64,000 bases of DNA, taken from the NCBI RefSeq assembly GCF_010587385.1, contig NZ_CP047476.1:62001-126000 (forward strand), in the 5' to 3' direction. The notes beneath the pieces were generated by a model. It did no database searches and was not told the DNA's origin. It worked only from the letters and a program-made list of their open reading frames with translations. Origin of the DNA: Vibrio astriarenae. GTDB lineage: Bacteria; Pseudomonadota; Gammaproteobacteria; Enterobacterales; Vibrionaceae. A program made the translations under genes and the position numbers. Positions 1-64,000 of this stretch are shown piece by piece; positions within the stretch are counted from its first letter, which is position 1; each line of letters opens with the position of its first letter.

Positions 1-141
1 ACAAGCAGCAAAGCGCAAGTGCTCTTTCATGCTTTTACCGAGGATCATCTGATCGGCATCGTAGTGACGAAATGCTAGAGGGTTTGTTGAGTTTGTTCCC
101 TCGAACTGTATTTTTTTAATGTCTTTGAAAAATTCGGTCAT
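1..141 (-). CDS. xylA: Xylose isomerase, second copy (N-terminal 47 codons, cut by window edge)
   Basis: Reading leftward from the ATG at 141, the 47 codons present encode an N-terminus that begins [15 protein letters not shown] and matches the complete xylose isomerase at 29668..30987 at 43 of the 47 positions. Xylose isomerase converts D-xylose to D-xylulose in the cytoplasm. The frame is open to the window edge with no stop, so it is truncated by the window and there is no sign of a pseudogene. It stands divergent from an XylR-like regulator, which is the likely controller. The four visible differences between the two copies are at residues 4, 16, 17 and 31, so this is a paralogue and not a recent exact duplication. 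Identity is clear; whether the rest of the gene is intact cannot be seen. Confidence 0.9.
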
Positions 142-479
142 TGGGCATTGTCCATAATAATCAGGAGTTAAACATGTGGTGTATGCCAGTAAACATAAAT
201 TAATACACTGGGGGTGCTGTTTGCTGGTGTGTATTAATAGTTTAACGTTTGTATAAAATGAACAATTACGAAATCTATTAACGTGCTTCAGCTATTTGGT
301 TAATGTGCAATATGTCTCACTGTATCGGTTAACATTTTTGGCAAGTATATTTTTATATTTGGTAATTAGCTGTAAAAATGAATTTTCGTGTCAAAATAGA
401 TTGTATAAATAAATACCCAAATGAACAGTTCGTTTGGCGGCTCAAAGATTAGCTGTGTGACCGTCATAGGAGAGACAAT
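142..479. promoter_or_regulatory. Divergent control region between xylA copy 2 and xylR-like gene
   Basis: This 338-base AT-rich stretch holds the promoters of both flanking genes. It contains a perfect 10-bp inverted repeat, ATTAATACAC at 199-208 and GTGTATTAAT at 229-238 (centres 30 bp apart), a TTACGAAAT element near 267-275, and TTTGGTAATT at 358-367, a string that recurs upstream of the GH3 gene (33976) and the GH43 gene (27706). These are candidate XylR-family operators by inference only. No open frame with a convincing ribosome site was seen. Confidence 0.5.
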
Positions 480-1580
480 ATGAACAAGGTGCTGGTACTA
501 CTTGATGTGATGGTGTTTTACGACCGTGAGGTTTTTCAGGGTATAAAGTCGAGTATCAATAGTCGTGACGAAGAGGCGAGTATTTACATCAGTAGTGAAA
601 GCAATCTTCCACAGCTAAAACAAGAACATTGGGACATAGTGATTGCCGATGGCGATAAACTCAGTGACCTTGAAGCTGTTAGCCATCTGGCATCTAAATG
701 CCTTATCTATTCGAGCTATCAGCTGTCGAATGTTCCCGCCAATGTCACTACGTTAGCCCTCAAAAATGAACAGTTTTCGGATCTGGCATTGGGTAAGTTT
801 ATCGAGTTGGACATCAATAAAGTCGCCTTCTTCGAGAATGAGTTTGATAGCACTTTTGAGTGGAGTCGAGAGCGTAAAGAGGCCTTTGTTAGCAAAGCAC
901 GCAACCTTGGCTTTGAGCTGGTGGACATTAACCGAGCCAGTGCCCTAGTTGGCGGTAAAAAGGTAGGTGTGCTTTGCAGTACCGACCGTTCAGCCAGAAC
1001 TCTGATTCAAAGGTTAGCCGATGAAAATATCATGGTACCGCAACAGGTGAGTATTATCGGAATTGATTGTGACCCGATAGAAAACGAGATATCACCGATA
1101 TCCATTACGTCTATCGACATCAGTCCGTTTGAAATTGGCAAGCTTGCTGCAAATGTCATTTCTAGCTATCGACCTGCCAACAACCAATTCTATGTGCCAT
1201 GGCGACTGGAGGAAAATGACTCTTGTACGAGTACAGAGGAGAGCGATTGTCTGGTGAGTAGAGCTCTGTTTTTCATCTACAACAACTATCAGAACAGTAT
1301 AAAAGTCACTGACGTGGCGAGGTACTGCAGGGTATCTCGAAAAACACTCGACAACCGTTTTTTTGCTGCGAAGAACATTACAGTGCATCAGTATATTGCT
1401 GACCAACGATTAGACAAATGCAAGCGTCTGTTGAAAGAAACAGAGCAAAGTGTTGAAGATATCGCGCTGCAGTGTGGTTATCCTCACCAAAGCTATCTGT
1501 ATCAGGTGTTTAGAAAGAATGTCGACTGTACACCACTTGAATATCGCAAAGAGCATCTATTAGCACATGGAGCGGTTTAA
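480..1580 (+). CDS. XylR-like transcriptional regulator (AraC-type HTH with sugar-binding domain)
   Basis: A 366-residue regulator: residues 1 to about 250 form a LacI/periplasmic-binding-protein-like effector domain and about 260-360 an AraC-type double helix-turn-helix ending in the typical GYPHQSYLYQVFRKNV region. E. coli XylR has the same layout and responds to xylose. The opening LLDVMVFYDREVFQGI resembles the second copy at 32803..33930 more than the third at 51388..52587, so the first two form a sub-family. It stands divergent from a xylA copy and ahead of the xylanase-porin-ABC genes, which makes it the likely activator of that block. The start has a strong GGAGAG site 6 bases upstream. 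The ligand may be xylose or a xylo-oligosaccharide; this is inferred. It is shorter than true XylR (about 390 residues). Confidence 0.85.
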   Translation: MNKVLVLLDVMVFYDREVFQGIKSSINSRDEEASIYISSESNLPQLKQEHWDIVIADGDKLSDLEAVSHLASKCLIYSSYQLSNVPANVTTLALKNEQFSDLALGKFIELDINKVAFFENEFDSTFEWSRERKEAFVSKARNLGFELVDINRASALVGGKKVGVLCSTDRSARTLIQRLADENIMVPQQVSIIGIDCDPIENEISPISITSIDISPFEIGKLAANVISSYRPANNQFYVPWRLEENDSCTSTEESDCLVSRALFFIYNNYQNSIKVTDVARYCRVSRKTLDNRFFAAKNITVHQYIADQRLDKCKRLLKETEQSVEDIALQCGYPHQSYLYQVFRKNVDCTPLEYRKEHLLAHGAV

Positions 1581-1583
1581 TAT

Positions 1584-1611
1584 GATAAAAGATAAAAGAT
1601 AAAAGATAAAA
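1584..1611. repeat. Tandem heptanucleotide repeat GATAAAA x4
   Basis: Four perfect consecutive copies of GATAAAA begin four bases after the stop codon of the XylR-like gene and directly precede its terminator hairpin. Such a tract could vary by slippage; it lies outside coding sequence. Confidence 0.9.
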
Positions 1612-1618
1612 GAAGATG

Positions 1619-1640
1619 CCCACAAATTGTGGGTGTTTTT
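1619..1640 (+). terminator. Rho-independent terminator after xylR-like gene
   Basis: CCCACA-AAT-TGTGGG hairpin followed by TGTTTTT. It separates the regulator from the xylanase gene. Confidence 0.7.
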
Positions 1641-1793
1641 ATTTGCAAGAAATACAATCAATTTGCTATCTATCACACTTATTAATAGGTGAGGGAAATT
1701 ACTCAATTCATTTCTAAAATCTAGTAAAGAATCCAAGTTACTTCTATTTCATATTGTCTGCGAACCCCAAAATACTAATTAGAAGGTCGCAAA

Positions 1794-3389
1794 ATGAAAT
1801 GGAACTCTGTCTGTCTACTGTTAGGGACGTCTGCTGTACTTCAAGGCTGTTTACTCGATTCAGCTGATACTGAAACGGTTGAGATTCCTCAACCTGAGGT
1901 TGAAAGCCTATACGCACTTGCAGATGGCTACCCAATTGGCACCGCTCTTCCTGCGGGTGATGCTGAAAACTCGGTTCATGAACGCAATGATCTGCAAGCG
2001 CTGGTAAAGCAGCACTTTAACCAAATTACGGCTGAAAACATCATGAAGCCACAATACCTCCAACCATCTCAAGGCCAGTTCTTCTTCGATGATGCAGAGG
2101 CATTAATTGGCTTTGCTCAAGAGTTTGATGCAACCGTGCATGGTCATACCTTGGTTTGGCATTCGCAAATTCCAGATTGGATGAAGGCTTGTTCAAGTGC
2201 TTCTGAATGCAGTGACATCATGGTGGATCATGTGACGGCAGTAGCGAGCCAGTTTGAGGGCAAAGTACAAAGCTGGGATGTCGTCAATGAAGCCTTTAAC
2301 GACGATGGCTCTTACCGTGATGAAGGTGAGAATGGCAGTGTTTGGTACCACAACATTGGCAAGGACTACATCGCACAAGCGTTCACGGCGGCGAGAGAGG
2401 CTGATGCTACGGCGAAGCTGTATTACAACGATTACAACATTGAGTACAACGGAGCAAAACTTGATGCTGTATTAACCATGGTTGATGAACTCACCACTGC
2501 GAATGCGCCGATTGACGGGATTGGCTTTCAAATGCATGTGGGCATAGAGCAACCCACTATCGACGTTATCTCTGCTGCACTCAAGCGAGCAGCGGATACT
2601 GGCCTACAAGTAAAAATCACCGAATTGGATACGCGTCTTAACCATGACGGCAGTTACTCGGTTTTGACTGCTGAGCTTGCCGCAAAGCAACAGCAACGCT
2701 ATCAGGAAATTATTGAGGCTTATCTTGATGTTGTTCCAGATGTGCAGCGTGGTGGTATTTCCGTGTGGGGCGTATCTGATGCTGATAGCTGGATACGAGA
2801 TCTCTATGGAAACCCTGATTGGCCGCTACTTTTTGATGATCAGTTAGCTCAAAAACCTGCAATACAAGGTTTTGCTGATGGATTGGCTGGAAATGTGTCA
2901 GAGCCTGAGTTTATCGATACTTTCGAATCTGGTGTTTTTTGGTATGAAGATGGGGCATCTACGGTAAATGGTCAGTTTACTCACAATGCTGACGCGCAAA
3001 CGATGGACCTAAACATCCAGTGGGCCAGTGATGGCGACAAGTATGTGGTTGCACGAGCATTTGACGAGCAAACCATTGATTTCACAACGGCACGCACGCT
3101 CTCTTTTGACATCTATGTTCCGGCAGACATCGGTAGCGATGGTGTGCTCGCTATTCAGCCCTTCATCATGGATGGGGCTTATACCCCTGCTTACCTAGGG
3201 TACCAGTTTGGCTATACCGCTGGCGATTGGGGGACTGTCACTATCTCCAATATAGACCCTGACTTTGAATTCGGCTGGAACGGAGAGCCTGATTTCACTG
3301 CTATTGACCGCGTGGGCTTAGAGTTCATTGCCAACGGTGGCCAAGTCCCCCAGGGAACGATTCAAATCGATAACGTAACCATTCGCTAG
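1794..3389 (+). CDS. GH10 endo-1,4-beta-xylanase lipoprotein with C-terminal beta-sandwich-like domain
   Basis: A 531-residue lipoprotein that should cleave internal beta-1,4 links of xylan at the cell surface or in the periplasm. The N-terminus has a hydrophobic signal ending in the lipobox LQGC (lipidated Cys19). The GH10 barrel spans about residues 40-370: acid/base Glu166 in WDVVNEAF and nucleophile Glu277 in ITELDTR, with HGHTLVWHSQ around 116-125 also typical. Residues about 375-531 (from FIDTFESGVFWYEDG to the end) are an extra module of about 155 residues, probably a carbohydrate-binding beta-sandwich; I cannot name its family. It follows an XylR-like gene and precedes a porin and ABC importer, so it heads an oligosaccharide-generating and uptake block. 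The start at 1794 has a GGTCGC-type weak ribosome site, but the signal peptide fixes the frame. Confidence 0.92.
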   Translation: MKWNSVCLLLGTSAVLQGCLLDSADTETVEIPQPEVESLYALADGYPIGTALPAGDAENSVHERNDLQALVKQHFNQITAENIMKPQYLQPSQGQFFFDDAEALIGFAQEFDATVHGHTLVWHSQIPDWMKACSSASECSDIMVDHVTAVASQFEGKVQSWDVVNEAFNDDGSYRDEGENGSVWYHNIGKDYIAQAFTAAREADATAKLYYNDYNIEYNGAKLDAVLTMVDELTTANAPIDGIGFQMHVGIEQPTIDVISAALKRAADTGLQVKITELDTRLNHDGSYSVLTAELAAKQQQRYQEIIEAYLDVVPDVQRGGISVWGVSDADSWIRDLYGNPDWPLLFDDQLAQKPAIQGFADGLAGNVSEPEFIDTFESGVFWYEDGASTVNGQFTHNADAQTMDLNIQWASDGDKYVVARAFDEQTIDFTTARTLSFDIYVPADIGSDGVLAIQPFIMDGAYTPAYLGYQFGYTAGDWGTVTISNIDPDFEFGWNGEPDFTAIDRVGLEFIANGGQVPQGTIQIDNVTIR

Positions 3390-3475
3390 TCAACCCAACT
3401 AGCGCAATTAGCAAAAACCTAAAAGCGATAGAAATCGCGACTTTTACAATAAAACCATAAATAAGGAAAAGAAAG

Positions 3476-4756
3476 ATGGACACTTTAAAACTCTTACCTC
3501 TGTCTGCTGCTATTTCGCTATCACCGTGTGCCTTTGGCGCTGCAGCTGATGATGCTGAGCTGCAAGCTCTTAAAGAACGTCTGCAAGAGCTGGAGGAGAA
3601 GGTTGAAACCAGTTATGTCTATGATCAACAACCCGCAGTGTTAACCCCAGAGACCAAAGTGCCTGCGGGCGTTATCTTCTCTGGTTACGCCCGTTATGGT
3701 GCACATTATGCCGATGGCGATGCTCGCTATGTTCAAGTGGGCTCGACAGGAGCGGCGGTTGGTCGTCTTGGCAACGAAGGTAACGGTGGTGAATTCCAAT
3801 TGGCTCGAGCATTCCAAGCGGAAAGTGGCGCGATTTGGGATGTGGTTGTGATGGTTGATCATTGGGCCAATGACGCCTGGGGCTCTCCCGGTGGTGTTGA
3901 TTTGAAGAAGGCTTATGCAGGCGTTACAAACGTTATTGCTAGTCAGCCAGAGATGTATTTCTGGGGGGGAAGAGACTTCCACCAACGCCCACAACAAGGT
4001 ATCAATGACTACTTCTGGATGACGCACGACGGTCAGGGTGGTGGTTTCAAAAACTACAACTTTGGCGGTGCTAAATTCGACTTAGGTTTTATCGGTAAAG
4101 TTGATTATGGCGATGGCGGCTCATTGGGTAATGACGTGGGTATCTATGCCATCACTAGTAAGCTTCACAGTATTGATGCAGGCATCGGTAACCTAGATTT
4201 GTATGCGAACTACGGTTTTGCTTCTGATGAAGCAGGCGATGACAAGAAAGATGAAACTTCTTGGCAGGTTGGTGCGGTATTAGGCCTAGGCACCAACAAT
4301 AAAGTCATTGTTCGCTATTCTGACGGCGCGGATGACTCTTCGTTTGATTTGGCGGGTGATGTTCAAGCACTTTATGCAAGTTTTGAGGGTAGCTATAACT
4401 ATGGCAACCCTTGGGCGCTTGATTACTTAGCTTCCTACAAGGAAGTGAAAGGGGCAGACGCTTCTAATTTGGGCAAAGATGAACGTAGCGAATACTCTGC
4501 CATCGTACGTCCAATGTATAGCTGGAATGATACTCACTCAACATGGTTTGAAGCCGGTTATGCGATGGAAGACTATGAAAGTGGGGACGAAGTGACAGGT
4601 TGGAAAGCCACTATCTCACAAAACATCTCTTTGGGTGGTATGCCTTGGAGCCGCCCAATGCTGCGCTTCTATGCCACATTTGGTGAGGTGGATGATGCAT
4701 CAAGCAATAAGATCGACACAACCAGTGTTGGTGCGATGTTTGAAGCTTGGTGGTAA
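3476..4756 (+). CDS. LamB-type carbohydrate-selective outer-membrane porin
   Basis: A 426-residue outer-membrane barrel of the maltoporin/ScrY superfamily. It starts with a signal peptide (about 1-22, ending AFGA), then a short coiled-coil segment (LQALKERLQELEEKVE, about 30-45) as in sucrose porin ScrY, then a beta-barrel and a C-terminus in WW like E. coli LamB. The segment with YFWGGRDFHQRP and NDYFWMTHDGQGGG fits the LamB region that lines the channel. It lies between a xylanase lipoprotein and an ABC importer, so it most likely passes xylo-oligosaccharides to the periplasm; that substrate is inferred from context. The AAGGA ribosome site lies 9 bases before the ATG. Confidence 0.85.
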   Translation: MDTLKLLPLSAAISLSPCAFGAAADDAELQALKERLQELEEKVETSYVYDQQPAVLTPETKVPAGVIFSGYARYGAHYADGDARYVQVGSTGAAVGRLGNEGNGGEFQLARAFQAESGAIWDVVVMVDHWANDAWGSPGGVDLKKAYAGVTNVIASQPEMYFWGGRDFHQRPQQGINDYFWMTHDGQGGGFKNYNFGGAKFDLGFIGKVDYGDGGSLGNDVGIYAITSKLHSIDAGIGNLDLYANYGFASDEAGDDKKDETSWQVGAVLGLGTNNKVIVRYSDGADDSSFDLAGDVQALYASFEGSYNYGNPWALDYLASYKEVKGADASNLGKDERSEYSAIVRPMYSWNDTHSTWFEAGYAMEDYESGDEVTGWKATISQNISLGGMPWSRPMLRFYATFGEVDDASSNKIDTTSVGAMFEAWW

Positions 4757-4982
4757 TAGCATGTGAGTCATGAAACAAGGCTGAAAACGGTTTCATGAAT
4801 GATAAATAAAATATGATGTTGATCTAATCGCTGCCCAGTTTGATGGTCAGCGATTAGCTATAAATCACAAATTAATACATTAGTAAAAATAGAAAATAAC
4901 GTTAATAAATAAGGTAATTGCTCGTTAATAGAAAAGATAACAATATTAAAATCACGAGTGATTTTTTAATCGGGTAACGGAC

Positions 4983-6029
4983 ATGGCATCAGTAACATTT
5001 AAAAGCTTGAAAAAAAGTTATGGTAATACTCAGGTCGTAAAAAATATCGACCTTGAGATAAAACATGGGGAGTTTATTGTTTTACTTGGCCCTTCTGGCT
5101 GTGGAAAGTCTACTACACTACGTATGCTTGCAGGTCTAGAAGATATTACTGATGGTGAGATCATGATCGATGATCTTGTGGTTAATGACCTTCACCCAAT
5201 TGAAAGAAACATCGCAATGGTGTTCCAAAGCTACGCGCTTTACCCGCACATGACAGTGGAAGAGAACATCGGTTTCAGTCTAGAAAACACAGGCGTTGAC
5301 AAAGCGAAGCGCAAAGAAATGGTCGCTGAAGTGGCTGAGGTTCTAGAATTAACGCCACTGCTAGAACGTAAGCCCAAAGACCTCTCGGGCGGCCAGCGCC
5401 AACGTGTTGCAATGGGTCGCGCAATGGTTCGTACTCCAGAAGTATTCCTGTTTGACGAGCCTCTATCTAACCTTGATGCCAAGCTTCGTGGTCAGATGCG
5501 CAAAGAGATTCGTGCACTGCATCAGCGTGTAAAAACCACAGTGATTTATGTAACACACGATCAAGTTGAAGCGATGACGCTTGCAGACAAGATTGTGATA
5601 TTAAACAACGGTGTTATCGAACAAGTTGGTACACCGATTGAAATATTTGAAAATCCAAAAACTGAATTTGTCGCCAAGTTTATTGGTACGCCAGAAATGA
5701 ATATTTTTGATGTCGATAATACTGATATAGCAAGTTGCTTTAATAATAGTGATCTAGGTAACACTATTCAAAAAGTCGGTATTCGTCCCCAAGACATTGT
5801 TATCAATAAAAATGAGATTGAACCAGAGTTCCGTTGCGAAATGCCATTAAGTGTTATTAGCAGTGAAGTGCTTGGTTCAGTTATTCACTTGGACTGCAGA
5901 TTTAACGATAAACGCATTGTTCTAGAAACAAGTTACGTTGAAGAACAGATAATAGGAGATATTACCGCTTATTTCGACCAACGAAAAGCACACTTTTTTG
6001 ATCTAAACGACAAAGCTACCCTACGATAA
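4983..6029 (+). CDS. ABC transporter ATPase, MalK/UgpC type
   Basis: The 348-residue energy-coupling subunit of a sugar importer. Walker A is GPSGCGKST (36-44), Q-loop Gln82, signature LSGGQ (134-138), Walker B VFLFDE (154-159) and switch His192. The C-terminal third (about 237-348) is the TOBE-like regulatory domain of MalK-type ATPases, which shows slower-evolving AT-richer code than the N-terminal part. The gene precedes a binding protein and two MalF/MalG-type permeases on the same strand (12 bases to the binding protein). It is placed first in the set, unlike most mal loci. The ATPases of this family are sometimes shared among importers. Confidence 0.93.
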
Positions 6030-6041
6030 AAAGGAATTAAA

Positions 6042-7298
6042 ATGAAAACGTTGAACATCAAACTCTTACCGCTCACTATCTCAGCTCTTCTTGCATCAGG
6101 ATCGCTTGCTGCGCAGACAGAGATTACCGTTGCTTCATTCCCTAACTTCAACCAAGCGGCAGAAGCGGCGATTCCATTGTTTGAGAAGCAAAACCCAGAT
6201 ATCAAAGTTAAGCTAGTGACGCTTGCGTACGGTGACCACCACAATGCAATGACAACAGCACTTGCGACAGGCGCAAACCTTCCAGATGTGATGGGCATTG
6301 AATATGCGTATGTTGGTCGCTTTGTCGAGGGTGGCGGCCTAGAGGATCTTAATGCGCCACAATACAACGCGGCAGAATTTACTGAAAGACTCATTCCTTT
6401 CTCTGTTGCGCAAGGTACAAACTCAAAAGGCGTGCTATCTGGTATTCCAGCGGATATCGGCCCGGGTGCAACCTTCTACCGCTCAGACATTCTTGAGGCG
6501 GCAGGCGTGACAGAACAAGATCTACTTAAAGACTGGGATTCATTTATTGAAGCTGGTAAGAAGATCAAAGAGAAGACAGGCAACTACACGCTTGCAAATG
6601 CTACAGACATCAAAGACATCATTATTCGCTCTAACCTAAAAGCGGGTGAAGGTATCTACTTTGATAAAGACCATAACATTCTCGTCAACTCAGACCGCTT
6701 TAAAGAAGCATTCCGCCTAGCGAAGAAAGCGCGTGATGCAGGTATTGATGCTGAAGTAGGAGCATGGTCACCTGAATGGACGGAAGGTCTACGTCGTGGC
6801 ACGATTTCAGTACAGATGATGGGTGCTTGGCTAGGTGGACACCTAGAAGATTGGATTGCGCCTGAAGCTGATGGTGTATGGCGCACATCACAGCTACCAA
6901 ATGGTGCGATGGCAAGTTGGGGTGGTTCGTTCTACTCGATCCCTGTTCGCGCAGAGCATAAAGAAGAAGCGTGGAAGTTCATTGAGTTCATGGCAACAGA
7001 GCCAGAAGTACAAATGCTAGCGTTTAAAGAGATCAACGCGTTCCCAGCATTGTTGGAAACTCACGGTGATGAATTCTTTAACGAGAAACTGAGCTACCTC
7101 GGTGACCAAGAGGCTCGTTTAATTTGGAAAGAGTCAGCAGACCAAATCCCTGCCGTTGTTGTTGACCGCTACGATGAAGTGGCTCGCCAAGTTATCGATG
7201 ATGCACTTGAGAAAGTGCTAGAGCAAGACGCAAGCATTGATGCTGTCCTAGCTGACGCTGAGAAGCAGATTAAACGTCGCGCACGTCGCCGTTCGTAA
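6042..7298 (+). CDS. Periplasmic sugar-binding protein of ABC importer (family 1)
   Basis: A 418-residue solute-binding protein. The signal peptide covers about 1-23 (LLASGSLAAQ), followed by the EITVASFPNFNQAAEAAIPLF opening typical of MalE-like family 1 binders. Aromatic residues (for example WSPEWTEG and WLGGHLEDW) suit a sugar pocket. It lies 12 bases after the ATPase gene and has an AAGGA ribosome site. A strong hairpin after the stop (7306-7328) probably raises binding-protein message over permease message, as in mal operons. Neighbouring xylanases and porin suggest xylo-oligosaccharides as ligand; this is inferred. The C-terminus is unusually basic (KRRARRRS). Confidence 0.9.
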   Translation: MKTLNIKLLPLTISALLASGSLAAQTEITVASFPNFNQAAEAAIPLFEKQNPDIKVKLVTLAYGDHHNAMTTALATGANLPDVMGIEYAYVGRFVEGGGLEDLNAPQYNAAEFTERLIPFSVAQGTNSKGVLSGIPADIGPGATFYRSDILEAAGVTEQDLLKDWDSFIEAGKKIKEKTGNYTLANATDIKDIIIRSNLKAGEGIYFDKDHNILVNSDRFKEAFRLAKKARDAGIDAEVGAWSPEWTEGLRRGTISVQMMGAWLGGHLEDWIAPEADGVWRTSQLPNGAMASWGGSFYSIPVRAEHKEEAWKFIEFMATEPEVQMLAFKEINAFPALLETHGDEFFNEKLSYLGDQEARLIWKESADQIPAVVVDRYDEVARQVIDDALEKVLEQDASIDAVLADAEKQIKRRARRRS

Positions 7299-7305
7299 CG
7301 ATTTA

Positions 7306-7328
7306 AGCGCCAGGGCAATCCTGGCGCT
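7306..7328 (+). other. Intercistronic stem-loop between binding-protein and permease genes
   Basis: AGCGCCAGG and CCTGGCGCT form a perfect 9-bp stem with a 5-base loop, followed by ATTTT. It is placed 8 bases after the binding-protein stop, where many sugar ABC operons carry an mRNA-stabilising or attenuating hairpin. It may let only part of the transcripts reach the permease genes. Confidence 0.65.
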
Positions 7329-7353
7329 ATTTTAGATGTCGAGATAAGATCCT

Positions 7354-8331
7354 ATGAGTACTATTACTGCTACACAAGTTGCGACTAAGCAGAAAGGACG
7401 CTTTTGGCTAAGAAAAGGCAATAAGATCGCCCCTTATCTGTTCGTAAGTCCATTCTTTATTATTTTTGGTGTGTTCGGCTTATTCCCGCTGATATTCTCA
7501 CTTTATCTGTCATTCCACTACTGGGAACCAGCGGCTGGATTGGCTGCAATGGAATGGGTTGGTTGGGAAAACTACCTATTTGCTCTAGAAGATGAGTGGT
7601 TCCAAAAATCCATTTACAACACAGTGGAAATTGCCCTGAAATCGGGTATTCCACAGCACGCAGTGGCATTGCCGCTCGCATTCTTTATTCACACCAGCTT
7701 TACCCGTATGCGTAATACGGTGATTGGCGTGTACTTTGTACCATACATCACCTCAACAGTAGCGATCTCATTGGTGTTTACTACGCTATTCTCTCGCGAC
7801 TTTGGCATGGTCAACCAAGTGCTGACTTCACTGGGTAATTTCAGTATCGGTGATGTGAAAGTACTGTCGTGGATCTTCCCAACGGAGAACATTGACTGGA
7901 ACCGTCCGGCGTATACCAAAGACATGATTTCATTTGTTGTTTTCTGGCGCTTCGTAGGTTGGAACACGGTTCTGTACTTATCAGCACTGCAAACGATCCC
8001 TAAAGACATTTATGAAGCTGCCACCATCGATGGCGCAAGTCGTTACCAGCAATTCTGGCACATCACGCTGCCAATGCTAAAACCAATGGCGTTCTTCGCA
8101 GTAACGTTGACCATCATCGGTAACCTACAGCTATTCGAAGAACCGTTCATCATCACAGGTGGTACGGGTGGTATCGAGCAAGCAGGTAAGACAGCCGCTA
8201 TGCACATGTATATCACGGCATTCGTTGAGAGTGACTTTGGTACAGCATCCGCTATCTCTTGGATTCTATTTATGATGATTGCCGGTCTGACTTGGGTTAA
8301 TAACAAGCTACTTGGTGGGAGTAACCAATAA
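7354..8331 (+). CDS. ABC sugar importer permease, MalF-like
   Basis: A 325-residue inner-membrane permease with six hydrophobic segments and the conserved cytoplasmic EAA loop (EAATIDGASRYQQFWHITLP, about residues 220-239) that contacts the ATPase. It lacks the long periplasmic insert of E. coli MalF and so resembles the general oligosaccharide type. Its stop overlaps the start of the next permease gene by one base, which indicates translational coupling. With the preceding ATPase and binding protein it forms a complete importer. Confidence 0.92.
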   Translation: MSTITATQVATKQKGRFWLRKGNKIAPYLFVSPFFIIFGVFGLFPLIFSLYLSFHYWEPAAGLAAMEWVGWENYLFALEDEWFQKSIYNTVEIALKSGIPQHAVALPLAFFIHTSFTRMRNTVIGVYFVPYITSTVAISLVFTTLFSRDFGMVNQVLTSLGNFSIGDVKVLSWIFPTENIDWNRPAYTKDMISFVVFWRFVGWNTVLYLSALQTIPKDIYEAATIDGASRYQQFWHITLPMLKPMAFFAVTLTIIGNLQLFEEPFIITGGTGGIEQAGKTAAMHMYITAFVESDFGTASAISWILFMMIAGLTWVNNKLLGGSNQ

Positions 8332-9161
8332 TGAATAAGTTAGGTAAAGATAAATTGGTAGCCTACATTATTGTAGCGCTGGGTGCGGTCATCATGCTGG
8401 CACCGTTCTACTTCATGTTTGTGTTCTCATCACACTCAAATACAGGGATTCTATCGGTTCCACCACCGATTACATTCGGTGAGTATTTAGTTGATAACTT
8501 CAACGCGCTGCTCGATTTCCTGCCGTACTTTTGGCACAACTTGGGCTTGAGTTTATACGTAGCGATTATCGTCACCATCTTGAACTTGCTGTTTTGTTCA
8601 CTGGCGGGCTATGCGTTCGCGATGTTTGACTTCAAATTCAAGAACGTACTGTTTGTCGCGATTATGGCAACCATGCTATTACCTCCATTCTTGGGCATGA
8701 TTCCAACGGCAATGATCATGTCGACCATTGGCTGGATGAACAGCTCAAAAGCACTGATTGTGCCGGCAGCTTGTGGAGCAATGGGTATCTTCATGATGCG
8801 CCAGTTTATTTCAAGCTCAATTCCTAAAGAGCTAGTAGAAGCGGCACGAATGGATGGCTGTGGTGAGTTTAAGATCTACTACCGCGTCATCGTTCCATTG
8901 ATTAAACCAGCGTTTGGTACGTTAGGTCTGATTACCTTCATCGGTACTTGGAATAACTTCATGGGACCACTGGTTGTTATGAATGACATGAAGATGTTCA
9001 CGGTGCCTCTTGCACTACGTGCACTACAAGGGACAGGACAGGTGCCATGGGGCGCGGTGTCCATTGGTGCGGCGATTGCTGTATTGCCGCTCTTGTTCCT
9101 ATTCATCTTGGCTTCTCGCCGTTTGATAGACGGTCTGACAGCGGGTGCGGTTAAAGGATAA
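8331..9161 (+). CDS. ABC sugar importer permease, MalG-like
   Basis: The 276-residue second permease subunit. It has six predicted membrane segments and an EAA loop (EAARMDGCGEFKIYYRVIVP, from about residue 170). The start codon shares one base with the stop of the MalF-like gene. The C-terminus LIDGLTAGAVKG is typical of MalG-like proteins. It is the last gene of the importer and a second xylanase follows after about 160 bases. Confidence 0.92.
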   Translation: MNKLGKDKLVAYIIVALGAVIMLAPFYFMFVFSSHSNTGILSVPPPITFGEYLVDNFNALLDFLPYFWHNLGLSLYVAIIVTILNLLFCSLAGYAFAMFDFKFKNVLFVAIMATMLLPPFLGMIPTAMIMSTIGWMNSSKALIVPAACGAMGIFMMRQFISSSIPKELVEAARMDGCGEFKIYYRVIVPLIKPAFGTLGLITFIGTWNNFMGPLVVMNDMKMFTVPLALRALQGTGQVPWGAVSIGAAIAVLPLLFLFILASRRLIDGLTAGAVKG

Positions 9162-9186
9162 TACTTAGCTTAATGCCTAGTTAAGA

Positions 9187-9226
9187 GCTTGCTTTTGATG
9201 AGTGATTTTACTTAGAAAAAGCAAGC
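9187..9226 (+). terminator. Stem-loop downstream of permease gene
   Basis: GCTTGCTTTT (9187-9196) and AAAAGCAAGC (9217-9226) form a perfect 10-bp stem with a 20-base loop, without a following T run. A second inverted repeat, CCAAGCAA (9243-9250) with TTGCTTGG (9275-9282), follows. They may limit read-through or stabilise the message ahead of the next xylanase gene. Confidence 0.4.
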
Positions 9227-9322
9227 CTTACAGGTGTAATACCCAAGCAATCTTATATCTGCCTTCCTTTCAGGTTGCTTGGTTATAACACTTAACTATC
9301 TAATAATTATTAAGGAATACCA

Positions 9323-11569
9323 ATGAAACGTGTACTTTTGCCGACCCTTGCGGCAACGGCATTGTTGGGGTGCTCTGGACAAGCACAGCAATTGGATACC
9401 ACACAAGCTGATCCTCAATCGAATTCTGATGTAGTGATGCCACTTAAGACTTTGGCGGATCAAATCAATCTTGCCATTGGCGCAGCATTGGAAACCGGAC
9501 ACCTTGAAGATCCTCAGTTCCGTGAAACGCTGATTCGTGAATTCAACCAAATTACTCCCGAGAATGAGATGAAGTTTGGTTATGTTCAGCCACAGCGCGG
9601 GGTGTTTGATTTTGAAAAACCAGACCAACTTGTCGATTTCGCTGAAGAGCACGACATGGTTGTCAAAGGCCACGCACTTGTTTGGCACATTCAAAACCCA
9701 AAATGGCTCGAAGAGACTGAGTGGACCAAAGATGAGTTAACCAAGGTGCTAGAAGAGCACATTCACACGGTCGTTGGTCACTATAAGGGTCGAGTCCTGT
9801 ACTGGGATGTGGTGAATGAAGCCTTTGATGACCAAGGTGGATTCCGAGATACGTTATGGTATCGCACGCTGGGTGAAGATTACATCGAAATGGCATTCCG
9901 TTTTGCTCATGAAGCTGATCCAGATGCGATCCTTTTCTACAATGATTACTCATCTGAAGGCATGACCGCGAAATCGAACGCTATCTATCGTCATGTTGAG
10001 ATGTTGGTTGAACGCGGCGTACCTATTCACGGTGTCGGCACGCAGCTTCACCTAACAGCGGATAACTCCATCGCAGATTCATCGATTGCACGTAATATTG
10101 AACGTATTTCTGACCTTGGTCTAGACATGCACTTCACGGAAATCGATGTGCGTATTCGTGATAACGATGGTGCGATGGGGCTGCAAGATCAAGCTGACAA
10201 GTACGAAATGCTGATGAAGTTGGCAGCATACTATCCTGAAGTGGATATGTTCACAACATGGGGCATTGGCGACCGTTATTCATGGGTTCCACATTGGTTC
10301 AACGGCTACGGCCGCGCTCTGATGTTTGATGAGAATTTCCAAGAAAAACCCGCTTATGATGCCGTTCAAAGCGTCTTGATTGATGCAGTCACCGGTAACT
10401 TTGCTTATGAGCCAATGACGGATCTCTCTAACGCACAGCGTTATGTATTGCCGTTTAATGCTAAGCCCCTATCCCAAGCTCGATTGAACGCGGATGAAGT
10501 GGTGTTCTACCCATTTGCCTTTAACCAGCTTGGTGGTAAAGATCAGCGCGTACCAGATACCAACGTTATCGATGGTAAGTGGGCCGTGGGTTATCACAAC
10601 AACAAGCTGATTGGACAAGTGATTCGTCAAGACAGTAAAACCGTCGTTAACAAATCTGAGTCACACGAAAACGATAATGTTGAAGTGTTTGTGCGCCTCG
10701 GTGAGCAGTTCTGGCAGTTCCGTTCTATCGTCGGTCAAGACTTCGCACCAATCGGCTTCCCTGGTAAAGCAACCGGTAAGTGGAGTAAAGATGGCACGAC
10801 ATTCGACTTTGAAATTGCCTTCAACGAGTTTGAAGACCTAGTGGGTGAAACCATTGGCTTCAATATCGCGCTGTCAGATAATGATGGTGACACTGCAACA
10901 GGCAACCGCCATGCGCAACTTTACCCTCTCACAGGTACCAACATTGGTTGGCAGGGTGAAGAGTTTGGTGAGCTGTTCATGAATGGCCAAAACGCGGTTG
11001 TGTCTACGATCCCAGTCTCGACACCGCCAGCATTTAAAGCGATGAAACTAAGTGCAAAACCAGCAGGTGCAGACAGCTCTGAGTGGCAGCAGGGATACCG
11101 CTACACATTTGCGTTTAACCAACTAAACCAGCGCGATATGACGGTGGACTCGCAAGATGACATCTCGGGTGACTGGACAATGGGCCATCATGGCAATTGG
11201 CTATACGGTGTCGTCAATCGCCAAGATGACAAGACCTTCACAGATGCTCAAGAGAGCTATGAAAACGACAACATTGAAATCTTTGTTCAACGTGGTGAAG
11301 GTGATATGTATCAGTTCCGCACTGTCGTAGGAGAGGATTTTGAACCTTCACGCTACTCTGGCGAGACGTTTGCTCAATGGAGTGCTGATGGTAGTCAACT
11401 TTTCTTTGGTATCGAAATGAGTGAGCCGCTGAAATCTGGCGAAGCGCTTCGTTGGAATATTGCACTGTCTGACAACGATGGTGAAGGCCGCAAGTACCAA
11501 CTTTACTCGGTACCAGGCAGCAACATATCTTATCTCGGTGAAGAGCTCACGAAGTTAATCGCTGAGTAA
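9323..11569 (+). CDS. GH10 endo-xylanase lipoprotein with two C-terminal CBM9-like modules
   Basis: A 748-residue lipoprotein: signal with lipobox LLGC (Cys17), a GH10 catalytic barrel at about 45-355 with acid/base Glu166 (WDVVNEAF) and nucleophile Glu273 (FTEIDVRI), then two tandem modules at about 385-553 and 574-745. Each module repeats the same plan, for example ENDNVEVFV with ENDNIEIFV and NIALSDNDG with NIALSDNDG, which fits CBM9-like sugar-end-binding domains. These would hold xylan or cell-wall fragments near the enzyme. It differs from the first GH10 in its binding modules, so the two probably act on different xylan forms. A strong AAGGA ribosome site precedes the start, and a T-rich terminator follows directly. 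Confidence 0.93.
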   Translation: MKRVLLPTLAATALLGCSGQAQQLDTTQADPQSNSDVVMPLKTLADQINLAIGAALETGHLEDPQFRETLIREFNQITPENEMKFGYVQPQRGVFDFEKPDQLVDFAEEHDMVVKGHALVWHIQNPKWLEETEWTKDELTKVLEEHIHTVVGHYKGRVLYWDVVNEAFDDQGGFRDTLWYRTLGEDYIEMAFRFAHEADPDAILFYNDYSSEGMTAKSNAIYRHVEMLVERGVPIHGVGTQLHLTADNSIADSSIARNIERISDLGLDMHFTEIDVRIRDNDGAMGLQDQADKYEMLMKLAAYYPEVDMFTTWGIGDRYSWVPHWFNGYGRALMFDENFQEKPAYDAVQSVLIDAVTGNFAYEPMTDLSNAQRYVLPFNAKPLSQARLNADEVVFYPFAFNQLGGKDQRVPDTNVIDGKWAVGYHNNKLIGQVIRQDSKTVVNKSESHENDNVEVFVRLGEQFWQFRSIVGQDFAPIGFPGKATGKWSKDGTTFDFEIAFNEFEDLVGETIGFNIALSDNDGDTATGNRHAQLYPLTGTNIGWQGEEFGELFMNGQNAVVSTIPVSTPPAFKAMKLSAKPAGADSSEWQQGYRYTFAFNQLNQRDMTVDSQDDISGDWTMGHHGNWLYGVVNRQDDKTFTDAQESYENDNIEIFVQRGEGDMYQFRTVVGEDFEPSRYSGETFAQWSADGSQLFFGIEMSEPLKSGEALRWNIALSDNDGEGRKYQLYSVPGSNISYLGEELTKLIAE

Positions 11570-11573
11570 CTCC

Positions 11574-11604
11574 AAAGGTGGCGTTTTATGCGCCACCTTT
11601 TTTT
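11574..11604 (+). terminator. Rho-independent terminator after second xylanase
   Basis: AAAGGTGGCG (11574-11583) and CGCCACCTTT (11591-11600) form a 10-bp stem, 7-base loop, with a T7 tail. It closes the xylanase-porin-ABC block. Confidence 0.9.
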
Positions 11605-11713
11605 CTCCCCAAATCCCAAACTTATTCTTTTGGATGCAGTTACTTATTGTGACTGTAGGCTCTTTGCGTCTGCAGTAAAGTGACGTGATTGCATCTTAAA
11701 CAAGGATGTGAAG

Positions 11714-13678
11714 ATGAAGATGTTTCATATCAACATCAGTCGAGCGGTTCTTGCTTCATTTGTCAGTTTTATTGTTGCAGTAAGTTCGATTGGATATTTA
11801 TTTACCCAGCAGTTTCGTGACACTCAATTAACGATTGCGATTGTGACCGATGTGACCTTCCCCATGATGGCCAGAGTCTCAGATATTTCCGACTCGATGG
11901 CTAAAATCGAAAACGCGACGAATCAAGCATTATTCAGTCAAACGGATAACGAAATAGCGCTTTGGTCGAATGTGATATTGGAGGAAACGGAGACACTGAA
12001 AGCACTATTAGAAGGAAGAGATCAATCCGTCTTGGACGTGACTTTTCAAAGTGGCCACTTAATTGATAATCATAAAGAATTGCTGCAGTTATCACGCAAA
12101 CTCAATGAGATGAATGCGGCTCTACAAGTGATGGCGCAACGCTTCAGTGTACTTTCTGGTCAACAATATGAAGAGGAGTTAACCAACGAGCAAAACGTCT
12201 TGTTAACCTCTTTGGTGGAGGAGTTCTCTACCATGCAAATTGAGACGATTAACGTTCTGAACAGCAACGACGTCAGTGACATTGATAAGATTATTGAATT
12301 AAACCGTCAGAGCCGCGCATACATTCTAGAGGACTTTGCCGAGTATAGTCGTCTGAGTGATTTAGAAACTGAACAAGGTAGTCATGAGTTGACGGCCAAC
12401 CTTCCTTGGTTGCTCAACACGATGACGAGCGATGAGGGTATTGTAGGAACTCACCGACAAAGAGTAGTGCGTCATGCTGAACATAACGCGCAGCTGATAG
12501 AGTTCCGTCAACAACTTACAGAGCAGCGCGAGCTTATCCAACAAGAAGTTGAAGTGAGTCGCAGCGAAACGGTAGGTCAGTTACAACAGACGCTATTAGC
12601 CATTGATAGCGTAATTAATGGCATGTTGGTGTTTATTGGTATTATCATTGTTCTAATATTAGGTTTATGTGGATGGCTCTATCGAGCAATTCAACAACCC
12701 ATGAAGGCGATTATTACCACCTTGAATCGCCTTTCTGAAGGGGATTTATCGCAGTCATGCCACTATCAAAAGCCTAACGAGTTTGGCGAAATAGTTAAAC
12801 ATCTTAATCAGGCGTTAGGCAATCAGCGTAAGCTCGTTAATAGCATCATCGACAACAATCATCAGATCTCTGCATCCTCTACTCAAAATACTCAGCTCGG
12901 TATGACATTAAACCAGCAAGCGATTGAACAGACAGATCTATGCACCTCTATCACGCAAGCGATGAAAGAGATGGAGCAAAGTGTCAACGAAATCAGTGAG
13001 AGTGCGGAAGGGGCTGCGATGTCAGTTCAGCAAATCAGTGGCAATGTTACTCAGTGTGTCGACGTATCACGCGCCGCTTACCATCAAGGTAGTGAGTTAA
13101 GCACTGAGTTAGATAACACGGCTAAAGCAATGGACAAAGTAAGCTCGAGCAGTGAATCTATTGTCTCTATTTTGGAAGTGATCAATACCATCACTGAACA
13201 AACAAACTTGTTGGCATTGAATGCCGCTATTGAAGCTGCAAGGGCAGGGGAGTCGGGGCGAGGCTTTGCTGTCGTTGCAGATGAGGTTAGACAGTTGGCG
13301 AAAAGGACGAATGCCTCAACGATTGAGATACAGGATGTGATTGCGGGTTTACAGTCAGATATTCAAATTGCGGCCAAGCAAATTACCAACTGCAATAAGA
13401 GTATGGCAGGTAATATGGCAAGCTTTCAGCAGATACAAGAGCAGGTAGAGGAAGTGTCCCAACGTGTGCTCAAGTTGTCGGAAATGAATGGAGTCATTAG
13501 TGTATCGACGACGGAACAATCAAGCGTCTGCTTCAACGTGAGTCAAAACATGAGCGCGATATTAGAGGCGGCTGAAAAAGTTAAGCAGACAACCATCGAA
13601 CTAAAAGAGAGTAGTGACGGGTTGCAAGGCGTAGCAAATGCACAACACGGCTTAGTGCAGCAGTTTCACTGCGGTTAA
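11714..13678 (+). CDS. Methyl-accepting chemotaxis protein
   Basis: A 654-residue chemoreceptor. Membrane helix 1 is about residues 11-31, a mostly helical periplasmic sensor domain of about 260 residues follows, helix 2 is about 300-324, then HAMP (about 325-377) and the cytoplasmic signalling domain with the hairpin tip [20 protein letters not shown] near residue 495. I chose the ATG at 11714 because AAGGA lies 7 bases upstream; a GTG at 11708 is an alternative. It directly follows the xylan-uptake block on the same strand behind a terminator, so it has its own promoter. Sensing of xylan-derived sugars, perhaps through the neighbouring binding protein, is an inference. No C-terminal CheR pentapeptide is visible. 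Confidence 0.93.
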
Positions 13679-13689
13679 AGGAAGGTCTG

Positions 13690-13713
13690 AAAGGGGGCGA
13701 GCATGCCCCCTTT
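13690..13713 (+). terminator. Stem-loop terminator after chemoreceptor gene
   Basis: AAAGGGGGC and GCCCCCTTT form a 9-bp GC-rich stem with a 6-base loop. The T tail is short (TTT), so efficiency is uncertain. Confidence 0.6.
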
Positions 13714-13827
13714 GAGCCAGTTGAAACTCAAACCGGTTGACTCCATTCAGATAAACGAAACTATCGATAGACAGGGCGTGAGATATCGTTATATTAACGT
13801 CAAATTTCGATAAATTAGTGGTTATCC

Positions 13828-14430
13828 ATGAACAAAGCCTTTGTGGTACGTGCTCGTGCTGCTTCAACTGATCATAAAACGTTTGTCGCGGGTGTCGGTT
13901 CTGATGCTCATTCCGAAATTCTTGCCCACGTGTTGATGAACGCAATTTTTACTGCTCAATCTCACCGTGATGACGTTACCGTCTATTTAGTGATTGAAAG
14001 TACGACAGATTTCTCACGCACGCTATGCTTTGAATCCTCTGACCTTCGTAATATTGGCGGCTTTCATGAATCCGCACTGATCGATCTGATTTCAAAAGGG
14101 CTTGAGCACTCCGTCGGTATGAAGAAAGAAGAATATCGCAAAGTGTCTGAAGGTTTGAGCGTCGAGACCATTAGCTTTGAAAGATTGGTTCAGCGTCTGG
14201 CTGAGGACTATACGCTTTACTTACTGGATAAAAAAGGCACCGACATTCAAGAAGAGCTGTTTGATGGTGATGCGTGTTTTATCTTAACCGACCATATTCC
14301 AATGCCTAAAAAGAGCTGGAATAGCCTAAAACGTCTGGGTACGCAAAAGATCAGCCTGGGTCCTCAAATGTTGTTTGCTTCTCAGTGTGTCGTGTTAATA
14401 CACAACGAGTTCGATCGAAGAGGGTACTAA
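13828..14430 (+). CDS. TrmY-like SPOUT methyltransferase family protein (UPF0217)
   Basis: A 200-residue protein of the UPF0217/DUF358 family, whose archaeal member TrmY methylates N1 of pseudouridine-54 in tRNA. The C-terminal motif KISLGPQMLFASQCVVLIHN fits the knotted SAM-binding end of this SPOUT fold. Bacterial members are known mainly in vibrios and relatives, and their substrate is not established, so I call it a putative pseudouridine methyltransferase. It is a single gene, unrelated to the sugar loci around it, and ends before a 13-bp bidirectional hairpin. A single complete domain is present. Confidence 0.8.
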   Translation: MNKAFVVRARAASTDHKTFVAGVGSDAHSEILAHVLMNAIFTAQSHRDDVTVYLVIESTTDFSRTLCFESSDLRNIGGFHESALIDLISKGLEHSVGMKKEEYRKVSEGLSVETISFERLVQRLAEDYTLYLLDKKGTDIQEELFDGDACFILTDHIPMPKKSWNSLKRLGTQKISLGPQMLFASQCVVLIHNEFDRRGY

Positions 14431-14484
14431 CCACCTGTCAGCATATCCAATTTTGCTGTGTTGGTTTTAAGTTATCTTGTAAAT

Positions 14485-14515
14485 GAAGAGTACTTTATCG
14501 CTTAAAGTACTCTTC
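14485..14515. terminator. Bidirectional hairpin between convergent genes
   Basis: GAAGAGTACTTTA (14485-14497) and TAAAGTACTCTTC (14503-14515) form a perfect 13-bp stem with a 5-base loop between the SPOUT gene and the leftward LacI regulator gene. No strong T run on either side. Confidence 0.6.
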
Positions 14516-14564
14516 TCTAAATCATATTAATTAGATTATCAGCCCTGCCTAAATAAGATTGCAT

Positions 14565-15641
14565 TCATTCTGGCAGTAGTGCCTCCACTTTTCTCAGTAA
14601 TTGCTGAATCTCTTGCCTGTTATATTGAGCGTCAGGTTTTCGTTCACTGCTTTTTCGGGTAATCAACTCCACCGGAATACGTGTCTGTTTAATTGATAAC
14701 GGTGTGTTTGCATCTTGATTCTTTAGTTCAATCGCCTGAACAACCGCTTGTTCGCCTATTAAAGAGAAGTCTTGCTTGACGGTTGTTAAAGGTGGATTGA
14801 AGTAGGCGCTGTCTGCGATGCCATCAAAACCGACCACAGCCACTTGCTCGGGGACTTTTATTTGCAGCTCATTTAGTGCTCTTAATGCGCCCAGTGCCAT
14901 TTGATCACTGGCGACAACCACGGCATCGAAATCGAGTTGTTGGCCGACGGCTTCACGTACTGCCAAATAGCCACTACTTGCCTGCCAATCTCCTTGAAAC
15001 TGAGACACGATCTCTTTGTTTGCAGCGGTTATTTCTCTCAGCCAACTGTCGAAACGTATCTTTGAAGCGCTTGATTCCTCCGGACCTGTAATCAATAGAA
15101 ACTGCTCTCGGCCAGTTTCAATCAAGTGTTTCACGACCTCTGCTGCGCCTTGAGCATGTTCTCCGTGGACATTGTGAACGGCTGTGTCGTCCGGCACATC
15201 AATAAATATCAGGTGCAAGCTAGGGAACTGTTCCACCAGCGTTACTGCATCTTCTGAAGTCATTGGCACATTTAAGATGACGCAATCAACCTGCTGAGCA
15301 ATTAATTCGCGCATGGAGACTTGAATGCTGTTTAGCCCCGGTCCAGAAACGACGGAAAAAGCAGTACCAAAGTGAAGTTGGTGGGCTTTTTTTCTCACCC
15401 CATTGGCAATCAGAGCAGCGCCGTGTAATGCCATATCGAGAGTAATTAATCCAATATTGGTGGATTTAGCACGACTGAGCATTTGAGCCCCTTTGTTTGG
15501 GACATAGCCAAGTTGTTTAATGGCTTGATTCACTTTGATGCGAGTTGACTCTGCAACGCTCTGCGAACCATTAGTCACGCGAGAAACGGTTTGGGTGGAT
15601 ACGCCTGCGAGTTTGGCGACATCTTTGAAAGTGACACTCAT
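14565..15641 (-). CDS. LacI-family repressor, likely of the alpha-galactosidase locus
   Basis: A 358-residue LacI/GalR regulator: residues 1-50 form the helix-turn-helix with hinge (MSVTFKDVAKLAGVSTQTVS), and the rest the periplasmic-binding-protein-like effector domain. Longer in-frame starts exist upstream (up to 15794 and at 15653), but the family always starts about 3 residues before TFKDVA, so the ATG at 15641 is preferred. It is divergent from the GH36 alpha-galactosidase gene. Three copies of ATGTTnnCGAAAACA, with the central CG typical of LacI-family operators, lie in the space between. The inducer is probably galactose, melibiose or a related galactoside; that is inferred from the neighbour. 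Confidence 0.9.
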   Translation of the reverse strand: MSVTFKDVAKLAGVSTQTVSRVTNGSQSVAESTRIKVNQAIKQLGYVPNKGAQMLSRAKSTNIGLITLDMALHGAALIANGVRKKAHQLHFGTAFSVVSGPGLNSIQVSMRELIAQQVDCVILNVPMTSEDAVTLVEQFPSLHLIFIDVPDDTAVHNVHGEHAQGAAEVVKHLIETGREQFLLITGPEESSASKIRFDSWLREITAANKEIVSQFQGDWQASSGYLAVREAVGQQLDFDAVVVASDQMALGALRALNELQIKVPEQVAVVGFDGIADSAYFNPPLTTVKQDFSLIGEQAVVQAIELKNQDANTPLSIKQTRIPVELITRKSSERKPDAQYNRQEIQQLLRKVEALLPE

Positions 15642-15720
15642 GCTTAATTCCATCTTCAAGTAGACTTTGGAGAAACAGTAATCAAATCGCGTCAATATTA
15701 CTGTGCCAAGGTTCAAAAAA

Positions 15721-15758
15721 ATGTTGGCGAAAACATCAAAAAATGTTCTCGAAAACAG
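15721..15758. promoter_or_regulatory. Two LacI-type operators
   Basis: ATGTTGGCGAAAACAT (15721-15736) and ATGTTCTCGAAAACAG (15743-15758) share ATGTTnnCGAAAACA with centres 22 bp apart, about two helical turns, on the regulator side of the divergent promoter region. This placement suits autoregulation plus repression of the alpha-galactosidase gene. Confidence 0.75.
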
Positions 15759-15848
15759 TCGATCTGGCCCATGTTTTTGATTTCGTAAAGCCATTTTAGA
15801 TCACGTTTTGTGAGTAGTTAACTATTATTAATCGTACTTTGGAGCAAT

Positions 15849-15899
15849 ATGAAAACCAATAAATGTTTACGAAAACAAAATGAGTTTGGCTATGACTAA
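15849..15899 (+). CDS. Possible 16-codon leader ORF overlapping the alpha-galactosidase start
   Basis: ATG at 15849 has a TGGAG site 5 bases upstream, better than any site before the alpha-galactosidase itself. It encodes 16 residues (MKTNKCLRKQNEFGYD) and stops at 15897-15899, 5 bases after the ATG at 15892. It spans the third LacI-type operator. It may serve translational coupling, since the main gene has a poor ribosome site. It could also be accidental; conservation would decide. Confidence 0.3.
   Translation: MKTNKCLRKQNEFGYD
15863..15878. promoter_or_regulatory. Third LacI-type operator
   Basis: ATGTTTACGAAAACAA matches the other two operators at ATGTTnnCGAAAACA. It lies 120 bp from the nearer one and directly before the alpha-galactosidase start, where bound repressor could block elongation or form a loop with the upstream pair. 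Confidence 0.7.
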
Positions 15900-17994
15900 A
15901 TTTGTACACCTACAAAGTAAAAACCACAGTTTAATTATTAAAACCGACCGTGTGCCAGAGATTTTGCATTGGGGTGCGAAGATCGCTCAGATCGATGAAG
16001 ATCTGATTTTATCGACGGAGCGCCCTATATCCCAAGCCCGTCTGGATGTTGATGTGCCGCTATCACTTTGCCCGGAACTTGGCAGTGGTCACTTTAATGC
16101 TCCGGGCATTGAAGGCCATCGTCAAGGCTATGATTGGGCACCCGTATTTACGTGCACTTCAATCGATGAGCAAACGAACAGCGTGCTCTTCACTTTGGTT
16201 GATGAAGTGGCAAAGCTTGAGCTTAAGATTGAGGTGATGCTTAACCCAGACACCGATGTGTTACAAAAACGGACTTCAGTAACAAACATTGGTGAAGGGC
16301 AATACACACTCGGCAAGTTGTCTTCCACACTGCCATTGCCGAATCACGCGAATGAGTTGATGACGTTCCATGGTCGCTGGTGTCACGAGTTCCAAACTCA
16401 GCGTCAGCGTTTTGAACACGGCGGTTTTATGCAAGAAAACCGTCGCGGTCGCACTTCCCATGAGAACTTTCCGGGCTTGTTTGTTGGCACTAACGGTTTT
16501 AGCGAGCAGCTTGGTCAGGTGTGGGGTTTTCATCTCGGTTGGAGTGGCAACCATCAGATGCGTGCCGATGTGCGAAGTGATGGTCGCCGTTTTGTACAAG
16601 CCGGTGAGCTGCTATTGTCAGGGGAGATGATCTTAGAAGAAGGTGAAACTTACCACAGCCCTTGGCTATATGGTTGTTACAGCAATACGGGTCTTAACGG
16701 TATTTCTCAGCGTTTCCAACAGTTTGTGCGCGATAACATCGTTAAATTCCCAGTCGAAAAACCACGCCCTGTGCACCTCAATACTTGGGAAGGTATCTAC
16801 TTTGATCATAACCCTGAGTACATCATGCAGATGGCAACAGAGGCGGCCGAAATGGGCGTTGAGCGTTTCATTATCGATGACGGTTGGTTTATTGGTCGAG
16901 ATGGTGAGCGTGCAGCACTGGGTGATTGGTATTTAGACATGAAGAAGTATCCTAATGGTCTAGAGCCCGTGATTGAGCACGTGAATCAAAAAGGGATGGA
17001 GTTTGGTCTTTGGATAGAGCCAGAGATGGTAAGCCAAGATTCAAACCTGTGGCGCACACATCCTGAATGGGTTTTGGGTCTACAAGGTTATCATCAGCCT
17101 TCGGGTCGTTGGCAATATGTATTAGATCTACAAAATCAAGATTGCTTTAACTACTTATTTGGACGGCTTAATGACCTTTTAAGCCTTTATAATATCACTT
17201 ATCTTAAATGGGATATGAACCGTGAGCTCGTTCAGCCGGGTCATCAAGGTCGCCCTGCGGTACATGGTCAAACCGAGGCACTTTACCGTTTAGTCGATGA
17301 GCTGAATAGAGCGCACCCAGAGGTCGAGATTGAGTCTTGCTCGTCAGGCGGTGGTCGTATCGACTTCGAAATTCTAAAACGCACTCAACGTTTCTGGGCA
17401 TCTGATTGCAATGATGCGCTAGAGCGTCAGGCGATCCAAAAAGGCATGAGCTACTTCTTCCCTCCAGAAGTGATGGGGGCTCACATAGGACCTTATGAGT
17501 GTCACTCTACGAATCGTCGTCACAACATTAATATGCGTGGTGTAACGGCACTGAGTGGTCACATGGGCGTTGAGCTTGACCCGGTAAAAGAATCACAACA
17601 AGAGAAACAAGCTTTTTCTCGCTATATCGCTCTGCATAAACAATACCGTCACCTTTTGCATAGTGGTCGATGTTTCCGTATTGACCCTGTAGATAAGAAT
17701 CAAAACATCTACGGTGTTGAAAGCGATGACGAAATGCTGATCACGGTTTGTCAGCTTGCAATGCCTGATCATGCACTGCCTTCACCTCTGCGTATTAGTT
17801 GTGTCGACGTGAGCGCAAAATACCAAGTTAAATTAGTGGAGATGCCGCAAACGAGCTTCCAATTAATGAAACAACGGCCTCAGTGGCTGGATAAAACGTT
17901 GACCTTAAGTGGTGACAATTTAAAAGAAATTGGCTTAACACTACCCATTCTTGACCCTGAGTCAGCGTTAATCGTACACCTACAAAAAATATAA
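15892..17994 (+). CDS. Alpha-galactosidase, GH36
   Basis: A 700-residue cytoplasmic alpha-galactosidase without signal peptide, of the clan D GH36 type that removes alpha-1,6-galactose from melibiose, raffinose or galactomannan fragments. The nucleophile is Asp441 in YLKWDMNR, the acid/base Asp505 in SDCNDALERQ, with ESCSSGGGRIDFEIL between them. The N-terminal beta-sandwich, central barrel and C-terminal sheet are all present. The ATG at 15892 is preferred; one at 15880 is in frame and gives 4 more residues. It is divergent from a LacI regulator with three operators and is followed by a YidK-like sodium symporter. Alpha-galactosidase could help with galactose-bearing hemicelluloses near the xylan genes. 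Confidence 0.92.
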   Translation: MTKFVHLQSKNHSLIIKTDRVPEILHWGAKIAQIDEDLILSTERPISQARLDVDVPLSLCPELGSGHFNAPGIEGHRQGYDWAPVFTCTSIDEQTNSVLFTLVDEVAKLELKIEVMLNPDTDVLQKRTSVTNIGEGQYTLGKLSSTLPLPNHANELMTFHGRWCHEFQTQRQRFEHGGFMQENRRGRTSHENFPGLFVGTNGFSEQLGQVWGFHLGWSGNHQMRADVRSDGRRFVQAGELLLSGEMILEEGETYHSPWLYGCYSNTGLNGISQRFQQFVRDNIVKFPVEKPRPVHLNTWEGIYFDHNPEYIMQMATEAAEMGVERFIIDDGWFIGRDGERAALGDWYLDMKKYPNGLEPVIEHVNQKGMEFGLWIEPEMVSQDSNLWRTHPEWVLGLQGYHQPSGRWQYVLDLQNQDCFNYLFGRLNDLLSLYNITYLKWDMNRELVQPGHQGRPAVHGQTEALYRLVDELNRAHPEVEIESCSSGGGRIDFEILKRTQRFWASDCNDALERQAIQKGMSYFFPPEVMGAHIGPYECHSTNRRHNINMRGVTALSGHMGVELDPVKESQQEKQAFSRYIALHKQYRHLLHSGRCFRIDPVDKNQNIYGVESDDEMLITVCQLAMPDHALPSPLRISCVDVSAKYQVKLVEMPQTSFQLMKQRPQWLDKTLTLSGDNLKEIGLTLPILDPESALIVHLQKI

Positions 17995-18104
17995 TTTTTA
18001 CTACTCACTGAGTAATAAAAACCAATAACAGGTGAAGGCGTGATGCTCACCTGGCGTCACCCCTTTGCCTAAAGAAAACATATCCAATAATTAAGGACAA
18101 TATC

Positions 18105-19874
18105 ATGCCAGTAACAATCCTACTGTCATTCTTTTTCTTTACCGGGTTCGTTGTGTTTTATACCTGGTCCCGAGTTAAGAATCAGAAGAACACTTCAAAA
18201 GACGGCTTTTTCCTCGGAGGTCGAAGCTTAACCGGTGGCCTAATTGCAAGTTCACTGATCCTAACCAACCTGTCTGCCACCAGTTTTGTCGGTATGAGCG
18301 CACTTTCGTTTAAAGGCAATATGTCGGTAATGGGTTATGAAGTTGCATCAGGCATTACCCTGATCATCATCGCGCTATTTTTAGTGCCGCGATATCTAAA
18401 GCAGGGTATCACCACGATTCCTGATTTCTTAGAGTCTCGCTACGACTTGTCGGTTAAGCAGTTTGTCACCGTACTCTTCCTACTCAGCTACATTGTTAAT
18501 CTTCTACCAAACACGTTATACGCTGGCGCTATGGTTATCGGTGGTATCTTTGATGTCGAGACCATGTTGGGCATTAGCCGTTTCCAAGCGATTTTGCTGA
18601 TTGCAACCATCATTGGTGTACTCGGTCTTTTCTATGCGATCTATGGCGGCCTCAAAGCGGTTGTCATTGCAGATACACTCAATGGTGTTGGTCTGATTGT
18701 GGGTGGCTTAATGATCCCCATCTTTGGTCTGATCGTTTTGGGTGACGGCAGCTTTATGGACGGTGTGGATGTGATTACAACCAACGCTACTGACAAGCTT
18801 CAAGCGGTAGGCGCGGAAGACGATCCTAATGTTCCTTTCTCGACTATGTTTACGGGCCTGCTGTTAGTAAACCTTTATTACTGGGGTACCGATCAAGCGA
18901 TCATTCAACGTGCACTTGGTGCCAAGAATCTGAAAGAGGGGCAAAAAGGGGTGATCCTTGCTGGTGCAATTAAGGTGCTCACTCCGCTGTTTTTAATTAT
19001 CCCTGGTATCATCGCTTACCATATGTTCGGCACCGTTGATGCCGCAGGCCAAAGTTACGAAGCGGACACCATGTACACTCGCCTCGTCAACGAAGTGTTA
19101 CCCAAGCCACTGGTCGGTTTCTTCCTTGCCGCTATGTTTGGTGCCATCCTATCCACGTTTAACGGTGTACTAAACTCGTCAACAACGTTATTCACATTGA
19201 ACGTCTATAAGCCAATGTTTGATAAAGAGAACAAGCTTTCTGACGAGCAACTTGTGAACAAAGGACGCTCATTTGGCTTGTTCATCGCTATCCTTTCGGT
19301 AGGTATCGCACCGTTCATCATGTTCGCACCGAACGGTTTGTTCGATTTGCTACAACGTTTAGCGGGGCTATTCAGTGTGCCAATCTTCACCATCGTGTTT
19401 ATGGGTTACGTTACTAAACGTGTGCCAGCGGTAGCAGCCAAAGTCTCGCTTGCAGTGTTCGTTGCAGCGTACGGTATCGTGCAGTTTACGCCAGCAGCAA
19501 TGCATGACTACTTAGGCCCTCTAAAACCATTGGCAGAGTTGCACTTCTTCCATCAGTTGGCTGTGTTGTTTGTAGCGTGCTGCGGCATCATGTTTGTGAT
19601 TGGCAAGGTTCGCCCTCGTGACACGGATTACGTACTTCCAGTCAACGAAGCTATGGACATCGAACCTTGGGAGTTCCGCTTTGAAGCCTCTGCGGTCATC
19701 TTGTATATGGTACTTGGCGCCTACATCACGTTCTCTGACCTTGGTCTGGTTGCCGGTGACACCTCATTTATGGTGACGTATGCACTGTGCGGAATCGTGA
19801 TTCTTGGTGGGATCTTTGCTCGCATCAAAAAGAAGCAGGCGAATGCTAAAAGGTTAGCAGCGCAAGAAGTTTAG
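18105..19874 (+). CDS. Sodium:solute symporter, YidK/SGLT family
   Basis: A 589-residue inner-membrane symporter with about 14 hydrophobic segments. The opening (SKDGFFLGGRSLTGG, NLSATSFVGMSALSF, YLKQGITTIPDFLE) follows E. coli YidK closely and belongs to the SLC5 family that includes the Vibrio galactose symporter. It lies about 110 bases after the alpha-galactosidase gene on the same strand and probably imports the galactoside or galactose under the same LacI control. The exact sugar is unknown. Confidence 0.88.
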   Translation: MPVTILLSFFFFTGFVVFYTWSRVKNQKNTSKDGFFLGGRSLTGGLIASSLILTNLSATSFVGMSALSFKGNMSVMGYEVASGITLIIIALFLVPRYLKQGITTIPDFLESRYDLSVKQFVTVLFLLSYIVNLLPNTLYAGAMVIGGIFDVETMLGISRFQAILLIATIIGVLGLFYAIYGGLKAVVIADTLNGVGLIVGGLMIPIFGLIVLGDGSFMDGVDVITTNATDKLQAVGAEDDPNVPFSTMFTGLLLVNLYYWGTDQAIIQRALGAKNLKEGQKGVILAGAIKVLTPLFLIIPGIIAYHMFGTVDAAGQSYEADTMYTRLVNEVLPKPLVGFFLAAMFGAILSTFNGVLNSSTTLFTLNVYKPMFDKENKLSDEQLVNKGRSFGLFIAILSVGIAPFIMFAPNGLFDLLQRLAGLFSVPIFTIVFMGYVTKRVPAVAAKVSLAVFVAAYGIVQFTPAAMHDYLGPLKPLAELHFFHQLAVLFVACCGIMFVIGKVRPRDTDYVLPVNEAMDIEPWEFRFEASAVILYMVLGAYITFSDLGLVAGDTSFMVTYALCGIVILGGIFARIKKKQANAKRLAAQEV

Positions 19875-19898
19875 TTGTTACATATAACTAAGTTCGGG

Positions 19899-19926
19899 GA
19901 GAGAGGTCTTATGGCTTCTCTCTTTT
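19899..19926 (+). terminator. Terminator-like hairpin between symporter gene and AraC gene
   Basis: AGAGAG (19900-19905) pairs with CTCTCT (19918-19923), followed by TTT. It lies between convergent genes; the stem is short. Confidence 0.5.
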
Positions 19927-19958
19927 GATTTTGAGGTTTTGAGTGTTTGGCTTTGCTT

Positions 19959-20828
19959 CTAGAAGAAACTTATAGGTAAGTAAAAATCTAACTCAAATGC
20001 TTCTTCATGGTTTAAAAAGTGGTTTTGATGATAGTGAACATACGCAGGTGTAGAGCGCTGTTTGAAGCCAGAGTTTGGTAACCATGTCTCTAGTATTATG
20101 CTGATTTGTGGCAGCAGCTCGCCATAAACACCCGTCAATCGAAACACCGCGTGCAAGCCACCTGGAATCGTCATTTGGTTGACGACGCCACGATACTTGA
20201 GCGGTTTATCAATCGCCATGCACGCCACATAGCGACATTTGTCCAACTCTACCCAAGCTGGATTAGAATGATGCAAACCATATTGCTGCGAGAAATCACG
20301 GCGCTCTGAGTGAGCCCATGCTTTTAACACTAGCCAAGCATTGCGAATCGAACGGTTATAGCCTTCATGACGGACGTAGGCAGCAAAGCGTTGTGGCACT
20401 TCAATAATCTTTGGCTCGGGCAAGGTTCGCCTCGCAACTCGATGGTAACCCGCTGCCACTTCAGGAGCCTTTAGGTAAGGTTTTTCGGCAACTTGTAGAT
20501 CGTGCTTGCGCCAAGCTCCGGGTGACATACCAAAGGTGGTTTTGAAGGCGCGGCTGAAAGACGATACCGAGCTGAAACCACACTTATTCGCTATATCGAC
20601 GACTGATGATTTAGTATCGAACATCAGTTGGTTTGCAGCGTATTCCATGCGTGTGCGACGAATGTATTGATGAATAGACTCCCCCACCACGTCTTTGAAT
20701 ATGCGGTGGAAGTGCTGCTCAGAATACGCTGCTACATCGGCCAGCTCTTTAGCGGATAGTTCTCTACTTATGTCTTGGTGAATATAGAACAGAACGTCAT
20801 TGATTCTGGAAACCTGTTGCTGGCTCAT
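19959..20828 (-). CDS. AraC-family regulator with GyrI-like effector domain
   Basis: A 289-residue regulator with an N-terminal AraC double helix-turn-helix (about 8-108, including AYSEQHFHRIFKDVVGES and CGFSSVSSFSRAFKTTFG) and a C-terminal GyrI-like small-molecule-binding domain (about 125-289), the Rob/SoxS-like layout. Such proteins often control multidrug or stress genes. It is divergent from a PLP-dependent aminotransferase gene with about 130 bases between, so that enzyme is the first candidate target. No operator was recognised. Confidence 0.88.
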   Translation of the reverse strand: MSQQQVSRINDVLFYIHQDISRELSAKELADVAAYSEQHFHRIFKDVVGESIHQYIRRTRMEYAANQLMFDTKSSVVDIANKCGFSSVSSFSRAFKTTFGMSPGAWRKHDLQVAEKPYLKAPEVAAGYHRVARRTLPEPKIIEVPQRFAAYVRHEGYNRSIRNAWLVLKAWAHSERRDFSQQYGLHHSNPAWVELDKCRYVACMAIDKPLKYRGVVNQMTIPGGLHAVFRLTGVYGELLPQISIILETWLPNSGFKQRSTPAYVHYHQNHFLNHEEAFELDFYLPISFF

Positions 20829-20959
20829 AACCTAACACTTCACACAAATTCGCATAAATGGACATGTTTAACAGCATAAATGGACACGAAAGGTTTGGCA
20901 ATTCCCATGTAAACTCGCTTCGATTAAGAGCAACCGTCAATAATACGAGAAACACACAT

Positions 20960-22108
20960 ATGGAAATCGCGCAGTCCCTACAACAAATAAAGTCATCCTA
21001 CATTCGAGAAATCCTCGCTGCCGCAAGCGATAAAAATGTCATTTCACTTGCTGGTGGTCTGCCGGACGAGAAGACCTTCCCATTAGAGTTAATGAAGCCG
21101 ACGCTTGAACGTTTGGCAGACACGCCAGAGGTGTTCCAATACGGTTCAACATCAGGCTACGGACCTCTATTGAGTTTTCTAGGCGATTATTTCAAGCTTC
21201 CTGGAACACATACCATCATGATTACCACTGGCTCTCAACAAGGGTTAGATTTAATCGCACGCGCCTATGTGAATCCAGGTGACAAAGTCTTGATGGAAGT
21301 CCCAAGCTATCTCGGTGCGATGCAGGTGTTTGGCTTGGTTCAAGCAAATATCCTTACCGTTTCTCAAACTGACTTTGGCCCAAACCTTGAAGAGCTTGAG
21401 CAATGCTTTGCAGAGCAAAAGCCGAAAATGTTTTATGCGGTGCCAGATTTCCATAACCCAACTGGCGTATGCTGGGCATTGGAAACAAGGCAAAAGGTTG
21501 CAGAGCTATGTATTCAATACGATGTAGCTCTAATCGAAGATGCGCCGTATCGCGAACTGCGTTTTTCAGGTGAGGCTCTTCCGATGGTTTCTGATTTCTG
21601 TCCACAAAACGCTATCGTGCTTCGTTCATTCTCTAAGATTGCTTCCCCGGGTCTTCGTATCGGTGTTGTTACGGGAAAAGTCAGCTATTTGGAGCCACTT
21701 ATAAAAATTAAACAAGGGGCTGACCTGCACTCAAGTGTTCCAATGCAAGCACTCTTACATGGCTTGCTGGAGCATGACAACTTCGAAACGCATATCACCA
21801 TCATTCGTGAGTTGTATAAGTCTCGTTATGATGTAATGTTCTCAGAGCTAGAAAAACAGCTGCCAACCGGTTGTGTCTTGAGGCCCGTTGATGGCGGCAT
21901 GTTCGTATGGGTAGAAATTCCAGAGTGCGATACGTTTGAGCTAGCCAAACAGCTACTAGTAAACGGTGTTGCCGTCGTGCCAAGCCCAGTTTTTTATCCA
22001 GAAGGCGCTGAGGTAAAAACGGCGCTGCGACTTAACTTCACTAATGCAACCTCTGAAGAGTTGAAAGTGGCGGTTACTCGCTTAGCGCACGTATTACACA
22101 TACTTTAA
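20960..22108 (+). CDS. PLP-dependent aminotransferase (class I/II, 2-aminoadipate aminotransferase-like)
   Basis: A 382-residue fold-type I aminotransferase. The start MEIAQSLQQIKSSYIREIL and ISLAGGLPDEKTFP fit the LysN/ARO8-like subgroup that overlaps the catalytic domain of MocR regulators. Other family motifs are GSQQGLDLIARAYVNPGDKV, VPDFHNPTGVCW and the PLP-lysine motif SFSKIASPGLRIG. A longer frame opens at 20858, but family homology starts at the ATG at 20960 and no DNA-binding domain is attached. It probably acts on branched, aromatic or aminoadipate-type amino acids; the substrate is not deducible. It is divergent from an AraC-GyrI regulator. Confidence 0.87.
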   Translation: MEIAQSLQQIKSSYIREILAAASDKNVISLAGGLPDEKTFPLELMKPTLERLADTPEVFQYGSTSGYGPLLSFLGDYFKLPGTHTIMITTGSQQGLDLIARAYVNPGDKVLMEVPSYLGAMQVFGLVQANILTVSQTDFGPNLEELEQCFAEQKPKMFYAVPDFHNPTGVCWALETRQKVAELCIQYDVALIEDAPYRELRFSGEALPMVSDFCPQNAIVLRSFSKIASPGLRIGVVTGKVSYLEPLIKIKQGADLHSSVPMQALLHGLLEHDNFETHITIIRELYKSRYDVMFSELEKQLPTGCVLRPVDGGMFVWVEIPECDTFELAKQLLVNGVAVVPSPVFYPEGAEVKTALRLNFTNATSEELKVAVTRLAHVLHIL

Positions 22109-22216
22109 TATGTCGAGGGAAGTAAGAAGAGGTGAAATGCTGAGCAGCTATAAAAACTAGAACCATTACTATCTAGCGGTCAGCAAAGCGTTCTCCTTCA
22201 ATACATTACTAGCAGA

Positions 22217-24223
22217 TTACACAACTAGTGATTCTATTAAATAGTCTAGGATAGGGTCACTATTGATTGATTCGTCTCGACATGGCATGAAAGTGGGTGC
22301 TTTCAACCAACCACGGTTCATCAGTTCATCCAATAAATCGTGGTATCGGAAACTGCATTTCCCAACATACATATTGTCGATAGAACGCTGCTTTTCTGTC
22401 TGTAGAGCTTGCAAGAAGCCTTTAAGGTATAAGTGATCTTTAGTAAAACCACCGCCGCGATATACTCGAGACGTTAGGGAAAATGCGCTCTCTTTATCCA
22501 GATTCAATCCCTCATATAGATAGCTATAGGTTTGATAGAAATCCTGTTCATTCAGCATTGAGTCTACAGCTAAGACGCGTTTCGCCAACATATTGATGCG
22601 CTCATGTGACAAGTTACCAGACCGATATTCAGCTAAGATTGCCAAACCTTCTTGAGATAGGGTTGAACCGGGTAGACCTAAACGCAAAACTTTAAGTGGC
22701 TGAGTTCGAGCGTTATAGTTTGTTGCCATATGAACGCCGAGTTCATGTTGAACCAACCGTTCTATTTCTCGATCAGTGAAAATAGCCCTGCTATTCACAT
22801 GCAGTGTTGGTGGTTGAGCCGATACCATTGCCCTCGCCGCTATTTTGCTTGAGGAAGCCACCTTACATCTCATACCCAGTTTCACTGCTGCCGTTGACAG
22901 TTTGTCCATTGCCTCTTTCGAGGTAAATGTCTCGTTTATCTCTTCCTCAAGTGGTTTTGCATAGAGTAGAAACCGAGCATTCCCTAAGTCTTTTTCATTA
23001 GGACGTCCGTGATAGCGCAATGCGTTATACAAGAATGCTTCACTCCCTACAGAAGTGAGTAAATCCATCTTATCATTAAGTTTTTGCACCATATCACTGT
23101 ATAAGTGGCGCATGTCAGGATCGGAAATCTTCTCTATAGGCAATCGGTAGAGGCGTTGTTTAAAATCGCTAACATTGATTGGCAACTGTCGATAGCGATA
23201 GTTCGGTTTATATCGACTAGGGTTTGCCTCAAAGCGCTTAAACTCAGCAATCAAGTTCGTCGGGTTAACGTATTTGAGCGTTTCAACTTTATTCGCAAGT
23301 TGATATAGCTGCCGATCAACATTCAGTAGGGCTGGCTCAATGCAAGAACTCAACATATCGGCTTTGTTAGTTCGACGCTTTTTGTTGTACTTACGTTGAA
23401 CAAACGCACTGGTTTGGCTAAATGCCGCTTTTAGTCCAGATTGTAATGCCTCTAATACTAAAGGAAACGGTGTGCCACTCTCTTCTTCCATGAAGACTTT
23501 TTTGACTTCCGTTGGCAGAACAAGGGTGCGGTCAAAATGAGCATTGGTATGTGAGATCAGGTAGCCTCTGCCTTCAAAGACGGAATCCAACTCAGCTGTT
23601 GTTGAAATATTAGGCAGCGGGATCTTAGCCAATTCCGAGGCAAACCGATGCACGACTGATCCCCAACGTTCCATATCTATTTGGGTAGTGCCAATGTTAA
23701 ACACAGGAGCATCATTACGCTGGCGCTTATAGTTATATGAGTGAATGTCAAACACAACCACGCTGTCATGCAGGGCCTCAAGCTTAGTTATGATGGCTTC
23801 ATAGAGGGTATAGAATGCCGAGTGTTTGCGATGACTCTCAGTTCGATGTTTGGTGCTAAGCGGCTTCTTCCAGACTAATCGATTCCATGCCGACTTGTAG
23901 TACGTACTCAAGGTCATGGCTCGATTCAAGTCATATTCAAATCGCGAGTCTAATCCCACCATGGTAATAGGTTGGGATGCGATCATATTGTCAGTGAAAG
24001 GGTCCTCTTCAAACAGTCGCTCAGGCTCAGTAAGTACACAACGATGCACTAATTCATCTCGCAGACGAGAGCCTGCGTGAATGGCGGTACATACCACAGG
24101 GAGGTATTCATCGATTTTGACGAAACAACCAGCGTCCGCAAGTTCACCAGCAAAAGGTTGCCCTCGCTGGATAAGCGAGAGCATTTCAGATAGTGTATAT
24201 TTTTTATGGTTCAATGTGGGCAT
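22217..24223 (-). CDS. FGase-like domain fused to QEGLA/MATCAP-like (DUF1704) metallopeptidase
   Basis: A 668-residue two-domain protein. Residues about 20-275 resemble N-formylglutamate amidohydrolase: HAGS (His49), SRFEYDLNR and the metal-site motif DIHS (Asp160/His161). Residues about 290-660 are the DUF1704 domain named for its QEGLA motif, with HELGVH (His493, Glu494, His498, an HExxxH zinc site) and the third-ligand candidate Glu525 in SQEGLA. In animals the related MATCAP enzymes remove the C-terminal tyrosine of tubulin with an HExxxH site. The ATG at 24223 is chosen; a GTG at 24247 adds 8 residues. It overlaps the ATP-grasp gene by 20 bases and is last of three coupled genes. Bacterial members are labelled as flavohaemoglobin-expression-modulating, but the true substrate is unknown; two hydrolase domains in one chain suggest a peptide- or amide-trimming role. 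Confidence 0.85.
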   Translation of the reverse strand: MPTLNHKKYTLSEMLSLIQRGQPFAGELADAGCFVKIDEYLPVVCTAIHAGSRLRDELVHRCVLTEPERLFEEDPFTDNMIASQPITMVGLDSRFEYDLNRAMTLSTYYKSAWNRLVWKKPLSTKHRTESHRKHSAFYTLYEAIITKLEALHDSVVVFDIHSYNYKRQRNDAPVFNIGTTQIDMERWGSVVHRFASELAKIPLPNISTTAELDSVFEGRGYLISHTNAHFDRTLVLPTEVKKVFMEEESGTPFPLVLEALQSGLKAAFSQTSAFVQRKYNKKRRTNKADMLSSCIEPALLNVDRQLYQLANKVETLKYVNPTNLIAEFKRFEANPSRYKPNYRYRQLPINVSDFKQRLYRLPIEKISDPDMRHLYSDMVQKLNDKMDLLTSVGSEAFLYNALRYHGRPNEKDLGNARFLLYAKPLEEEINETFTSKEAMDKLSTAAVKLGMRCKVASSSKIAARAMVSAQPPTLHVNSRAIFTDREIERLVQHELGVHMATNYNARTQPLKVLRLGLPGSTLSQEGLAILAEYRSGNLSHERINMLAKRVLAVDSMLNEQDFYQTYSYLYEGLNLDKESAFSLTSRVYRGGGFTKDHLYLKGFLQALQTEKQRSIDNMYVGKCSFRYHDLLDELMNRGWLKAPTFMPCRDESINSDPILDYLIESLVV

Positions 24224-25244
24224 TCTTAACAGCCATACGGAAAGCACTTTTTCTCTGTTGAAGCAGGTCTTTGGAGTTCACTATGTTCTCAACAAAATCG
24301 ATGACCTGACGCTGTAGTCTGACGCGGTTGAGCTTGTTGATACGCATGATGCCACCAGGACTGAGTACATTAACCTCAACCAACTTGTTGCCAATTACAT
24401 CCAAGCCCGTGAAGTAAAGACCATCTCGAACCAATTTTGGGCCAATAGCAGCACATAACCGTTTTTCTTCTTTGGTGATACTATGCTTAACAACGGTGCC
24501 ACCAGCATGAACATTTGAGCGGATTTCGCCTGTTGCAGGGACGCGCCTCATTGCACCGATTGGCTCACCATTCAGCATAAGAATTCGCTTATCGCCTTCC
24601 TCTGCACCCTCAATATAATCTTGTAGGATCACATAGTTGCTTTGATCTCCTTCACCGATATAGAAATCGAGCAAAGAGCGGAAGTTCTGCTGTGCATTCT
24701 TTTCAATCACAATCACGCCATGACCGCCAAAGCCATTGAGTGGCTTTAGAATCATCTTTTCACTGTCGCTTTCCTCTAAAACACGCTGCAGGTAATCGCG
24801 ATTTTTAGACACGTGTGTCGCAGGAATAAACTCACTCGCAGCACCACCCATACTCGCGGTATAGAGTTTATTGTTTGCAAGACGAAGCCCCTCAAGATCA
24901 TTAATGATGAGGGTGTCATCTTTTATTGAGTCCAGAAAGTTCAGTGCTAAGTTATCCAGAGGAGGGTTTGCACGCATGAAGATCACATCAAAGCCAGCCA
25001 TCGGTAAGCGAGCTTTGGAGAACTCAGCTTGACGATAGAATGAGGGAATCTTGTCTGATATCTTTTGACCTTTCTTCAGGACATTACAAAAACCAAATAC
25101 TGTACTATCGCGTATGGTCAGACCACTGGTTGTTGTAATCGCCACGGTGTGGCCTCGAGAAGCACACTCGTGTACCAAACGTAATGTTGTGTCTGTTTCC
25201 GGGCAAACTCGTTCCCAAGGGTACATAAGAAAACAGATGTTCAT
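24204..25244 (-). CDS. ATP-grasp ligase, glutathione-synthetase (GshB)-like
   Basis: A 346-residue ATP-grasp enzyme. It follows GshB in order: INDLEGLRLANNKL (about 114-127), the glycine loop KPLNGFGGHGV (167-177), GDKRILMLNGEPIGAMRR (about 217-234), AGG (247-249) and FTGLDVIGNKLVEVNV (about 278-293) with Mg-binding Glu290/Asn292. Such enzymes join a carboxylate to an amine through an acyl phosphate. No GshA partner is nearby, and the substrate need not be gamma-glutamylcysteine. The start codon shares one base with the stop of the upstream small gene (TAATG), and its 3-prime end overlaps the peptidase gene, so all three are translationally coupled. Pairing of an ATP-grasp ligase with a MATCAP-like peptidase suggests an add-and-remove pair for an amino acid or peptide tag; this is inference. 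Confidence 0.86.
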   Translation of the reverse strand: MNICFLMYPWERVCPETDTTLRLVHECASRGHTVAITTTSGLTIRDSTVFGFCNVLKKGQKISDKIPSFYRQAEFSKARLPMAGFDVIFMRANPPLDNLALNFLDSIKDDTLIINDLEGLRLANNKLYTASMGGAASEFIPATHVSKNRDYLQRVLEESDSEKMILKPLNGFGGHGVIVIEKNAQQNFRSLLDFYIGEGDQSNYVILQDYIEGAEEGDKRILMLNGEPIGAMRRVPATGEIRSNVHAGGTVVKHSITKEEKRLCAAIGPKLVRDGLYFTGLDVIGNKLVEVNVLSPGGIMRINKLNRVRLQRQVIDFVENIVNSKDLLQQRKSAFRMAVKNAHIEP

Positions 25245-25594
25245 TACTCGTCATCCCCTAAGGCGTAGGCGTTGTAGTCGTCTTCACTGATAATCGGTTT
25301 ACTATTTAGTGAGTGAAAGCGCTTTTTGCCACGAGAGAGTTTGACATATTTCGCCCAAGTTTTTTCCAGTTTGGTTGTAGGCTCTTTTTGACCTTTTACG
25401 ACATTTAGAAAGTCCACTTCCGCTTGGTTTTCTGGCGTCAAGTCGCCACGTTCAAGAGCTAAAAGTGTTGTACCAAAGAAGGTTAAAATTTCGTCCTCGA
25501 CCAAAGTAAAGTCACCTGATTTAGAAAAACCACGTGAAAAGTGGGTGTTGTCGTAGAAGCGAGTTTTTCCTTGACGAACATCTTGATTTGACAT
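25244..25594 (-). CDS. MaoP/DUF413-like small protein
   Basis: A 116-residue protein resembling E. coli MaoP of the DUF413 family: TRFYDNTHFSRGFSKSGDFT near the start, EPTTKLEKTWAKYVKLSRG and KRFHSLNSKP later. E. coli MaoP helps organise the Ori macrodomain; whether this paralogue does so is unknown. The ATG at 25594 is preferred; another at 25603 gives three more residues. It is the first gene of a three-gene coupled operon with an ATP-grasp ligase and a MATCAP-like peptidase. The C-terminus is flexible and acidic (ends YNAYALGDDE), as would suit a tagged tail, but that is speculative. It could alternatively be a regulator of the two enzymes. Confidence 0.78.
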   Translation of the reverse strand: MSNQDVRQGKTRFYDNTHFSRGFSKSGDFTLVEDEILTFFGTTLLALERGDLTPENQAEVDFLNVVKGQKEPTTKLEKTWAKYVKLSRGKKRFHSLNSKPIISEDDYNAYALGDDE

Positions 25595-26021
25595 TGCAAT
25601 CATCTCGATTAATGAGTGTTATTGATAGGCGAAAGATATGCGGAGAATCGCAATGTGAACAACAAAATATTTTTGTCGTTAAGATTAGTTGTTTCTATTA
25701 TTCATAGTGTTACGAAACCACACGTAATCCTGATGGAAAACGGGCATCGAATAACACTGAATAAAGCAGTGTACTAGAGACAAGTGGGTCAGCGTTCTTC
25801 TGTGTGATTCGCACCCCTGAACACATTTATATTTAGCTTCGAATTTGTTGCCACGAGGAGGAATGATATTTACCAACCAACTACTAAATGTTTCAAATAG
25901 CAGATAGTTGCTACAAAACATGAATGTCTAGATTTTTATGTTGTAGCTGCAACAAAATGATCTTACCATCCATGTTACTACTTTAGTGACTGACAACTAA
26001 CGAATGCTCCAAGGTATCATT
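25595..26021. promoter_or_regulatory. Divergent control region between the MaoP-like operon and a MarR gene
   Basis: A 427-base spacer without a convincing gene. The inverted arms GTTGCTACAA (25907-25916) and TTGTAGCTGCAAC (25941-25953) share the half-site TTGTAGC and lie about 75 bases before the MarR start. This is the best candidate MarR operator and could control both directions. A leftward frame at 25685-25921 shows no ribosome site or family likeness. Confidence 0.5.
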
Positions 26022-26471
26022 ATGGCTTATAACGATGATGAAATAGCATCACCGCTGCTTCATGAGTCGACTTTTTTTGTGATGGGGGTGGCGTACCGTC
26101 GCTTTCGTAATCAAGTCCAAGAAGTACTGTTAGATAAACATGACATCACTACTGAGATGCAAAAAGCACTAGAGATACTCGACTATCACAAAAAGCTTTC
26201 TCAGCAGGCATTAGCTGATAAGTTGATGAAAGAGAGAAGTACAGTCAAGCGTTTGGTCGACAACATGTTGAAACGCGAACTGGTGACAACGGTATCTCAC
26301 CCAACCAATCAAAAGTTAAAACTCATTCAACTTACAGCATCAGGCAAAATCGTGCATAAAAGTGGTAATGAGATCGTCACTAAGATTCAACGTCAGTGGC
26401 TCAACACACTGGACGAAAAACAAGAGGTGCTATTAAAAAGTGCCCTAATTTCTCTGATAGAGAAAAACTAG
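26022..26471 (+). CDS. MarR-family regulator
   Basis: A 149-residue winged-helix regulator with the MarR core at about 30-125 (LSQQALADKLMKERSTVKRLVDNMLKREL and a wing with HPTNQKLKLIQLTASG). The ATG at 26022 has AAGG 7 bases upstream, while the earlier in-frame ATG at 26004 lacks a site. MarR proteins usually repress neighbouring genes and are released by small ligands. It is divergent from the MaoP-like/ATP-grasp/peptidase operon, so that operon is its likely target. Two terminators follow. Confidence 0.9.
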   Translation: MAYNDDEIASPLLHESTFFVMGVAYRRFRNQVQEVLLDKHDITTEMQKALEILDYHKKLSQQALADKLMKERSTVKRLVDNMLKRELVTTVSHPTNQKLKLIQLTASGKIVHKSGNEIVTKIQRQWLNTLDEKQEVLLKSALISLIEKN

Positions 26472-26481
26472 AGCCCATTAT

Positions 26482-26506
26482 GGGGGTTAATCACCCCCGG
26501 TTTTTT
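26482..26506 (+). terminator. Rho-independent terminator after MarR gene
   Basis: GGGGGT and ACCCCC with a 5-base loop, then CGG and a T6 run. Confidence 0.85.
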
Positions 26507-26539
26507 ATCTTGTATTGTGCACATCTAAATAGAATGCAA

Positions 26540-26567
26540 AAAGGAGCTGAGAGTCAGCTCCTTTTTT
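26540..26567. terminator. Bidirectional terminator between MarR gene and GH43 gene
   Basis: AAGGAGCTGA (26541-26550) and TCAGCTCCTT (26554-26563) form a 10-bp stem with a 3-base loop; T-rich on the plus strand and A-rich before the stem, so it works for the leftward GH43 gene as well. Confidence 0.85.
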
Positions 26568-26582
26568 CGTTCAAACGATTGA

Positions 26583-27632
26583 TTAGTCTAAATACGGCTT
26601 GATGGTTTCAATAGAACCATCTTCATTGTGCGTAAGCTCTGCCATCTTGATGCTACGCAGGTGAGTTTGGCCTGCAGATAGAGAGCTATCGTGGTAGAAC
26701 AGGTACCACTTACCTTGGTATTGAGCCACTGAGTGGTGTGTTGTCCAACCCAATACCGGCTCAAGAATCACACCTTGATACTTAAATGGACCGTATGGTG
26801 ATTCGCTGGTGGCGTAAACGATTTTGTGCGTATCGCCAGTCGAGTATGAGAAGTAGTAAACGCCATTGTGCTTATGCATCCAAGGGCCTTCGAAGTAGCG
26901 GCGGTCGTTATCGCTTGCAAGTAGCAGCTCACCATTTTCGTCAAGGATCTCAATCTCTCGCGGTGCCTCAGCCAAATCAACCATGTTGTCAGCCAGTTTT
27001 GCGACAAGTGGTTTTAGTGCTGGCTCATGATCTTCAGGGAAGATCTCTTCACCGTATTCATTGTCACGGTAATTCTGCAGTTGACCACCCCACAGGCCAC
27101 CAAAGTACATGTAGTACTCGTCATTATCTTGGAACACAGCAGGGTCAATACTGTAAGTGCCCTCAATGTGCGACTCTTCAGGTATGAAAGGACCTTCAGG
27201 ATGATCACCAACGGCAACACCAATGTGGAAAATGCCCTCATAGTTTTTCGCTGGGAAGTAGAGATAGTACTTACCGTCTTTCTCCGCTGCATCCGGTGCC
27301 CACATTTGACGCTCAGCCCATTTGACGTCTTTCACGTCTAAGGCGTTGCCGTGATCGGTGGCTTTACCGAAAGGGCGATCAAGAGAGATGACGTGGTAGT
27401 CTCGCATGTCGAAGTGATCACCGTTGTCATTCAAAGGCTGATCGGTTTCAACATCATGCGATGGATAAATGTAGATACGGCCATTAAACACATGTGCGGA
27501 TGGGTCTGCGGTATACATATGTGTAACGAGGGGAGAGGAGATAGGGGTTAGAGAGCTTGCTCGTGCTAAGTCTTGCTCTGTTACGCGCTCTGCATCACTG
27601 ACTTCTGGTTTTTCTACTACTGATTCAGTCAT
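26583..27632 (-). CDS. GH43 glycosidase (arabinofuranosidase/xylosidase type), cytoplasmic
   Basis: A 349-residue single-domain five-bladed propeller enzyme. The likely catalytic triad is base Asp43 (YTADPSAHV), pKa-modulating Asp163 (SIDPAVF) and acid Glu248 (YFEGPWM). There is no signal peptide; the first 30 residues are charged and may be disordered. GH43 enzymes of this shape release L-arabinose or D-xylose from xylo-oligosaccharides; arabinofuranosidase action on arabinoxylan fragments is my first guess. It lies on the same strand as, and about 180 bases after, a GH43 beta-xylosidase and xylA. The string TTTGGTAATC lies upstream at 27706-27715. A GAGAA ribosome site supports the start. 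Confidence 0.88.
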   Translation of the reverse strand: MTESVVEKPEVSDAERVTEQDLARASSLTPISSPLVTHMYTADPSAHVFNGRIYIYPSHDVETDQPLNDNGDHFDMRDYHVISLDRPFGKATDHGNALDVKDVKWAERQMWAPDAAEKDGKYYLYFPAKNYEGIFHIGVAVGDHPEGPFIPEESHIEGTYSIDPAVFQDNDEYYMYFGGLWGGQLQNYRDNEYGEEIFPEDHEPALKPLVAKLADNMVDLAEAPREIEILDENGELLLASDNDRRYFEGPWMHKHNGVYYFSYSTGDTHKIVYATSESPYGPFKYQGVILEPVLGWTTHHSVAQYQGKWYLFYHDSSLSAGQTHLRSIKMAELTHNEDGSIETIKPYLD

Positions 27633-27752
27633 TTTTTGTTCTCTACGTTGGACTCAATTTACTAAATTCAATATACAAACTTGCATAAGCGTTATCTATT
27701 TGTAGTTTGGTAATCGATATATGATATTTAGTAGTGTTTCTTGTCTTTTTTG

Positions 27753-27786
27753 AAAGGCCAGTTGTCTGTGACAATATCTGGCCTTT
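27753..27786. terminator. Stem-loop between the two GH43 genes
   Basis: AAAGGCCAG (27753-27761) and CTGGCCTTT (27778-27786) with an inner TTGTC/GACAA stem and TGT loop form a 14-bp hairpin with one 3-base bulge. It lies just after the stop of the leftward beta-xylosidase gene; the T run is weak, so it may be a terminator or an mRNA-stabilising element. Confidence 0.6.
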
Positions 27787-27809
27787 GCCTATCGTTTGCC
27801 TAGCAGTGA

Positions 27810-29423
27810 TTACGACTTTTCTTGATAGTCGAAGTAGTCAAAGTCGGCATGGACTTGTTGTCCGGTGATATCGGCGGCAAACAATGCAGCGAAACTACCG
27901 GTGAATCGGAAGATGTCTGGGCCACCTTCATCAGACAGTGGAGTACTGTTCAAAGCAGGGCCAATTTGCTGCCAGTTCACACCATCCAATGAGAACTTAA
28001 AGGTGTACCATTGATAGTCCAAGTCGAGCTTTAGATAAACTTCACTTGCATCACCGATTAGCACGTCGTCTGAATACTCACCATAAACGTCATTGATATT
28101 ACCAACTACTTGCAGCACTCGCTGACCCTCATCGTTACAGGTCATCTTCAGGAAGTAGTGTCCGTTACGAGAGTAGTAGGCACACAATCCAGCCATTTGA
28201 TATGGCGTCTGTGGGTTAAACTCCATTTTGGTTTCAACACTGGCATAGTGTGACTGGAAGCGACGCGCGATCATGCTTTGCTCATAGCGTGATGATAAGT
28301 AATGGCGTCCCTTCAAGCGCAGATAACCTGGGCGTTCAGTGAGTGAGCCCCACGCATCATCCATTGGCTCGCGCAGTGTTTGGAAGTTCACATCAAGTAC
28401 CGCTGAGTCAAAATCCTCACGTGCGGGCAATGCAGGCCAAGGGCATGGTTCTAACTCCGGTGCGATAACGTCAACAACAGGCGTTTTCCCCGTCGTTACG
28501 TATGGCCAATTGTTGTCCCAGTGCGCTTTTTGAATCGCACTTTCTCTACCCAAAATCGAGAAGCCGTTGTCATACTTCGGCATGAACTGATAGCCCTCAG
28601 GGTTTGGTATGCGACGTCCACAAAGATGACTTAAATACCACTCTCCGTTTTGTGTTTCTACTAAGAAACCATGGCCAGCACGCGATAGCTCTGCATGCTC
28701 TTGAAAACGACTGGTGAGAATAGGGTTGTCAGGATGAACTTCATAAGGTCCCCAGATGTTTTTAGAGCGACAAACCGTGACCGCGTGATTACGCTCCGTA
28801 CCACCTTCCGCCGTAATGAGGTAGTAATAGCCATCTTTCTTCATCATCTGAGGGCCTTCAGTACAGCCGAGCTCGGTGCCCGCAAAGATGTTCTTTGGCT
28901 CTCCAACGAGCTGACCTAACTCAGAGTCAAACTCTTGAAGCACGATGCCGCCGAAGAAGTTGGTTTTTGCTCGACCATCCCACACCATGTTAAGCATGTA
29001 TTTCTTGCCATCATCATCGTGGAATAGGGAAGGATCGAACCCATAGTTGCCGATAGACACCGGCTCGCTCCATGGGCCTTCGATATTGTCCGCAGTGATG
29101 ACAAACGATGGTGTTGCCATCCAGTTGCCACCACGACAAGAGTGAACATTAGAGAAGCAAAGCCAAAACTTGCCATCAGAGTAGGTTAAGGCAGGGGCAT
29201 AGACACCTTCCGAATTATCCATGCCTTTCATGTCAAGTTGACTGGTGCGCGTCAGCGCATGACCGACTAAGCGCCAGTTCACCATATCTTTAGAGTGATG
29301 CAGTTGAATACCAGGAAACCATTCAAACGTGGACGTTGCGATATAGTAGTCATCGCCGACGCGTACGATGGAAGGGTCAGGGTTAAAGCCTTTAAGCACT
29401 GGGTTTTGAATCATTTGTGTCAT
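27810..29423 (-). CDS. GH43 beta-xylosidase with C-terminal beta-sandwich domain
   Basis: A 537-residue enzyme of the Selenomonas/Bacillus beta-xylosidase type. The N-terminal propeller carries base Asp16 (NPDPSIV), Asp130 (GFDPSLF) and acid Glu189 (CTEGPQM); from about residue 330 a beta-sandwich follows as in this subfamily. There is no signal peptide, so it should cleave imported xylobiose and longer oligomers to xylose in the cytoplasm, and may also release arabinose. A paralogue with the same layout is at 60893..62509. It sits between a shorter GH43 and xylA, all leftward. The start may be the ATG at 29423 or 29414 (MIQNP). Confidence 0.93.
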   Translation of the reverse strand: MTQMIQNPVLKGFNPDPSIVRVGDDYYIATSTFEWFPGIQLHHSKDMVNWRLVGHALTRTSQLDMKGMDNSEGVYAPALTYSDGKFWLCFSNVHSCRGGNWMATPSFVITADNIEGPWSEPVSIGNYGFDPSLFHDDDGKKYMLNMVWDGRAKTNFFGGIVLQEFDSELGQLVGEPKNIFAGTELGCTEGPQMMKKDGYYYLITAEGGTERNHAVTVCRSKNIWGPYEVHPDNPILTSRFQEHAELSRAGHGFLVETQNGEWYLSHLCGRRIPNPEGYQFMPKYDNGFSILGRESAIQKAHWDNNWPYVTTGKTPVVDVIAPELEPCPWPALPAREDFDSAVLDVNFQTLREPMDDAWGSLTERPGYLRLKGRHYLSSRYEQSMIARRFQSHYASVETKMEFNPQTPYQMAGLCAYYSRNGHYFLKMTCNDEGQRVLQVVGNINDVYGEYSDDVLIGDASEVYLKLDLDYQWYTFKFSLDGVNWQQIGPALNSTPLSDEGGPDIFRFTGSFAALFAADITGQQVHADFDYFDYQEKS

Positions 29424-29556
29424 TATTCATTCTCAGATCAGGAAACAGCGATATCGAAGTAGAGGGGAGTCCAGAAACCTTATTTATTCGAATCGAAAGT
29501 AACTTAAGCAAAAAGTGACTTAGCAAAAAACGTTAGTTAGAAAAAAAGCTAGCTGG

Positions 29557-29599
29557 AAGAAAAAAGCCCAAGCATCTCCCCCTGAGTATACTTGGGCTT
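29557..29599 (-). terminator. Rho-independent terminator of xylA
   Basis: On the minus strand AAGCCCAAG and CTTGGGCTT (29591-29599 with 29564-29572) form a 9-bp stem followed by a T run. It lies about 70 bases after the xylA stop and separates it from the GH43 genes. Confidence 0.85.
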
Positions 29600-29667
29600 G
29601 TGATAGTGACTCATGTGACGTTGCGAAACTTGGAGCAAGCACACCAAATATCGCAACGTTTACAGCA

Positions 29668-30987
29668 TTACTTGTAAATGAATCCGTTCACAATGTTTTC
29701 TAGGTACTCTTGGCGACCGGAAACTTTTGCTGGTGCGATGTTGTTGTCTACCGCGTAGTCAGCAACCGCTTCCAGTGAAAGGTCACCTGAAAGGATCTTC
29801 TTACCTAGGTCAGTGTTCCAATCCGCGTAGCGTTGAGCGATGTTCTTAGAAAGAACGTCATTTTCAATCATCTCAGCAGCACGCTCTAGTGATAGAGCCA
29901 TGGTATCCATACCACCAATGTGACCGTGGAAGAAGTCTGCGAGGTCCGTTGATGGACGACGTACACGAGCATCGAAGTTGAAACCACCAGTAGTGAAGCC
30001 GCCAGCTTTCAAGATTTCGTACATCACTAGCGTGTTTTCTTCTACGCTGTTCGGGAATTGGTCTGTATCCCAACCTAGTTGTGCATCACCACGGTTCGCG
30101 TCAATAGAGCCAAAGATACCTAGTGAAGTTGCCGTAGCCACTTCGTGGTGGAAGCTGTGACCTGCCAGTGTTGCGTGGTTTGCTTCGATGTTAACTTTGA
30201 TCTCTTTCTCAAGACCAAACTGTTTCAAGAAGCCGTAAACCGTAGCCGTATCGTAGTCGTACTGGTGCTTAGTTGGCTCTTGTGGTTTGGGCTCAATCAA
30301 GATTGAGCCTTTAAAGCCAATCTTATGTTTGTGCTCAACGACCATCTGCATTAGTCGACCAAGCTGCTCGCGCTCTTGACGTAGATCTGTGTTTAGCAAC
30401 GTTTCATAACCTTCACGACCACCCCAAAGTACGTAGTTTTCACCACCAAGGCGTTGTGTTGCGCCCATTGCGTTGAAGATTTGAGTAGCCGCGTAAGCAA
30501 ACACTTTAGGATCAGGGTTAGTACCTGCCCCCGCCATGTAGCGTGGGTTAGAGAAAGCGTTCGCAGTGCCCCAAAGGAGCTTCATGCCAGTCTCTTCTTG
30601 TTTCTGCTCAAGCACGTCAACCATAGTTTGAAAGTTGTTTACGTACTCTTTTAGAGAGTGACCTTCTGGAGCTACGTCAGTATCGTGGAAACAATAGTAA
30701 GGCACGCCAAGCTTTGCGAAAAACTCGAATGCAGCATCCGCTTTAACGCGTGCTTGTTCCATTGGGTCAGAAGCTTTTAGCCACTCATGGTCAAATGTGC
30801 CATCACCGAAGATGTCTGCACCACCCCAGCGGAAGTTGTGCCAGTAACAAGCAGCAAAGCGCAGGTGCTCTTTCATGCTCTTACCAAGAATCATCTTGTC
30901 CGCGTCATAATGGCGGAATGCTAGAGGGTTAGTTGAACCCTTTCCTTCAAATTGGATCTTCTTAATGTCTTTAAAATATTCAGTCAT
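29668..30987 (-). CDS. xylA: Xylose isomerase
   Basis: A 439-residue xylose isomerase, the usual length of the E. coli type, converting D-xylose to D-xylulose with two divalent metals. The catalytic pair His101/Asp104 (FHDTD) sits at the same numbering as in E. coli, and [17 protein letters not shown] supplies metal ligands. The ATG at 30987 is chosen since the family begins MTEYFKDI; an upstream in-frame start adds 21 unlikely residues. It is divergent from a GPH-family importer and is the complete copy of the gene whose start lies at 1..141. The xylulokinase partner is 22 kb away at 52814. Confidence 0.97.
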
Positions 30988-31326
30988 AGCCAAAATTCCG
31001 TTAGCAGTAGTATGTGGACTTCGTTCATGTTCAATGTTTAACGTTTTCACTCACTTCAGCAATTATGATTTTTGATACCAAAATTCTTCTATTTATTAAA
31101 CGTGCGTAAGCTCTCAAAAATAGAAGGTTATTAGAATTGTAAATCATAAGATTTAATCTTAAGTTGTTGATTTATAATGATGTAGTGATTTTTGTTATTG
31201 TTTTTATGCAAGATTGGTCACACTAAGTAAATATCGTAACGGGGTTACTAATTTGGGCAAATTGATTATATTTGTTGCCCAGCCAAAATGAGTGTCAGAA
31301 AAACTGTATCCCGGAGAGAAATTATA
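30988..31326. promoter_or_regulatory. Divergent control region between xylA and the GPH transporter gene
   Basis: A 339-base AT-rich spacer. It holds a perfect 9-bp inverted repeat, CTTCTATTT (31086-31094) with AAATAGAAG (31118-31126), a 13-base palindrome AAGATTTAATCTT (31148-31160), and TTTTGGTATC on the minus strand near 31074-31083. One or more may bind the XylR-like regulator encoded next to the transporter. No gene was seen here. Confidence 0.5.
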
Positions 31327-32715
31327 ATGAGTACGATTAAGTTATCAGTGAAAGAGAAGATAGCTTACGGTTTGGGTGACACCGGCTGTAACTTTGTGTG
31401 GCAAACCGTCATGCTTTTCCTTGCCTATTTCTACACTGATATTTACGGCCTATCACCAGCACATATGGGCACCATGTTCCTTCTCGTGCGTTTTATTGAT
31501 GCTGTGACAGACCCACTGATGGGATCGGTTGTCGATAGAACAAAGTCTAAACACGGTCGCTACCGTCCTTATCTACTATGGATGGCTGTACCGTTTGGTA
31601 TCGCATGTATGCTTGCTTTCTTTACTCCAGACTTGGGTGAGACGGGCAAAATTGTTTACGCATATGCGTCTTATATCTTCTTAACTCTTATGTATACGGC
31701 CATTAACGTTCCTTACTGTGCGATGGCAAATGCGATGACAGATGATTCCCAAGAGCGTACCTCTTTGCAGTCTTACCGTTTTGCGTTGAGTACCGCTGGT
31801 GGTCTGGTTGTTGCTATGGTGGCGCTACCGCTTGTTGATGTTATTGGTCAAGGCGACGTCCAAAAAGGCTACCTAGGTGCGATGGCGATTATGGGTCTTG
31901 GTGCGATTGCCTTGTTCTTTGTTAGTTTTGCAAATACACGTGAACGTGTTGTTCATGAAGAAGAAGACAAGCAGTCCGTACTGGAAGACCTCAAGCTTCT
32001 GATGAAGAACAACCAATGGCGCATTCTGTTTATTGTGAACACAGTACTATTGACGGGTGTTGTGCTTAAAGCGGCTTCGACTATGTACTATGTTAACTCG
32101 GTGATGGGACGCCCTGACCTGGCTACCACATTGATGGTTGTTGGTATGCTTGCAAACATCGTTGGTGCGATTTTCTCTGCACCAGTACTTGGAAAATACG
32201 ACAAACCAAAAGTTTACCGTGCACTGATCATCGCTTCTGGCTTCCTATCTGCGCTGCTCTACCTCGTTGACCCAAGCAACATCGCAATGGTATTCGCGCT
32301 GGTCATTTTGCTTGGTGTGGTTCAGATGAGTACCACTCCAATCCTCTGGAGCATGATGTCTGATGTGGTTGATTATGAAAAAACACGCAGTAACCGTTCA
32401 CTAAGTGGCATGGTGTTCTCAACAAACCTATTTGCTATTAAGTTAGGTATTGCACTCGGTGGTGCTGGTGTAGGCTGGATTCTTGCTTGGTTTGGCTACC
32501 AAGGTGGTGCAGAAACGCAAACACCTGAAGCAATCAACGCGATTAACCTGCTATTTACTGTTATCCCAGGTATTTTCTTCGCTTCTCTCGCTGTCATCAT
32601 GATGTTCTACAAGCTAGATAATCAGAAGTTAGATCAAATCAAAGCGATGCTCGCACTAGATGCAAAAGAGCAAGAAGACCGTAAGCCACTTGCTCACAAT
32701 GCAGAGCTAGGTTAA
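31327..32715 (+). CDS. GPH-family sugar symporter (XylP/XynT-like)
   Basis: A 462-residue inner-membrane transporter of the glycoside-pentoside-hexuronide family, 12 membrane segments, with the family opening VKEKIAYGLGDTGCNFVW and the loop MGSVVDRTKSKHGRYRPYL. Members carry xylosides, melibiose or glucuronides with Na+ or H+. Its place between xylA and an XylR-like gene and near beta-xylosidases suggests xylobiose or other xylo-oligosaccharides. The ATG at 31327 has GGAGAG 8 bases upstream; an earlier in-frame ATG at 31288 lacks this. It ends at a terminator before the regulator gene. Confidence 0.9.
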   Translation: MSTIKLSVKEKIAYGLGDTGCNFVWQTVMLFLAYFYTDIYGLSPAHMGTMFLLVRFIDAVTDPLMGSVVDRTKSKHGRYRPYLLWMAVPFGIACMLAFFTPDLGETGKIVYAYASYIFLTLMYTAINVPYCAMANAMTDDSQERTSLQSYRFALSTAGGLVVAMVALPLVDVIGQGDVQKGYLGAMAIMGLGAIALFFVSFANTRERVVHEEEDKQSVLEDLKLLMKNNQWRILFIVNTVLLTGVVLKAASTMYYVNSVMGRPDLATTLMVVGMLANIVGAIFSAPVLGKYDKPKVYRALIIASGFLSALLYLVDPSNIAMVFALVILLGVVQMSTTPILWSMMSDVVDYEKTRSNRSLSGMVFSTNLFAIKLGIALGGAGVGWILAWFGYQGGAETQTPEAINAINLLFTVIPGIFFASLAVIMMFYKLDNQKLDQIKAMLALDAKEQEDRKPLAHNAELG

Positions 32716-32754
32716 TAGACCCCCGAGAGGCTTGTCGCTCCTGATAAGCACTCT

Positions 32755-32782
32755 AAGCCCTGCCCAAAGGTGGGGCTTTTTC
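32755..32782 (+). terminator. Terminator after GPH transporter gene
   Basis: AGCCCTGCC and GGTGGGGCT pair imperfectly across a CAAA loop, followed by TTTTT. Confidence 0.75.
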
Positions 32783-32802
32783 CATTTCTAGTGAGGAGAT
32801 GC

Positions 32803-33930
32803 ATGGAAAAATCACTGTTGCTGCTTTTGGACAGCATGATCTATTACGATCGTCAGATCTTAAAAGGAATTAAAGCCAAAGCGGATGAGCTGGACAGTCG
32901 ACTCGAGATCCACCTAGAGTGCCCGAGTAACCTAGATTTTATCTTGTCAAAGCGATGGGACTACATCATTGCTGACTATGATAAGCCGGAAAACCGCCAG
33001 ATTGTGAATACACTGGATAGTAAAACGGTGGTGATCACCAATCATAAAGAGCAGGGGTTACACGCAGAACTGTCGGTTGTTGAGCTCGATAATGCGGGTT
33101 TGGCAAATACTGCTTTACAAGCCTTTGCTAAACGCAATATCGACAATGTCAGCTATTTTGCCAATCAGAGAGACTTTGTGACACCATGGAGTAGTGAGCG
33201 CGCGAGCGCCTTTGAGAAAACTGCGAATGTTAGCGGCTTAAACTATATCAGCGATGTAGAAACCGCTTTGAAAGAGCGTCGCTTTCCCCTCGGTATCTAT
33301 TGTTCTTCTGATCGTTCAGCTTGTCGTATGGCCAGCCTGTGTAAAAGTCTAAAAATTAAAGTGCCAGAGCAAGTGTCAATTATTGGTACCGATTGTGATG
33401 ATACTGAGCGTATGCTCTCCCCCATTCCGCTGTCTTCAGTAGAGCTTAACCCATTTGAGTTAGGGAAACTGTGCTTTGAAACGTTAGATAAGCGGATTCG
33501 CTATAAACGCACCGTTCGCGCTGAGTTTTCATCCTATAAACTGATCCATGCTCAAACAACGTTAGAAGATAACTCTGTCGATCCGGTGGTGGTGAAAGCA
33601 GAGAGTTATATTCGTAATCATTTCCACGTCAATATGAAGATCAAGCAGGTGACGGATCACTGCCGGATATCGAGAAAGACACTCGATACTCGATTCTTGA
33701 TCGCGCACCGTATGACGGCACATCAATACCTAACCCATTTACGCTTAGAGCGTGCGAAACACTTGCTGCTAAGCACCAACGAAAAGTTAGAGTCCATCGC
33801 CAAACAGTGCGGCTATCCGGGGCAGTCGTATCTCTCGCAAGTCTTTCTAAAGCAGTTTGGCGTCGCACCGATTCGTTTTCGTGTAGAGCATGGGCAAGGT
33901 ATCCGGAATGAAGCAGAGACACAAAGGTAA
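32803..33930 (+). CDS. XylR-like transcriptional regulator, second copy
   Basis: A 375-residue AraC-type regulator with a sugar-binding N-terminal domain (about 1-255) and a C-terminal double helix-turn-helix (about 262-365, with CRISRKTLDTRFLIAH and CGYPGQSYLSQVFLKQFG). It shares with the copy at 480..1580 the start LLLLDSMIYYDRQILKGIK-like stretch and several inner motifs (YCSSDRSACRM, VSIIGTDCDDTE), so the two form a pair, apart from the true XylR at 51388. GAGGAG lies 6 bases before the ATG at 32803. It lies between the importer and the GH3 gene and probably activates xylA, the importer and GH3. Confidence 0.88.
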   Translation: MEKSLLLLLDSMIYYDRQILKGIKAKADELDSRLEIHLECPSNLDFILSKRWDYIIADYDKPENRQIVNTLDSKTVVITNHKEQGLHAELSVVELDNAGLANTALQAFAKRNIDNVSYFANQRDFVTPWSSERASAFEKTANVSGLNYISDVETALKERRFPLGIYCSSDRSACRMASLCKSLKIKVPEQVSIIGTDCDDTERMLSPIPLSSVELNPFELGKLCFETLDKRIRYKRTVRAEFSSYKLIHAQTTLEDNSVDPVVVKAESYIRNHFHVNMKIKQVTDHCRISRKTLDTRFLIAHRMTAHQYLTHLRLERAKHLLLSTNEKLESIAKQCGYPGQSYLSQVFLKQFGVAPIRFRVEHGQGIRNEAETQR

Positions 33931-34000
33931 TAGAAACTTCTAATTTATGCGTTTTTTGGTAACCAATGTATGGAGTTTGGTAATTCAGCTCTCCTGCTAG

Positions 34001-34018
34001 GAAATTCATTACGAAATT
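34001..34018. promoter_or_regulatory. Candidate XylR-family operator upstream of GH3 gene
   Basis: GAAATT-CATTAC-GAAATT is a direct repeat with a 12-base period, as expected for AraC-type dimers. The same GAAATT-N6-GAAATT stands at 52680-52697 between xylR and xylB. TTTGGTAATT (33976-33985) and TTTGGTAACCAA (33955-33966) lie just upstream. Confidence 0.5.
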
Positions 34019-34060
34019 GTAGATAGTCTTATCAAAGCATAAAAGGCGGAGAGACCCCCA

Positions 34061-36418
34061 ATGACTATCTACAAAAATCCTAATTACTCAACACAAGAGC
34101 GCGTTGCTGATCTGTTGAGTCAAATGACCCTCGAAGAAAAAATCGCTCAGCTTGGCGCTCAATGGTTGCTGCTTGATGAACACGGCAATCACAGCGAACG
34201 CGAGCTTGAGATGACGTCGAATGCTGAACAAAAAACCGTTAAAGAAAAACTAAAGTATGGTCTGGGCCAAATTACCCGTCCACTCGGTACGCATGTGGTT
34301 ACACCGAAGCAAGGGGTCGAAGCGCTCAATCAGCTACAAAAATACCTAATTGAAGAGACTCGTTTAGGTATTCCAGCGATGTCCCATGAAGAGTGTTTAG
34401 TCGGTTTAATGGCAAAAGAGGCGACACTATACCCGTCATCGCTAAACTATGGACATACTTGGAACCCAGAGTTGATCGAGCAAGCAGCAGAGGATATTGG
34501 TCGACAAGCTCGTGCAGTCGGGGCCAAGCAGGGTTTAGCTCCTGTGCTAGATGTCTCTCGCGATGTTCGTTGGGGACGTACAGAAGAAACGCTAGGTGAA
34601 GACCCATACCATGTCGGTGTTATGTCTTCCCACTATGTGAAAGGGTTACAGGGGCCAAAACGTGATTTACTCGCAACCTTGAAGCACTACGTTGGACACT
34701 CTGCAAGTGAGGGTGCACGTAACCACGCACCCGTTAATCTAGGCTTTAAAGAGCTGAATGATACATTCATGCTGCCATTTGAGATGGCGGTAAAACTGGC
34801 GAACGCAGGCTCTGTTATGCCGGCTTACCATGATATTGATGGTGAGCCATGTCATTCATCGCACTACCTGCTAACAGAAGTGCTGCGTGAGCAATGGGGC
34901 TTTGATGGTTTGATTGTGGCTGACTATGGCGGTGTCGATCTGTTGAAAGCGCACCATGCCGTTGCTCAAGATAGTACTGAAGCCGCTGCTTTGGCATTTA
35001 ACGCTGGCCTAGATGTTGAACTTCCAGATGATGCTTGCTCCAACAAACTGCATCAAGCACTTGAGTTGGGCTTGATGACCCACGACAAACTCGATGAGAT
35101 TGTATCGCGCATTTTGACGTTCAAGTTTGACCTTGGCTTATTTGAAAATCCTTACACCGCAGTGCCAAGTGAAGCGATTCATAACGAGCACAGTACAAAG
35201 ACAGCGTATCAAGTGGCGAGTGAGTCTATTGTACTCCTCAAGAATGATGGCACGCTTCCGTTAACTCGTTCGCAGTCGGTTGCTTTGCTAGGGGCAACGG
35301 CGGATGATCCACTGGCGTTGCTAGGCGGCTATAGCTTCCCTGTTCACTTGATCTTAAGTGGTGATGAGTCAACAGAACGTGTGGCGAAATCCATCAAAGA
35401 AGCACTGGCTGAGCGTATACCAAGCCTGCAATACGCAAAAGGTTGTGACATCTTAACTCAACGTCATGCGAATGCACCGGTATTCCCAGGTGATGTCGAT
35501 ATGGCGGTCGCACAGGCAAGTGAGTCTCCTGTTAGTATGGATACGAGCCTGATTGAATCAGCAGTAGAAGCCGCCAGCACTAGTGATGTCGCGGTTGTCT
35601 GCGTGGGTGACTTAGCAGGCCTATTCCAGACAGGTACCGTCGGAGAGGGCTCAGATGCAGATAGCCTAGATCTTCCGGGCGTGCAGCAACAATTAATTGA
35701 CCAAGTACTCGATACTGGCAAGCGTGTGGTCGTTCTTGTCACTGGCGGTCGTCCATATAACCTAGGCCGAGCAGAGGAAGAGGCTGCGGCAATCGTTTAT
35801 GGATGGGCTCCGGGCCAAGAAGGCGCGAATGCGATTGCTGATGTGTTGCTGGGTGATGTCAACCCAAGTGGCAAACTGACAGTCTCTATTCCTAAGAACG
35901 TGGGAGCAGTGCCTTACTTCTATAATCACAAGCTGAAAAGTGCGGGTACGCCAATCGCTTATCACTTCGGTTCTAAATACAACTTTGGTCATGGCCTAAG
36001 TTACAGTGAGTTCAAATATTCAAACTTCCAAGTTGCCAACGCTGAGGTGTCTGCTTCAGATATGATTATTGTATCTTGCGATCTGACCAACACTTCATCT
36101 CGTGATGGCGCAGAAGTGGTGCAGCTGTACTCTCGCGATGTGCTCTCTACTGTGGTTCGTCCAGTGAAGGAACTAAAAGGTTTCAAGAAGGTGCACCTTG
36201 CTGCTGGAGAGACGAAGCGCGTTGTGTTTGAGCTACCGGTAGATATGTTGAACTTCACTAATGCTAAACACCAGCGCGTAGTGGAAGGGGGAGACTTCAA
36301 CTTAATGCTAGGACGCTCTTCAAACGAGATTGAGTTCACTCAGACCGTGACGGTTGAGAAGGGGACATTTGTTCTTCCTAAAAACTGGAGAATGGTGTGT
36401 AACGCTTACTCTGAATAA
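34061..36418 (+). CDS. GH3 beta-glycosidase, probable beta-xylosidase
   Basis: A 785-residue cytoplasmic GH3 enzyme without signal peptide. The N-terminal barrel carries nucleophile Asp288 in LIVADYGGVD; an alpha/beta sandwich spans about 385-640 and a fibronectin III-like domain about 690-765 (starts YSEFKYSNFQV). It would split xylobiose or other short beta-glycosides. The position 3-prime of an XylR-like gene and near a GPH importer supports beta-xylosidase, though beta-glucosidase action is possible in this family. The ribosome site is GGCGGAGAG. Together with the GH43 enzymes the cell has at least four candidate xylo-oligosaccharide exo-enzymes in this window. Confidence 0.9.
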   Translation: MTIYKNPNYSTQERVADLLSQMTLEEKIAQLGAQWLLLDEHGNHSERELEMTSNAEQKTVKEKLKYGLGQITRPLGTHVVTPKQGVEALNQLQKYLIEETRLGIPAMSHEECLVGLMAKEATLYPSSLNYGHTWNPELIEQAAEDIGRQARAVGAKQGLAPVLDVSRDVRWGRTEETLGEDPYHVGVMSSHYVKGLQGPKRDLLATLKHYVGHSASEGARNHAPVNLGFKELNDTFMLPFEMAVKLANAGSVMPAYHDIDGEPCHSSHYLLTEVLREQWGFDGLIVADYGGVDLLKAHHAVAQDSTEAAALAFNAGLDVELPDDACSNKLHQALELGLMTHDKLDEIVSRILTFKFDLGLFENPYTAVPSEAIHNEHSTKTAYQVASESIVLLKNDGTLPLTRSQSVALLGATADDPLALLGGYSFPVHLILSGDESTERVAKSIKEALAERIPSLQYAKGCDILTQRHANAPVFPGDVDMAVAQASESPVSMDTSLIESAVEAASTSDVAVVCVGDLAGLFQTGTVGEGSDADSLDLPGVQQQLIDQVLDTGKRVVVLVTGGRPYNLGRAEEEAAAIVYGWAPGQEGANAIADVLLGDVNPSGKLTVSIPKNVGAVPYFYNHKLKSAGTPIAYHFGSKYNFGHGLSYSEFKYSNFQVANAEVSASDMIIVSCDLTNTSSRDGAEVVQLYSRDVLSTVVRPVKELKGFKKVHLAAGETKRVVFELPVDMLNFTNAKHQRVVEGGDFNLMLGRSSNEIEFTQTVTVEKGTFVLPKNWRMVCNAYSE

Positions 36419-36533
36419 TTAAGGCAGAGTTGATGCGTTTAGTTTGTCGACACGATTAAAAACTGGATTAGTTAGAATGTGGGAAATCCGTTCTAATGCG
36501 CCCGAGATATTTTTGTCTAGTTAGGGTTTAAGT

Positions 36534-36686
36534 ATGTTTTCAATTGAAGATCGTGTCGTTGCTACTAAAGGCATCGAGTTAGGCGAAATGGTAGTGACTG
36601 GTTTAAGTGCAGGCGGTTTCTATGTTCACGTTACTGTGGACGGCATGACGCTGACTTACCCAGCTCAAGACCTGAAAAAAGCATAA
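36534..36686 (+). CDS. Small 50-residue protein of unknown function
   Basis: An ATG at 36534 with AGGG about 8 bases upstream opens a 50-residue frame (MFSIEDRVVATKGIELGEMV at the start, ending DLKKA) followed at 31 bases by a perfect terminator. The composition is balanced and soluble, with codon use like the neighbours and no membrane segment. The regular alternation of hydrophobic and polar residues suggests a small beta-rich domain, perhaps SH3-like. I do not recognise it. The terminator and ribosome site make a real gene likely. Confidence 0.65.
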   Translation: MFSIEDRVVATKGIELGEMVVTGLSAGGFYVHVTVDGMTLTYPAQDLKKA

Positions 36687-36717
36687 CAACGTATTCTCAG
36701 TTGGTTGGGAATGGATT

Positions 36718-36741
36718 AAGGCAGCTACGGCTGCCTTTTTC
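36718..36741 (+). terminator. Rho-independent terminator after the 50-residue gene
   Basis: AAGGCAGC and GCTGCCTT with a TACG tetraloop, followed by a T run. Confidence 0.9.
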
Positions 36742-36901
36742 TTTATCTACGCCCCAAATAGTTGACGCTCGTCACGTTTTGTAGTCCAACCACTCGTTAT
36801 CAGCCATTGCTCGTAGCAATTTTGTGCTACTTATTGCTTAATACAGGTGTGGATGAAATTCGCACACTTAGAGTGCGGTTTGCACGCTGACAGGGAGAGT
36901 C

Positions 36902-36985
36902 GTGAGCAATATTGCCCCCAAAACTCATGTTCTAACTGTTTGTTTATTTGGCATTTTACTTGCAGCTGTCAAAGGAAAGGATTGA
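36902..36985 (+). CDS. Possible 27-residue membrane peptide upstream of CBM48 gene
   Basis: A GTG at 36902 lies 2-4 bases after GGGAGAG, and the frame codes for 27 residues with one hydrophobic stretch (VLTVCLFGILLAAV) flanked by Lys residues, ending KGKD. Its stop is 12 bases before the CBM48 start, so it may be coupled to it. It is short, so chance is possible; the good ribosome site and the membrane-helix layout are the only support. Confidence 0.35.
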   Translation: MSNIAPKTHVLTVCLFGILLAAVKGKD

Positions 36986-36997
36986 CTAGGAGTTGAT

Positions 36998-37309
36998 ATG
37001 ATCACAAAACGTTTTTTCAAAACAAAAGATGAAGTCGAGGTTACGTTTCAGTGGCCAAAGGGCGAGTCAGATATTACGAGTGTCGCCATTAGCGGTGATT
37101 TTAATGACTGGCAAGCGACACCGTTAAAGCTAAATCGCCAGAAAGTCTTCACGACTAAAATGCGTCTTCCAAAAGATCAGGCGTTTCAGTTCCGTTACTT
37201 GCTCGATGAGTCAGTATGGGAAAATGACCATGCAGCTGACGAGTACGTGCCAAATGGCTTAGGCAGTGATAACAGTGTTGTAAAGACTTTTGCTCCAGTA
37301 GAGGCTTAA
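36998..37309 (+). CDS. Free-standing CBM48 / glycogen-binding-domain protein
   Basis: A 103-residue protein made only of an isoamylase-N/AMPK-type glycogen-binding domain: VAISGDFNDWQATPLKLNR near residues 30-48 and FQFRYLLDESVWENDHAADEYVPN later are the expected sugar-binding Trp-containing and distal segments. It has no catalytic domain. Such proteins may bind glycogen or target a partner to it. AGGAG lies 7 bases before the ATG and a terminator directly follows, so it is transcribed alone or with the small peptide gene before it. Confidence 0.85.
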   Translation: MITKRFFKTKDEVEVTFQWPKGESDITSVAISGDFNDWQATPLKLNRQKVFTTKMRLPKDQAFQFRYLLDESVWENDHAADEYVPNGLGSDNSVVKTFAPVEA

Positions 37310-37327
37310 GTGACACGCTAAACATGA

Positions 37328-37353
37328 AATGGGCGCAAATAGCGCCCATTTTT
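37328..37353. terminator. Terminator after CBM48 gene
   Basis: AATGGGCGC (37328-37336) and GCGCCCATT (37342-37350) form a 9-bp stem with a 5-base loop and TTT tail; it lies between convergent genes. Confidence 0.85.
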
Positions 37354-37376
37354 ATCGGTTCAAATTGTCAAACTGG

Positions 37377-37709
37377 CTATTTGTCTACATCGCCAATAGT
37401 ACCTTCATGTGAGAGGTCACCGGAAAGCTCAGCCTGAATCTCTTCTAGCGTTTCTTCTTCAACCGCCACAATCTCGCCAGTGATGGCATTCACTTCAATC
37501 TCATAAGCTTTTTCGTTTTTTTTAACGAACACATCCCATTGGGTGTCGGGTTCATCGTGGCGAATACCCAATACTTCAACGTTGACTGCAGCGAGCGCTG
37601 CTTCTATTGCTTGCTCTTTGGGGATAATGTCAGAGTGACTCGCCGCGTAGCCAACGAAACTTGCTGAGCTAATGATGATAAGGGCTGTGCCCAATACAGT
37701 TCTTTTCAT
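37377..37709 (-). CDS. Secreted PepSY-domain protein
   Basis: A 110-residue periplasmic protein with a signal peptide (about 1-23, ending GYAAS) and one PepSY domain (about 30-90; IIPKEQAIEAALAAV and YEIEVNAITGEIVAVEEE). PepSY domains are often peptidase inhibitors or sensors. The ATG at 37709 has GGAGAG 5 bases upstream; a start four codons earlier lacks a site. The C-terminus is acidic. It is a single gene convergent with the CBM48 gene; no partner two-component genes are nearby. Confidence 0.85.
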   Translation of the reverse strand: MKRTVLGTALIIISSASFVGYAASHSDIIPKEQAIEAALAAVNVEVLGIRHDEPDTQWDVFVKKNEKAYEIEVNAITGEIVAVEEETLEEIQAELSGDLSHEGTIGDVDK

Positions 37710-37909
37710 TTTACTCTCCACTTTTTACACAAAAAATGTCGACACTTTGCAAGTTTCAAGACACTGTTACTCAGCACCGCTTGTATTGCTTATGCCAAAC
37801 TCAGGTTAGTAATTTTTGATTCGCGGCCAATAATCGATTGACCATCGCACGGTATTTTACAAATACAGATGTAAAAAAAATGTTAAGTAAAGTTTTAGCT
37901 CAGCACTCT

Positions 37910-39106
37910 TTAGATTTTCACCTCTATAGGGCTTTGGTAGATTTGATTAACACTATTTGCCTTGAGTGCTCCTCTTAGTGAAACAGAAGCCGAGACAAAC
38001 ATGATCAAGACAACAGGCCAAAGCGAGTGTGCGCTCAATACTGCTGCTAATGCACTGATACTTGCGGCGGTGAAGAATTGAGTTGCACCAAGAGCGGCTG
38101 AAGCCACCCCGGCCCCTTTTCTAAAGTGCTTGAGGAAACTTGCATTAGAGTTCGCCATAATCCCTCCGTTCGCCGATATCGTGATGATGAATCCAACCAA
38201 AGCGAACCAGAGGTTGTCAGGAGCGACAAGTTGCGAAAGGAGTAAAACTACCGTCCCTACTACTTGCATGGAAATAAATCGAACTAATAACACTTCAGGA
38301 GCATGGGTATTGAGTAAGAAGGAATTGAGTCGGTTAATTAACGCAACGCCTAGTACATTCACCAAAAAAAGCGCAGAAAACTCTTCTGGAGAGACACCGA
38401 AGTGGATCATATATATAAATGCGCCGTTAGCGATAAAAGTCATGAGTACAGAAAAACTAAAGCTTTGCGAAATCAAGTAACCTTGACCCTGTTTAGTACG
38501 AAACACCTGTCGATAACTTACGGCATGTTTAAGCTGTGCAGACGACTTTGGTTTGGGTAGGACTTTTGTTGCAGCTAAAGCGACAAGCAAGGCAAATACA
38601 GCGGAGACAATGAAGATCCAATGCCAGCTGGACAGCTTCATAATTGTTGTACCGACCGTTGGCGCGATAGAAGGGGCAATCATGCTGATCAATGCAATTA
38701 ACGCGAAGAGTTTCGCTGACTCTTTTCCTTCGGTGTTATCTCTGATTGTTGCAGGCACGCCTACCACGGCTATACCACCCCCCAGGGATTGGAGAATACG
38801 CCATAGCCAAAAGCTTTCAATACTGCTGGAGTTAGCAAGCATCAAACTGCATCCAGCAAATATTACAAGCCCCATAACCATGATCTTCATTCTTCCAAAT
38901 CGGTCTGATAAAGGGCCACCAATCAGTTGGCCAATCGCAAGGCCAAAAACATAAATACTGACGGTAATTGAAACCATACCAGTACCGACATTTAACTCAT
39001 CGGCAATGGTTGGAATGGCAGGTAGGTAGCTATCAATCGCAAAAGGTGTCATTGCGAAGACGGCGGCCAGCAGAGCGACGAGTGTTTTGCTAACAGTATT
39101 ATTCAT
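37910..39106 (-). CDS. Drug efflux MFS transporter, Bcr/CflA type
   Basis: A 398-residue 12-segment major facilitator. The motif IDSYLPAIPTIADEL near the start, YVFGLAIGQLIGGPLSDRFGRM (motif A) and PATIRDNTEG fit the Bcr/CflA drug-proton antiporters. The ATG at 39106 has GAGG upstream; a longer frame to 39211 would run across the regulator operators. It is divergent from a MarR regulator with two palindromic sites in the 93-base gap, a standard repressor-pump pair. Confidence 0.9.
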   Translation of the reverse strand: MNNTVSKTLVALLAAVFAMTPFAIDSYLPAIPTIADELNVGTGMVSITVSIYVFGLAIGQLIGGPLSDRFGRMKIMVMGLVIFAGCSLMLANSSSIESFWLWRILQSLGGGIAVVGVPATIRDNTEGKESAKLFALIALISMIAPSIAPTVGTTIMKLSSWHWIFIVSAVFALLVALAATKVLPKPKSSAQLKHAVSYRQVFRTKQGQGYLISQSFSFSVLMTFIANGAFIYMIHFGVSPEEFSALFLVNVLGVALINRLNSFLLNTHAPEVLLVRFISMQVVGTVVLLLSQLVAPDNLWFALVGFIITISANGGIMANSNASFLKHFRKGAGVASAALGATQFFTAASISALAAVLSAHSLWPVVLIMFVSASVSLRGALKANSVNQIYQSPIEVKI

Positions 39107-39118
39107 TATGACCTCATT

Positions 39119-39165
39119 TATCTTTCCGGAAAGATAATAAGTGGATTTAATCTTTCTAGCAAGAT
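39119..39165. promoter_or_regulatory. Two MarR operators between efflux pump and regulator
   Basis: TATCTTTCCGGAAAGATA (39119-39136) is a perfect 18-base palindrome; ATCTTTCTAGCAAGAT (39150-39165) is the same with one mismatch per arm pair. Centres are 30 bp apart, about three helical turns. One repressor is expected to control both promoters. Confidence 0.85.
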
Positions 39166-39199
39166 ATATTTGGAGCACAAAGTAGGCGTGAGATTCAAG

Positions 39200-39691
39200 A
39201 TGGAACAGCAAGAGAGTTTAAACAATATACTAAAGCTTGGTGCTAAGCATTGGCCTGAGGCATTCGGAGAATTTCGTTCAACGATTTTGACGATTCATCG
39301 TATTCATAGCCACCTAGACAGTGATTTGGAAAAATTATTGGCTGGCTTTGAGTTGCAAAAAGCAGACTTTGGCGTTTTAACCACCTTACGTCGCAGTGCT
39401 TCTCCGTATTGTCTCTCCCCAACAGAGCTTTACCGCTCAATGCTTTTTAGCTCCGGCGGTCTAACAAAGGTGTTATCTCGTGTTCAAAAAGCCGGCCTAA
39501 TAGAACGTATAGAGAATCCGGAAGATGGTCGTAGCAAGTTAGTTCAATTGACTCACCAAGGTAAAACCGTGGTTGAAAGCATCATTAGCCAGCTGCATGC
39601 GCAGGAAAAAAGAAAGTTGGATGTGCTGAATGAAGATGAAAAAAACCAACTGGACATGTTACTCAATAAAGTGTTGGGTAACTGGGAGTAG
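39200..39691 (+). CDS. MarR-family repressor of the efflux pump
   Basis: A 163-residue MarR protein with a winged helix at about 60-135 (LSPTELYRSMLFSSGGLTKVLSRVQKAGL, wing with ENPEDGRSKLVQLT). The ATG at 39200 is preferred; a TTG at 39170 adds 10 residues. It is divergent from the Bcr/CflA-type transporter, with two palindromic operators between, so it probably represses the pump and itself. It is convergent with the kinase-like gene, with only 16 bases between the stops. Confidence 0.9.
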   Translation: MEQQESLNNILKLGAKHWPEAFGEFRSTILTIHRIHSHLDSDLEKLLAGFELQKADFGVLTTLRRSASPYCLSPTELYRSMLFSSGGLTKVLSRVQKAGLIERIENPEDGRSKLVQLTHQGKTVVESIISQLHAQEKRKLDVLNEDEKNQLDMLLNKVLGNWE

Positions 39692-39707
39692 TCGCGCGAT
39701 TGCTTGA

Positions 39708-40823
39708 TTAACGGCGAATATAAGGACCGGAAGGTTTTACTTTGACCTGAAAATCCAATGCCTGCTGATACTTCTCTTTGTACAACGTAAGCAGTTTTGA
39801 TTGTGATAGCCCTGCATTCGCGTAAAACAACTGACCCGTCTTCTCAAGTATTTCAAAGTTACTTTCTAACTCTTGATACACAAAGCGAATGCGTTTGAGC
39901 GTGGTGGGTGTGCATGATTGGCCATGGAGATCATCTTCAATGTCTAATACGTGCGAGCGAAATGCGTCGAGAGTAAACTGCAACTGAAGCGCCTGATTGC
40001 ACGCCAATGCCGATTTCCACTTTGTAATGATTGAAGAAAAGTGTTCTATAATCTCAGGCTTTGCTGAATGAGTCGTGAGCCATTCTAGTTTCGTTTGGTA
40101 GCTCTCAACGCCTTGCTCTTTAAGCATTTTGTAGAGCGCTAACTGCTCTTCAGTGTCGAGTTTGTTCTCTAACAACCACCCAAAAAAGAATCGGGTTTCA
40201 AATCGTTCCACAAAATGGAAAATCGGGTCGGAAAGTCCATTGCTATTGAACTCAGTTAATGGGTTGAATGGGTACATATAACCAAAATCGAACAGCCACA
40301 CTTTGTCATTGCTATCGACCAGCAGGTTTCCTCCACACAAGTCCCACTCCATGATGCCTTGTCTCTCAATGGCTTCTAAGGTGGTGAACAGCTGACGTAT
40401 AAGTTGAGCATCTAGTCTTTGAATGTGTGTACCATCAATCCAAGGCGACAAAATAATGCCCAGACGATAATCGGCGTAAATGGTAGAGATAATATTTTCA
40501 AAAAATGGGGCAGTGTTAGGATCACTTTTCAGGCTTTCAAAGCGTTGGCGACAAAGCACCTCATTCAAGAAGGAGTATTTGCCATCGAGGTTTTTTACCT
40601 TGGCTTGCTCTCTGCGCTTTTTTAACGTGTAGTCTTTCCCATCAATAACTAGGTGAAAGATTTCAGCCGTTAAACCAGAATCAATCGTTTTAACCACATA
40701 GTGGGAGTCTCTATCAATATTTGAGAGTTCGCTGGGTGGGAGTGGGCATTGATTTGCATCACCGACAATGAGAGGTCGTTGGCTTTTGTCGAAGTCGTGT
40801 TGCTGCTGTTGTCTCTCGTTCAC
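39708..40823 (-). CDS. Kinase-fold protein of unknown substrate
   Basis: A 371-residue soluble protein whose middle third is a protein-kinase-like fold: candidate ATP-Lys68/69 in YTLKKR, Glu88, catalytic loop EWDLCGGNLLVD (Asp161, Asn166) and the metal motif FDFG (Asp179). The glycine loop is weak (IDSGLTAEIFHLV). The C-terminal 180 residues are helical with no known domain. This arrangement resembles small bacterial Ser/Thr or sugar-antibiotic kinases, such as the YrbL type; I cannot tell protein from small-molecule kinase. No neighbour on the same strand is close, so context gives no substrate. Confidence 0.7.
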   Translation of the reverse strand: MNERQQQQHDFDKSQRPLIVGDANQCPLPPSELSNIDRDSHYVVKTIDSGLTAEIFHLVIDGKDYTLKKRREQAKVKNLDGKYSFLNEVLCRQRFESLKSDPNTAPFFENIISTIYADYRLGIILSPWIDGTHIQRLDAQLIRQLFTTLEAIERQGIMEWDLCGGNLLVDSNDKVWLFDFGYMYPFNPLTEFNSNGLSDPIFHFVERFETRFFFGWLLENKLDTEEQLALYKMLKEQGVESYQTKLEWLTTHSAKPEIIEHFSSIITKWKSALACNQALQLQFTLDAFRSHVLDIEDDLHGQSCTPTTLKRIRFVYQELESNFEILEKTGQLFYANAGLSQSKLLTLYKEKYQQALDFQVKVKPSGPYIRR

Positions 40824-40929
40824 TGTGCGCTCTCAGTTAATCCCTTTACTTTATTAAAAAGCACTGTGCTACAGAGCGCATCCACCGGATTGATAAAATT
40901 CGCGGGAGGAGGATCAAGGATGAGAGGGT

Positions 40930-40958
40930 GTTCGAGCTGACAGCCAATCAGCTCGAAC
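40930..40958. terminator. Strong stem-loop between lyase gene and kinase-like gene
   Basis: GTTCGAGCTGA and TCAGCTCGAAC form a perfect 11-bp stem with a 7-base loop, about 100 bases after the leftward lyase gene ends. No T run on the minus strand. Confidence 0.5.
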
Positions 40959-41057
40959 GCTCGCAATTACCAATTTACAGAAGGTTAAGATTTAGCAAAA
41001 GCGAGTTTGAGGAAGGGTGTTTAAGACCTACCTCTGAGGCTAATACAGTTTCGGACG

Positions 41058-43265
41058 TTAAACAGTGATAGCCTCATTTATCTCAATATCGTGAGATGTG
41101 AGATTCATGGTCAACTCCTCGTTTTTGTATTGAACGATAAGCTGCTTGGTTTCTTGGTTAAAAGTTACCTCATTGGAATTAAAGCATTGCATTGTTACAT
41201 TGTGTTTGCTGCTTGGCTCTATTTCCCACTCGATGTGTTGGACGTCTTTTTGTGCATCAGACTCCACATTGCCAGCAAAACCATCAGCATCATTGACCTC
41301 TTCCACAAATGTCGGTGATTTGATGCCATCTGCAGTCACTTTAAGCGTGTAAATTTTATTGTCTGCGGAGAGAGTGACTAAGTCGTTTTCCACACACGCC
41401 AGCAATGGGCTGTGTAATCGCCACTGGAGAGTGTCAGGTGCTTGTAGCTCGATTTTGTCATGAACAATGAGGCCTTTATCTGCAACTTGAATAAGCGTGC
41501 GGATAAATTGGATACAACTGTTATATGGCTGTGATAGGTCTAGAGTGACGCATTGGAAATGCTCGGATTGTTGTTTGTCTACAACCGTAGCAGTTGCGGT
41601 TTCACAATCGAGTATTTGTCCATTCCCACCGATGAGCGGCAAGTTATGTGCTTTAGTTTGTCGAGTCCAAAGACTATGATGTTTACTACCAAAACGGTAG
41701 CCGTAGCTCCCACTCGGTGTCAGTACATTCACACCTTGATCGACCAGCGCAAAGTTTCCTTGATCGCCATGACGATGGGAGCTGTTACCAAACTGGCTGG
41801 CACGGTAATACAGTGATAGCCCTTTATGGGATACTTTGCCTAACCCAGCATAGTCATAATAGATCGTTTTAGGCGCCTCTAATACTTTAGGCGTTAGAGC
41901 TACATTATCTTTTTGATAGGCAAGCTGAGGCACAGTGGGGACGATATCTAATAAGTGTAATTTGTACGTACTGATCTGAGACTCAAGCGCTTTCGATAGT
42001 GCCAAGGATTCATCATCACCAAACCGCTCAGCGTAGATACGCAGTGGATTTTGGGCGAAGAAGCCGGGCCACTCTTTCCCTTCACGCAGACACCAAAACC
42101 CATCACCGAATGGATGGATACGTTCTTGAGTTGCAACAAAGTCTCGTGCAAAGTTCACGTAGTTCTTATAGAACGGGTGGTTGTAAAAAGAAAAGTCACT
42201 CAAACGTTCTACAGACAAAAAGAAACTATGGTGCCATTTACTGTATGAAGAAGAATAGAACGGCCCTTCCACCCAACTACCATCACGACCACCGTAAAAC
42301 GGAAGAACACCTCGATAGGTCATCAGAGCATAGTTGAGCCAGCGTTCACAGACAGATTGATCGTACTCTTTGTGCAGAACTAAAGCCGCGACACCGAGAT
42401 AGCCAGGTAGGCGTGATGTGTGTGAGTGGCCAGGGAACTGTTTAAACTGATCTTGCTCTAGCCTCTCCTCCATTTGAAAAGCAATCCGAACCAGAAATGG
42501 ACGAACAAAGTTCTTTTCTTCTTCGGTAAGCAGGGGAGCTAGCCAGTGATAAACAAGGTAAAGATTTCGAGAAAGTGATAGACCAACTTCATCACCCCAA
42601 GTTAGCGGGCGTACAAGTGTTGCAGGGCCTTCCGGGCTCCACTCAGCAAGACGCAGGAGAATGTCTCGTGCTTTTACACCACACTCTTCGTCTTGCCATA
42701 CTTTATAGAGAAGTGTGAGTGCCATCAGTTCTCGGTCAATCCAGTTACGTACGTTCGCGATCGCTGTGCGCTTGCCTTCTTCTTGCCCACGTCGATAGTG
42801 GGTTGGGTATAAAATCGAGTTAATATTCAAATCCGTCAAACTGGCTCTGAGCTTGTCTTCAACGCCAGGAGAAGCTTGTCTAACTGCTGAAATGTCCTCA
42901 TCAAAGTACATCATGTACTGCTCTTTGCTTTCAGCCAAGGCAAAAAGTTCAAGCGCTGTTGGGGCGACATATTCGTCAGTCTCTGTTGTAATCGAAAAAC
43001 ACATCCAATCGGAAGTCTTTAGAGAATCCAAACAGGTTACGCGCCAGCGATATTCGTCGGCTTCCAGTAGGAAGTTGAGTTGAAACGGAGATTGCACACT
43101 CGTCCAATGCCAAGACTTATCAGCTCCGATTTGTTCAAGCTCCAAGTTATACAAACCTTTATATTCAGCTTGAGGCCAGTTGAATGAAGGTGGGTTAACC
43201 AGTGCAGGCTCATTGTTTGGAGCAGTAAATAGCTGAAAATCATGAGTTCTATTTAACGATAGCAT
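41058..43265 (-). CDS. PL15-like heparinase II/III-fold polysaccharide lyase (exo-oligouronide lyase)
   Basis: A 735-residue cytoplasmic lyase without signal peptide. The order of domains follows the Agrobacterium exo-oligoalginate lyase Atu3025 (PL15): N-terminal beta-sandwich with NPPSFNWP (24-31), alpha/alpha barrel with HSHTSR (His280/282) and DGSWVEGPFY (Tyr337), then a heparinase II/III-type C-terminal domain with SSHRHGDQGNFAL (His497/499) and TRQTKAHNLPLIGG. The conserved His-Tyr-His set corresponds to the PL15 active site by position. It would split unsaturated-sugar-yielding uronide oligomers, such as alginate or glucuronan fragments, to monomers. It is the last gene of a leftward set with an acetyltransferase and a sodium symporter, 6 bases after the acetyltransferase gene. 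Substrate is inferred only; PL15 also has heparan-active members. Confidence 0.78.
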   Translation of the reverse strand: MLSLNRTHDFQLFTAPNNEPALVNPPSFNWPQAEYKGLYNLELEQIGADKSWHWTSVQSPFQLNFLLEADEYRWRVTCLDSLKTSDWMCFSITTETDEYVAPTALELFALAESKEQYMMYFDEDISAVRQASPGVEDKLRASLTDLNINSILYPTHYRRGQEEGKRTAIANVRNWIDRELMALTLLYKVWQDEECGVKARDILLRLAEWSPEGPATLVRPLTWGDEVGLSLSRNLYLVYHWLAPLLTEEEKNFVRPFLVRIAFQMEERLEQDQFKQFPGHSHTSRLPGYLGVAALVLHKEYDQSVCERWLNYALMTYRGVLPFYGGRDGSWVEGPFYSSSYSKWHHSFFLSVERLSDFSFYNHPFYKNYVNFARDFVATQERIHPFGDGFWCLREGKEWPGFFAQNPLRIYAERFGDDESLALSKALESQISTYKLHLLDIVPTVPQLAYQKDNVALTPKVLEAPKTIYYDYAGLGKVSHKGLSLYYRASQFGNSSHRHGDQGNFALVDQGVNVLTPSGSYGYRFGSKHHSLWTRQTKAHNLPLIGGNGQILDCETATATVVDKQQSEHFQCVTLDLSQPYNSCIQFIRTLIQVADKGLIVHDKIELQAPDTLQWRLHSPLLACVENDLVTLSADNKIYTLKVTADGIKSPTFVEEVNDADGFAGNVESDAQKDVQHIEWEIEPSSKHNVTMQCFNSNEVTFNQETKQLIVQYKNEELTMNLTSHDIEINEAITV

Positions 43266-43271
43266 CAGTTT

Positions 43272-43820
43272 TTACTCCTTGTTGAACCAGTGATATTCGC
43301 CCGTTTCAGGGTCGATTTTTCCGAGTTGCTTCGCTGGCGAACCACCGAAAATAGCGTAAGCAGGTACATCGGTCGTGACCACTGAGTTAGCGCAAACGAG
43401 TGAGCACTGACCAATGGTTGTTCCGGGAGTAATAACAACACCAGTCGTCAGCCAAACTCCATCTTCAATAACTACCTTGCCTTTCTGTAAGTCTGAGCGA
43501 CCGCTAAATGAGCGTGTGCTTGGCTCAAAAAGATGATTTGAAGCCACGATAGAAACATGAGGGCCAATTAAAACATCTTCACCAATAGTGACATCACCAT
43601 TTACGTAGCTGTAGAGGCCAACATAAGAGTTGATTCCGATTTGATTCTCACCAATACGGACAATAGCGCCCGGCGCGATTCGTACATCAGGGTTGGTAAA
43701 ACCAAGAATTTGCGCCCGAGCCTCATCGTCGTGTTTGTTGTTGCTCTGAGCGGTGTAAAGTGTGAATTTGCGAAACTCCTCATCAGTAAGTTCGCCACCG
43801 AATTTTTGTTGTACTGACAT
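43272..43820 (-). CDS. Maltose/NodL-type O-acetyltransferase (left-handed beta-helix)
   Basis: A 182-residue hexapeptide-repeat acetyltransferase. The stretch from about 60 to 165 (IRIGENQIGINSYVGLYSYV, VTIGEDVLIGPHVSIVASNH, VIEDGVWLTTGVVITPGTTIG) forms the beta-helix, with His100-region HxF loop of Maa/LacA enzymes. It transfers acetyl from acetyl-CoA to a sugar hydroxyl. It sits between a symporter and a PL15-like lyase on the same strand, so it may detoxify or modify excess imported uronide or sugar. A ribosome site AAAGGA precedes the start. Confidence 0.86.
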   Translation of the reverse strand: MSVQQKFGGELTDEEFRKFTLYTAQSNNKHDDEARAQILGFTNPDVRIAPGAIVRIGENQIGINSYVGLYSYVNGDVTIGEDVLIGPHVSIVASNHLFEPSTRSFSGRSDLQKGKVVIEDGVWLTTGVVITPGTTIGQCSLVCANSVVTTDVPAYAIFGGSPAKQLGKIDPETGEYHWFNKE

Positions 43821-43865
43821 GTTGATCCTTTATGGCAGAGGGGGGAGCCCTCTGCCTTGTTATTA

Positions 43866-45656
43866 TTATGCGTTACTGGTTTTTAATTGAGAGGATGTTG
43901 TCTTATTGGATGCTCGCTTTGCTGCATTGAGCAGAAGAGCACCGATGCCGCCGATAATGAGCGCAACAATGACAAACAACATTCTTCCCCACATAGGGTT
44001 CGGAATGAGTACCAGCAGCGCTAAGAATCCTGATGCCATAACGAGCATTTTACCTAGCATTTCACGCTGTTTGTTGTCCATTGCGATGCTTGTAGATGTC
44101 TCTTCAACCACAACTTCCGTATCCACATTATTGAAGAACTTGTTGATCTCGGCTGCACGCTCTGGTGATGGCTCTTTGTAGAACAAGCGAGATAGAACAA
44201 AGAATGGTAGAGTGATCGCCATGTGGCCAATAACACCTAAAGTGACAGATTTCATTTCAGAGAACTCACGCGCACTCAGTGGTTGCTCTAGTCCCAGTAT
44301 GTTTTGAATCATTTGTGGTGTAATCACAAAGGCGATAATAGCTGAGACGATCATGCCGACTAAAATAGTGCCCCAGCCAGCCCAGTCTGGAGTCTTGCGA
44401 ACGAAGAAACACATGATAGATGGAATGAGTACTGGGAAGCCAACCAGCGTACCAACTAGCATCATAAGGTCAAACAGACCAAATTCTTTTAGAGAAGTTA
44501 AGAACAGCGCCGTGATGATAATGATGATACCAAACGCGGCAGTCAAAATACGGCTTGCATTCATTAGTTGCTTTTCCGTCGCATTTTTACATACGTACGG
44601 TTCATACACACTCTTAAGGATAATACCTGCGTTACGGTTCAGTGCGGAGTCCATTGAAGACATGGTTGCAGCAAACATAGCGGCAAGCATCAAGCCAACC
44701 ATACCCACTGGCATCTCGTTTTTCACAAACATGTAGTAAGTCGCATCAGCAACTTTGCTCCCAAGGCCTTCAAGACCCCAAGTCGCCGTGTCTGGGTAGT
44801 TACCAGCCACAAACCAAGCAGGTAGGAACCAAATCAGTGGGCCGATGATCATTAGGCTACAAGCAAGTAGTGCGGCTTTGCGCGCGTTCTTTGTGTCTTT
44901 AGAGGCGATGAATCGGTAAGAGTCCACCATATTGTTGGTGCTGAAGAACTGCTTGACGAAAATACAGATGAACCAACCGACAAACAGGTATGAGTAACTG
45001 TATCCATCCCCGATAAGCTGTTGTGTTGGTAAACCGACTTCAAGAAGGTTACCGATACCACCTGACTTCCAGATTGCGACCATCGCAGCAATGAAAGTCA
45101 TCACAGTGATAATGATCATCTGCATGAAGTCTGAGGCGATAACTGCCCAACTGCCACCAACCAGTGAGATAAATAGAACGACTAGACCTGCGCCAACAAT
45201 GGTTTGCTCTAGTGGAACACCAACAACGGCACTGGTAAATACGGCAAGGCCGTTTAGCCAAATGGCTGCTTGCAGAACGCTTAATGGAACGTTAGCCCAG
45301 GTAAACACTTGCTCATTCACTTTGCCTAAGCGCAAACGAACACCCTGAATCGGGCTAATTACGCGCATTTGACGCGCTTTTGCGGCAAAGAAAAGGTAGT
45401 TAATAAAGTAGCCAAGCGCATTGGCAAAAAAGACGACAGCAACTGACATACCGCTGGTTAGCGCTTTACCCATTAGCCCAGTGAAGGTCATAGCACTCAA
45501 TGCCATCATAAATGCACTTGAACCGACCATCCACCATAGCATCTTACCGCCGCCACGGAAGTATTCACTGGTGTTTGCTGCTGCTGAGCGGAATACCCAA
45601 CCTAACCCGATGAGGAAGGCAAAGTAGACCAAAACTATGATTATATCGATGTCCAT
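43866..45656 (-). CDS. Sodium:solute symporter (SSS family)
   Basis: A 596-residue inner-membrane symporter with about 14 segments plus a C-terminal extension. The family opening YFAFLIGLGWVFRSAAANTS, EYFRGGGKMLWWMVG and SAMTFTGLMGKALTSG place it in SSS. It differs from the YidK-like symporter at 18105. In vibrios SSS carriers import unsaturated alginate oligomers (Toa type), and the neighbouring PL15-like lyase suggests the same task here; that is inferred. It is first of three leftward genes, divergent from a LysR regulator. Confidence 0.87.
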   Translation of the reverse strand: MDIDIIIVLVYFAFLIGLGWVFRSAAANTSEYFRGGGKMLWWMVGSSAFMMALSAMTFTGLMGKALTSGMSVAVVFFANALGYFINYLFFAAKARQMRVISPIQGVRLRLGKVNEQVFTWANVPLSVLQAAIWLNGLAVFTSAVVGVPLEQTIVGAGLVVLFISLVGGSWAVIASDFMQMIIITVMTFIAAMVAIWKSGGIGNLLEVGLPTQQLIGDGYSYSYLFVGWFICIFVKQFFSTNNMVDSYRFIASKDTKNARKAALLACSLMIIGPLIWFLPAWFVAGNYPDTATWGLEGLGSKVADATYYMFVKNEMPVGMVGLMLAAMFAATMSSMDSALNRNAGIILKSVYEPYVCKNATEKQLMNASRILTAAFGIIIIITALFLTSLKEFGLFDLMMLVGTLVGFPVLIPSIMCFFVRKTPDWAGWGTILVGMIVSAIIAFVITPQMIQNILGLEQPLSAREFSEMKSVTLGVIGHMAITLPFFVLSRLFYKEPSPERAAEINKFFNNVDTEVVVEETSTSIAMDNKQREMLGKMLVMASGFLALLVLIPNPMWGRMLFVIVALIIGGIGALLLNAAKRASNKTTSSQLKTSNA

Positions 45657-45690
45657 TATTGTTAATCCTGTTTTGTAGGGGGAGGTAATG

Positions 45691-45743
45691 AACTCTCATT
45701 TCGATGTAAAGGGGTTACATTTCTTTTTTAATTAATGAGAGTT
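45691..45743. promoter_or_regulatory. Nested inverted repeats in the symporter/LysR control region
   Basis: AACTCTCATT (45691-45700) and AATGAGAGTT (45734-45743) are perfect 10-bp inverted arms; inside them TGTAA (45705-45709) and TTACA (45715-45719) form a second dyad. Symmetric sites in this divergent spacer suit a LysR tetramer; not tested. Confidence 0.55.
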
Positions 45744-45830
45744 GCTCCATGAATAAAACTAAAACGGCTTACCAAATCTTGGAAATGAATTTAATGTATA
45801 ACAATAATACAAATAACGAATAGGCATCAT

Positions 45831-46739
45831 GTGGACATCAAAACACTAAAGACCTTCGTCAAAGTGGCTAAACTTAAAAACTTTTCGGCAGCAGCGAGGG
45901 AGCTGCACTCTGTGCAGCCGACGGTATCGCGTCATATCTCTGATCTAGAGAGCGAGCTGAAAACCAAACTGTTCGAACGAACGACGCATCAGGTAGAGTT
46001 GACAGCGTGTGGAGAACGCCTACTTCCAGAGGCGTTGAAGATCATAGAAAATGATCAGCGAGTAAAAGCGATGATCGCCCAAACTGTGGTTGAAGGGCAG
46101 CATGAGATCAAAATTGGGTATTTGGCTACCGCTTGCGCTTTCTTTTTGCCCCAGTTACTTAAAGGTTTCCTAGAACAGTATGAGGGAGCGAGTGCGAGGC
46201 TTTATGAAATGACGCCTGCGGAACAGGCTGTAGCGATGCAAGAAAATCGAGTTGACATCGTGTTTACGCGCGAGAGTATTCCACTTGAACAAGGTACCTA
46301 TCAATCTACGCGAGTCTATACAGATACCCTTGTAGCGGTCTTACCTAAAAGCCATAAGCTGGCGCTACGTGAAGAAATTGAGATTAGTGAGCTGGCTGAC
46401 GAGCGTTTGCATCTGTTTCATAGAAATGAATGGCTAGATGTTTATGAGCGGATTGTCGGTTGCTTCAATGATAATGGAATCTCACCGAATGTCGTTGGCA
46501 ACCCAATGAACATGCGCCACCTAGTTACGTCGATATCTTCTGGTTTGGGTGTTTCCATAGCCCCAAAATGCATTAAGTCGATTTTGGACGATCAATGCGT
46601 TTGCATACCGGTTAAGCAGATTTCCATCGAAGTGCCTTTGCTGGCTTACTACGCACGTCACAGCTCAGCGAGGCTGCTTAACCCGTTTGTAGAGCACTGT
46701 ATAGCGCAGCGGGAACAGTTGACGAACATTTTATCTTAA
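45831..46739 (+). CDS. LysR-family regulator of the PL15/symporter locus
   Basis: A 302-residue LysR regulator: winged helix at 1-60 (VKVAKLKNFSAAARELHSVQPTVSRHI split across helices) and an effector domain at about 90-300. The start is a GTG at 45831 with TAGG about 6 bases upstream; an overlapping ATG is out of frame. It is divergent from the symporter-acetyltransferase-lyase set, its likely target. It ends in a hairpin and is convergent with a small secreted-protein gene. Confidence 0.9.
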   Translation: MDIKTLKTFVKVAKLKNFSAAARELHSVQPTVSRHISDLESELKTKLFERTTHQVELTACGERLLPEALKIIENDQRVKAMIAQTVVEGQHEIKIGYLATACAFFLPQLLKGFLEQYEGASARLYEMTPAEQAVAMQENRVDIVFTRESIPLEQGTYQSTRVYTDTLVAVLPKSHKLALREEIEISELADERLHLFHRNEWLDVYERIVGCFNDNGISPNVVGNPMNMRHLVTSISSGLGVSIAPKCIKSILDDQCVCIPVKQISIEVPLLAYYARHSSARLLNPFVEHCIAQREQLTNILS

Positions 46740-46747
46740 TATGAATG

Positions 46748-46778
46748 ACCTTCTCAAAGGCAATGCCCTTGAGAAGGT
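46748..46778. terminator. Bidirectional hairpin between LysR gene and small protein gene
   Basis: ACCTTCTCAA (46748-46757) and TTGAGAAGGT (46769-46778) with inner GGC/GCC make a long stem with one mismatch. Confidence 0.6.
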
Positions 46779-46785
46779 GACATGA

Positions 46786-47040
46786 CTAATCATTGCTCAA
46801 CATATCTTCAACATCAAAGTTGTAATCGTGCTTACCTCGTTGGATGTAAACGTTGCACTCTTTCATACTTAGAGTCCAGGCTCCGGCCGCAGATTGCTTG
46901 GTGAGATGTTCTAGAAAGGCACTTTGGTTTTCTGTCGAGTTGCTGGCCAGATCGCGACCATATTGCTGGCACATTTCAGCGTCAGTTGCGGCAAAAGTGG
47001 TTGCAGAAAAAAGGATGGTGGTGGCAATTAGTAATTTCAT
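46786..47040 (-). CDS. Small secreted protein of unknown function
   Basis: An 84-residue protein with a clear signal peptide (about 1-17, ending TFAA), leaving about 66 mature residues with two cysteines (24 and 64 of the precursor) that could pair in the periplasm. The tail is acidic (DVEDMLSND). A GGAGAG ribosome site lies upstream. I do not recognise the family. No operon partner on this strand. Confidence 0.75.
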   Translation of the reverse strand: MKLLIATTILFSATTFAATDAEMCQQYGRDLASNSTENQSAFLEHLTKQSAAGAWTLSMKECNVYIQRGKHDYNFDVEDMLSND

Positions 47041-47442
47041 AGTGTTCTCTCCTATGCGTTTCCTTCCGCTAAAAACATAGGTCAGATCACACTATTGATA
47101 AAGTGAATTTACAATATTTACCTTTCTATACGTCAGTTTACGCAGGCTGCAATTAATATAATCATCAGTATTTATCTTTATATTTGAGTAGCTTCGTAGT
47201 GATTTTAGAGTGGCTATTCAACTCCGTGTATTTTTATTCATTTATCGAGCAAAGATAAAAATCACAGCGGTGCCAACTAACCATTTGGTTGTTTTTTAAT
47301 CGGCGTCACATATTGAAACAAAAACCAGATATTGTAAAAGATGTACTAAAAATGCCAAAAGATGGGAGAACGAAATAACGCTAATTTATCCTTAGCCCTG
47401 ATTTGTGGGGCTCCAATAACGGTGAAACACAAGGATAGAATA
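47041..47442. promoter_or_regulatory. Upstream region of xylF
   Basis: A 402-base AT-rich spacer. Near xylF the direct repeat AAAAGATG occurs at 47336-47343 and 47357-47364, 21 bases apart (two helical turns), a spacing suited to an AraC-type activator such as XylR. No gene is evident. Confidence 0.45.
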
Positions 47443-48438
47443 ATGAAAAAACTAATTTCCACTCTATGTGCTCTGTTTGTTGCTTTTACTGCCTCCCCCG
47501 TGATGGCGAAGACGGTCAAGATCGGCATGGCGATCGATGACCTCCGTTTGGAACGTTGGCAAAAAGACCGAGATATCTTCGTTGATAAGGCAGAAGAGCT
47601 CGGTGCAAAGGTTTACGTTCAATCAGCAAACGGTAATGAGCAAACTCAAATTTCACAGATAGAAAATATGATCTCTCGTGGCGTTGATGTACTCGTTATC
47701 ATCCCATATAACGGTGAGGTATTAAGTAATGTTATCGCAGAAGCAAAGCGTGACGGTATTCAAGTCTTAGCGTATGACAGATTAATTAATAATGCAGAAA
47801 TCGATTTTTATTTGTCATTCGATAATGAAAAAGTCGGTGAAATGCAGGCTGCTGCCATGCTAGAAAACAAGCCGTCAGGTAATTACTTCTTGATGGGCGG
47901 CGCGCCAACGGATAATAACGCAAAACTATTCCGCCAGGGCCAAATGAATGTACTTCAACCTAAAATCGACTCTGGCGACATTAAAGTGGTTGGTGACCAA
48001 TGGGTAGACTCTTGGCTAGCAGAAAATGCGCTTAAAATTATGGAAAATGCGTTAACTGCGAATAACAATGAGATCGATGTTGTTGTTGCTTCTAATGATG
48101 CAACAGCAGGTGGTGCAATCCAAGCATTAGATGCTCAAGGTCTTGCAGGTAAAGTTGCAATTTCTGGTCAAGATGCTGACCTAGCGGCAATCCGCCGTAT
48201 CGTTGCGGGTACTCAAACCATGACGGTTTACAAGCCAATCAATACACTGGCGAGCCGCGCGGCTGAAATCGCCGTTGAGCTAGGTAATGAAGAAGCGCCA
48301 CAGGCGAACTCGTCACTTAACAATGGATTGAAAGACGTCCCTGCATGGCTCCTTGAGCCAATCACTGTCGATAGAACCAATATCAAGCAGACATTGGTTG
48401 CCGATAAGTTCCACGCTGAATCAGATATTTATCAATAA
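47443..48438 (+). CDS. xylF: D-xylose-binding periplasmic protein
   Basis: A 331-residue binding protein, equal in length to E. coli XylF. The signal peptide covers about 1-23 (ASPVMA-KT); the mature start VKIGMAIDDLRLERWQKDRD and later VIIPYNG, SFDNEKVGEMQA, GDQWVDSW and VAISGQDADLAAIRRI follow XylF closely. It delivers D-xylose to the XylGH importer. The ATG at 47443 with AAGGAT 7 bases upstream is chosen over an earlier in-frame ATG at 47362. It heads xylFGH. Confidence 0.96.
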   Translation: MKKLISTLCALFVAFTASPVMAKTVKIGMAIDDLRLERWQKDRDIFVDKAEELGAKVYVQSANGNEQTQISQIENMISRGVDVLVIIPYNGEVLSNVIAEAKRDGIQVLAYDRLINNAEIDFYLSFDNEKVGEMQAAAMLENKPSGNYFLMGGAPTDNNAKLFRQGQMNVLQPKIDSGDIKVVGDQWVDSWLAENALKIMENALTANNNEIDVVVASNDATAGGAIQALDAQGLAGKVAISGQDADLAAIRRIVAGTQTMTVYKPINTLASRAAEIAVELGNEEAPQANSSLNNGLKDVPAWLLEPITVDRTNIKQTLVADKFHAESDIYQ

Positions 48439-48492
48439 TTAGACCAATCACGGAGCCAACAATGTTGGCTCCTTATTCTTGAGGAGGGGACT

Positions 48493-50022
48493 ATGGTTCC
48501 GTTGTTAGAGATGCAAGGCATCGTCAAGAAATTTGGTTCAGTGAAGGCACTTGATGGTGTGAGCATAAAGTTGAATAGAGGGGAAATTCTCTCACTCTGT
48601 GGCGAAAATGGCTCAGGTAAATCGACCTTAATGAAGGTGCTGTGTGGGATCTACCCCTATGGCGATTATGAAGGTGACATAGCGTTCAAAGGCAATGAAG
48701 TGAGGGCAAAAGGCATTGCCGACACGGAAGCGCTGGGCATTGCCATCATCCACCAAGAACTGACTTTGGTAAAAGAACTATCGGTACTCGAAAATCTGTT
48801 TTTGGGCTCTGAAATCGAATCTTTTGGTATGTTGGATTTTGATCGCATGCACGCTGAGTCTATTAAGTTACTTGAAAAGGTACAGCTCAATATTTGCCCG
48901 GAAACCATCGTTGGTGACCTGGGCGTAGGGCAACAGCAACTGATTGAGATAGCCAAGGCACTGTCAAAAAACGCAGAGCTTCTTGTTCTTGATGAGCCAA
49001 CCGCGCCCTTAACAGAATCAGAAACTGAAATTCTATTAAATCTGGTTAAAGATCTGCGAGCGCAGGGCGTGAGTTGTATCTTCATCTCCCATAAGTTAGC
49101 TGAGGTAAAAGAGATTTCAGACCATATCTGTGTCATTCGCGATGGCATGCATATCGGCACTCGTAGCGCAGAAACCATGACGACAGATGACATCATTACC
49201 ATGATGGTTGGGCGTGAGATGAAGCAGCTTTTCCCTCGAGAAGAGCACGCGATTGGTGATGTGATTCTTGAGGCAAAAAATATCTGTGCTTGGGATAAAA
49301 CTAACGCACATATCCCCAAGGTTCGAAACGCAAACTTCTCTTTGAGAAAGGGCGAAATCCTAGGCGTTTCTGGCCTAGTGGGTGCTGGGCGAACTGAACT
49401 CATGGAGTGCCTCTACGGATGTTACCAAGGCAAGCACAGTGGTGAGGTTTATTTATCAGGCAAGCCTCTTGAGTTGCGCAGCAGTCATGACGCATTGGAA
49501 GCGGGAATTGCGATGGTGCCGGAGGACAGAAAGCGTCACGGCATTGTGCCAATTCTATCGGTTGGCGAGAACATTACCTTAGCTGGACTTGATGCATTTG
49601 CACCTGTTGGGGTTCTGAATGATGTTCATGAAGCATCAGAGATTGAAAAGTCGATTAAATCACTCACGGTAAAAACCCCCAATGCGGAGTTGGCAATCCG
49701 CAACCTCTCAGGGGGAAACCAGCAAAAAGCGATATTGGCACGTTTCCTTATGATCAATCCGCAGATTCTCATCTTGGATGAGCCCACGCGCGGAATTGAT
49801 GTGGGTGCGAAGTATGAGATATACAAACTGATCTTCCAACTCGTCAAACAGGGGATCAGCGTGATCATGGTGTCATCAGAGTTACCCGAAGTACTTGGTA
49901 TCAGTGATCGAGTTCTAGTGATGCATGAGGGCGTCATCAAAGGTGACCTGATTAATGATCAACTGACTCAAGAACAAATCATGGATTGTGCGTTGACTGA
50001 AAAAGTCGTAGCAGAGGTATAG
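48493..50022 (+). CDS. xylG: Xylose ABC importer ATPase, double NBD
   Basis: A 509-residue tandem ATPase. NBD1 has a full Walker A (GENGSGKST, 38-46) and signature LGVGQQQ; NBD2 has the degenerate Walker [11 protein letters not shown] and signature [13 protein letters not shown], the usual asymmetry of RbsA/XylG. It powers XylH. It lies 54 bases after xylF and 2 bases before xylH, so it is coupled to the latter. Confidence 0.96.
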
Positions 50023-50024
50023 TC

Positions 50025-51200
50025 ATGGAACAAGTAAAACCGGTTGCCAATCAGGCAAGTAAAAACAACATTAAACAGTGGCTTGAAGGCTCGAAGCTGC
50101 AACTTATTGTAATGGCGGTAGCGATTATCATCATTATGCTGTTCTTCAGTGTGATGACCGATTGGGCGTACCTTTCTCCAAGAAATATCTCCAACCTATT
50201 CAGACAAACGGCTATCACCGGTATTTTGGCTATCGGTATGGTGTTTGTCATTATCAGTGGTGAGATTGATCTCTCTGTTGGTTCGATGATGGGATTACTC
50301 GGTGGTGCGGCCGCGATATTGGATGTGTGGTTCGGTCTCCCTTTGCCTCTGACCATTTTGATCACCCTAGGTGCTGGCTTACTGCTTGGTACATGGAATG
50401 GCTGGTGGGTGGCTTACCGTAAGGTTCCTTCATTTATCGTGACCCTAGCGGGGATGTTGGCATTTCGCGGTATTTTGATTGGTATTACGGATGGTACAAC
50501 GGTCGCGCCAACCTCAGCGGAAATGGGCATTATCGGACAAAGCTACTTGCCAAACATGCTTGGGATTATTATTGGTGTGGGTGGCCTTGCGATGTATTTC
50601 GGTTGGCAGCAAAAACGTCGAGTGATGCGTCAGCAGTATCAACTGCCAGTACCCACGGCAGGCTCCGCGTTAGCGAAACATGCGTTAATCGGGATCGCAG
50701 TGCTGAGCATTATCCTTATCTTAAACGACTACCGAGGTGTTCCAACACCAGTGCTTTTGTTAGCGAGCTTCTTAATTGCTGGCACCTTTATCGCATCGAA
50801 AACCAAGTTTGGTCGCCGTATCTACGCGATTGGTGGCAATATTGAGGCGAGTCGTTTGTCAGGTATCAATGTAGAGAAGACCAAGCTATCGGTTTATGCC
50901 ATGAATGGCTTTTTGGTTGCTGTGGCTGCGTTGATATTATCCAGTCGACTTGGCGCTGGTTCACCTTCCGCGGGTAATATCGCCGAGTTGGATGCGATTG
51001 CTGCGTGTGTTATCGGTGGCGCGAGTATGGCTGGTGGCGTAGGCACCGTCATTGGTGCAGTGATTGGTGCGTTTATTATGGCTTCCCTCGATAACGGCAT
51101 GAGCATGATGGACGTTCCTACGTTCTGGCAGTATGTTGTGAAAGGGGCAATCTTATTGCTAGCGGTGTGGATGGACAGTGCAACCAAAGCCAAGCGCTAA
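50025..51200 (+). CDS. xylH: Xylose ABC importer permease
   Basis: A 391-residue inner-membrane permease of the RbsC/XylH type, about ten membrane segments, with family motifs [18 protein letters not shown] and [17 protein letters not shown]. It forms the D-xylose channel with XylG. It lies 2 bases after xylG and ends before a strong terminator. Confidence 0.95.
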
Positions 51201-51318
51201 TCGGTATGGAGAGAGCATCCACTCTCTCCAATGCCAAATTAATAACTCAATATTATAAATATCGTAATCTGATGGATACTGAATCAAGATTACTCCTTTG
51301 TTTTATCTCTCAAAGCGA

Positions 51319-51347
51319 AAACCCCAGCTTAATTAGCTGGGGTTTTT
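51319..51347. terminator. Rho-independent terminator of xylFGH
   Basis: AAACCCCAGCT and AGCTGGGGTTT form an 11-bp stem with a 5-base loop followed by T residues. It lies between xylH and the leftward xylR gene and can serve both. Confidence 0.9.
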
Positions 51348-51387
51348 ACTATTAACATCAATAGATATAGAGAGTTAAATAAGTGCT

Positions 51388-52587
51388 CTAGCTGTCACTG
51401 CTGCCACCTTCACGATAGTCTTTTGGTGTTCTATCGAGATTCTTTTTAAATACGGTGTACATATATTGCAGTGATGGATAGCCACACAGCTCTGCGACTT
51501 CAACAATCGGTAGTGACGTGTTTTTAAGCAGGTTGCACGCTCGATTTAACTTCGAGTTGTGGATCTCTTGGTGTATTGAGTGTCCACGTTCCTCTTTAAA
51601 TCTCGCTTCCATATTTGAGCGTGAAATGCCCACATAGGTAAGCACTTGGTCTACTTTAATTCCCTTACATGCATTATGACGAATGAAGTGCATCGCTTGG
51701 ATAACGTATGGGTCTTTCAGAGCTTGGAAGTCGGTACTTTGACGCTCATATACTTGTGTTGGTGGGACAAGTACACGCGCATGTTTGAGCACCTCATTAG
51801 GTTGGCGCTCAACTTTGTCGCGGTTTTCAACCAGTTTATGCAGCATCTTTGCAGCGCGGTAGCCCATCTCTTTACTGCCTTGGCCCACTGAGCTCAAGGA
51901 AACACGAGTGAGGTAGCGAGCCAGCTCTTCGTTATCAATACCGATCACCGATACCTTGTCTGGAACCATAATATTGAGGTGCTCACACACTTGTAGCAGG
52001 TGGCGTGCACGTGAATCTGTTGCCGCAATAATACCCGTTGGGGTTGGTAGCATCTGAAGCCAGTCTGCCAAGCGGTTCATGTCATATTGCCATGTTTGTG
52101 GGCTGGTTTCGTTGCCAAGGTAAACAGAGCCAGTATAGCCTTCACGCTTAACGATCTTCTTGAACGCTTTAGTTCTCTCATGTGCCCAGCGCTTGCTTGG
52201 ATCTTCTGGAATGCCATAAAAAGCGAAGTTCTCTAGCCCTTTTTCACGTAGGTGATGAAAAGCCAGGTCAACCAAGGCTTCGTTATCCGTGGCAACATAA
52301 GGGACGTCAGGATACTGCTCTTCTTTTTCGTAAGAGCCGCCCACACCAACAACGGGTATATCGGTGTCGCGTAGGAGCTCTTCAATTTGTGGATCATCAA
52401 AATCAGCGATCACACCATCGCCTTTCCATGCCTTGAAGTTATCCAAGTGCGCGGTGAAGTCTTCTTCTAAGAAAATATCCCACTCACATTGGGAAGCTTG
52501 TAGGTACTCGCCAATTCCCTCGATGACCTGACGGTCATATACCTTGTTTGCATTGAATAGCAGAGTAATACGATAGCGCTTATCCAT
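51388..52587 (-). CDS. xylR: Xylose operon regulator XylR
   Basis: A 399-residue regulator that follows E. coli XylR over its length: RITLLFNANKVYDRQVIEGI at the start, GDGVIADFDDPQIEELL, VVGVGGSYEKE, DSRARHLLQVCEHL, GIDNEELARYL and C-terminal AraC motifs HNACKGIKVDQVLTYVGISR and CGYPSLQYMYTVFKKNL. It binds xylose and activates xylAB and xylFGH. Of the three XylR-type genes in the window this is the true orthologue. It is divergent from xylB and convergent with xylFGH. Confidence 0.95.
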   Translation of the reverse strand: MDKRYRITLLFNANKVYDRQVIEGIGEYLQASQCEWDIFLEEDFTAHLDNFKAWKGDGVIADFDDPQIEELLRDTDIPVVGVGGSYEKEEQYPDVPYVATDNEALVDLAFHHLREKGLENFAFYGIPEDPSKRWAHERTKAFKKIVKREGYTGSVYLGNETSPQTWQYDMNRLADWLQMLPTPTGIIAATDSRARHLLQVCEHLNIMVPDKVSVIGIDNEELARYLTRVSLSSVGQGSKEMGYRAAKMLHKLVENRDKVERQPNEVLKHARVLVPPTQVYERQSTDFQALKDPYVIQAMHFIRHNACKGIKVDQVLTYVGISRSNMEARFKEERGHSIHQEIHNSKLNRACNLLKNTSLPIVEVAELCGYPSLQYMYTVFKKNLDRTPKDYREGGSSDS

Positions 52588-52649
52588 GAATCCTCGTGTA
52601 TCGGTTTAAACGATTGGCATGAATCTTATCAGGAGCGATTTACGCTTGG

Positions 52650-52720
52650 TGTGATCACAGCCTCACTCGTGAAATCAGTGAAATTGAGTATGAAATTTCG
52701 TAATTGTCGCGCTACGAAAT
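52650..52720. promoter_or_regulatory. Control region between xylR and xylB with XylR-like sites
   Basis: GAAATT-GAGTAT-GAAATT (52680-52697) repeats the element seen before the GH3 gene at 34001. Overlapping it, ATTTCGTA (52695-52702) and TACGAAAT (52713-52720) are perfect 8-bp inverted arms. TGTGATCACA at 52650-52659 is a short palindrome that lacks CRP spacing. Confidence 0.55.
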
Positions 52721-52813
52721 CGAGTGAATACTAAAAAAATATAACAAGCTCATTAACGGTCAATGCACAAATGATGAACATTTGCAGCCGTTCAAAGTGT
52801 AAGGGGAACACTT

Positions 52814-54265
52814 ATGTATATTGGTATCGACTTAGGCACATCCGGTGTGAAGTCTATCGCTATGTTAAGCAATGGCGAAATCGTGGCGACAAAGAGTGTT
52901 TCACTCGAAGTATCACGCCCAGCGCCACTTTGGTCAGAGCAAGCGCCACTTGATTGGTGGAATGCGACTTGTGAATCAATTAAAGGCTTGGGTGAGTCTG
53001 TTGATTTGAGCGAAGTCAAAGCGATTGGCCTTTCTGGTCAAATGCACGGTGCAACGCTTTTAGATGGTGACGGTGAAGTACTTCGCCCAGCAATTTTATG
53101 GAACGATGGTCGTTGTGAAGCTGAGTGTCACGAGCTAGAGGAGTTAGTTCCAGAAAGTCGTGCAATTACTGGTAATATCATGATGCCAGGTTTTACTGCG
53201 CCTAAGCTAAAATGGGTCGCGAATCATGAGCCTGAAGTTTTTGCTAAAGTGAAGCAAGTTCTGCTACCAAAAGACTACCTTCGATTCAAAATGACAGGCG
53301 ATTACGCTTCTGAAATGTCTGATTCTGCCGGAACATGTTGGTTAGATGTGCGTGCTCGTGATTGGAATGATGAGCTACTTCAAGCGACAGGTCTGACTCG
53401 TGAGCAAATGCCAAAATTGTTTGAAGGTAGCGAGATTACCGGTGTTCTTACACAAGAGATGGCGAAAGATTGGGGGATGGGACAAGTTCCTGTCATTGCT
53501 GGCGGTGGCGATAATGCTGCGGGTGCGGTCGGTGTGGGGATTACCCAACCAGGTCAAGCGATGCTGTCGCTGGGTACATCTGGTGTTTACTTCGCAGTCA
53601 GTGACGGCTTTATTTCAAACCCAGAGTCCGCTTTGCATAGCTTCTGTCATGCACTCCCTAATACATGGCATACCATGTCGGTCATTCTAAGTGCTGCATC
53701 CTGTCTACAATGGGTTGCTGACCTAACGGGCTTTGACGATGTGGGTAAAATGATCCAGCAAGTAGAGCAGTCAGCGGATAAATCTTCTCAAGTGATCTTC
53801 CTACCTTACCTATCTGGTGAGCGCACACCACATAACGATCCAAACTCTAAAGGTGTGTTCTTTGGTATGACACACTCCACAACCAAATTGGAGCTTGCTC
53901 AAGCGGTTCTTGAAGGTGTTGGTTTTGCGTTTGCTGATGGCTTTGATGCGCTGCATGTCACTAAGATGATCCCAGAAGAGGTTTCATTGATTGGCGGTGG
54001 TGCTCGTAGTGAATACTGGCGTCAAATGCTGGCAGATATTGTCGGCCTGCCTTTGGTTTACCGCAAAGGGGGTGATGTAGGCCCAGCACTTGGTGCCGCT
54101 CGCTTAGCTCAACTAGCGACAGAAGAGGGTGCGGATATCAACACGATTTGCCCAGTACCAGAGTTGGTTCAACGCCATGAGCCAAATGCTGAGCAAGCAG
54201 ATTACTACCAAGAGAAGCGCGCCACCTATCAAGCTCTCTATCCGAAAATAAAGTCGTTGTTTTAA
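52814..54265 (+). CDS. xylB: Xylulokinase
   Basis: A 483-residue FGGY sugar kinase that makes D-xylulose 5-phosphate, one residue shorter than E. coli XylB. The start MYIGIDLGTSGVKSIAM holds the first ATP loop, GLSGQMHGATLLD the substrate region, and catalytic Asp233 lies in GGGDNAAGAVG at the E. coli position. It is divergent from xylR with XylR-like sites between. It completes the XylA-XylB path although xylA lies elsewhere in the window. Confidence 0.97.
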   Translation: MYIGIDLGTSGVKSIAMLSNGEIVATKSVSLEVSRPAPLWSEQAPLDWWNATCESIKGLGESVDLSEVKAIGLSGQMHGATLLDGDGEVLRPAILWNDGRCEAECHELEELVPESRAITGNIMMPGFTAPKLKWVANHEPEVFAKVKQVLLPKDYLRFKMTGDYASEMSDSAGTCWLDVRARDWNDELLQATGLTREQMPKLFEGSEITGVLTQEMAKDWGMGQVPVIAGGGDNAAGAVGVGITQPGQAMLSLGTSGVYFAVSDGFISNPESALHSFCHALPNTWHTMSVILSAASCLQWVADLTGFDDVGKMIQQVEQSADKSSQVIFLPYLSGERTPHNDPNSKGVFFGMTHSTTKLELAQAVLEGVGFAFADGFDALHVTKMIPEEVSLIGGGARSEYWRQMLADIVGLPLVYRKGGDVGPALGAARLAQLATEEGADINTICPVPELVQRHEPNAEQADYYQEKRATYQALYPKIKSLF

Positions 54266-54281
54266 TAAGCAATGCTAGCTT

Positions 54282-54309
54282 GCCCCCGCAGATGCGGGGG
54301 CTTTTTTTT
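54282..54309 (+). terminator. Rho-independent terminator of xylB
   Basis: GCCCCCGCA and TGCGGGGGC form a 9-bp GC stem followed by T8. A strong terminator. Confidence 0.95.
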
Positions 54310-54557
54310 GGATGAGGCTAGTAAAAAGTCTTCTTATCTAAGCTATTTATTCTCAATCAGCTCATGCCTATCCCACAAAAAAACATCTCAAGCCTGCCAG
54401 CATCAATGGTGCCTACCACCATATCCAAATCCCCAAAATCTCAGAACTTCTCAGCTTCAACCCTCAAGCAAACGACTGAGAGTTCCATCCTGCATTGGCG
54501 AGTTTGTGTGTTTGCTTTCGTGAGGTGTAATGGATTCTCAACTAACGAGGATCAGAT

Positions 54558-54761
54558 ATGCCACATGAAATTACCATTGGCGAAATCTACATTCCACCTT
54601 TTCTATTGGTGATTTCGCTCTCCTATATAGCTACCCATTTAACCGCTTCAATGCTGGGTAAGTTTAATGTTTATAAACATTTAGCTTACCCAGCAATCGC
54701 AGAAATTAGTCTTTTCATTTTGATGAGTTTAGTGATTGGTCTACTCATCCCTTTTGTATAA
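54558..54761 (+). CDS. DUF1656 small membrane protein, AaeX-like
   Basis: A 67-residue protein with two hydrophobic segments (about 12-32 and 45-66), of the DUF1656 family that includes E. coli AaeX, encoded ahead of the aromatic-acid efflux genes aaeAB. It lies 8 bases before an AaeA-like fusion-protein gene. GAGG lies 9 bases upstream of the ATG. Its role in the pump is not known. Confidence 0.85.
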   Translation: MPHEITIGEIYIPPFLLVISLSYIATHLTASMLGKFNVYKHLAYPAIAEISLFILMSLVIGLLIPFV

Positions 54762-54769
54762 GGTTTCCA

Positions 54770-55633
54770 ATGTTTCAAAAATATATTACGACCGCTATTC
54801 TTGCTATCGCTGCAGGCAGTGGTGCTTATGCTTATTACACTCATAATGTACAGAACCCATGGACAAGAGATGGACAAGTTCGAGCCCATATTGTTCAAGT
54901 AACGCCTCGAGTGACGGGTCAAATTGTGGCGTTTAATGTTTCCGACAATCAGGAAGTAAAAGCAGGAGACACTTTGTTCAATATTGATGATAGTCAGTAC
55001 AAAGCAGAACTTGCGAGTGCGAAAGCCGCCGAGCAGCAGGCGAACGCGTTACTAAGAAAAGCGCAGAACGAGCAAAACCGCGCGCAAGCCCTGGAGCAAA
55101 AAGTGCAAGGTTCGGTATCGACACTGACATTAAACAACTATCAGAGTGCGGTTGAGACGGCAGAAGCGAATGTGGCGGCTGCGAAAGCAAAAACGCAGGA
55201 AGCAGAGTTGCAACTCACTTATACAGAGATAAAGGCTCCGGTTGATGGCTACATTACTAATTTGAACTATCGAATTGGTTCTCAAGTTGTCGCTAATGCA
55301 CCTGTTGTAGCTTTGATCGATAAAAACAGTTTTTGGATAGAAGGGTTCTTCAAAGAGACGGACATCCTTGATGTTAAGCTGGAACAAGACGCTAGAGTGA
55401 CATTGCTTTCCAAAAGCAGACAAGTGTTACGAGGGAAGGTGGAAAGCATCGGTTACGGTATCTCAAAAACAGATGGCAGTACCGGAAATGCATTGTTGCC
55501 CAATGTAAATCCAAACTTCCAATGGATAAGGCTTGCTCAGCGCTTACCAGTAAAAATCAAGCTTGATCAGATGCCTGACGATTTACAGTTACGCGTTGGA
55601 ACAACGGCTTCAGTACAGATTCTCTCTAACTGA
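54770..55633 (+). CDS. HlyD-family membrane fusion protein, AaeA-like
   Basis: A 287-residue periplasmic adaptor with an N-terminal membrane anchor (about 5-22), lipoyl-type domain halves (HIVQVTPRVTGQIVAFNVSD near residue 45 and ELQLTYTEIKAPVDGYITNL near 155), a helical hairpin between them and a beta-barrel domain (VSFWIEGFFKETDI-like stretch). It links the FUSC pump to the outer membrane. It is second of three genes, 14 bases before the pump gene. Confidence 0.9.
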   Translation: MFQKYITTAILAIAAGSGAYAYYTHNVQNPWTRDGQVRAHIVQVTPRVTGQIVAFNVSDNQEVKAGDTLFNIDDSQYKAELASAKAAEQQANALLRKAQNEQNRAQALEQKVQGSVSTLTLNNYQSAVETAEANVAAAKAKTQEAELQLTYTEIKAPVDGYITNLNYRIGSQVVANAPVVALIDKNSFWIEGFFKETDILDVKLEQDARVTLLSKSRQVLRGKVESIGYGISKTDGSTGNALLPNVNPNFQWIRLAQRLPVKIKLDQMPDDLQLRVGTTASVQILSN

Positions 55634-55647
55634 TATTGAGGTGAGGA

Positions 55648-57003
55648 ATGTTGAATCCGTCTATGAAAGCGGCGATAAAGTATGGATTGGCTTTGATCCT
55701 CGCTATGTTTTGCTCAATGTGGTTGGGTTGGTCTAAGACTTCTTGGTCGATGTTGACCGTGACCGTGTTAGCGACCCTAGAGATCTACGGTTATTGGGCT
55801 CAAAAAAGTCGCAATCGACTCTATGGCACCGTTCTAGGCACTGCTGTTGCGTTTTTGCTCATTGGACTTTTTGCTCAAGAGCGCGTGATGTTTATTGCTT
55901 CAATTACCGCTTTTTTATGGATCTGCGTTTACTATCAATCTCACCGCACATTGGGTTATATGTTCAATATAGCCATCACCGTGTGTTTGATTGTTAGTAG
56001 CTCAATATCTGCAGAGAGCGCTTCGGTGATCAATACCGCTATCCTAAGAATGCAGCAAACGATGCTCGGCATCGTTGTATTTTCATTCGTCTACAAGTTT
56101 GTTTGGCCAACGTCGACAGATGAAGCTTATATCGATGAAGCACAAGCTGGGATGAAAGAGTTGCAGGAGTTATCAATAGAGCTCAAAAAAGAAGCACTTG
56201 ATGTAGAGAGAGTCAGTGATCTTGCCGGAAAATTAAAAAAACACGCTGACAATGTAAAGACGCTTTTGTCTTTGCCAGTAGAGTACAGCGATTTTCTATC
56301 TCACCATAGGGAAAGAGTCGTGGCTCTTGTTGCTGCGATAGACAATGCCAGTAAGATAGCTAGCCAGTTATGTTCCGACAAAAACCAAAAAATATCTCGC
56401 TTGGATATGGAGGTGTTTGATGAGCTTGTCGAAGAGGTGAGAAGCTTTGTCGAAAGCAGAGGTTCAGTCCAACTACACCATATAAATAAGGGTAGCTTGT
56501 CGAGTCTATCTCGGATGTCTTTACCAAGAGAGAAACGACTCTATTTTGCCAATATTGCAGCGTGTGTGACCGTGTCTGCTTTCATGCTGTGGATCTACAT
56601 GCCAGTGCCTAATGGTGTTCTTTTTCCGACATTAGCAGGCGTACTAGCAGCGAATGTGTTGACGATTCCAGGTAAAGCGGTGAAATACATTATGTTGTTT
56701 TATGCCATCACGGCATCCTTTCTATTGTTACAGTATGTCTTTGTTATGCCGGAATTAACCGAAGCGTGGCAGATTTTACTGCTCTATTTTTGCAACGCAG
56801 TACTACTCTGGCGGTTATGTGATTATCTTAAGCTGAGCCCACTGAAAGCACTCGCTGGCAACATACTGGTGAACATCCCGGCAAGTGCCGTGGGGTTGGT
56901 GCCATCATACGATGTTCAGGGGCCGCTGAATATGATTCTATTGCTATTTATGTCATTGCTATTAATAGAGTTCTACGCAAAGGTGTTTTCTATCAAAGCG
57001 TAG
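55648..57003 (+). CDS. Aromatic-acid efflux pump component, AaeB/FUSC family
   Basis: A 451-residue inner-membrane protein with two clusters of hydrophobic segments (about 10-165 and 305-450) separated by a soluble helical part, the FUSC layout of AaeB. It is shorter than E. coli AaeB (655 residues). With DUF1656 and an HlyD-type gene it forms an efflux set for aromatic acids such as hydroxycinnamates. GGTGAGG lies just before the ATG. No LysR-type AaeR gene is adjacent. Confidence 0.85.
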   Translation: MLNPSMKAAIKYGLALILAMFCSMWLGWSKTSWSMLTVTVLATLEIYGYWAQKSRNRLYGTVLGTAVAFLLIGLFAQERVMFIASITAFLWICVYYQSHRTLGYMFNIAITVCLIVSSSISAESASVINTAILRMQQTMLGIVVFSFVYKFVWPTSTDEAYIDEAQAGMKELQELSIELKKEALDVERVSDLAGKLKKHADNVKTLLSLPVEYSDFLSHHRERVVALVAAIDNASKIASQLCSDKNQKISRLDMEVFDELVEEVRSFVESRGSVQLHHINKGSLSSLSRMSLPREKRLYFANIAACVTVSAFMLWIYMPVPNGVLFPTLAGVLAANVLTIPGKAVKYIMLFYAITASFLLLQYVFVMPELTEAWQILLLYFCNAVLLWRLCDYLKLSPLKALAGNILVNIPASAVGLVPSYDVQGPLNMILLLFMSLLLIEFYAKVFSIKA

Positions 57004-57201
57004 TGAACGAAGTGTCGTTTAGCCATTCATCTTTGCTTAACAAGAATTGGATCTCCCACAAAAGGTGCTTCGTTGAGAGCCCTTTTTTGGGGATGTAACA
57101 CTATAAAACATTTTTAACGTCAACATGGTTTCGATCTCTCTTTCTTTCCTCAATGGTCTACATTAATAACTGGTAAGACCAATCAAGGAAGAATTCACCC
57201 A

Positions 57202-58014
57202 ATGTCTCACTCCCCAAGAATTACCTGCGAAATTGATGAAAATCAGATCGCTACCGTTAGGTTAAATCGAGCCGATAAGCTCAATGCTATCGACATGGCG
57301 ATGTTTAAAGCCATTAATCAGATAACCACAGAGTTGAAAAACAATAAGAGCGTTCGCGCCGTCATCGTCAAAGCCAATGGCAGTGACTTTTGTTCTGGAC
57401 TGGATGTGAAGTCACTGCTCACTAATCGAAAAGATGCCCTAAAGCTGTTGTTCAAATGGTGGCCGACCTTACCTAATGCCGCACAGAGGTTTTCTATTGG
57501 TTGGCGAGATGTTCCTTGCCCCGTGATATTCGCTATACACGGTCGGTGTTGGGGTGGCGGTTTGCAGTTGGTGAGTGGCGGAGATTTTCGGATAGCGAGT
57601 CCGGATGCCAATTTTTCCATTATGGAAGCCAAATGGGGCTTGATACCTGATATGGGAGGCGCGTTGGCCTTTCGGGAACTGATGCGACAAGACCATACGA
57701 TGGAGATGGCTATGACCGCTAAAGTGATTGATTGTGAAACGGCTAAAGACTACGGCTTGGTCACTAAAATTGCTACTGACCCCTATGCGAGCGCGTATGA
57801 ACTTGCCTTGGAGTGCATTAATCGTTCACCTGACGTGTTGGCGGCAAACAAAAAGCTTTACCACAGAACTTGGTGGGCAAGTCAGGGTAAAGCTCTGGGT
57901 TTAGAGACGTGGTATCAAATTAAGGTTGCGATAGGCAAGAACCGAGCGATAGCGGCAAGGCGTGAGAGAAAGCCTGAAGAAAAACCCAGTTACGTAGCTC
58001 GTCAGTTTAAATAG
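57202..58014 (+). CDS. Enoyl-CoA hydratase/isomerase (crotonase) family protein
   Basis: A 270-residue crotonase. The oxyanion-hole segments are NGSDFCSGLDVKSLL (about residues 55-69) and HGRCWGGGLQLVSGGDFRIA (about 113-132); SIMEAKWGLIPDMGG follows with the usual Glu (EAKWGL). Such enzymes hydrate or rearrange acyl-CoA thioesters; the substrate cannot be told. It is in single-gene context after the AaeB-like gene. GGAAG lies 8 bases before the ATG. Hydroxycinnamoyl-CoA is a thought given the efflux genes, without proof. Confidence 0.85.
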   Translation: MSHSPRITCEIDENQIATVRLNRADKLNAIDMAMFKAINQITTELKNNKSVRAVIVKANGSDFCSGLDVKSLLTNRKDALKLLFKWWPTLPNAAQRFSIGWRDVPCPVIFAIHGRCWGGGLQLVSGGDFRIASPDANFSIMEAKWGLIPDMGGALAFRELMRQDHTMEMAMTAKVIDCETAKDYGLVTKIATDPYASAYELALECINRSPDVLAANKKLYHRTWWASQGKALGLETWYQIKVAIGKNRAIAARRERKPEEKPSYVARQFK

Positions 58015-58098
58015 GAAAATTGCAGTTATTTTGAAAGGTTTCGGCAGGTTGTTCTGTCTTTTTAGTAGTGAATAAGCCGGATGATATGGAGTGTTAAG

Positions 58099-58548
58099 AT
58101 GAGACTGTTTTTGAAATTGTTCAGTGTGGTTGCCCTAATGTTCAGCTTTATGGGTACAGCTTATGCTCTAGAGCCTGTTTACAGCGATTTCTTTGGTAAG
58201 GCGATCAAAGGCTATGATCCTGTCGCATACTTCACCGAGGGCAAAGCAGTAGAAGGAGACTCGGACTTTCAATATGAATGGAACGGTGCTGATTGGTATT
58301 TCTCATCACAAGAAAATCTAGATAGATTTGTAGGAAACCCAGAGCGTTATGCGCCTCAATATGGAGGCTACTGCGCTTGGGCGGTCAGTAAAGGTTATAC
58401 TGCGAAAATAGACCCGCACGCTTGGAGCGTTGTGGATGGAAAGCTCTATCTCAACTACAACAAATCCGTTCAAAGCACATGGCAACAAGATATTGCAGGC
58501 AATATTGCCAAAGGGGATGCGAACTGGCCTAGTTTATTAGCGCAGTAG
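58099..58548 (+). CDS. Secreted YHS-domain protein
   Basis: A 149-residue periplasmic protein with a signal peptide (about 1-24, GTAYA) and one YHS-type metal-binding-like domain (VYSDFFGKAIKGYDPVAYFT, NLDRFVGNPERYAPQYGGYC). YHS proteins are linked with copper or iron handling. The ATG at 58099 with GGAG 7 bases upstream is chosen over the ATG at 58081. It is single and convergent with a radical SAM gene. Confidence 0.85.
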   Translation: MRLFLKLFSVVALMFSFMGTAYALEPVYSDFFGKAIKGYDPVAYFTEGKAVEGDSDFQYEWNGADWYFSSQENLDRFVGNPERYAPQYGGYCAWAVSKGYTAKIDPHAWSVVDGKLYLNYNKSVQSTWQQDIAGNIAKGDANWPSLLAQ

Positions 58549-58616
58549 GTTAAATATGACACTGTAGGGAGGTAAGGTTGTTCATACCGTTTTTTGAATT
58601 AGTGTCGTCGCTTTGT

Positions 58617-58654
58617 ACACAGACCGTTATTTTGAACACAGATCGTCATTTTGA
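58617..58654. repeat. Tandem 19-bp direct repeat
   Basis: ACACAGACCGTTATTTTGA at 58617-58635 is followed at once by ACACAGATCGTCATTTTGA at 58636-58654, two mismatches. It lies between convergent genes; function unknown. Confidence 0.85.
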
Positions 58655-58703
58655 ACTTGTTTCAAAATCTACCCAACCACGGCGAGCAAACCTACGGCAA
58701 ACC

Positions 58704-58733
58704 AAAGCCACCCCAGTGTTTTAGGGTGGCTTT
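58704..58733. terminator. Bidirectional terminator
   Basis: AAAGCCACCC (58704-58713) and GGGTGGCTTT (58724-58733) form a 10-bp stem with a 10-base loop between convergent genes. Confidence 0.8.
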
Positions 58734-58743
58734 CCAACCTTAG

Positions 58744-59616
58744 TTACCAAGCAAACGTCTGAATCACATTATCCTTGGCCATTGGATTGTTCTCTATCGC
58801 GGCATTAATGCGTTTTAGCATGAACTCTTGTGAGTCAGGTAAATATCCACGCTGCGGCACGATATTGTTACCGTGATCACCCCAATAGAACATATCGACA
58901 TCCAGGTTTTCGAGAAGATACTTCTCTTCTTCCAAAATCTGTAGCTGTGTCGGCAGTACGAACTCACCGCGTTCTACTTCACGCTCAAGTTCACTACCCG
59001 GTTGCACAGCTAATGCCATCGGTGCGATTTGCTCAGGTTTCACCATATTGAGCAATCGAGTCGTTTCTTCGATATGCTCTTTTGAGCGTTCACGCCCACC
59101 AAGCCCAAAGATAAACGACAACAAAACAGGAATACCAGCCTCTTTTGCACGCGCCATACCTTCAATAACGTGCTCTTGTGTCATGCGTTTTTTGATCTTC
59201 TCAAGCACAACAGAGTCACCTGACTCTAGTCCTGAGTAGACAAGACTTAGGCCCGCTTCTTTGAGCTCTTTGAGTTCATCGACACTCTTACGGCGAAAAT
59301 CATTCATTCCTCCATATAGCGCAATATGTTTGCACTCTGGGAAGGTCTCACGAATTTTTTCTAGCACTTGTAGTAAGTAGTCAGTGCGAGCCGCAAGAAC
59401 ATTACCGTCGGTCAAAAACAGCGATTCAACATGGGTATACACACGTCGCATCTGTTCAATATCAGCGAATACGTCTTCGATGTCGCGGATCTTGAATCGT
59501 TTGTCATCAAACATGGTGCAGAAAGTACATGTATTGATGCTGCAACCGAGTGTCACCTGAATGAGTACACTGTTTGCTTCTGGCCATGGACGGTAGATTT
59601 TGCCCTCATATCTCAT
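58744..59616 (-). CDS. Radical SAM enzyme of unknown substrate
   Basis: A 290-residue radical SAM protein. The cluster motif is CSINTCTFC (CX4CX2C) instead of the usual CX3CX2C; this spacing is known in a COG1032/Elp3-like group of uncharacterised proteins that start MRYEGKIYRP. FLTDGNVLA, SLVYSGLESGD and LSFIFGLGGRE fit the barrel. It is a single gene with its own start and terminator region. The substrate is unknown. Confidence 0.88.
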   Translation of the reverse strand: MRYEGKIYRPWPEANSVLIQVTLGCSINTCTFCTMFDDKRFKIRDIEDVFADIEQMRRVYTHVESLFLTDGNVLAARTDYLLQVLEKIRETFPECKHIALYGGMNDFRRKSVDELKELKEAGLSLVYSGLESGDSVVLEKIKKRMTQEHVIEGMARAKEAGIPVLLSFIFGLGGRERSKEHIEETTRLLNMVKPEQIAPMALAVQPGSELEREVERGEFVLPTQLQILEEEKYLLENLDVDMFYWGDHGNNIVPQRGYLPDSQEFMLKRINAAIENNPMAKDNVIQTFAW

Positions 59617-59744
59617 GAGTTACTCCTGGGTTATTCACCCTCTGTAGCAATTATTCGACGCAGCTAGCCTATCAATACCCTCCTTGTTTGATAATTGAGC
59701 TGTTTGGATAATGACTTTATAGAATTTATTGATAATGGTGAGAC

Positions 59745-59770
59745 AAAAAAACCCGACAGCATGCCGGGCT
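59745..59770 (-). terminator. Terminator of the SDR gene
   Basis: On the minus strand AGCCCG and CGGGTT bracket GCATGCTGT, followed by a T7 run. It lies downstream of the leftward gene at 59792. Confidence 0.7.
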
Positions 59771-59791
59771 CGTGCTGCTTGAGTGATTTGG

Positions 59792-60586
59792 CTAAATGAG
59801 TGACTCAATGGTCGCCATCACTTGGTTAACCTTGGCGTCGTTAAGCGCATCTGGGTGTGGTGAGCTCAAACGACCAATATCGTTGTCAAAGTAGTCGCCA
59901 TGGTTGTCTTTAAACTCATCAGACAGTGCCAGACGGGTTAAAATGTCGGCACCGATGGACAAGTCACCACCATTTACGCCATAGGCGTCTTTGACCATTT
60001 TGCTTCCCAGCATTGAGGCTGGGTTCACTGAAATCACGAGTGGTCCAGACTCTTTAAGCTCAAGCCCCATCTTACGTGACCACATTGTGATTGCTAACTT
60101 GCTTTGAGCGTAGGCAGAGCTGTCACTTAAACACGCATTCCCTTTGAGCGCATCAATAGACACGGGCGCTTGCGCTGCAGAAGACAGGTTCACCACGCGG
60201 CTCTCTTTACCTAATGCGGGCATAAGTGCTTTAGTGAGCACATAAGGAGCCAGTGTGTTCACGACAAAACGGATGTCTTGACCGTTTGCAATCGTCGTCA
60301 CAGGTGTGCTGTATACGCCAGCGTTATTAATAATGACATCAATGTGTGCATGGGCCTTTAAAACGTCTTGAGCGAGCTCGCGCACCTGAGATAGATCAGA
60401 AAGATCCGCTAAAAAGCCTTCAACAGTGGCGTCGCTATTTACTTGCTTCAAAGCAGCAATCGCAGCATCTAATTTTGCTTTGCTACGACCATGGACCAAC
60501 AAGTGATGACCGTTCGCAACAAGCTGTTGTGCTGTTTCGAAGCCGATACCATCTGTAGCGCCTGTAAGTAAAATGATTTTGCTCAT
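59792..60586 (-). CDS. Short-chain dehydrogenase/reductase
   Basis: A 264-residue SDR with TGATDGIG (7-14, NAD(P) site), NNAGVYSTP, and catalytic YAQSK. It resembles retinol-dehydrogenase-like SDRs. The role is not deducible. It is single, divergent from a GH43 gene across a 306-base gap. Confidence 0.85.
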   Translation of the reverse strand: MSKIILLTGATDGIGFETAQQLVANGHHLLVHGRSKAKLDAAIAALKQVNSDATVEGFLADLSDLSQVRELAQDVLKAHAHIDVIINNAGVYSTPVTTIANGQDIRFVVNTLAPYVLTKALMPALGKESRVVNLSSAAQAPVSIDALKGNACLSDSSAYAQSKLAITMWSRKMGLELKESGPLVISVNPASMLGSKMVKDAYGVNGGDLSIGADILTRLALSDEFKDNHGDYFDNDIGRLSSPHPDALNDAKVNQVMATIESLI

Positions 60587-60892
60587 TGCCGAATCCTTAG
60601 TTTTTCAATCGAAAGTGTCTTTGTCAGCGTGTCTGGTTAGAGTTTCTTAACTGAACGCCGATAAGCATAGCCCAAACTAGGGGGAGTGATAATTTGTTAG
60701 TTTAAGCAAACAGTTTATAGTTTTCGTTGATAATAGCTTCGTATTGCCATCATTTTTCTTTTTTCTTTATTGCTCTTGCGTTTTTTCACAACCCTTATGC
60801 GGCTCCCATTACTCCGCGTCATTTGATTTTATATTGGATTTTTATGTTACGAGTAACACCCAAGAACGTCAGTCTTACAATAAGGTTTATTC
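60587..60892. other. Spacer between SDR and GH43 gene
   Basis: An AT-rich, pyrimidine-rich 306-base stretch that must hold the GH43 promoter. I see no clear operator; TTTG-TTAGTTTAAG-CAAA near 60693-60710 is a weak dyad. A small hydrophobic frame here overlaps the GH43 start and is not supported. Confidence 0.4.
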
Positions 60893-62509
60893 ATGATCTC
60901 AAATCCAATCATTAAAGGTTTTCACCCTGATCCCTGTATTTGTCGTACAGGTGACGACTACTACATTGCGACATCCACTTTTGAGTGGTTTCCGGGTGTG
61001 CGTATTTTCCACTCTCAGGATTTAAAGAACTGGAAGTTAGCCTCTATGCCCCTTGATACCGTTGAGATGCTGGATATGAAGGGCAATCCGGACTCAGGCG
61101 GTATTTGGGCACCAGCGCTAAGCTATTCAGATGGTCAGTTTTGGCTGCTGTACACCGACGTAAAGGTGATCGATGCACCATGGAAGAATGGACGAAACTA
61201 TCTCGTCACAGCGAAGAACATAGACGGACCTTGGAGCGAGCCAATACCGATGGGTAATGGTGGTTTTGACCCCTCACTTTTTCATTCAGAGGATGGGAAA
61301 AAGTACTATGTCTATCGTACGTGGGGCCCGAGAAACCATAGCGATCCCAACAACGATATCGTGGTGCAGGAGTATGATGTAAGTGCGAAAAAGCTAGTGG
61401 GTGAACGCGTCTCTATTTTCTCGGGGACAGACGTGAAATACACAGAGGCGCCCCATATCTATAAAAAAGACGGCTACTATTATCTGTTAACGGCAGAAGG
61501 GGGCACGAGCTTTGAACATCGAGTCACTGTGGCGCGTGCTAAGCACCTATATGGTCCTTATGAAGTTTCTCCAAATGGACCGTTGCTTTCGACCTGGCAT
61601 GAACCCAATAACCCGTTGCAAAAAGCTGGGCATGGGTCATTAGTAGAAACACCTGATGGTGATTGGTATATCACCTATTTGGTGAGCCGACCTCTGCGCT
61701 TTCCCGGGAGGCCAAGGTTGGCACGATGGGGGAGAGGGGCTTGTTCTTTAGGCCGAGAAACGGGTATCGATAGAATTGAATGGGTGGATGGGTGGCCGAA
61801 CATTGTTGGAGGAAATAGCGCGAAACTGACGATTCCTGAGGCACCGACTCGCTATCAAAGTGAACCTGAAAGTGAAGCAATTTATGATGACTTTTCAAAA
61901 TCGACGCTCCAAGGGCATTGGCAAACGTTGCGAATCCCATTTTCAGATAAGTTAGGTAGCTTGATAGAGAGAGCAGGTCATCTTCGACTGCGTGGCAATG
62001 ACAGCTTGCTCTCGACCTTTGAACAATCGACCGTTGCAACGCGTTGGCGACATCATGAATTTATCGCCACCACTCACCTGGAGTTTACTCCCACAAACTT
62101 CCAGCAATCGGCGGGATTATGTTGTTATTACAACACGAGTAACTGGTCATATGTCGCCGTTGAGTTTGATGAAGTCACGCAAAAGCGCTGCATAAGGCTA
62201 ATGGTGGTTGATAAGCAAATCGCCAGTTTCTACTTCTATGAAGATGAACTGTTAGTCATCCCGGATGACGTTGAGTCACTGGGGTTAAGAGTGAATGTTC
62301 AAGGTTTACATTATCAGTATCAATACTCATTTGACGGTATTGAATGGCTGACACTACCGATCAAACTTGATGCTTGGCGACTCTCCGATGACTACATTGA
62401 TGGGCGGGGGTTCTTTACTGGCGCTTTTGTAGGATTACACTGTGCAGACATCAGTGGATTTGGTTGCCATGCGGATTTTTCGGAGTTCAGTTACGAGCCT
62501 AGATCATAA
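60893..62509 (+). CDS. GH43 beta-xylosidase/arabinofuranosidase, paralogue
   Basis: A 538-residue enzyme with the same two-domain layout as the one at 27810: propeller with base Asp13 (FHPDPCICR), GFDPSLF and acid Glu in YTEAPHIYK, then a C-terminal beta-sandwich from about residue 330. The TEAP version of the acid motif, where the other has TEGP, and an Arg-rich loop (RPLRFPGRPRLARWGRG) suggest a different substrate choice, perhaps arabinose side chains. It has no signal peptide. AAGG lies 6 bases before the ATG. It lies far from the xyl genes, next to SDR genes. Confidence 0.92.
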   Translation: MISNPIIKGFHPDPCICRTGDDYYIATSTFEWFPGVRIFHSQDLKNWKLASMPLDTVEMLDMKGNPDSGGIWAPALSYSDGQFWLLYTDVKVIDAPWKNGRNYLVTAKNIDGPWSEPIPMGNGGFDPSLFHSEDGKKYYVYRTWGPRNHSDPNNDIVVQEYDVSAKKLVGERVSIFSGTDVKYTEAPHIYKKDGYYYLLTAEGGTSFEHRVTVARAKHLYGPYEVSPNGPLLSTWHEPNNPLQKAGHGSLVETPDGDWYITYLVSRPLRFPGRPRLARWGRGACSLGRETGIDRIEWVDGWPNIVGGNSAKLTIPEAPTRYQSEPESEAIYDDFSKSTLQGHWQTLRIPFSDKLGSLIERAGHLRLRGNDSLLSTFEQSTVATRWRHHEFIATTHLEFTPTNFQQSAGLCCYYNTSNWSYVAVEFDEVTQKRCIRLMVVDKQIASFYFYEDELLVIPDDVESLGLRVNVQGLHYQYQYSFDGIEWLTLPIKLDAWRLSDDYIDGRGFFTGAFVGLHCADISGFGCHADFSEFSYEPRS

Positions 62510-62522
62510 TTAGATTAGAAAA

Positions 62523-62558
62523 GTGGACGCCCCCGCAGAAGCGTACTTGGGCGTTCAC
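62523..62558 (+). terminator. Stem-loop after GH43 gene
   Basis: GTGGACGCCC (62523-62532) and GGGCGTTCAC (62549-62558) form a 10-bp stem with one G-T pair. No T run, so a weak terminator or stabiliser. Confidence 0.5.
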
Positions 62559-62804
62559 CTTGCTGGTACGTGCGCGTGCTTCAAATTAAAAAGTATGACT
62601 ATTGCTTTTCGTTTTTCATCATAAATGTAACGCATTATTTCTTCACCGCCTTTCCTAAACAGGGATTATCTCGCAACTTTTGAGCCAAGTATGAGGTGTT
62701 TATTAGCCTGGCAGCAGTATGAACAGAGCGTTTTCAGTGTTCGACTGAAAGCGCCTAAACTGAGAAGTCGATCAATAATCATAAACAATGCTACAAAGAA
62801 GCAG

Positions 62805-62832
62805 TTGCAACTTGAATTATTTGTCATACAAT
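62805..62832 (+). promoter_or_regulatory. Sigma-70-like promoter of the DEH-reductase gene
   Basis: TTGCAA (62805-62810), 16-base spacer and TACAAT (62827-62832), about 70 bases before the start codon. It is close to consensus, in line with the gene's expression-type codon use. Confidence 0.55.
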
Positions 62833-62903
62833 AAGACTCAAATTCGATGGCGTTGAACTTTTCTCATCGACATCACGTTAACTCAAATACAAGAGAGCAT
62901 CAC

Positions 62904-63659
62904 ATGGCTAATAAAATTGCATTTATCTCTGGCGCTACTGGCGGTATCGGTTTCCAAGTTGCTAAGCGTCTAGGTCAAGACGGTTACACTGTCGTTCTAA
63001 ACGGTATCGAAAACGAAAAAGGCGAAAAGTGTGTTGCTGAACTAGTTGAAGCGGGTATCGAAGCAGAATACCGTGGCTTTGACGTAACAGACGAGCACGC
63101 TGTTACAGAAAACATCAACGCGATTGGCGAGAAGTACGGCAAAATCGACGTTATCGTAAACAACGCTGGTGGTCTTGGTGGCCGTAGCCCAATCGAAGGC
63201 ATGGAAACTGAGTTCTTCCGTAAGGTAATGGCTCTTAACCTAGACAGCGCATTCTTCGTATCTCGCGCTGCGATCCCATTCCTTAAGAAGTCTGACAACG
63301 CGTCAATCATCAACTTCACTTCTAACGCAGCTTGGAACGCAGGCGGCCCAGGTGCAGGTATTTACGGTACTTCTAAAGCAGCAGTACACACACTAACTCG
63401 TGCACTTGCTAAAGAGCTAGCGCCTGCTGGTATCCGTGTTAACGCGGTATCTCCAGGTACTATCGATACTCCGTTCCACGCGCAAATCAAAGCGACTAAG
63501 CCAGAAGTATTTGCTTCTTGGGCTGACAGCATCATGCTAGGTCGTCTAGGTCAACCAGAAGAAGTTGCTTCAACAATTTCTTTCCTAGTAAGCAAAGATG
63601 CATCATTCATCACTGCTGAAACGCTACAAATCGGTGGTGGTCAAGCCCTAGGTATCTAA
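62904..63659 (+). CDS. dehR: Probable DEH (4-deoxy-5-hexoseulose uronate) reductase, SDR family
   Basis: A 251-residue SDR with SGATGGIG (8-15), VNNAGGLGGRSP, catalytic Tyr154/Lys158 in IYGTSKAA and VSPGTIDTPFHAQ. NAGGxxGR, GGPGAGxYG and VSPGTxDTxFH are shared with the Sphingomonas DEH reductase A1-R and with vibrio DehR, which reduce the alginate-lyase product DEH to 2-keto-3-deoxygluconate. The ATG at 62904 with GAGAG upstream is chosen; an earlier in-frame ATG at 62847 has no site. Codon use is strongly biased to favoured codons (AAC, GAC, TTC, CGT, GGT), unlike neighbours, which suggests high expression. KduD- or FabG-like activity is the alternative. Confidence 0.7.
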   Translation: MANKIAFISGATGGIGFQVAKRLGQDGYTVVLNGIENEKGEKCVAELVEAGIEAEYRGFDVTDEHAVTENINAIGEKYGKIDVIVNNAGGLGGRSPIEGMETEFFRKVMALNLDSAFFVSRAAIPFLKKSDNASIINFTSNAAWNAGGPGAGIYGTSKAAVHTLTRALAKELAPAGIRVNAVSPGTIDTPFHAQIKATKPEVFASWADSIMLGRLGQPEEVASTISFLVSKDASFITAETLQIGGGQALGI

Positions 63660-63708
63660 TTACCTGAGACTTGAACTCAGCAAGTCATTTGCTGGCATCA
63701 AGATTGAG

Positions 63709-63749
63709 AAACGCCGTTGGCCTTTGGTCAGCGGCGTTTTCTTTTTTTA
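63709..63749 (+). terminator. Rho-independent terminator after the DEH-reductase gene
   Basis: AAACGCCG (63709-63716) and CGGCGTTT (63732-63739) form the base of a long hairpin with inner pairs, followed by a T-rich tail. Confidence 0.85.
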
Positions 63750-63909
63750 CTTGCTCACTAAGTGAATTACTTACTCATTTTGATTGAATGATTTGACCCT
63801 TCAAACGTGATTAACCCATTGAATCATGGATCAGTAAACTGCCTCCCAATCCATCATTCAAACCACCACCGAGTTTGTTCATCTACTCGCATCCGATAAG
63901 TTGAGACCA

Positions 63910-64000
63910 ATGAAAAAAACACTGTTAGCTCTGATTATTGTTTCTTACCCACTGTATGCTTCAGAAAATCTAGAGCGTTTGAGCCCCTCTTACGCAGGTG
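63910..64000 (+). CDS. Start of a secreted protein (cut by window edge)
   Basis: ATG at 63910 opens a frame running off the window with a typical signal peptide (MKKTLLALIIVSYPLYAS) and a mature start ENLERLSPSYAG. Only 30 residues are visible, so the family cannot be told. Its place after the probable DEH reductase would suit a porin or lyase of uronate use, but this is a guess. Confidence 0.6.
   Translation, partial: MKKTLLALIIVSYPLYASENLERLSPSYAG

Follow-up and report, generated by a model that had tools for sequence, protein, structure and literature searches.

Overlapping genes for a DUF413 protein, a GshB-type ligase and an FGase-MATCAP protein in Vibrio astriarenae: a possible module for reversible C-terminal editing

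Why should the gene of a small MaoP-like protein overlap with the genes of a ligase and a peptidase? The question is raised by three genes on the minus strand of contig NZ_CP047476.1 of Vibrio astriarenae. They lie in the window, that is, the whole stretch of 64,000 nucleotides that was analysed, and comprise the following features:

25244..25594, minus strand: DUF413 / MaoP-like protein, 116 aa (PF04219, 108 bits versus a gathering cut-off of 25)
25247..25324, minus strand: acidic C-terminal tail of the DUF413 protein, residues 91-116, candidate substrate
24204..25244, minus strand: GshB-type ATP-grasp ligase paralogue, 346 aa (PF02951 and PF02955; NF009110, 486 bits)
22217..24223, minus strand: FGase-MATCAP protein, 668 aa, two metallocarboxypeptidase-type folds
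23387..24136, minus strand: FGase (N-formylglutamate amidohydrolase-like) domain, residues 30-279
22220..23278, minus strand: MATCAP domain, residues 316-668
22730..22747, minus strand: HELGVH metal-site motif, residues 493-498, aligned with human HEIGTH
22640..22654, minus strand: QEGLA motif, residues 524-528, aligned with human EEGLA; E525 is the putative third metal ligand

The DUF413 and ligase genes overlap by 1 base, and the ligase and FGase-MATCAP genes by 20 bases. The 668 aa of the third protein were counted from an ATG, which gives the same length as in P0001 and several relatives; the mechanical ORF has a GTG start 8 codons further upstream. An earlier note on this DNA had claimed the three families, both overlaps and the two motifs, and the profile matches (PF04219, PF02951/PF02955, PF05013, PF08014) and coordinates bore it out. 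When the locus was scanned for promoters and terminators, sites were no more frequent than in shuffled sequences. PADLOC returned 0 families at E 0.001 for each of the three proteins, and an anti-phage defence system was therefore rejected. No literature on this gene trio was found in open-licence PMC.

The FGase-MATCAP protein combines two unrelated metallocarboxypeptidase-type folds in one chain. By profile, metal motifs and fold it belongs to the MATCAP family: it scored 311 bits with PF08014 (gathering cut-off 27), a family now named MATCAP, it exceeded the cut-off of TIGR02421, and a fold search led to the human MATCAP structures, so that the relationship proposed in the earlier note was right. 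Human MATCAP was retrieved by both profile and fold searches, and a PDB search with the single sequence as query gave no match. In PMC10499314, the MATCAP site is described as HExxxH together with the E of an EEG-like motif. H493, E494 and H498 as well as Q524, E525 and G526 were invariant in all 50 aligned proteins. By profile (PF05013, 49.8 bits) and by fold the FGase domain is N-formylglutamate amidohydrolase-like, and the score with TIGR02017, the equivalog of the N-formylglutamate deformylase HutG, was far below the cut-off (12.4 versus 278.75 bits).

MaoP is a chromosome-organising protein. The DUF413 protein of the window missed the equivalog cut-offs of NCBIfam PRK11027 (best 131.3 versus 135), and a profile search for a solved relative found none. 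Its tail is acidic in composition and is predicted to be disordered, with pLDDT values below 50 at residues 91-112 and 114-116 of an AlphaFold2 model. All 31 Photobacterium tails that were compared end in Y, F or I, whereas D, E, N or T is the final residue in the remaining 12 rows from ligase loci, and the aromatic end is thus confined to Photobacterium. These 31 rows stand for 31 of the 35 Photobacterium trio genomes at the DNA level, G087, G107 and G117 lying outside the count and G022 being assessed through a named protein. The Photobacterium tail end is much like that of alpha-tubulin. Both the tail counts and a tree of the DUF413 copies were made without the remote matches L117 and L118, loci of genomes already represented (L007, L010, L034, L041, L045, L047), identical tails, rows shorter than 80 residues and the loci of a later DUF413 survey that took in the genus coded g235; another 47 rows were DUF413 copies away from ligase loci, second copies of pair-bearing genomes included. 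The second DUF413 copies of g235 end in FDL or FEL in five out of five cases. P. lipolyticum behaves contrary to the rule, its trio copy ending in -VEFD and its non-trio copy in -DDDIDF; together with the Vibrio tails it breaks a rule that the presence of the pair implies an aromatic tail, which was rejected. Because the copies mostly group by genus in a poorly resolved tree, the tail pattern may reflect lineage history.

We tentatively favour a reading in which the ligase and the FGase-MATCAP protein form a two-enzyme module that would add and remove a residue at a C-terminal carboxylate. The GshB-derived ligase would activate a carboxylate with ATP and join an amino acid to it, and the FGase-MATCAP protein would hydrolyse bonds of the same type again. 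In Vibrionaceae the genes of the module form a single overlapping set with that of DUF413/MaoP, and the module would there most likely act on the disordered acidic tail of the DUF413 protein, the end of which may be switched with conditions such as low salinity in P. damselae. Families, gene coupling, conserved metal motifs, switched ligase positions and the acidic tail with its predicted disorder were computed; we infer in which direction each reaction runs, which amino acid is used and that the tail is the substrate. A possible reversible tag on the MaoP-like protein finds support in the acidity and predicted disorder of the tail and in the likeness of its end in Photobacterium to that of alpha-tubulin. 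A bacterial counterpart of tubulin tyrosination is doubtful; in Photobacterium and g235 at least, the pair would in that case add a bulky C-terminal residue (Tyr, Phe, Ile or Leu) to the acidic tail and remove it again as salinity changes.

The link to salinity comes from P. damselae, in which a gene called GshB and a QEGLA gene were upregulated 38-fold and 28-fold, respectively, at 1% versus 3% NaCl (PMC10308900). The two genes have consecutive tags on chromosome II, and the locus is known here from these tags and the published table only; RimK was upregulated 52-fold in the same low-salt table (PMC10308900).

This strong salt response is equally a point in favour of a second reading, which we regard as a serious possibility although short of probable: the pair would make and recycle a small peptide or an N-acyl amino acid conjugate, e.g. 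an osmotic or redox metabolite, and DUF413 would merely be co-regulated after the pair had settled in the hdfR-maoP locus. Many relatives of GshB and RimK work on small molecules, and N-acyl amino acids are cut by FGase relatives. The distribution of the genes bears on both readings. Among 121 Vibrionaceae genomes, all 41 ligases above the cut-off are preceded by DUF413 and followed by MATCAP, each on the ligase strand. The trio, whose occurrence in other genomes the earlier note had set as a test, is thus widespread and far beyond chance. At the class level, the ligase adjoins MATCAP in 12 out of 14 ligase genomes, in two different gene orders, and in the order survey in 14 out of 14. An FGase gene directly precedes the MATCAP gene in 9/9 MATCAP-first class-level loci, and proteins of 891 aa have FGase and MATCAP fused. 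DUF413 gave no match in any of the 11 other genomes of the class survey that carry the pair, and in nine of these FGase, pseudo-FGase-MATCAP and ligase are packed into a compact operon, in support of the metabolite. In the order survey, DUF413 was adjacent in only two of 11 non-Vibrionaceae pair genomes (one, G450, being truncated at the end of a contig), and two of the 11, G407 and G562, have no DUF413 at all. Furthermore, in six order-level genomes the ligase and an HdfR-like LysR gene are immediate neighbours in divergent orientation and do not enclose a DUF413, and in V. zhanjiangensis the intact pair is preceded by a mere DUF413 remnant. A requirement of the pair for DUF413 was therefore rejected on account of the 11 class genomes and of G407 and G562, and a model confined to MaoP is weakened by the same 11 genomes. 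Standalone MATCAP genes were also rejected as parts of the same system, since no type recurred when ten flanking genes at ten loci were scanned. At one such locus (L147), a RimK-type gene lies next door.

Other observations are left unexplained by a metabolite. HdfR-like here denotes a protein that phmmer matched to HdfR of E. coli, which can also happen with other LysR proteins; Pfam was applied to three of them. No such match was found in the window between 18001 and 31000, and the trio loci of the window, L001, L004 and L138 all lack an HdfR-like neighbour in the stretch read, but have kept a diverged DUF413. The second copy in the V. astriarenae genome (L009) lies beside a divergent HdfR-like LysR gene, and further copies were present elsewhere in G000 and G035, the two of those four genomes that were searched. 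This retention of DUF413 with the pair away from hdfR favours the reversible tag. The metabolite also does not account for the extra DUF413 of g235, which was found in five out of five pair-bearing genomes and in none of five pair-less genomes tested. Lastly, the four flanking genes scanned at pair loci, a small sample, showed no recurring type (BrkB, pentapeptide, YflT, PAP2), which counts against the metabolite.

Alternatively, DUF413 could be a partner or regulator of the two enzymes, as RimA is for RimK, with another protein as the target. The tight overlap of the trio genes, the many pairs without DUF413 and the same plan of ligase, protease and regulator in the rimABK operon (PMC11957791) fit this arrangement, but the tail has the look of a substrate of tail enzymes, being acidic, predicted to be disordered and, in Photobacterium, aromatic-ended, and we consider the arrangement unlikely.

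The nearest solved relative of the ligase is 1gsa. Thirty-two positions were conserved to at least 90% in each of the three sets that were compared, one of them GshB, whereas several positions fixed in at least 19 of 21 GshBs are switched to another residue in 50-53 of 53 window-type ligases. An ordinary spare glutathione synthase in an operon serving glutathione turnover is a very improbable identity for the ligase: NF009110, titled glutathione synthetase, was exceeded (486 versus 408 bits) and the glutathione synthase equivalog NF003573 just so (280.5 versus 272), but TIGR01380 was missed (248.4 versus 299.05), a stronger gshB of the same genome sits on another contig, and the GshB-fixed positions differ, so that this was rejected as the main reading. 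The separate gshB and the switched residues likewise make a ligase that yields only glutathione, which the earlier note had named as counting against its model, unlikely.

Should the tail prove to be the substrate, bacteria would have a second system of reversible C-terminal tail editing besides that of S6 by RimK and RimB; according to PMC11957791, S6 is so far the only protein known to receive a C-terminal poly-glutamate extension. In that case the MATCAP enzyme family would gain a bacterial setting with an opposing ligase, a chromosome-organising protein would be tied to salinity, and a gene that is annotated as a glutathione synthase, and is treated as one in a published paper, would be corrected. 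A metabolite as substrate would still leave a widespread ligase-peptidase pair that becomes directly testable.

Four known systems invite comparison. In the tubulin tyrosination cycle, in which TTL carries out the ligation, an ATP-grasp ligase is likewise opposed by a MATCAP-fold carboxypeptidase (MATCAP/TMCP), an activity that is putative here; fold and metal motifs are common to human MATCAP and the window protein, and in Photobacterium an acidic, aromatic-ended tail is a further common feature. The differences are a GshB-type ligase with no TTL family among its seven Pfam matches to E 0.1, the extra FGase domain and the lack of tubulin. With GshB, the ligase shares the ATP-grasp core with its invariant positions and differs at the switched ones. 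With E. coli MaoP, the DUF413 protein shares PF04219, and many of the loci also have an HdfR-like LysR gene next door in divergent orientation, whereas no ligase or peptidase lies behind E. coli maoP and the search around the window copy gave no HdfR-like gene. The RimABK operon, as described in PMC11957791, encodes the ligase RimK, the retropepsin-like protease RimB and RimA, and edits the C-terminus of ribosomal protein S6; it resembles the proposed module as an environmentally regulated operon in which an ATP-grasp ligase is paired with a peptidase that reverses its action on an acidic C-terminal tail. It differs in that the window ligase is GshB-type and not RimK-type (49 bits versus an equivalog cut-off of 331), that the window peptidase has metallopeptidase folds whereas RimB is an aspartic protease, and that DUF413 stands in place of a cyclic-di-GMP phosphodiesterase.

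All three genes were located on the minus strand of the window, at the positions claimed in the earlier note and with the overlaps that it described (1 base between the DUF413 and ligase genes, 20 bases between the ligase and FGase-MATCAP genes), and its family assignments were reproduced by profile searches against Pfam and NCBIfam:

25594..25244, minus strand, DUF413/MaoP-like gene (PF04219)
25244..24204, minus strand, ligase gene (PF02951 and PF02955; NF009110, 486 bits)
24223..22217, minus strand, FGase-MATCAP gene (PF05013 and PF08014; TIGR02421, QEGLA)

The genome consists of two contigs, the second of which carries the window and also a second DUF413 gene. Contig 1 holds a separate, stronger GshB (274.7 bits for PF02955 versus 194.5 for the window ligase). 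Within window positions 18105-31050, the trio has an aminotransferase gene on one side and a MarR-type gene on the other, and no HdfR-like gene, i.e. no phmmer match to the LysR-type neighbour of E. coli maoP, was found. Judging from the sequence, GH43, xylose isomerase and similar sugar-use genes presumably surround the trio.

Joint function of the ligase and the double carboxypeptidase as a pair is well supported, both by their linkage, seen in two gene orders, and by proteins that fuse an FGase part to a MATCAP part. Among 121 Vibrionaceae genomes, 41 contained an NF009110 match over the cut-off, namely 35 of 35 Photobacterium genomes, 5 of 36 from the window's genus and 1 other. The gene-neighbourhood survey proposed in the earlier note revealed co-occurrence of the trio in all 41, with DUF413 5' and MATCAP 3' of the ligase on one strand. 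No DUF413 gene was present apart from the ligase locus in 37 of the 41; G066, one of these, has two at the locus, where DUF413 genes flank the pair, one on each side (L134, contig C28). A ligase was lacking for 11 of the 52 MATCAP matches, including a short fragment in G102 and, at L133 (G069:C3), an FGase-MATCAP gene that adjoins DUF413 with no ligase between them.

At the class level, a ligase at E 1e-100 or better was found in 14 of 274 genomes (15 genes), and in 9 of these genomes it exceeded the cut-off. MATCAP adjoined it in 12, and the other two, G330 and G312, had no MATCAP match. The ligase came first in three of the 12 pair genomes, including that of the window, and MATCAP in nine. 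DUF413 was present in 5 of the 274 genomes and, the window apart, in 0 of 11 pair genomes. The nine MATCAP-first operons comprise, tightly spaced or overlapping, an FGase gene, a gene for a protein with a Pfam-unassigned N-terminal domain and MATCAP, and the ligase gene. Profile comparison shows this N-terminal domain to be related to FGase (probability 94.8%, 238 columns), and it is probably dead because E and W replace the aligned window FGase residues D159 and H161. FGase and MATCAP matches were observed together in the 891-aa proteins P0177, P0188, P0198, P0200 and P0226.

At the order level, the ligase was found in 14 of 217 genomes, three of them of the window's genus, and was followed by MATCAP in all 14. 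Outside the window's genus, 2 of 11 pair genomes (G413, G518) had DUF413 with a LysR gene on one side and the ligase on the other. In six others (G394, G407, G474, G515, G527, G539), the ligase has an HdfR-like LysR gene as its divergently transcribed direct neighbour, and DUF413 is absent from between the two; Pfam confirmed the LysR identity of the two such neighbours tested. G562 and G573 showed neither layout, and the G450 locus is interrupted by a contig end. The class- and order-level neighbourhoods therefore identify the enzyme pair as the core, with DUF413 as a frequent but not obligatory partner.

At L130 (G330:C24), a MATCAP-less ligase of the window subfamily is followed by CorA, an MscS-type channel, an ATP-grasp gene (RimK-sized, with a weak match to the ligase profile) and an AstE/AspA hydrolase, and at L140 CorA adjoins a standalone MATCAP; an osmotic theme is possible. 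At L121 (G283:C57), one MATCAP gene precedes two tandem ligases of the window subfamily.

In V. zhanjiangensis, a C-terminal DUF413 remnant (L005, about 4870-5000), its upstream frame broken by stops, lies directly 5' of an intact pair, which counts against a tie between DUF413 and the pair. In genus g235, the pair is located apart from DUF413, and a second DUF413 was present in 5/5 pair-bearing and 0/5 pair-less genomes tested; G503, a sixth pair-less genome, likewise had a single copy. A clade effect could account for this pattern. In the window's genus, four loci (the window, L001, L004 and L138) had no HdfR-like neighbour within the stretch read, and their DUF413 proteins form two diverged pairs (window with L001, L004 with L138); these loci appear to have moved. 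Two of the four genomes were searched whole and yielded additional DUF413 copies, L009 beside an HdfR-like gene in the window genome, and L197 and L241 in G035. At other loci, the trio DUF413 clusters mostly by genus, and the trio label has to change 11 times on the tree, which is poorly resolved.

The window DUF413 model comprises three helices and a disordered end (pLDDT <50 at residues 91-112 and 114-116). The last residue of the Photobacterium trio proteins was Y in 25, F in 4 and I in 2 of 31, DLDY being the commonest ending (17), and that of the 12 remaining ligase-locus proteins was D, E, N or T. Away from ligase loci, a bulky hydrophobic last residue was found in 3 of 47 proteins, which include second copies of pair-bearing genomes. 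P. lipolyticum supplies one of the three, its second copy (L196, -DDDIDF), and as its trio copy ends in -VEFD, this species is an exception in both directions. The 40 Photobacterium-like proteins returned by a search (P0241-P0280) ended in Y (25), I (9), F (3), D (2) or E (1). In g235, the second DUF413 ended in FDL or FEL (5/5) and the common copy in ELDLDS or ELNLDS (10/10). The Photobacterium and g235 counts thus amount to two lineages rather than many independent events. Acidity was rejected as a mark of trio tails: the final 20 positions of Photobacterium trio, other ligase-locus and non-ligase-locus proteins contain 7.9, 6.7 and 7.0 acidic residues, respectively.

In P. damselae, A0J47_RS17020 ('glutathione synthase GshB') and A0J47_RS17025 (a QEGLA protein), which have consecutive tags on chromosome II, are listed at 38.42-fold and 27.51-fold for 1% versus 3% NaCl (PMC10308900). 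From annotation and tags, rather than that strain's DNA, we took them to be the trio ligase and peptidase. The species has a DUF413 of the trio type (P0243, tail -NDIDY). The low-salt comparison also shows RimK raised 52.24-fold, and all three are among the most-raised genes listed (PMC10308900, Table 2). The printed table names no DUF413 gene, and the discussion of that paper treats the ligase as a true GshB.

The enzyme families suggest that ligase and peptidase catalyze inverse steps at a C-terminal carboxylate. RimK is likewise an ATP-grasp ligase, and it extends tails. The best single candidate for the substrate in Vibrionaceae is the DUF413 tail, and a small molecule has about the same probability. 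In another reading, the tail ends are a docking motif; the acidic tip of bacterial SSB resembles them.
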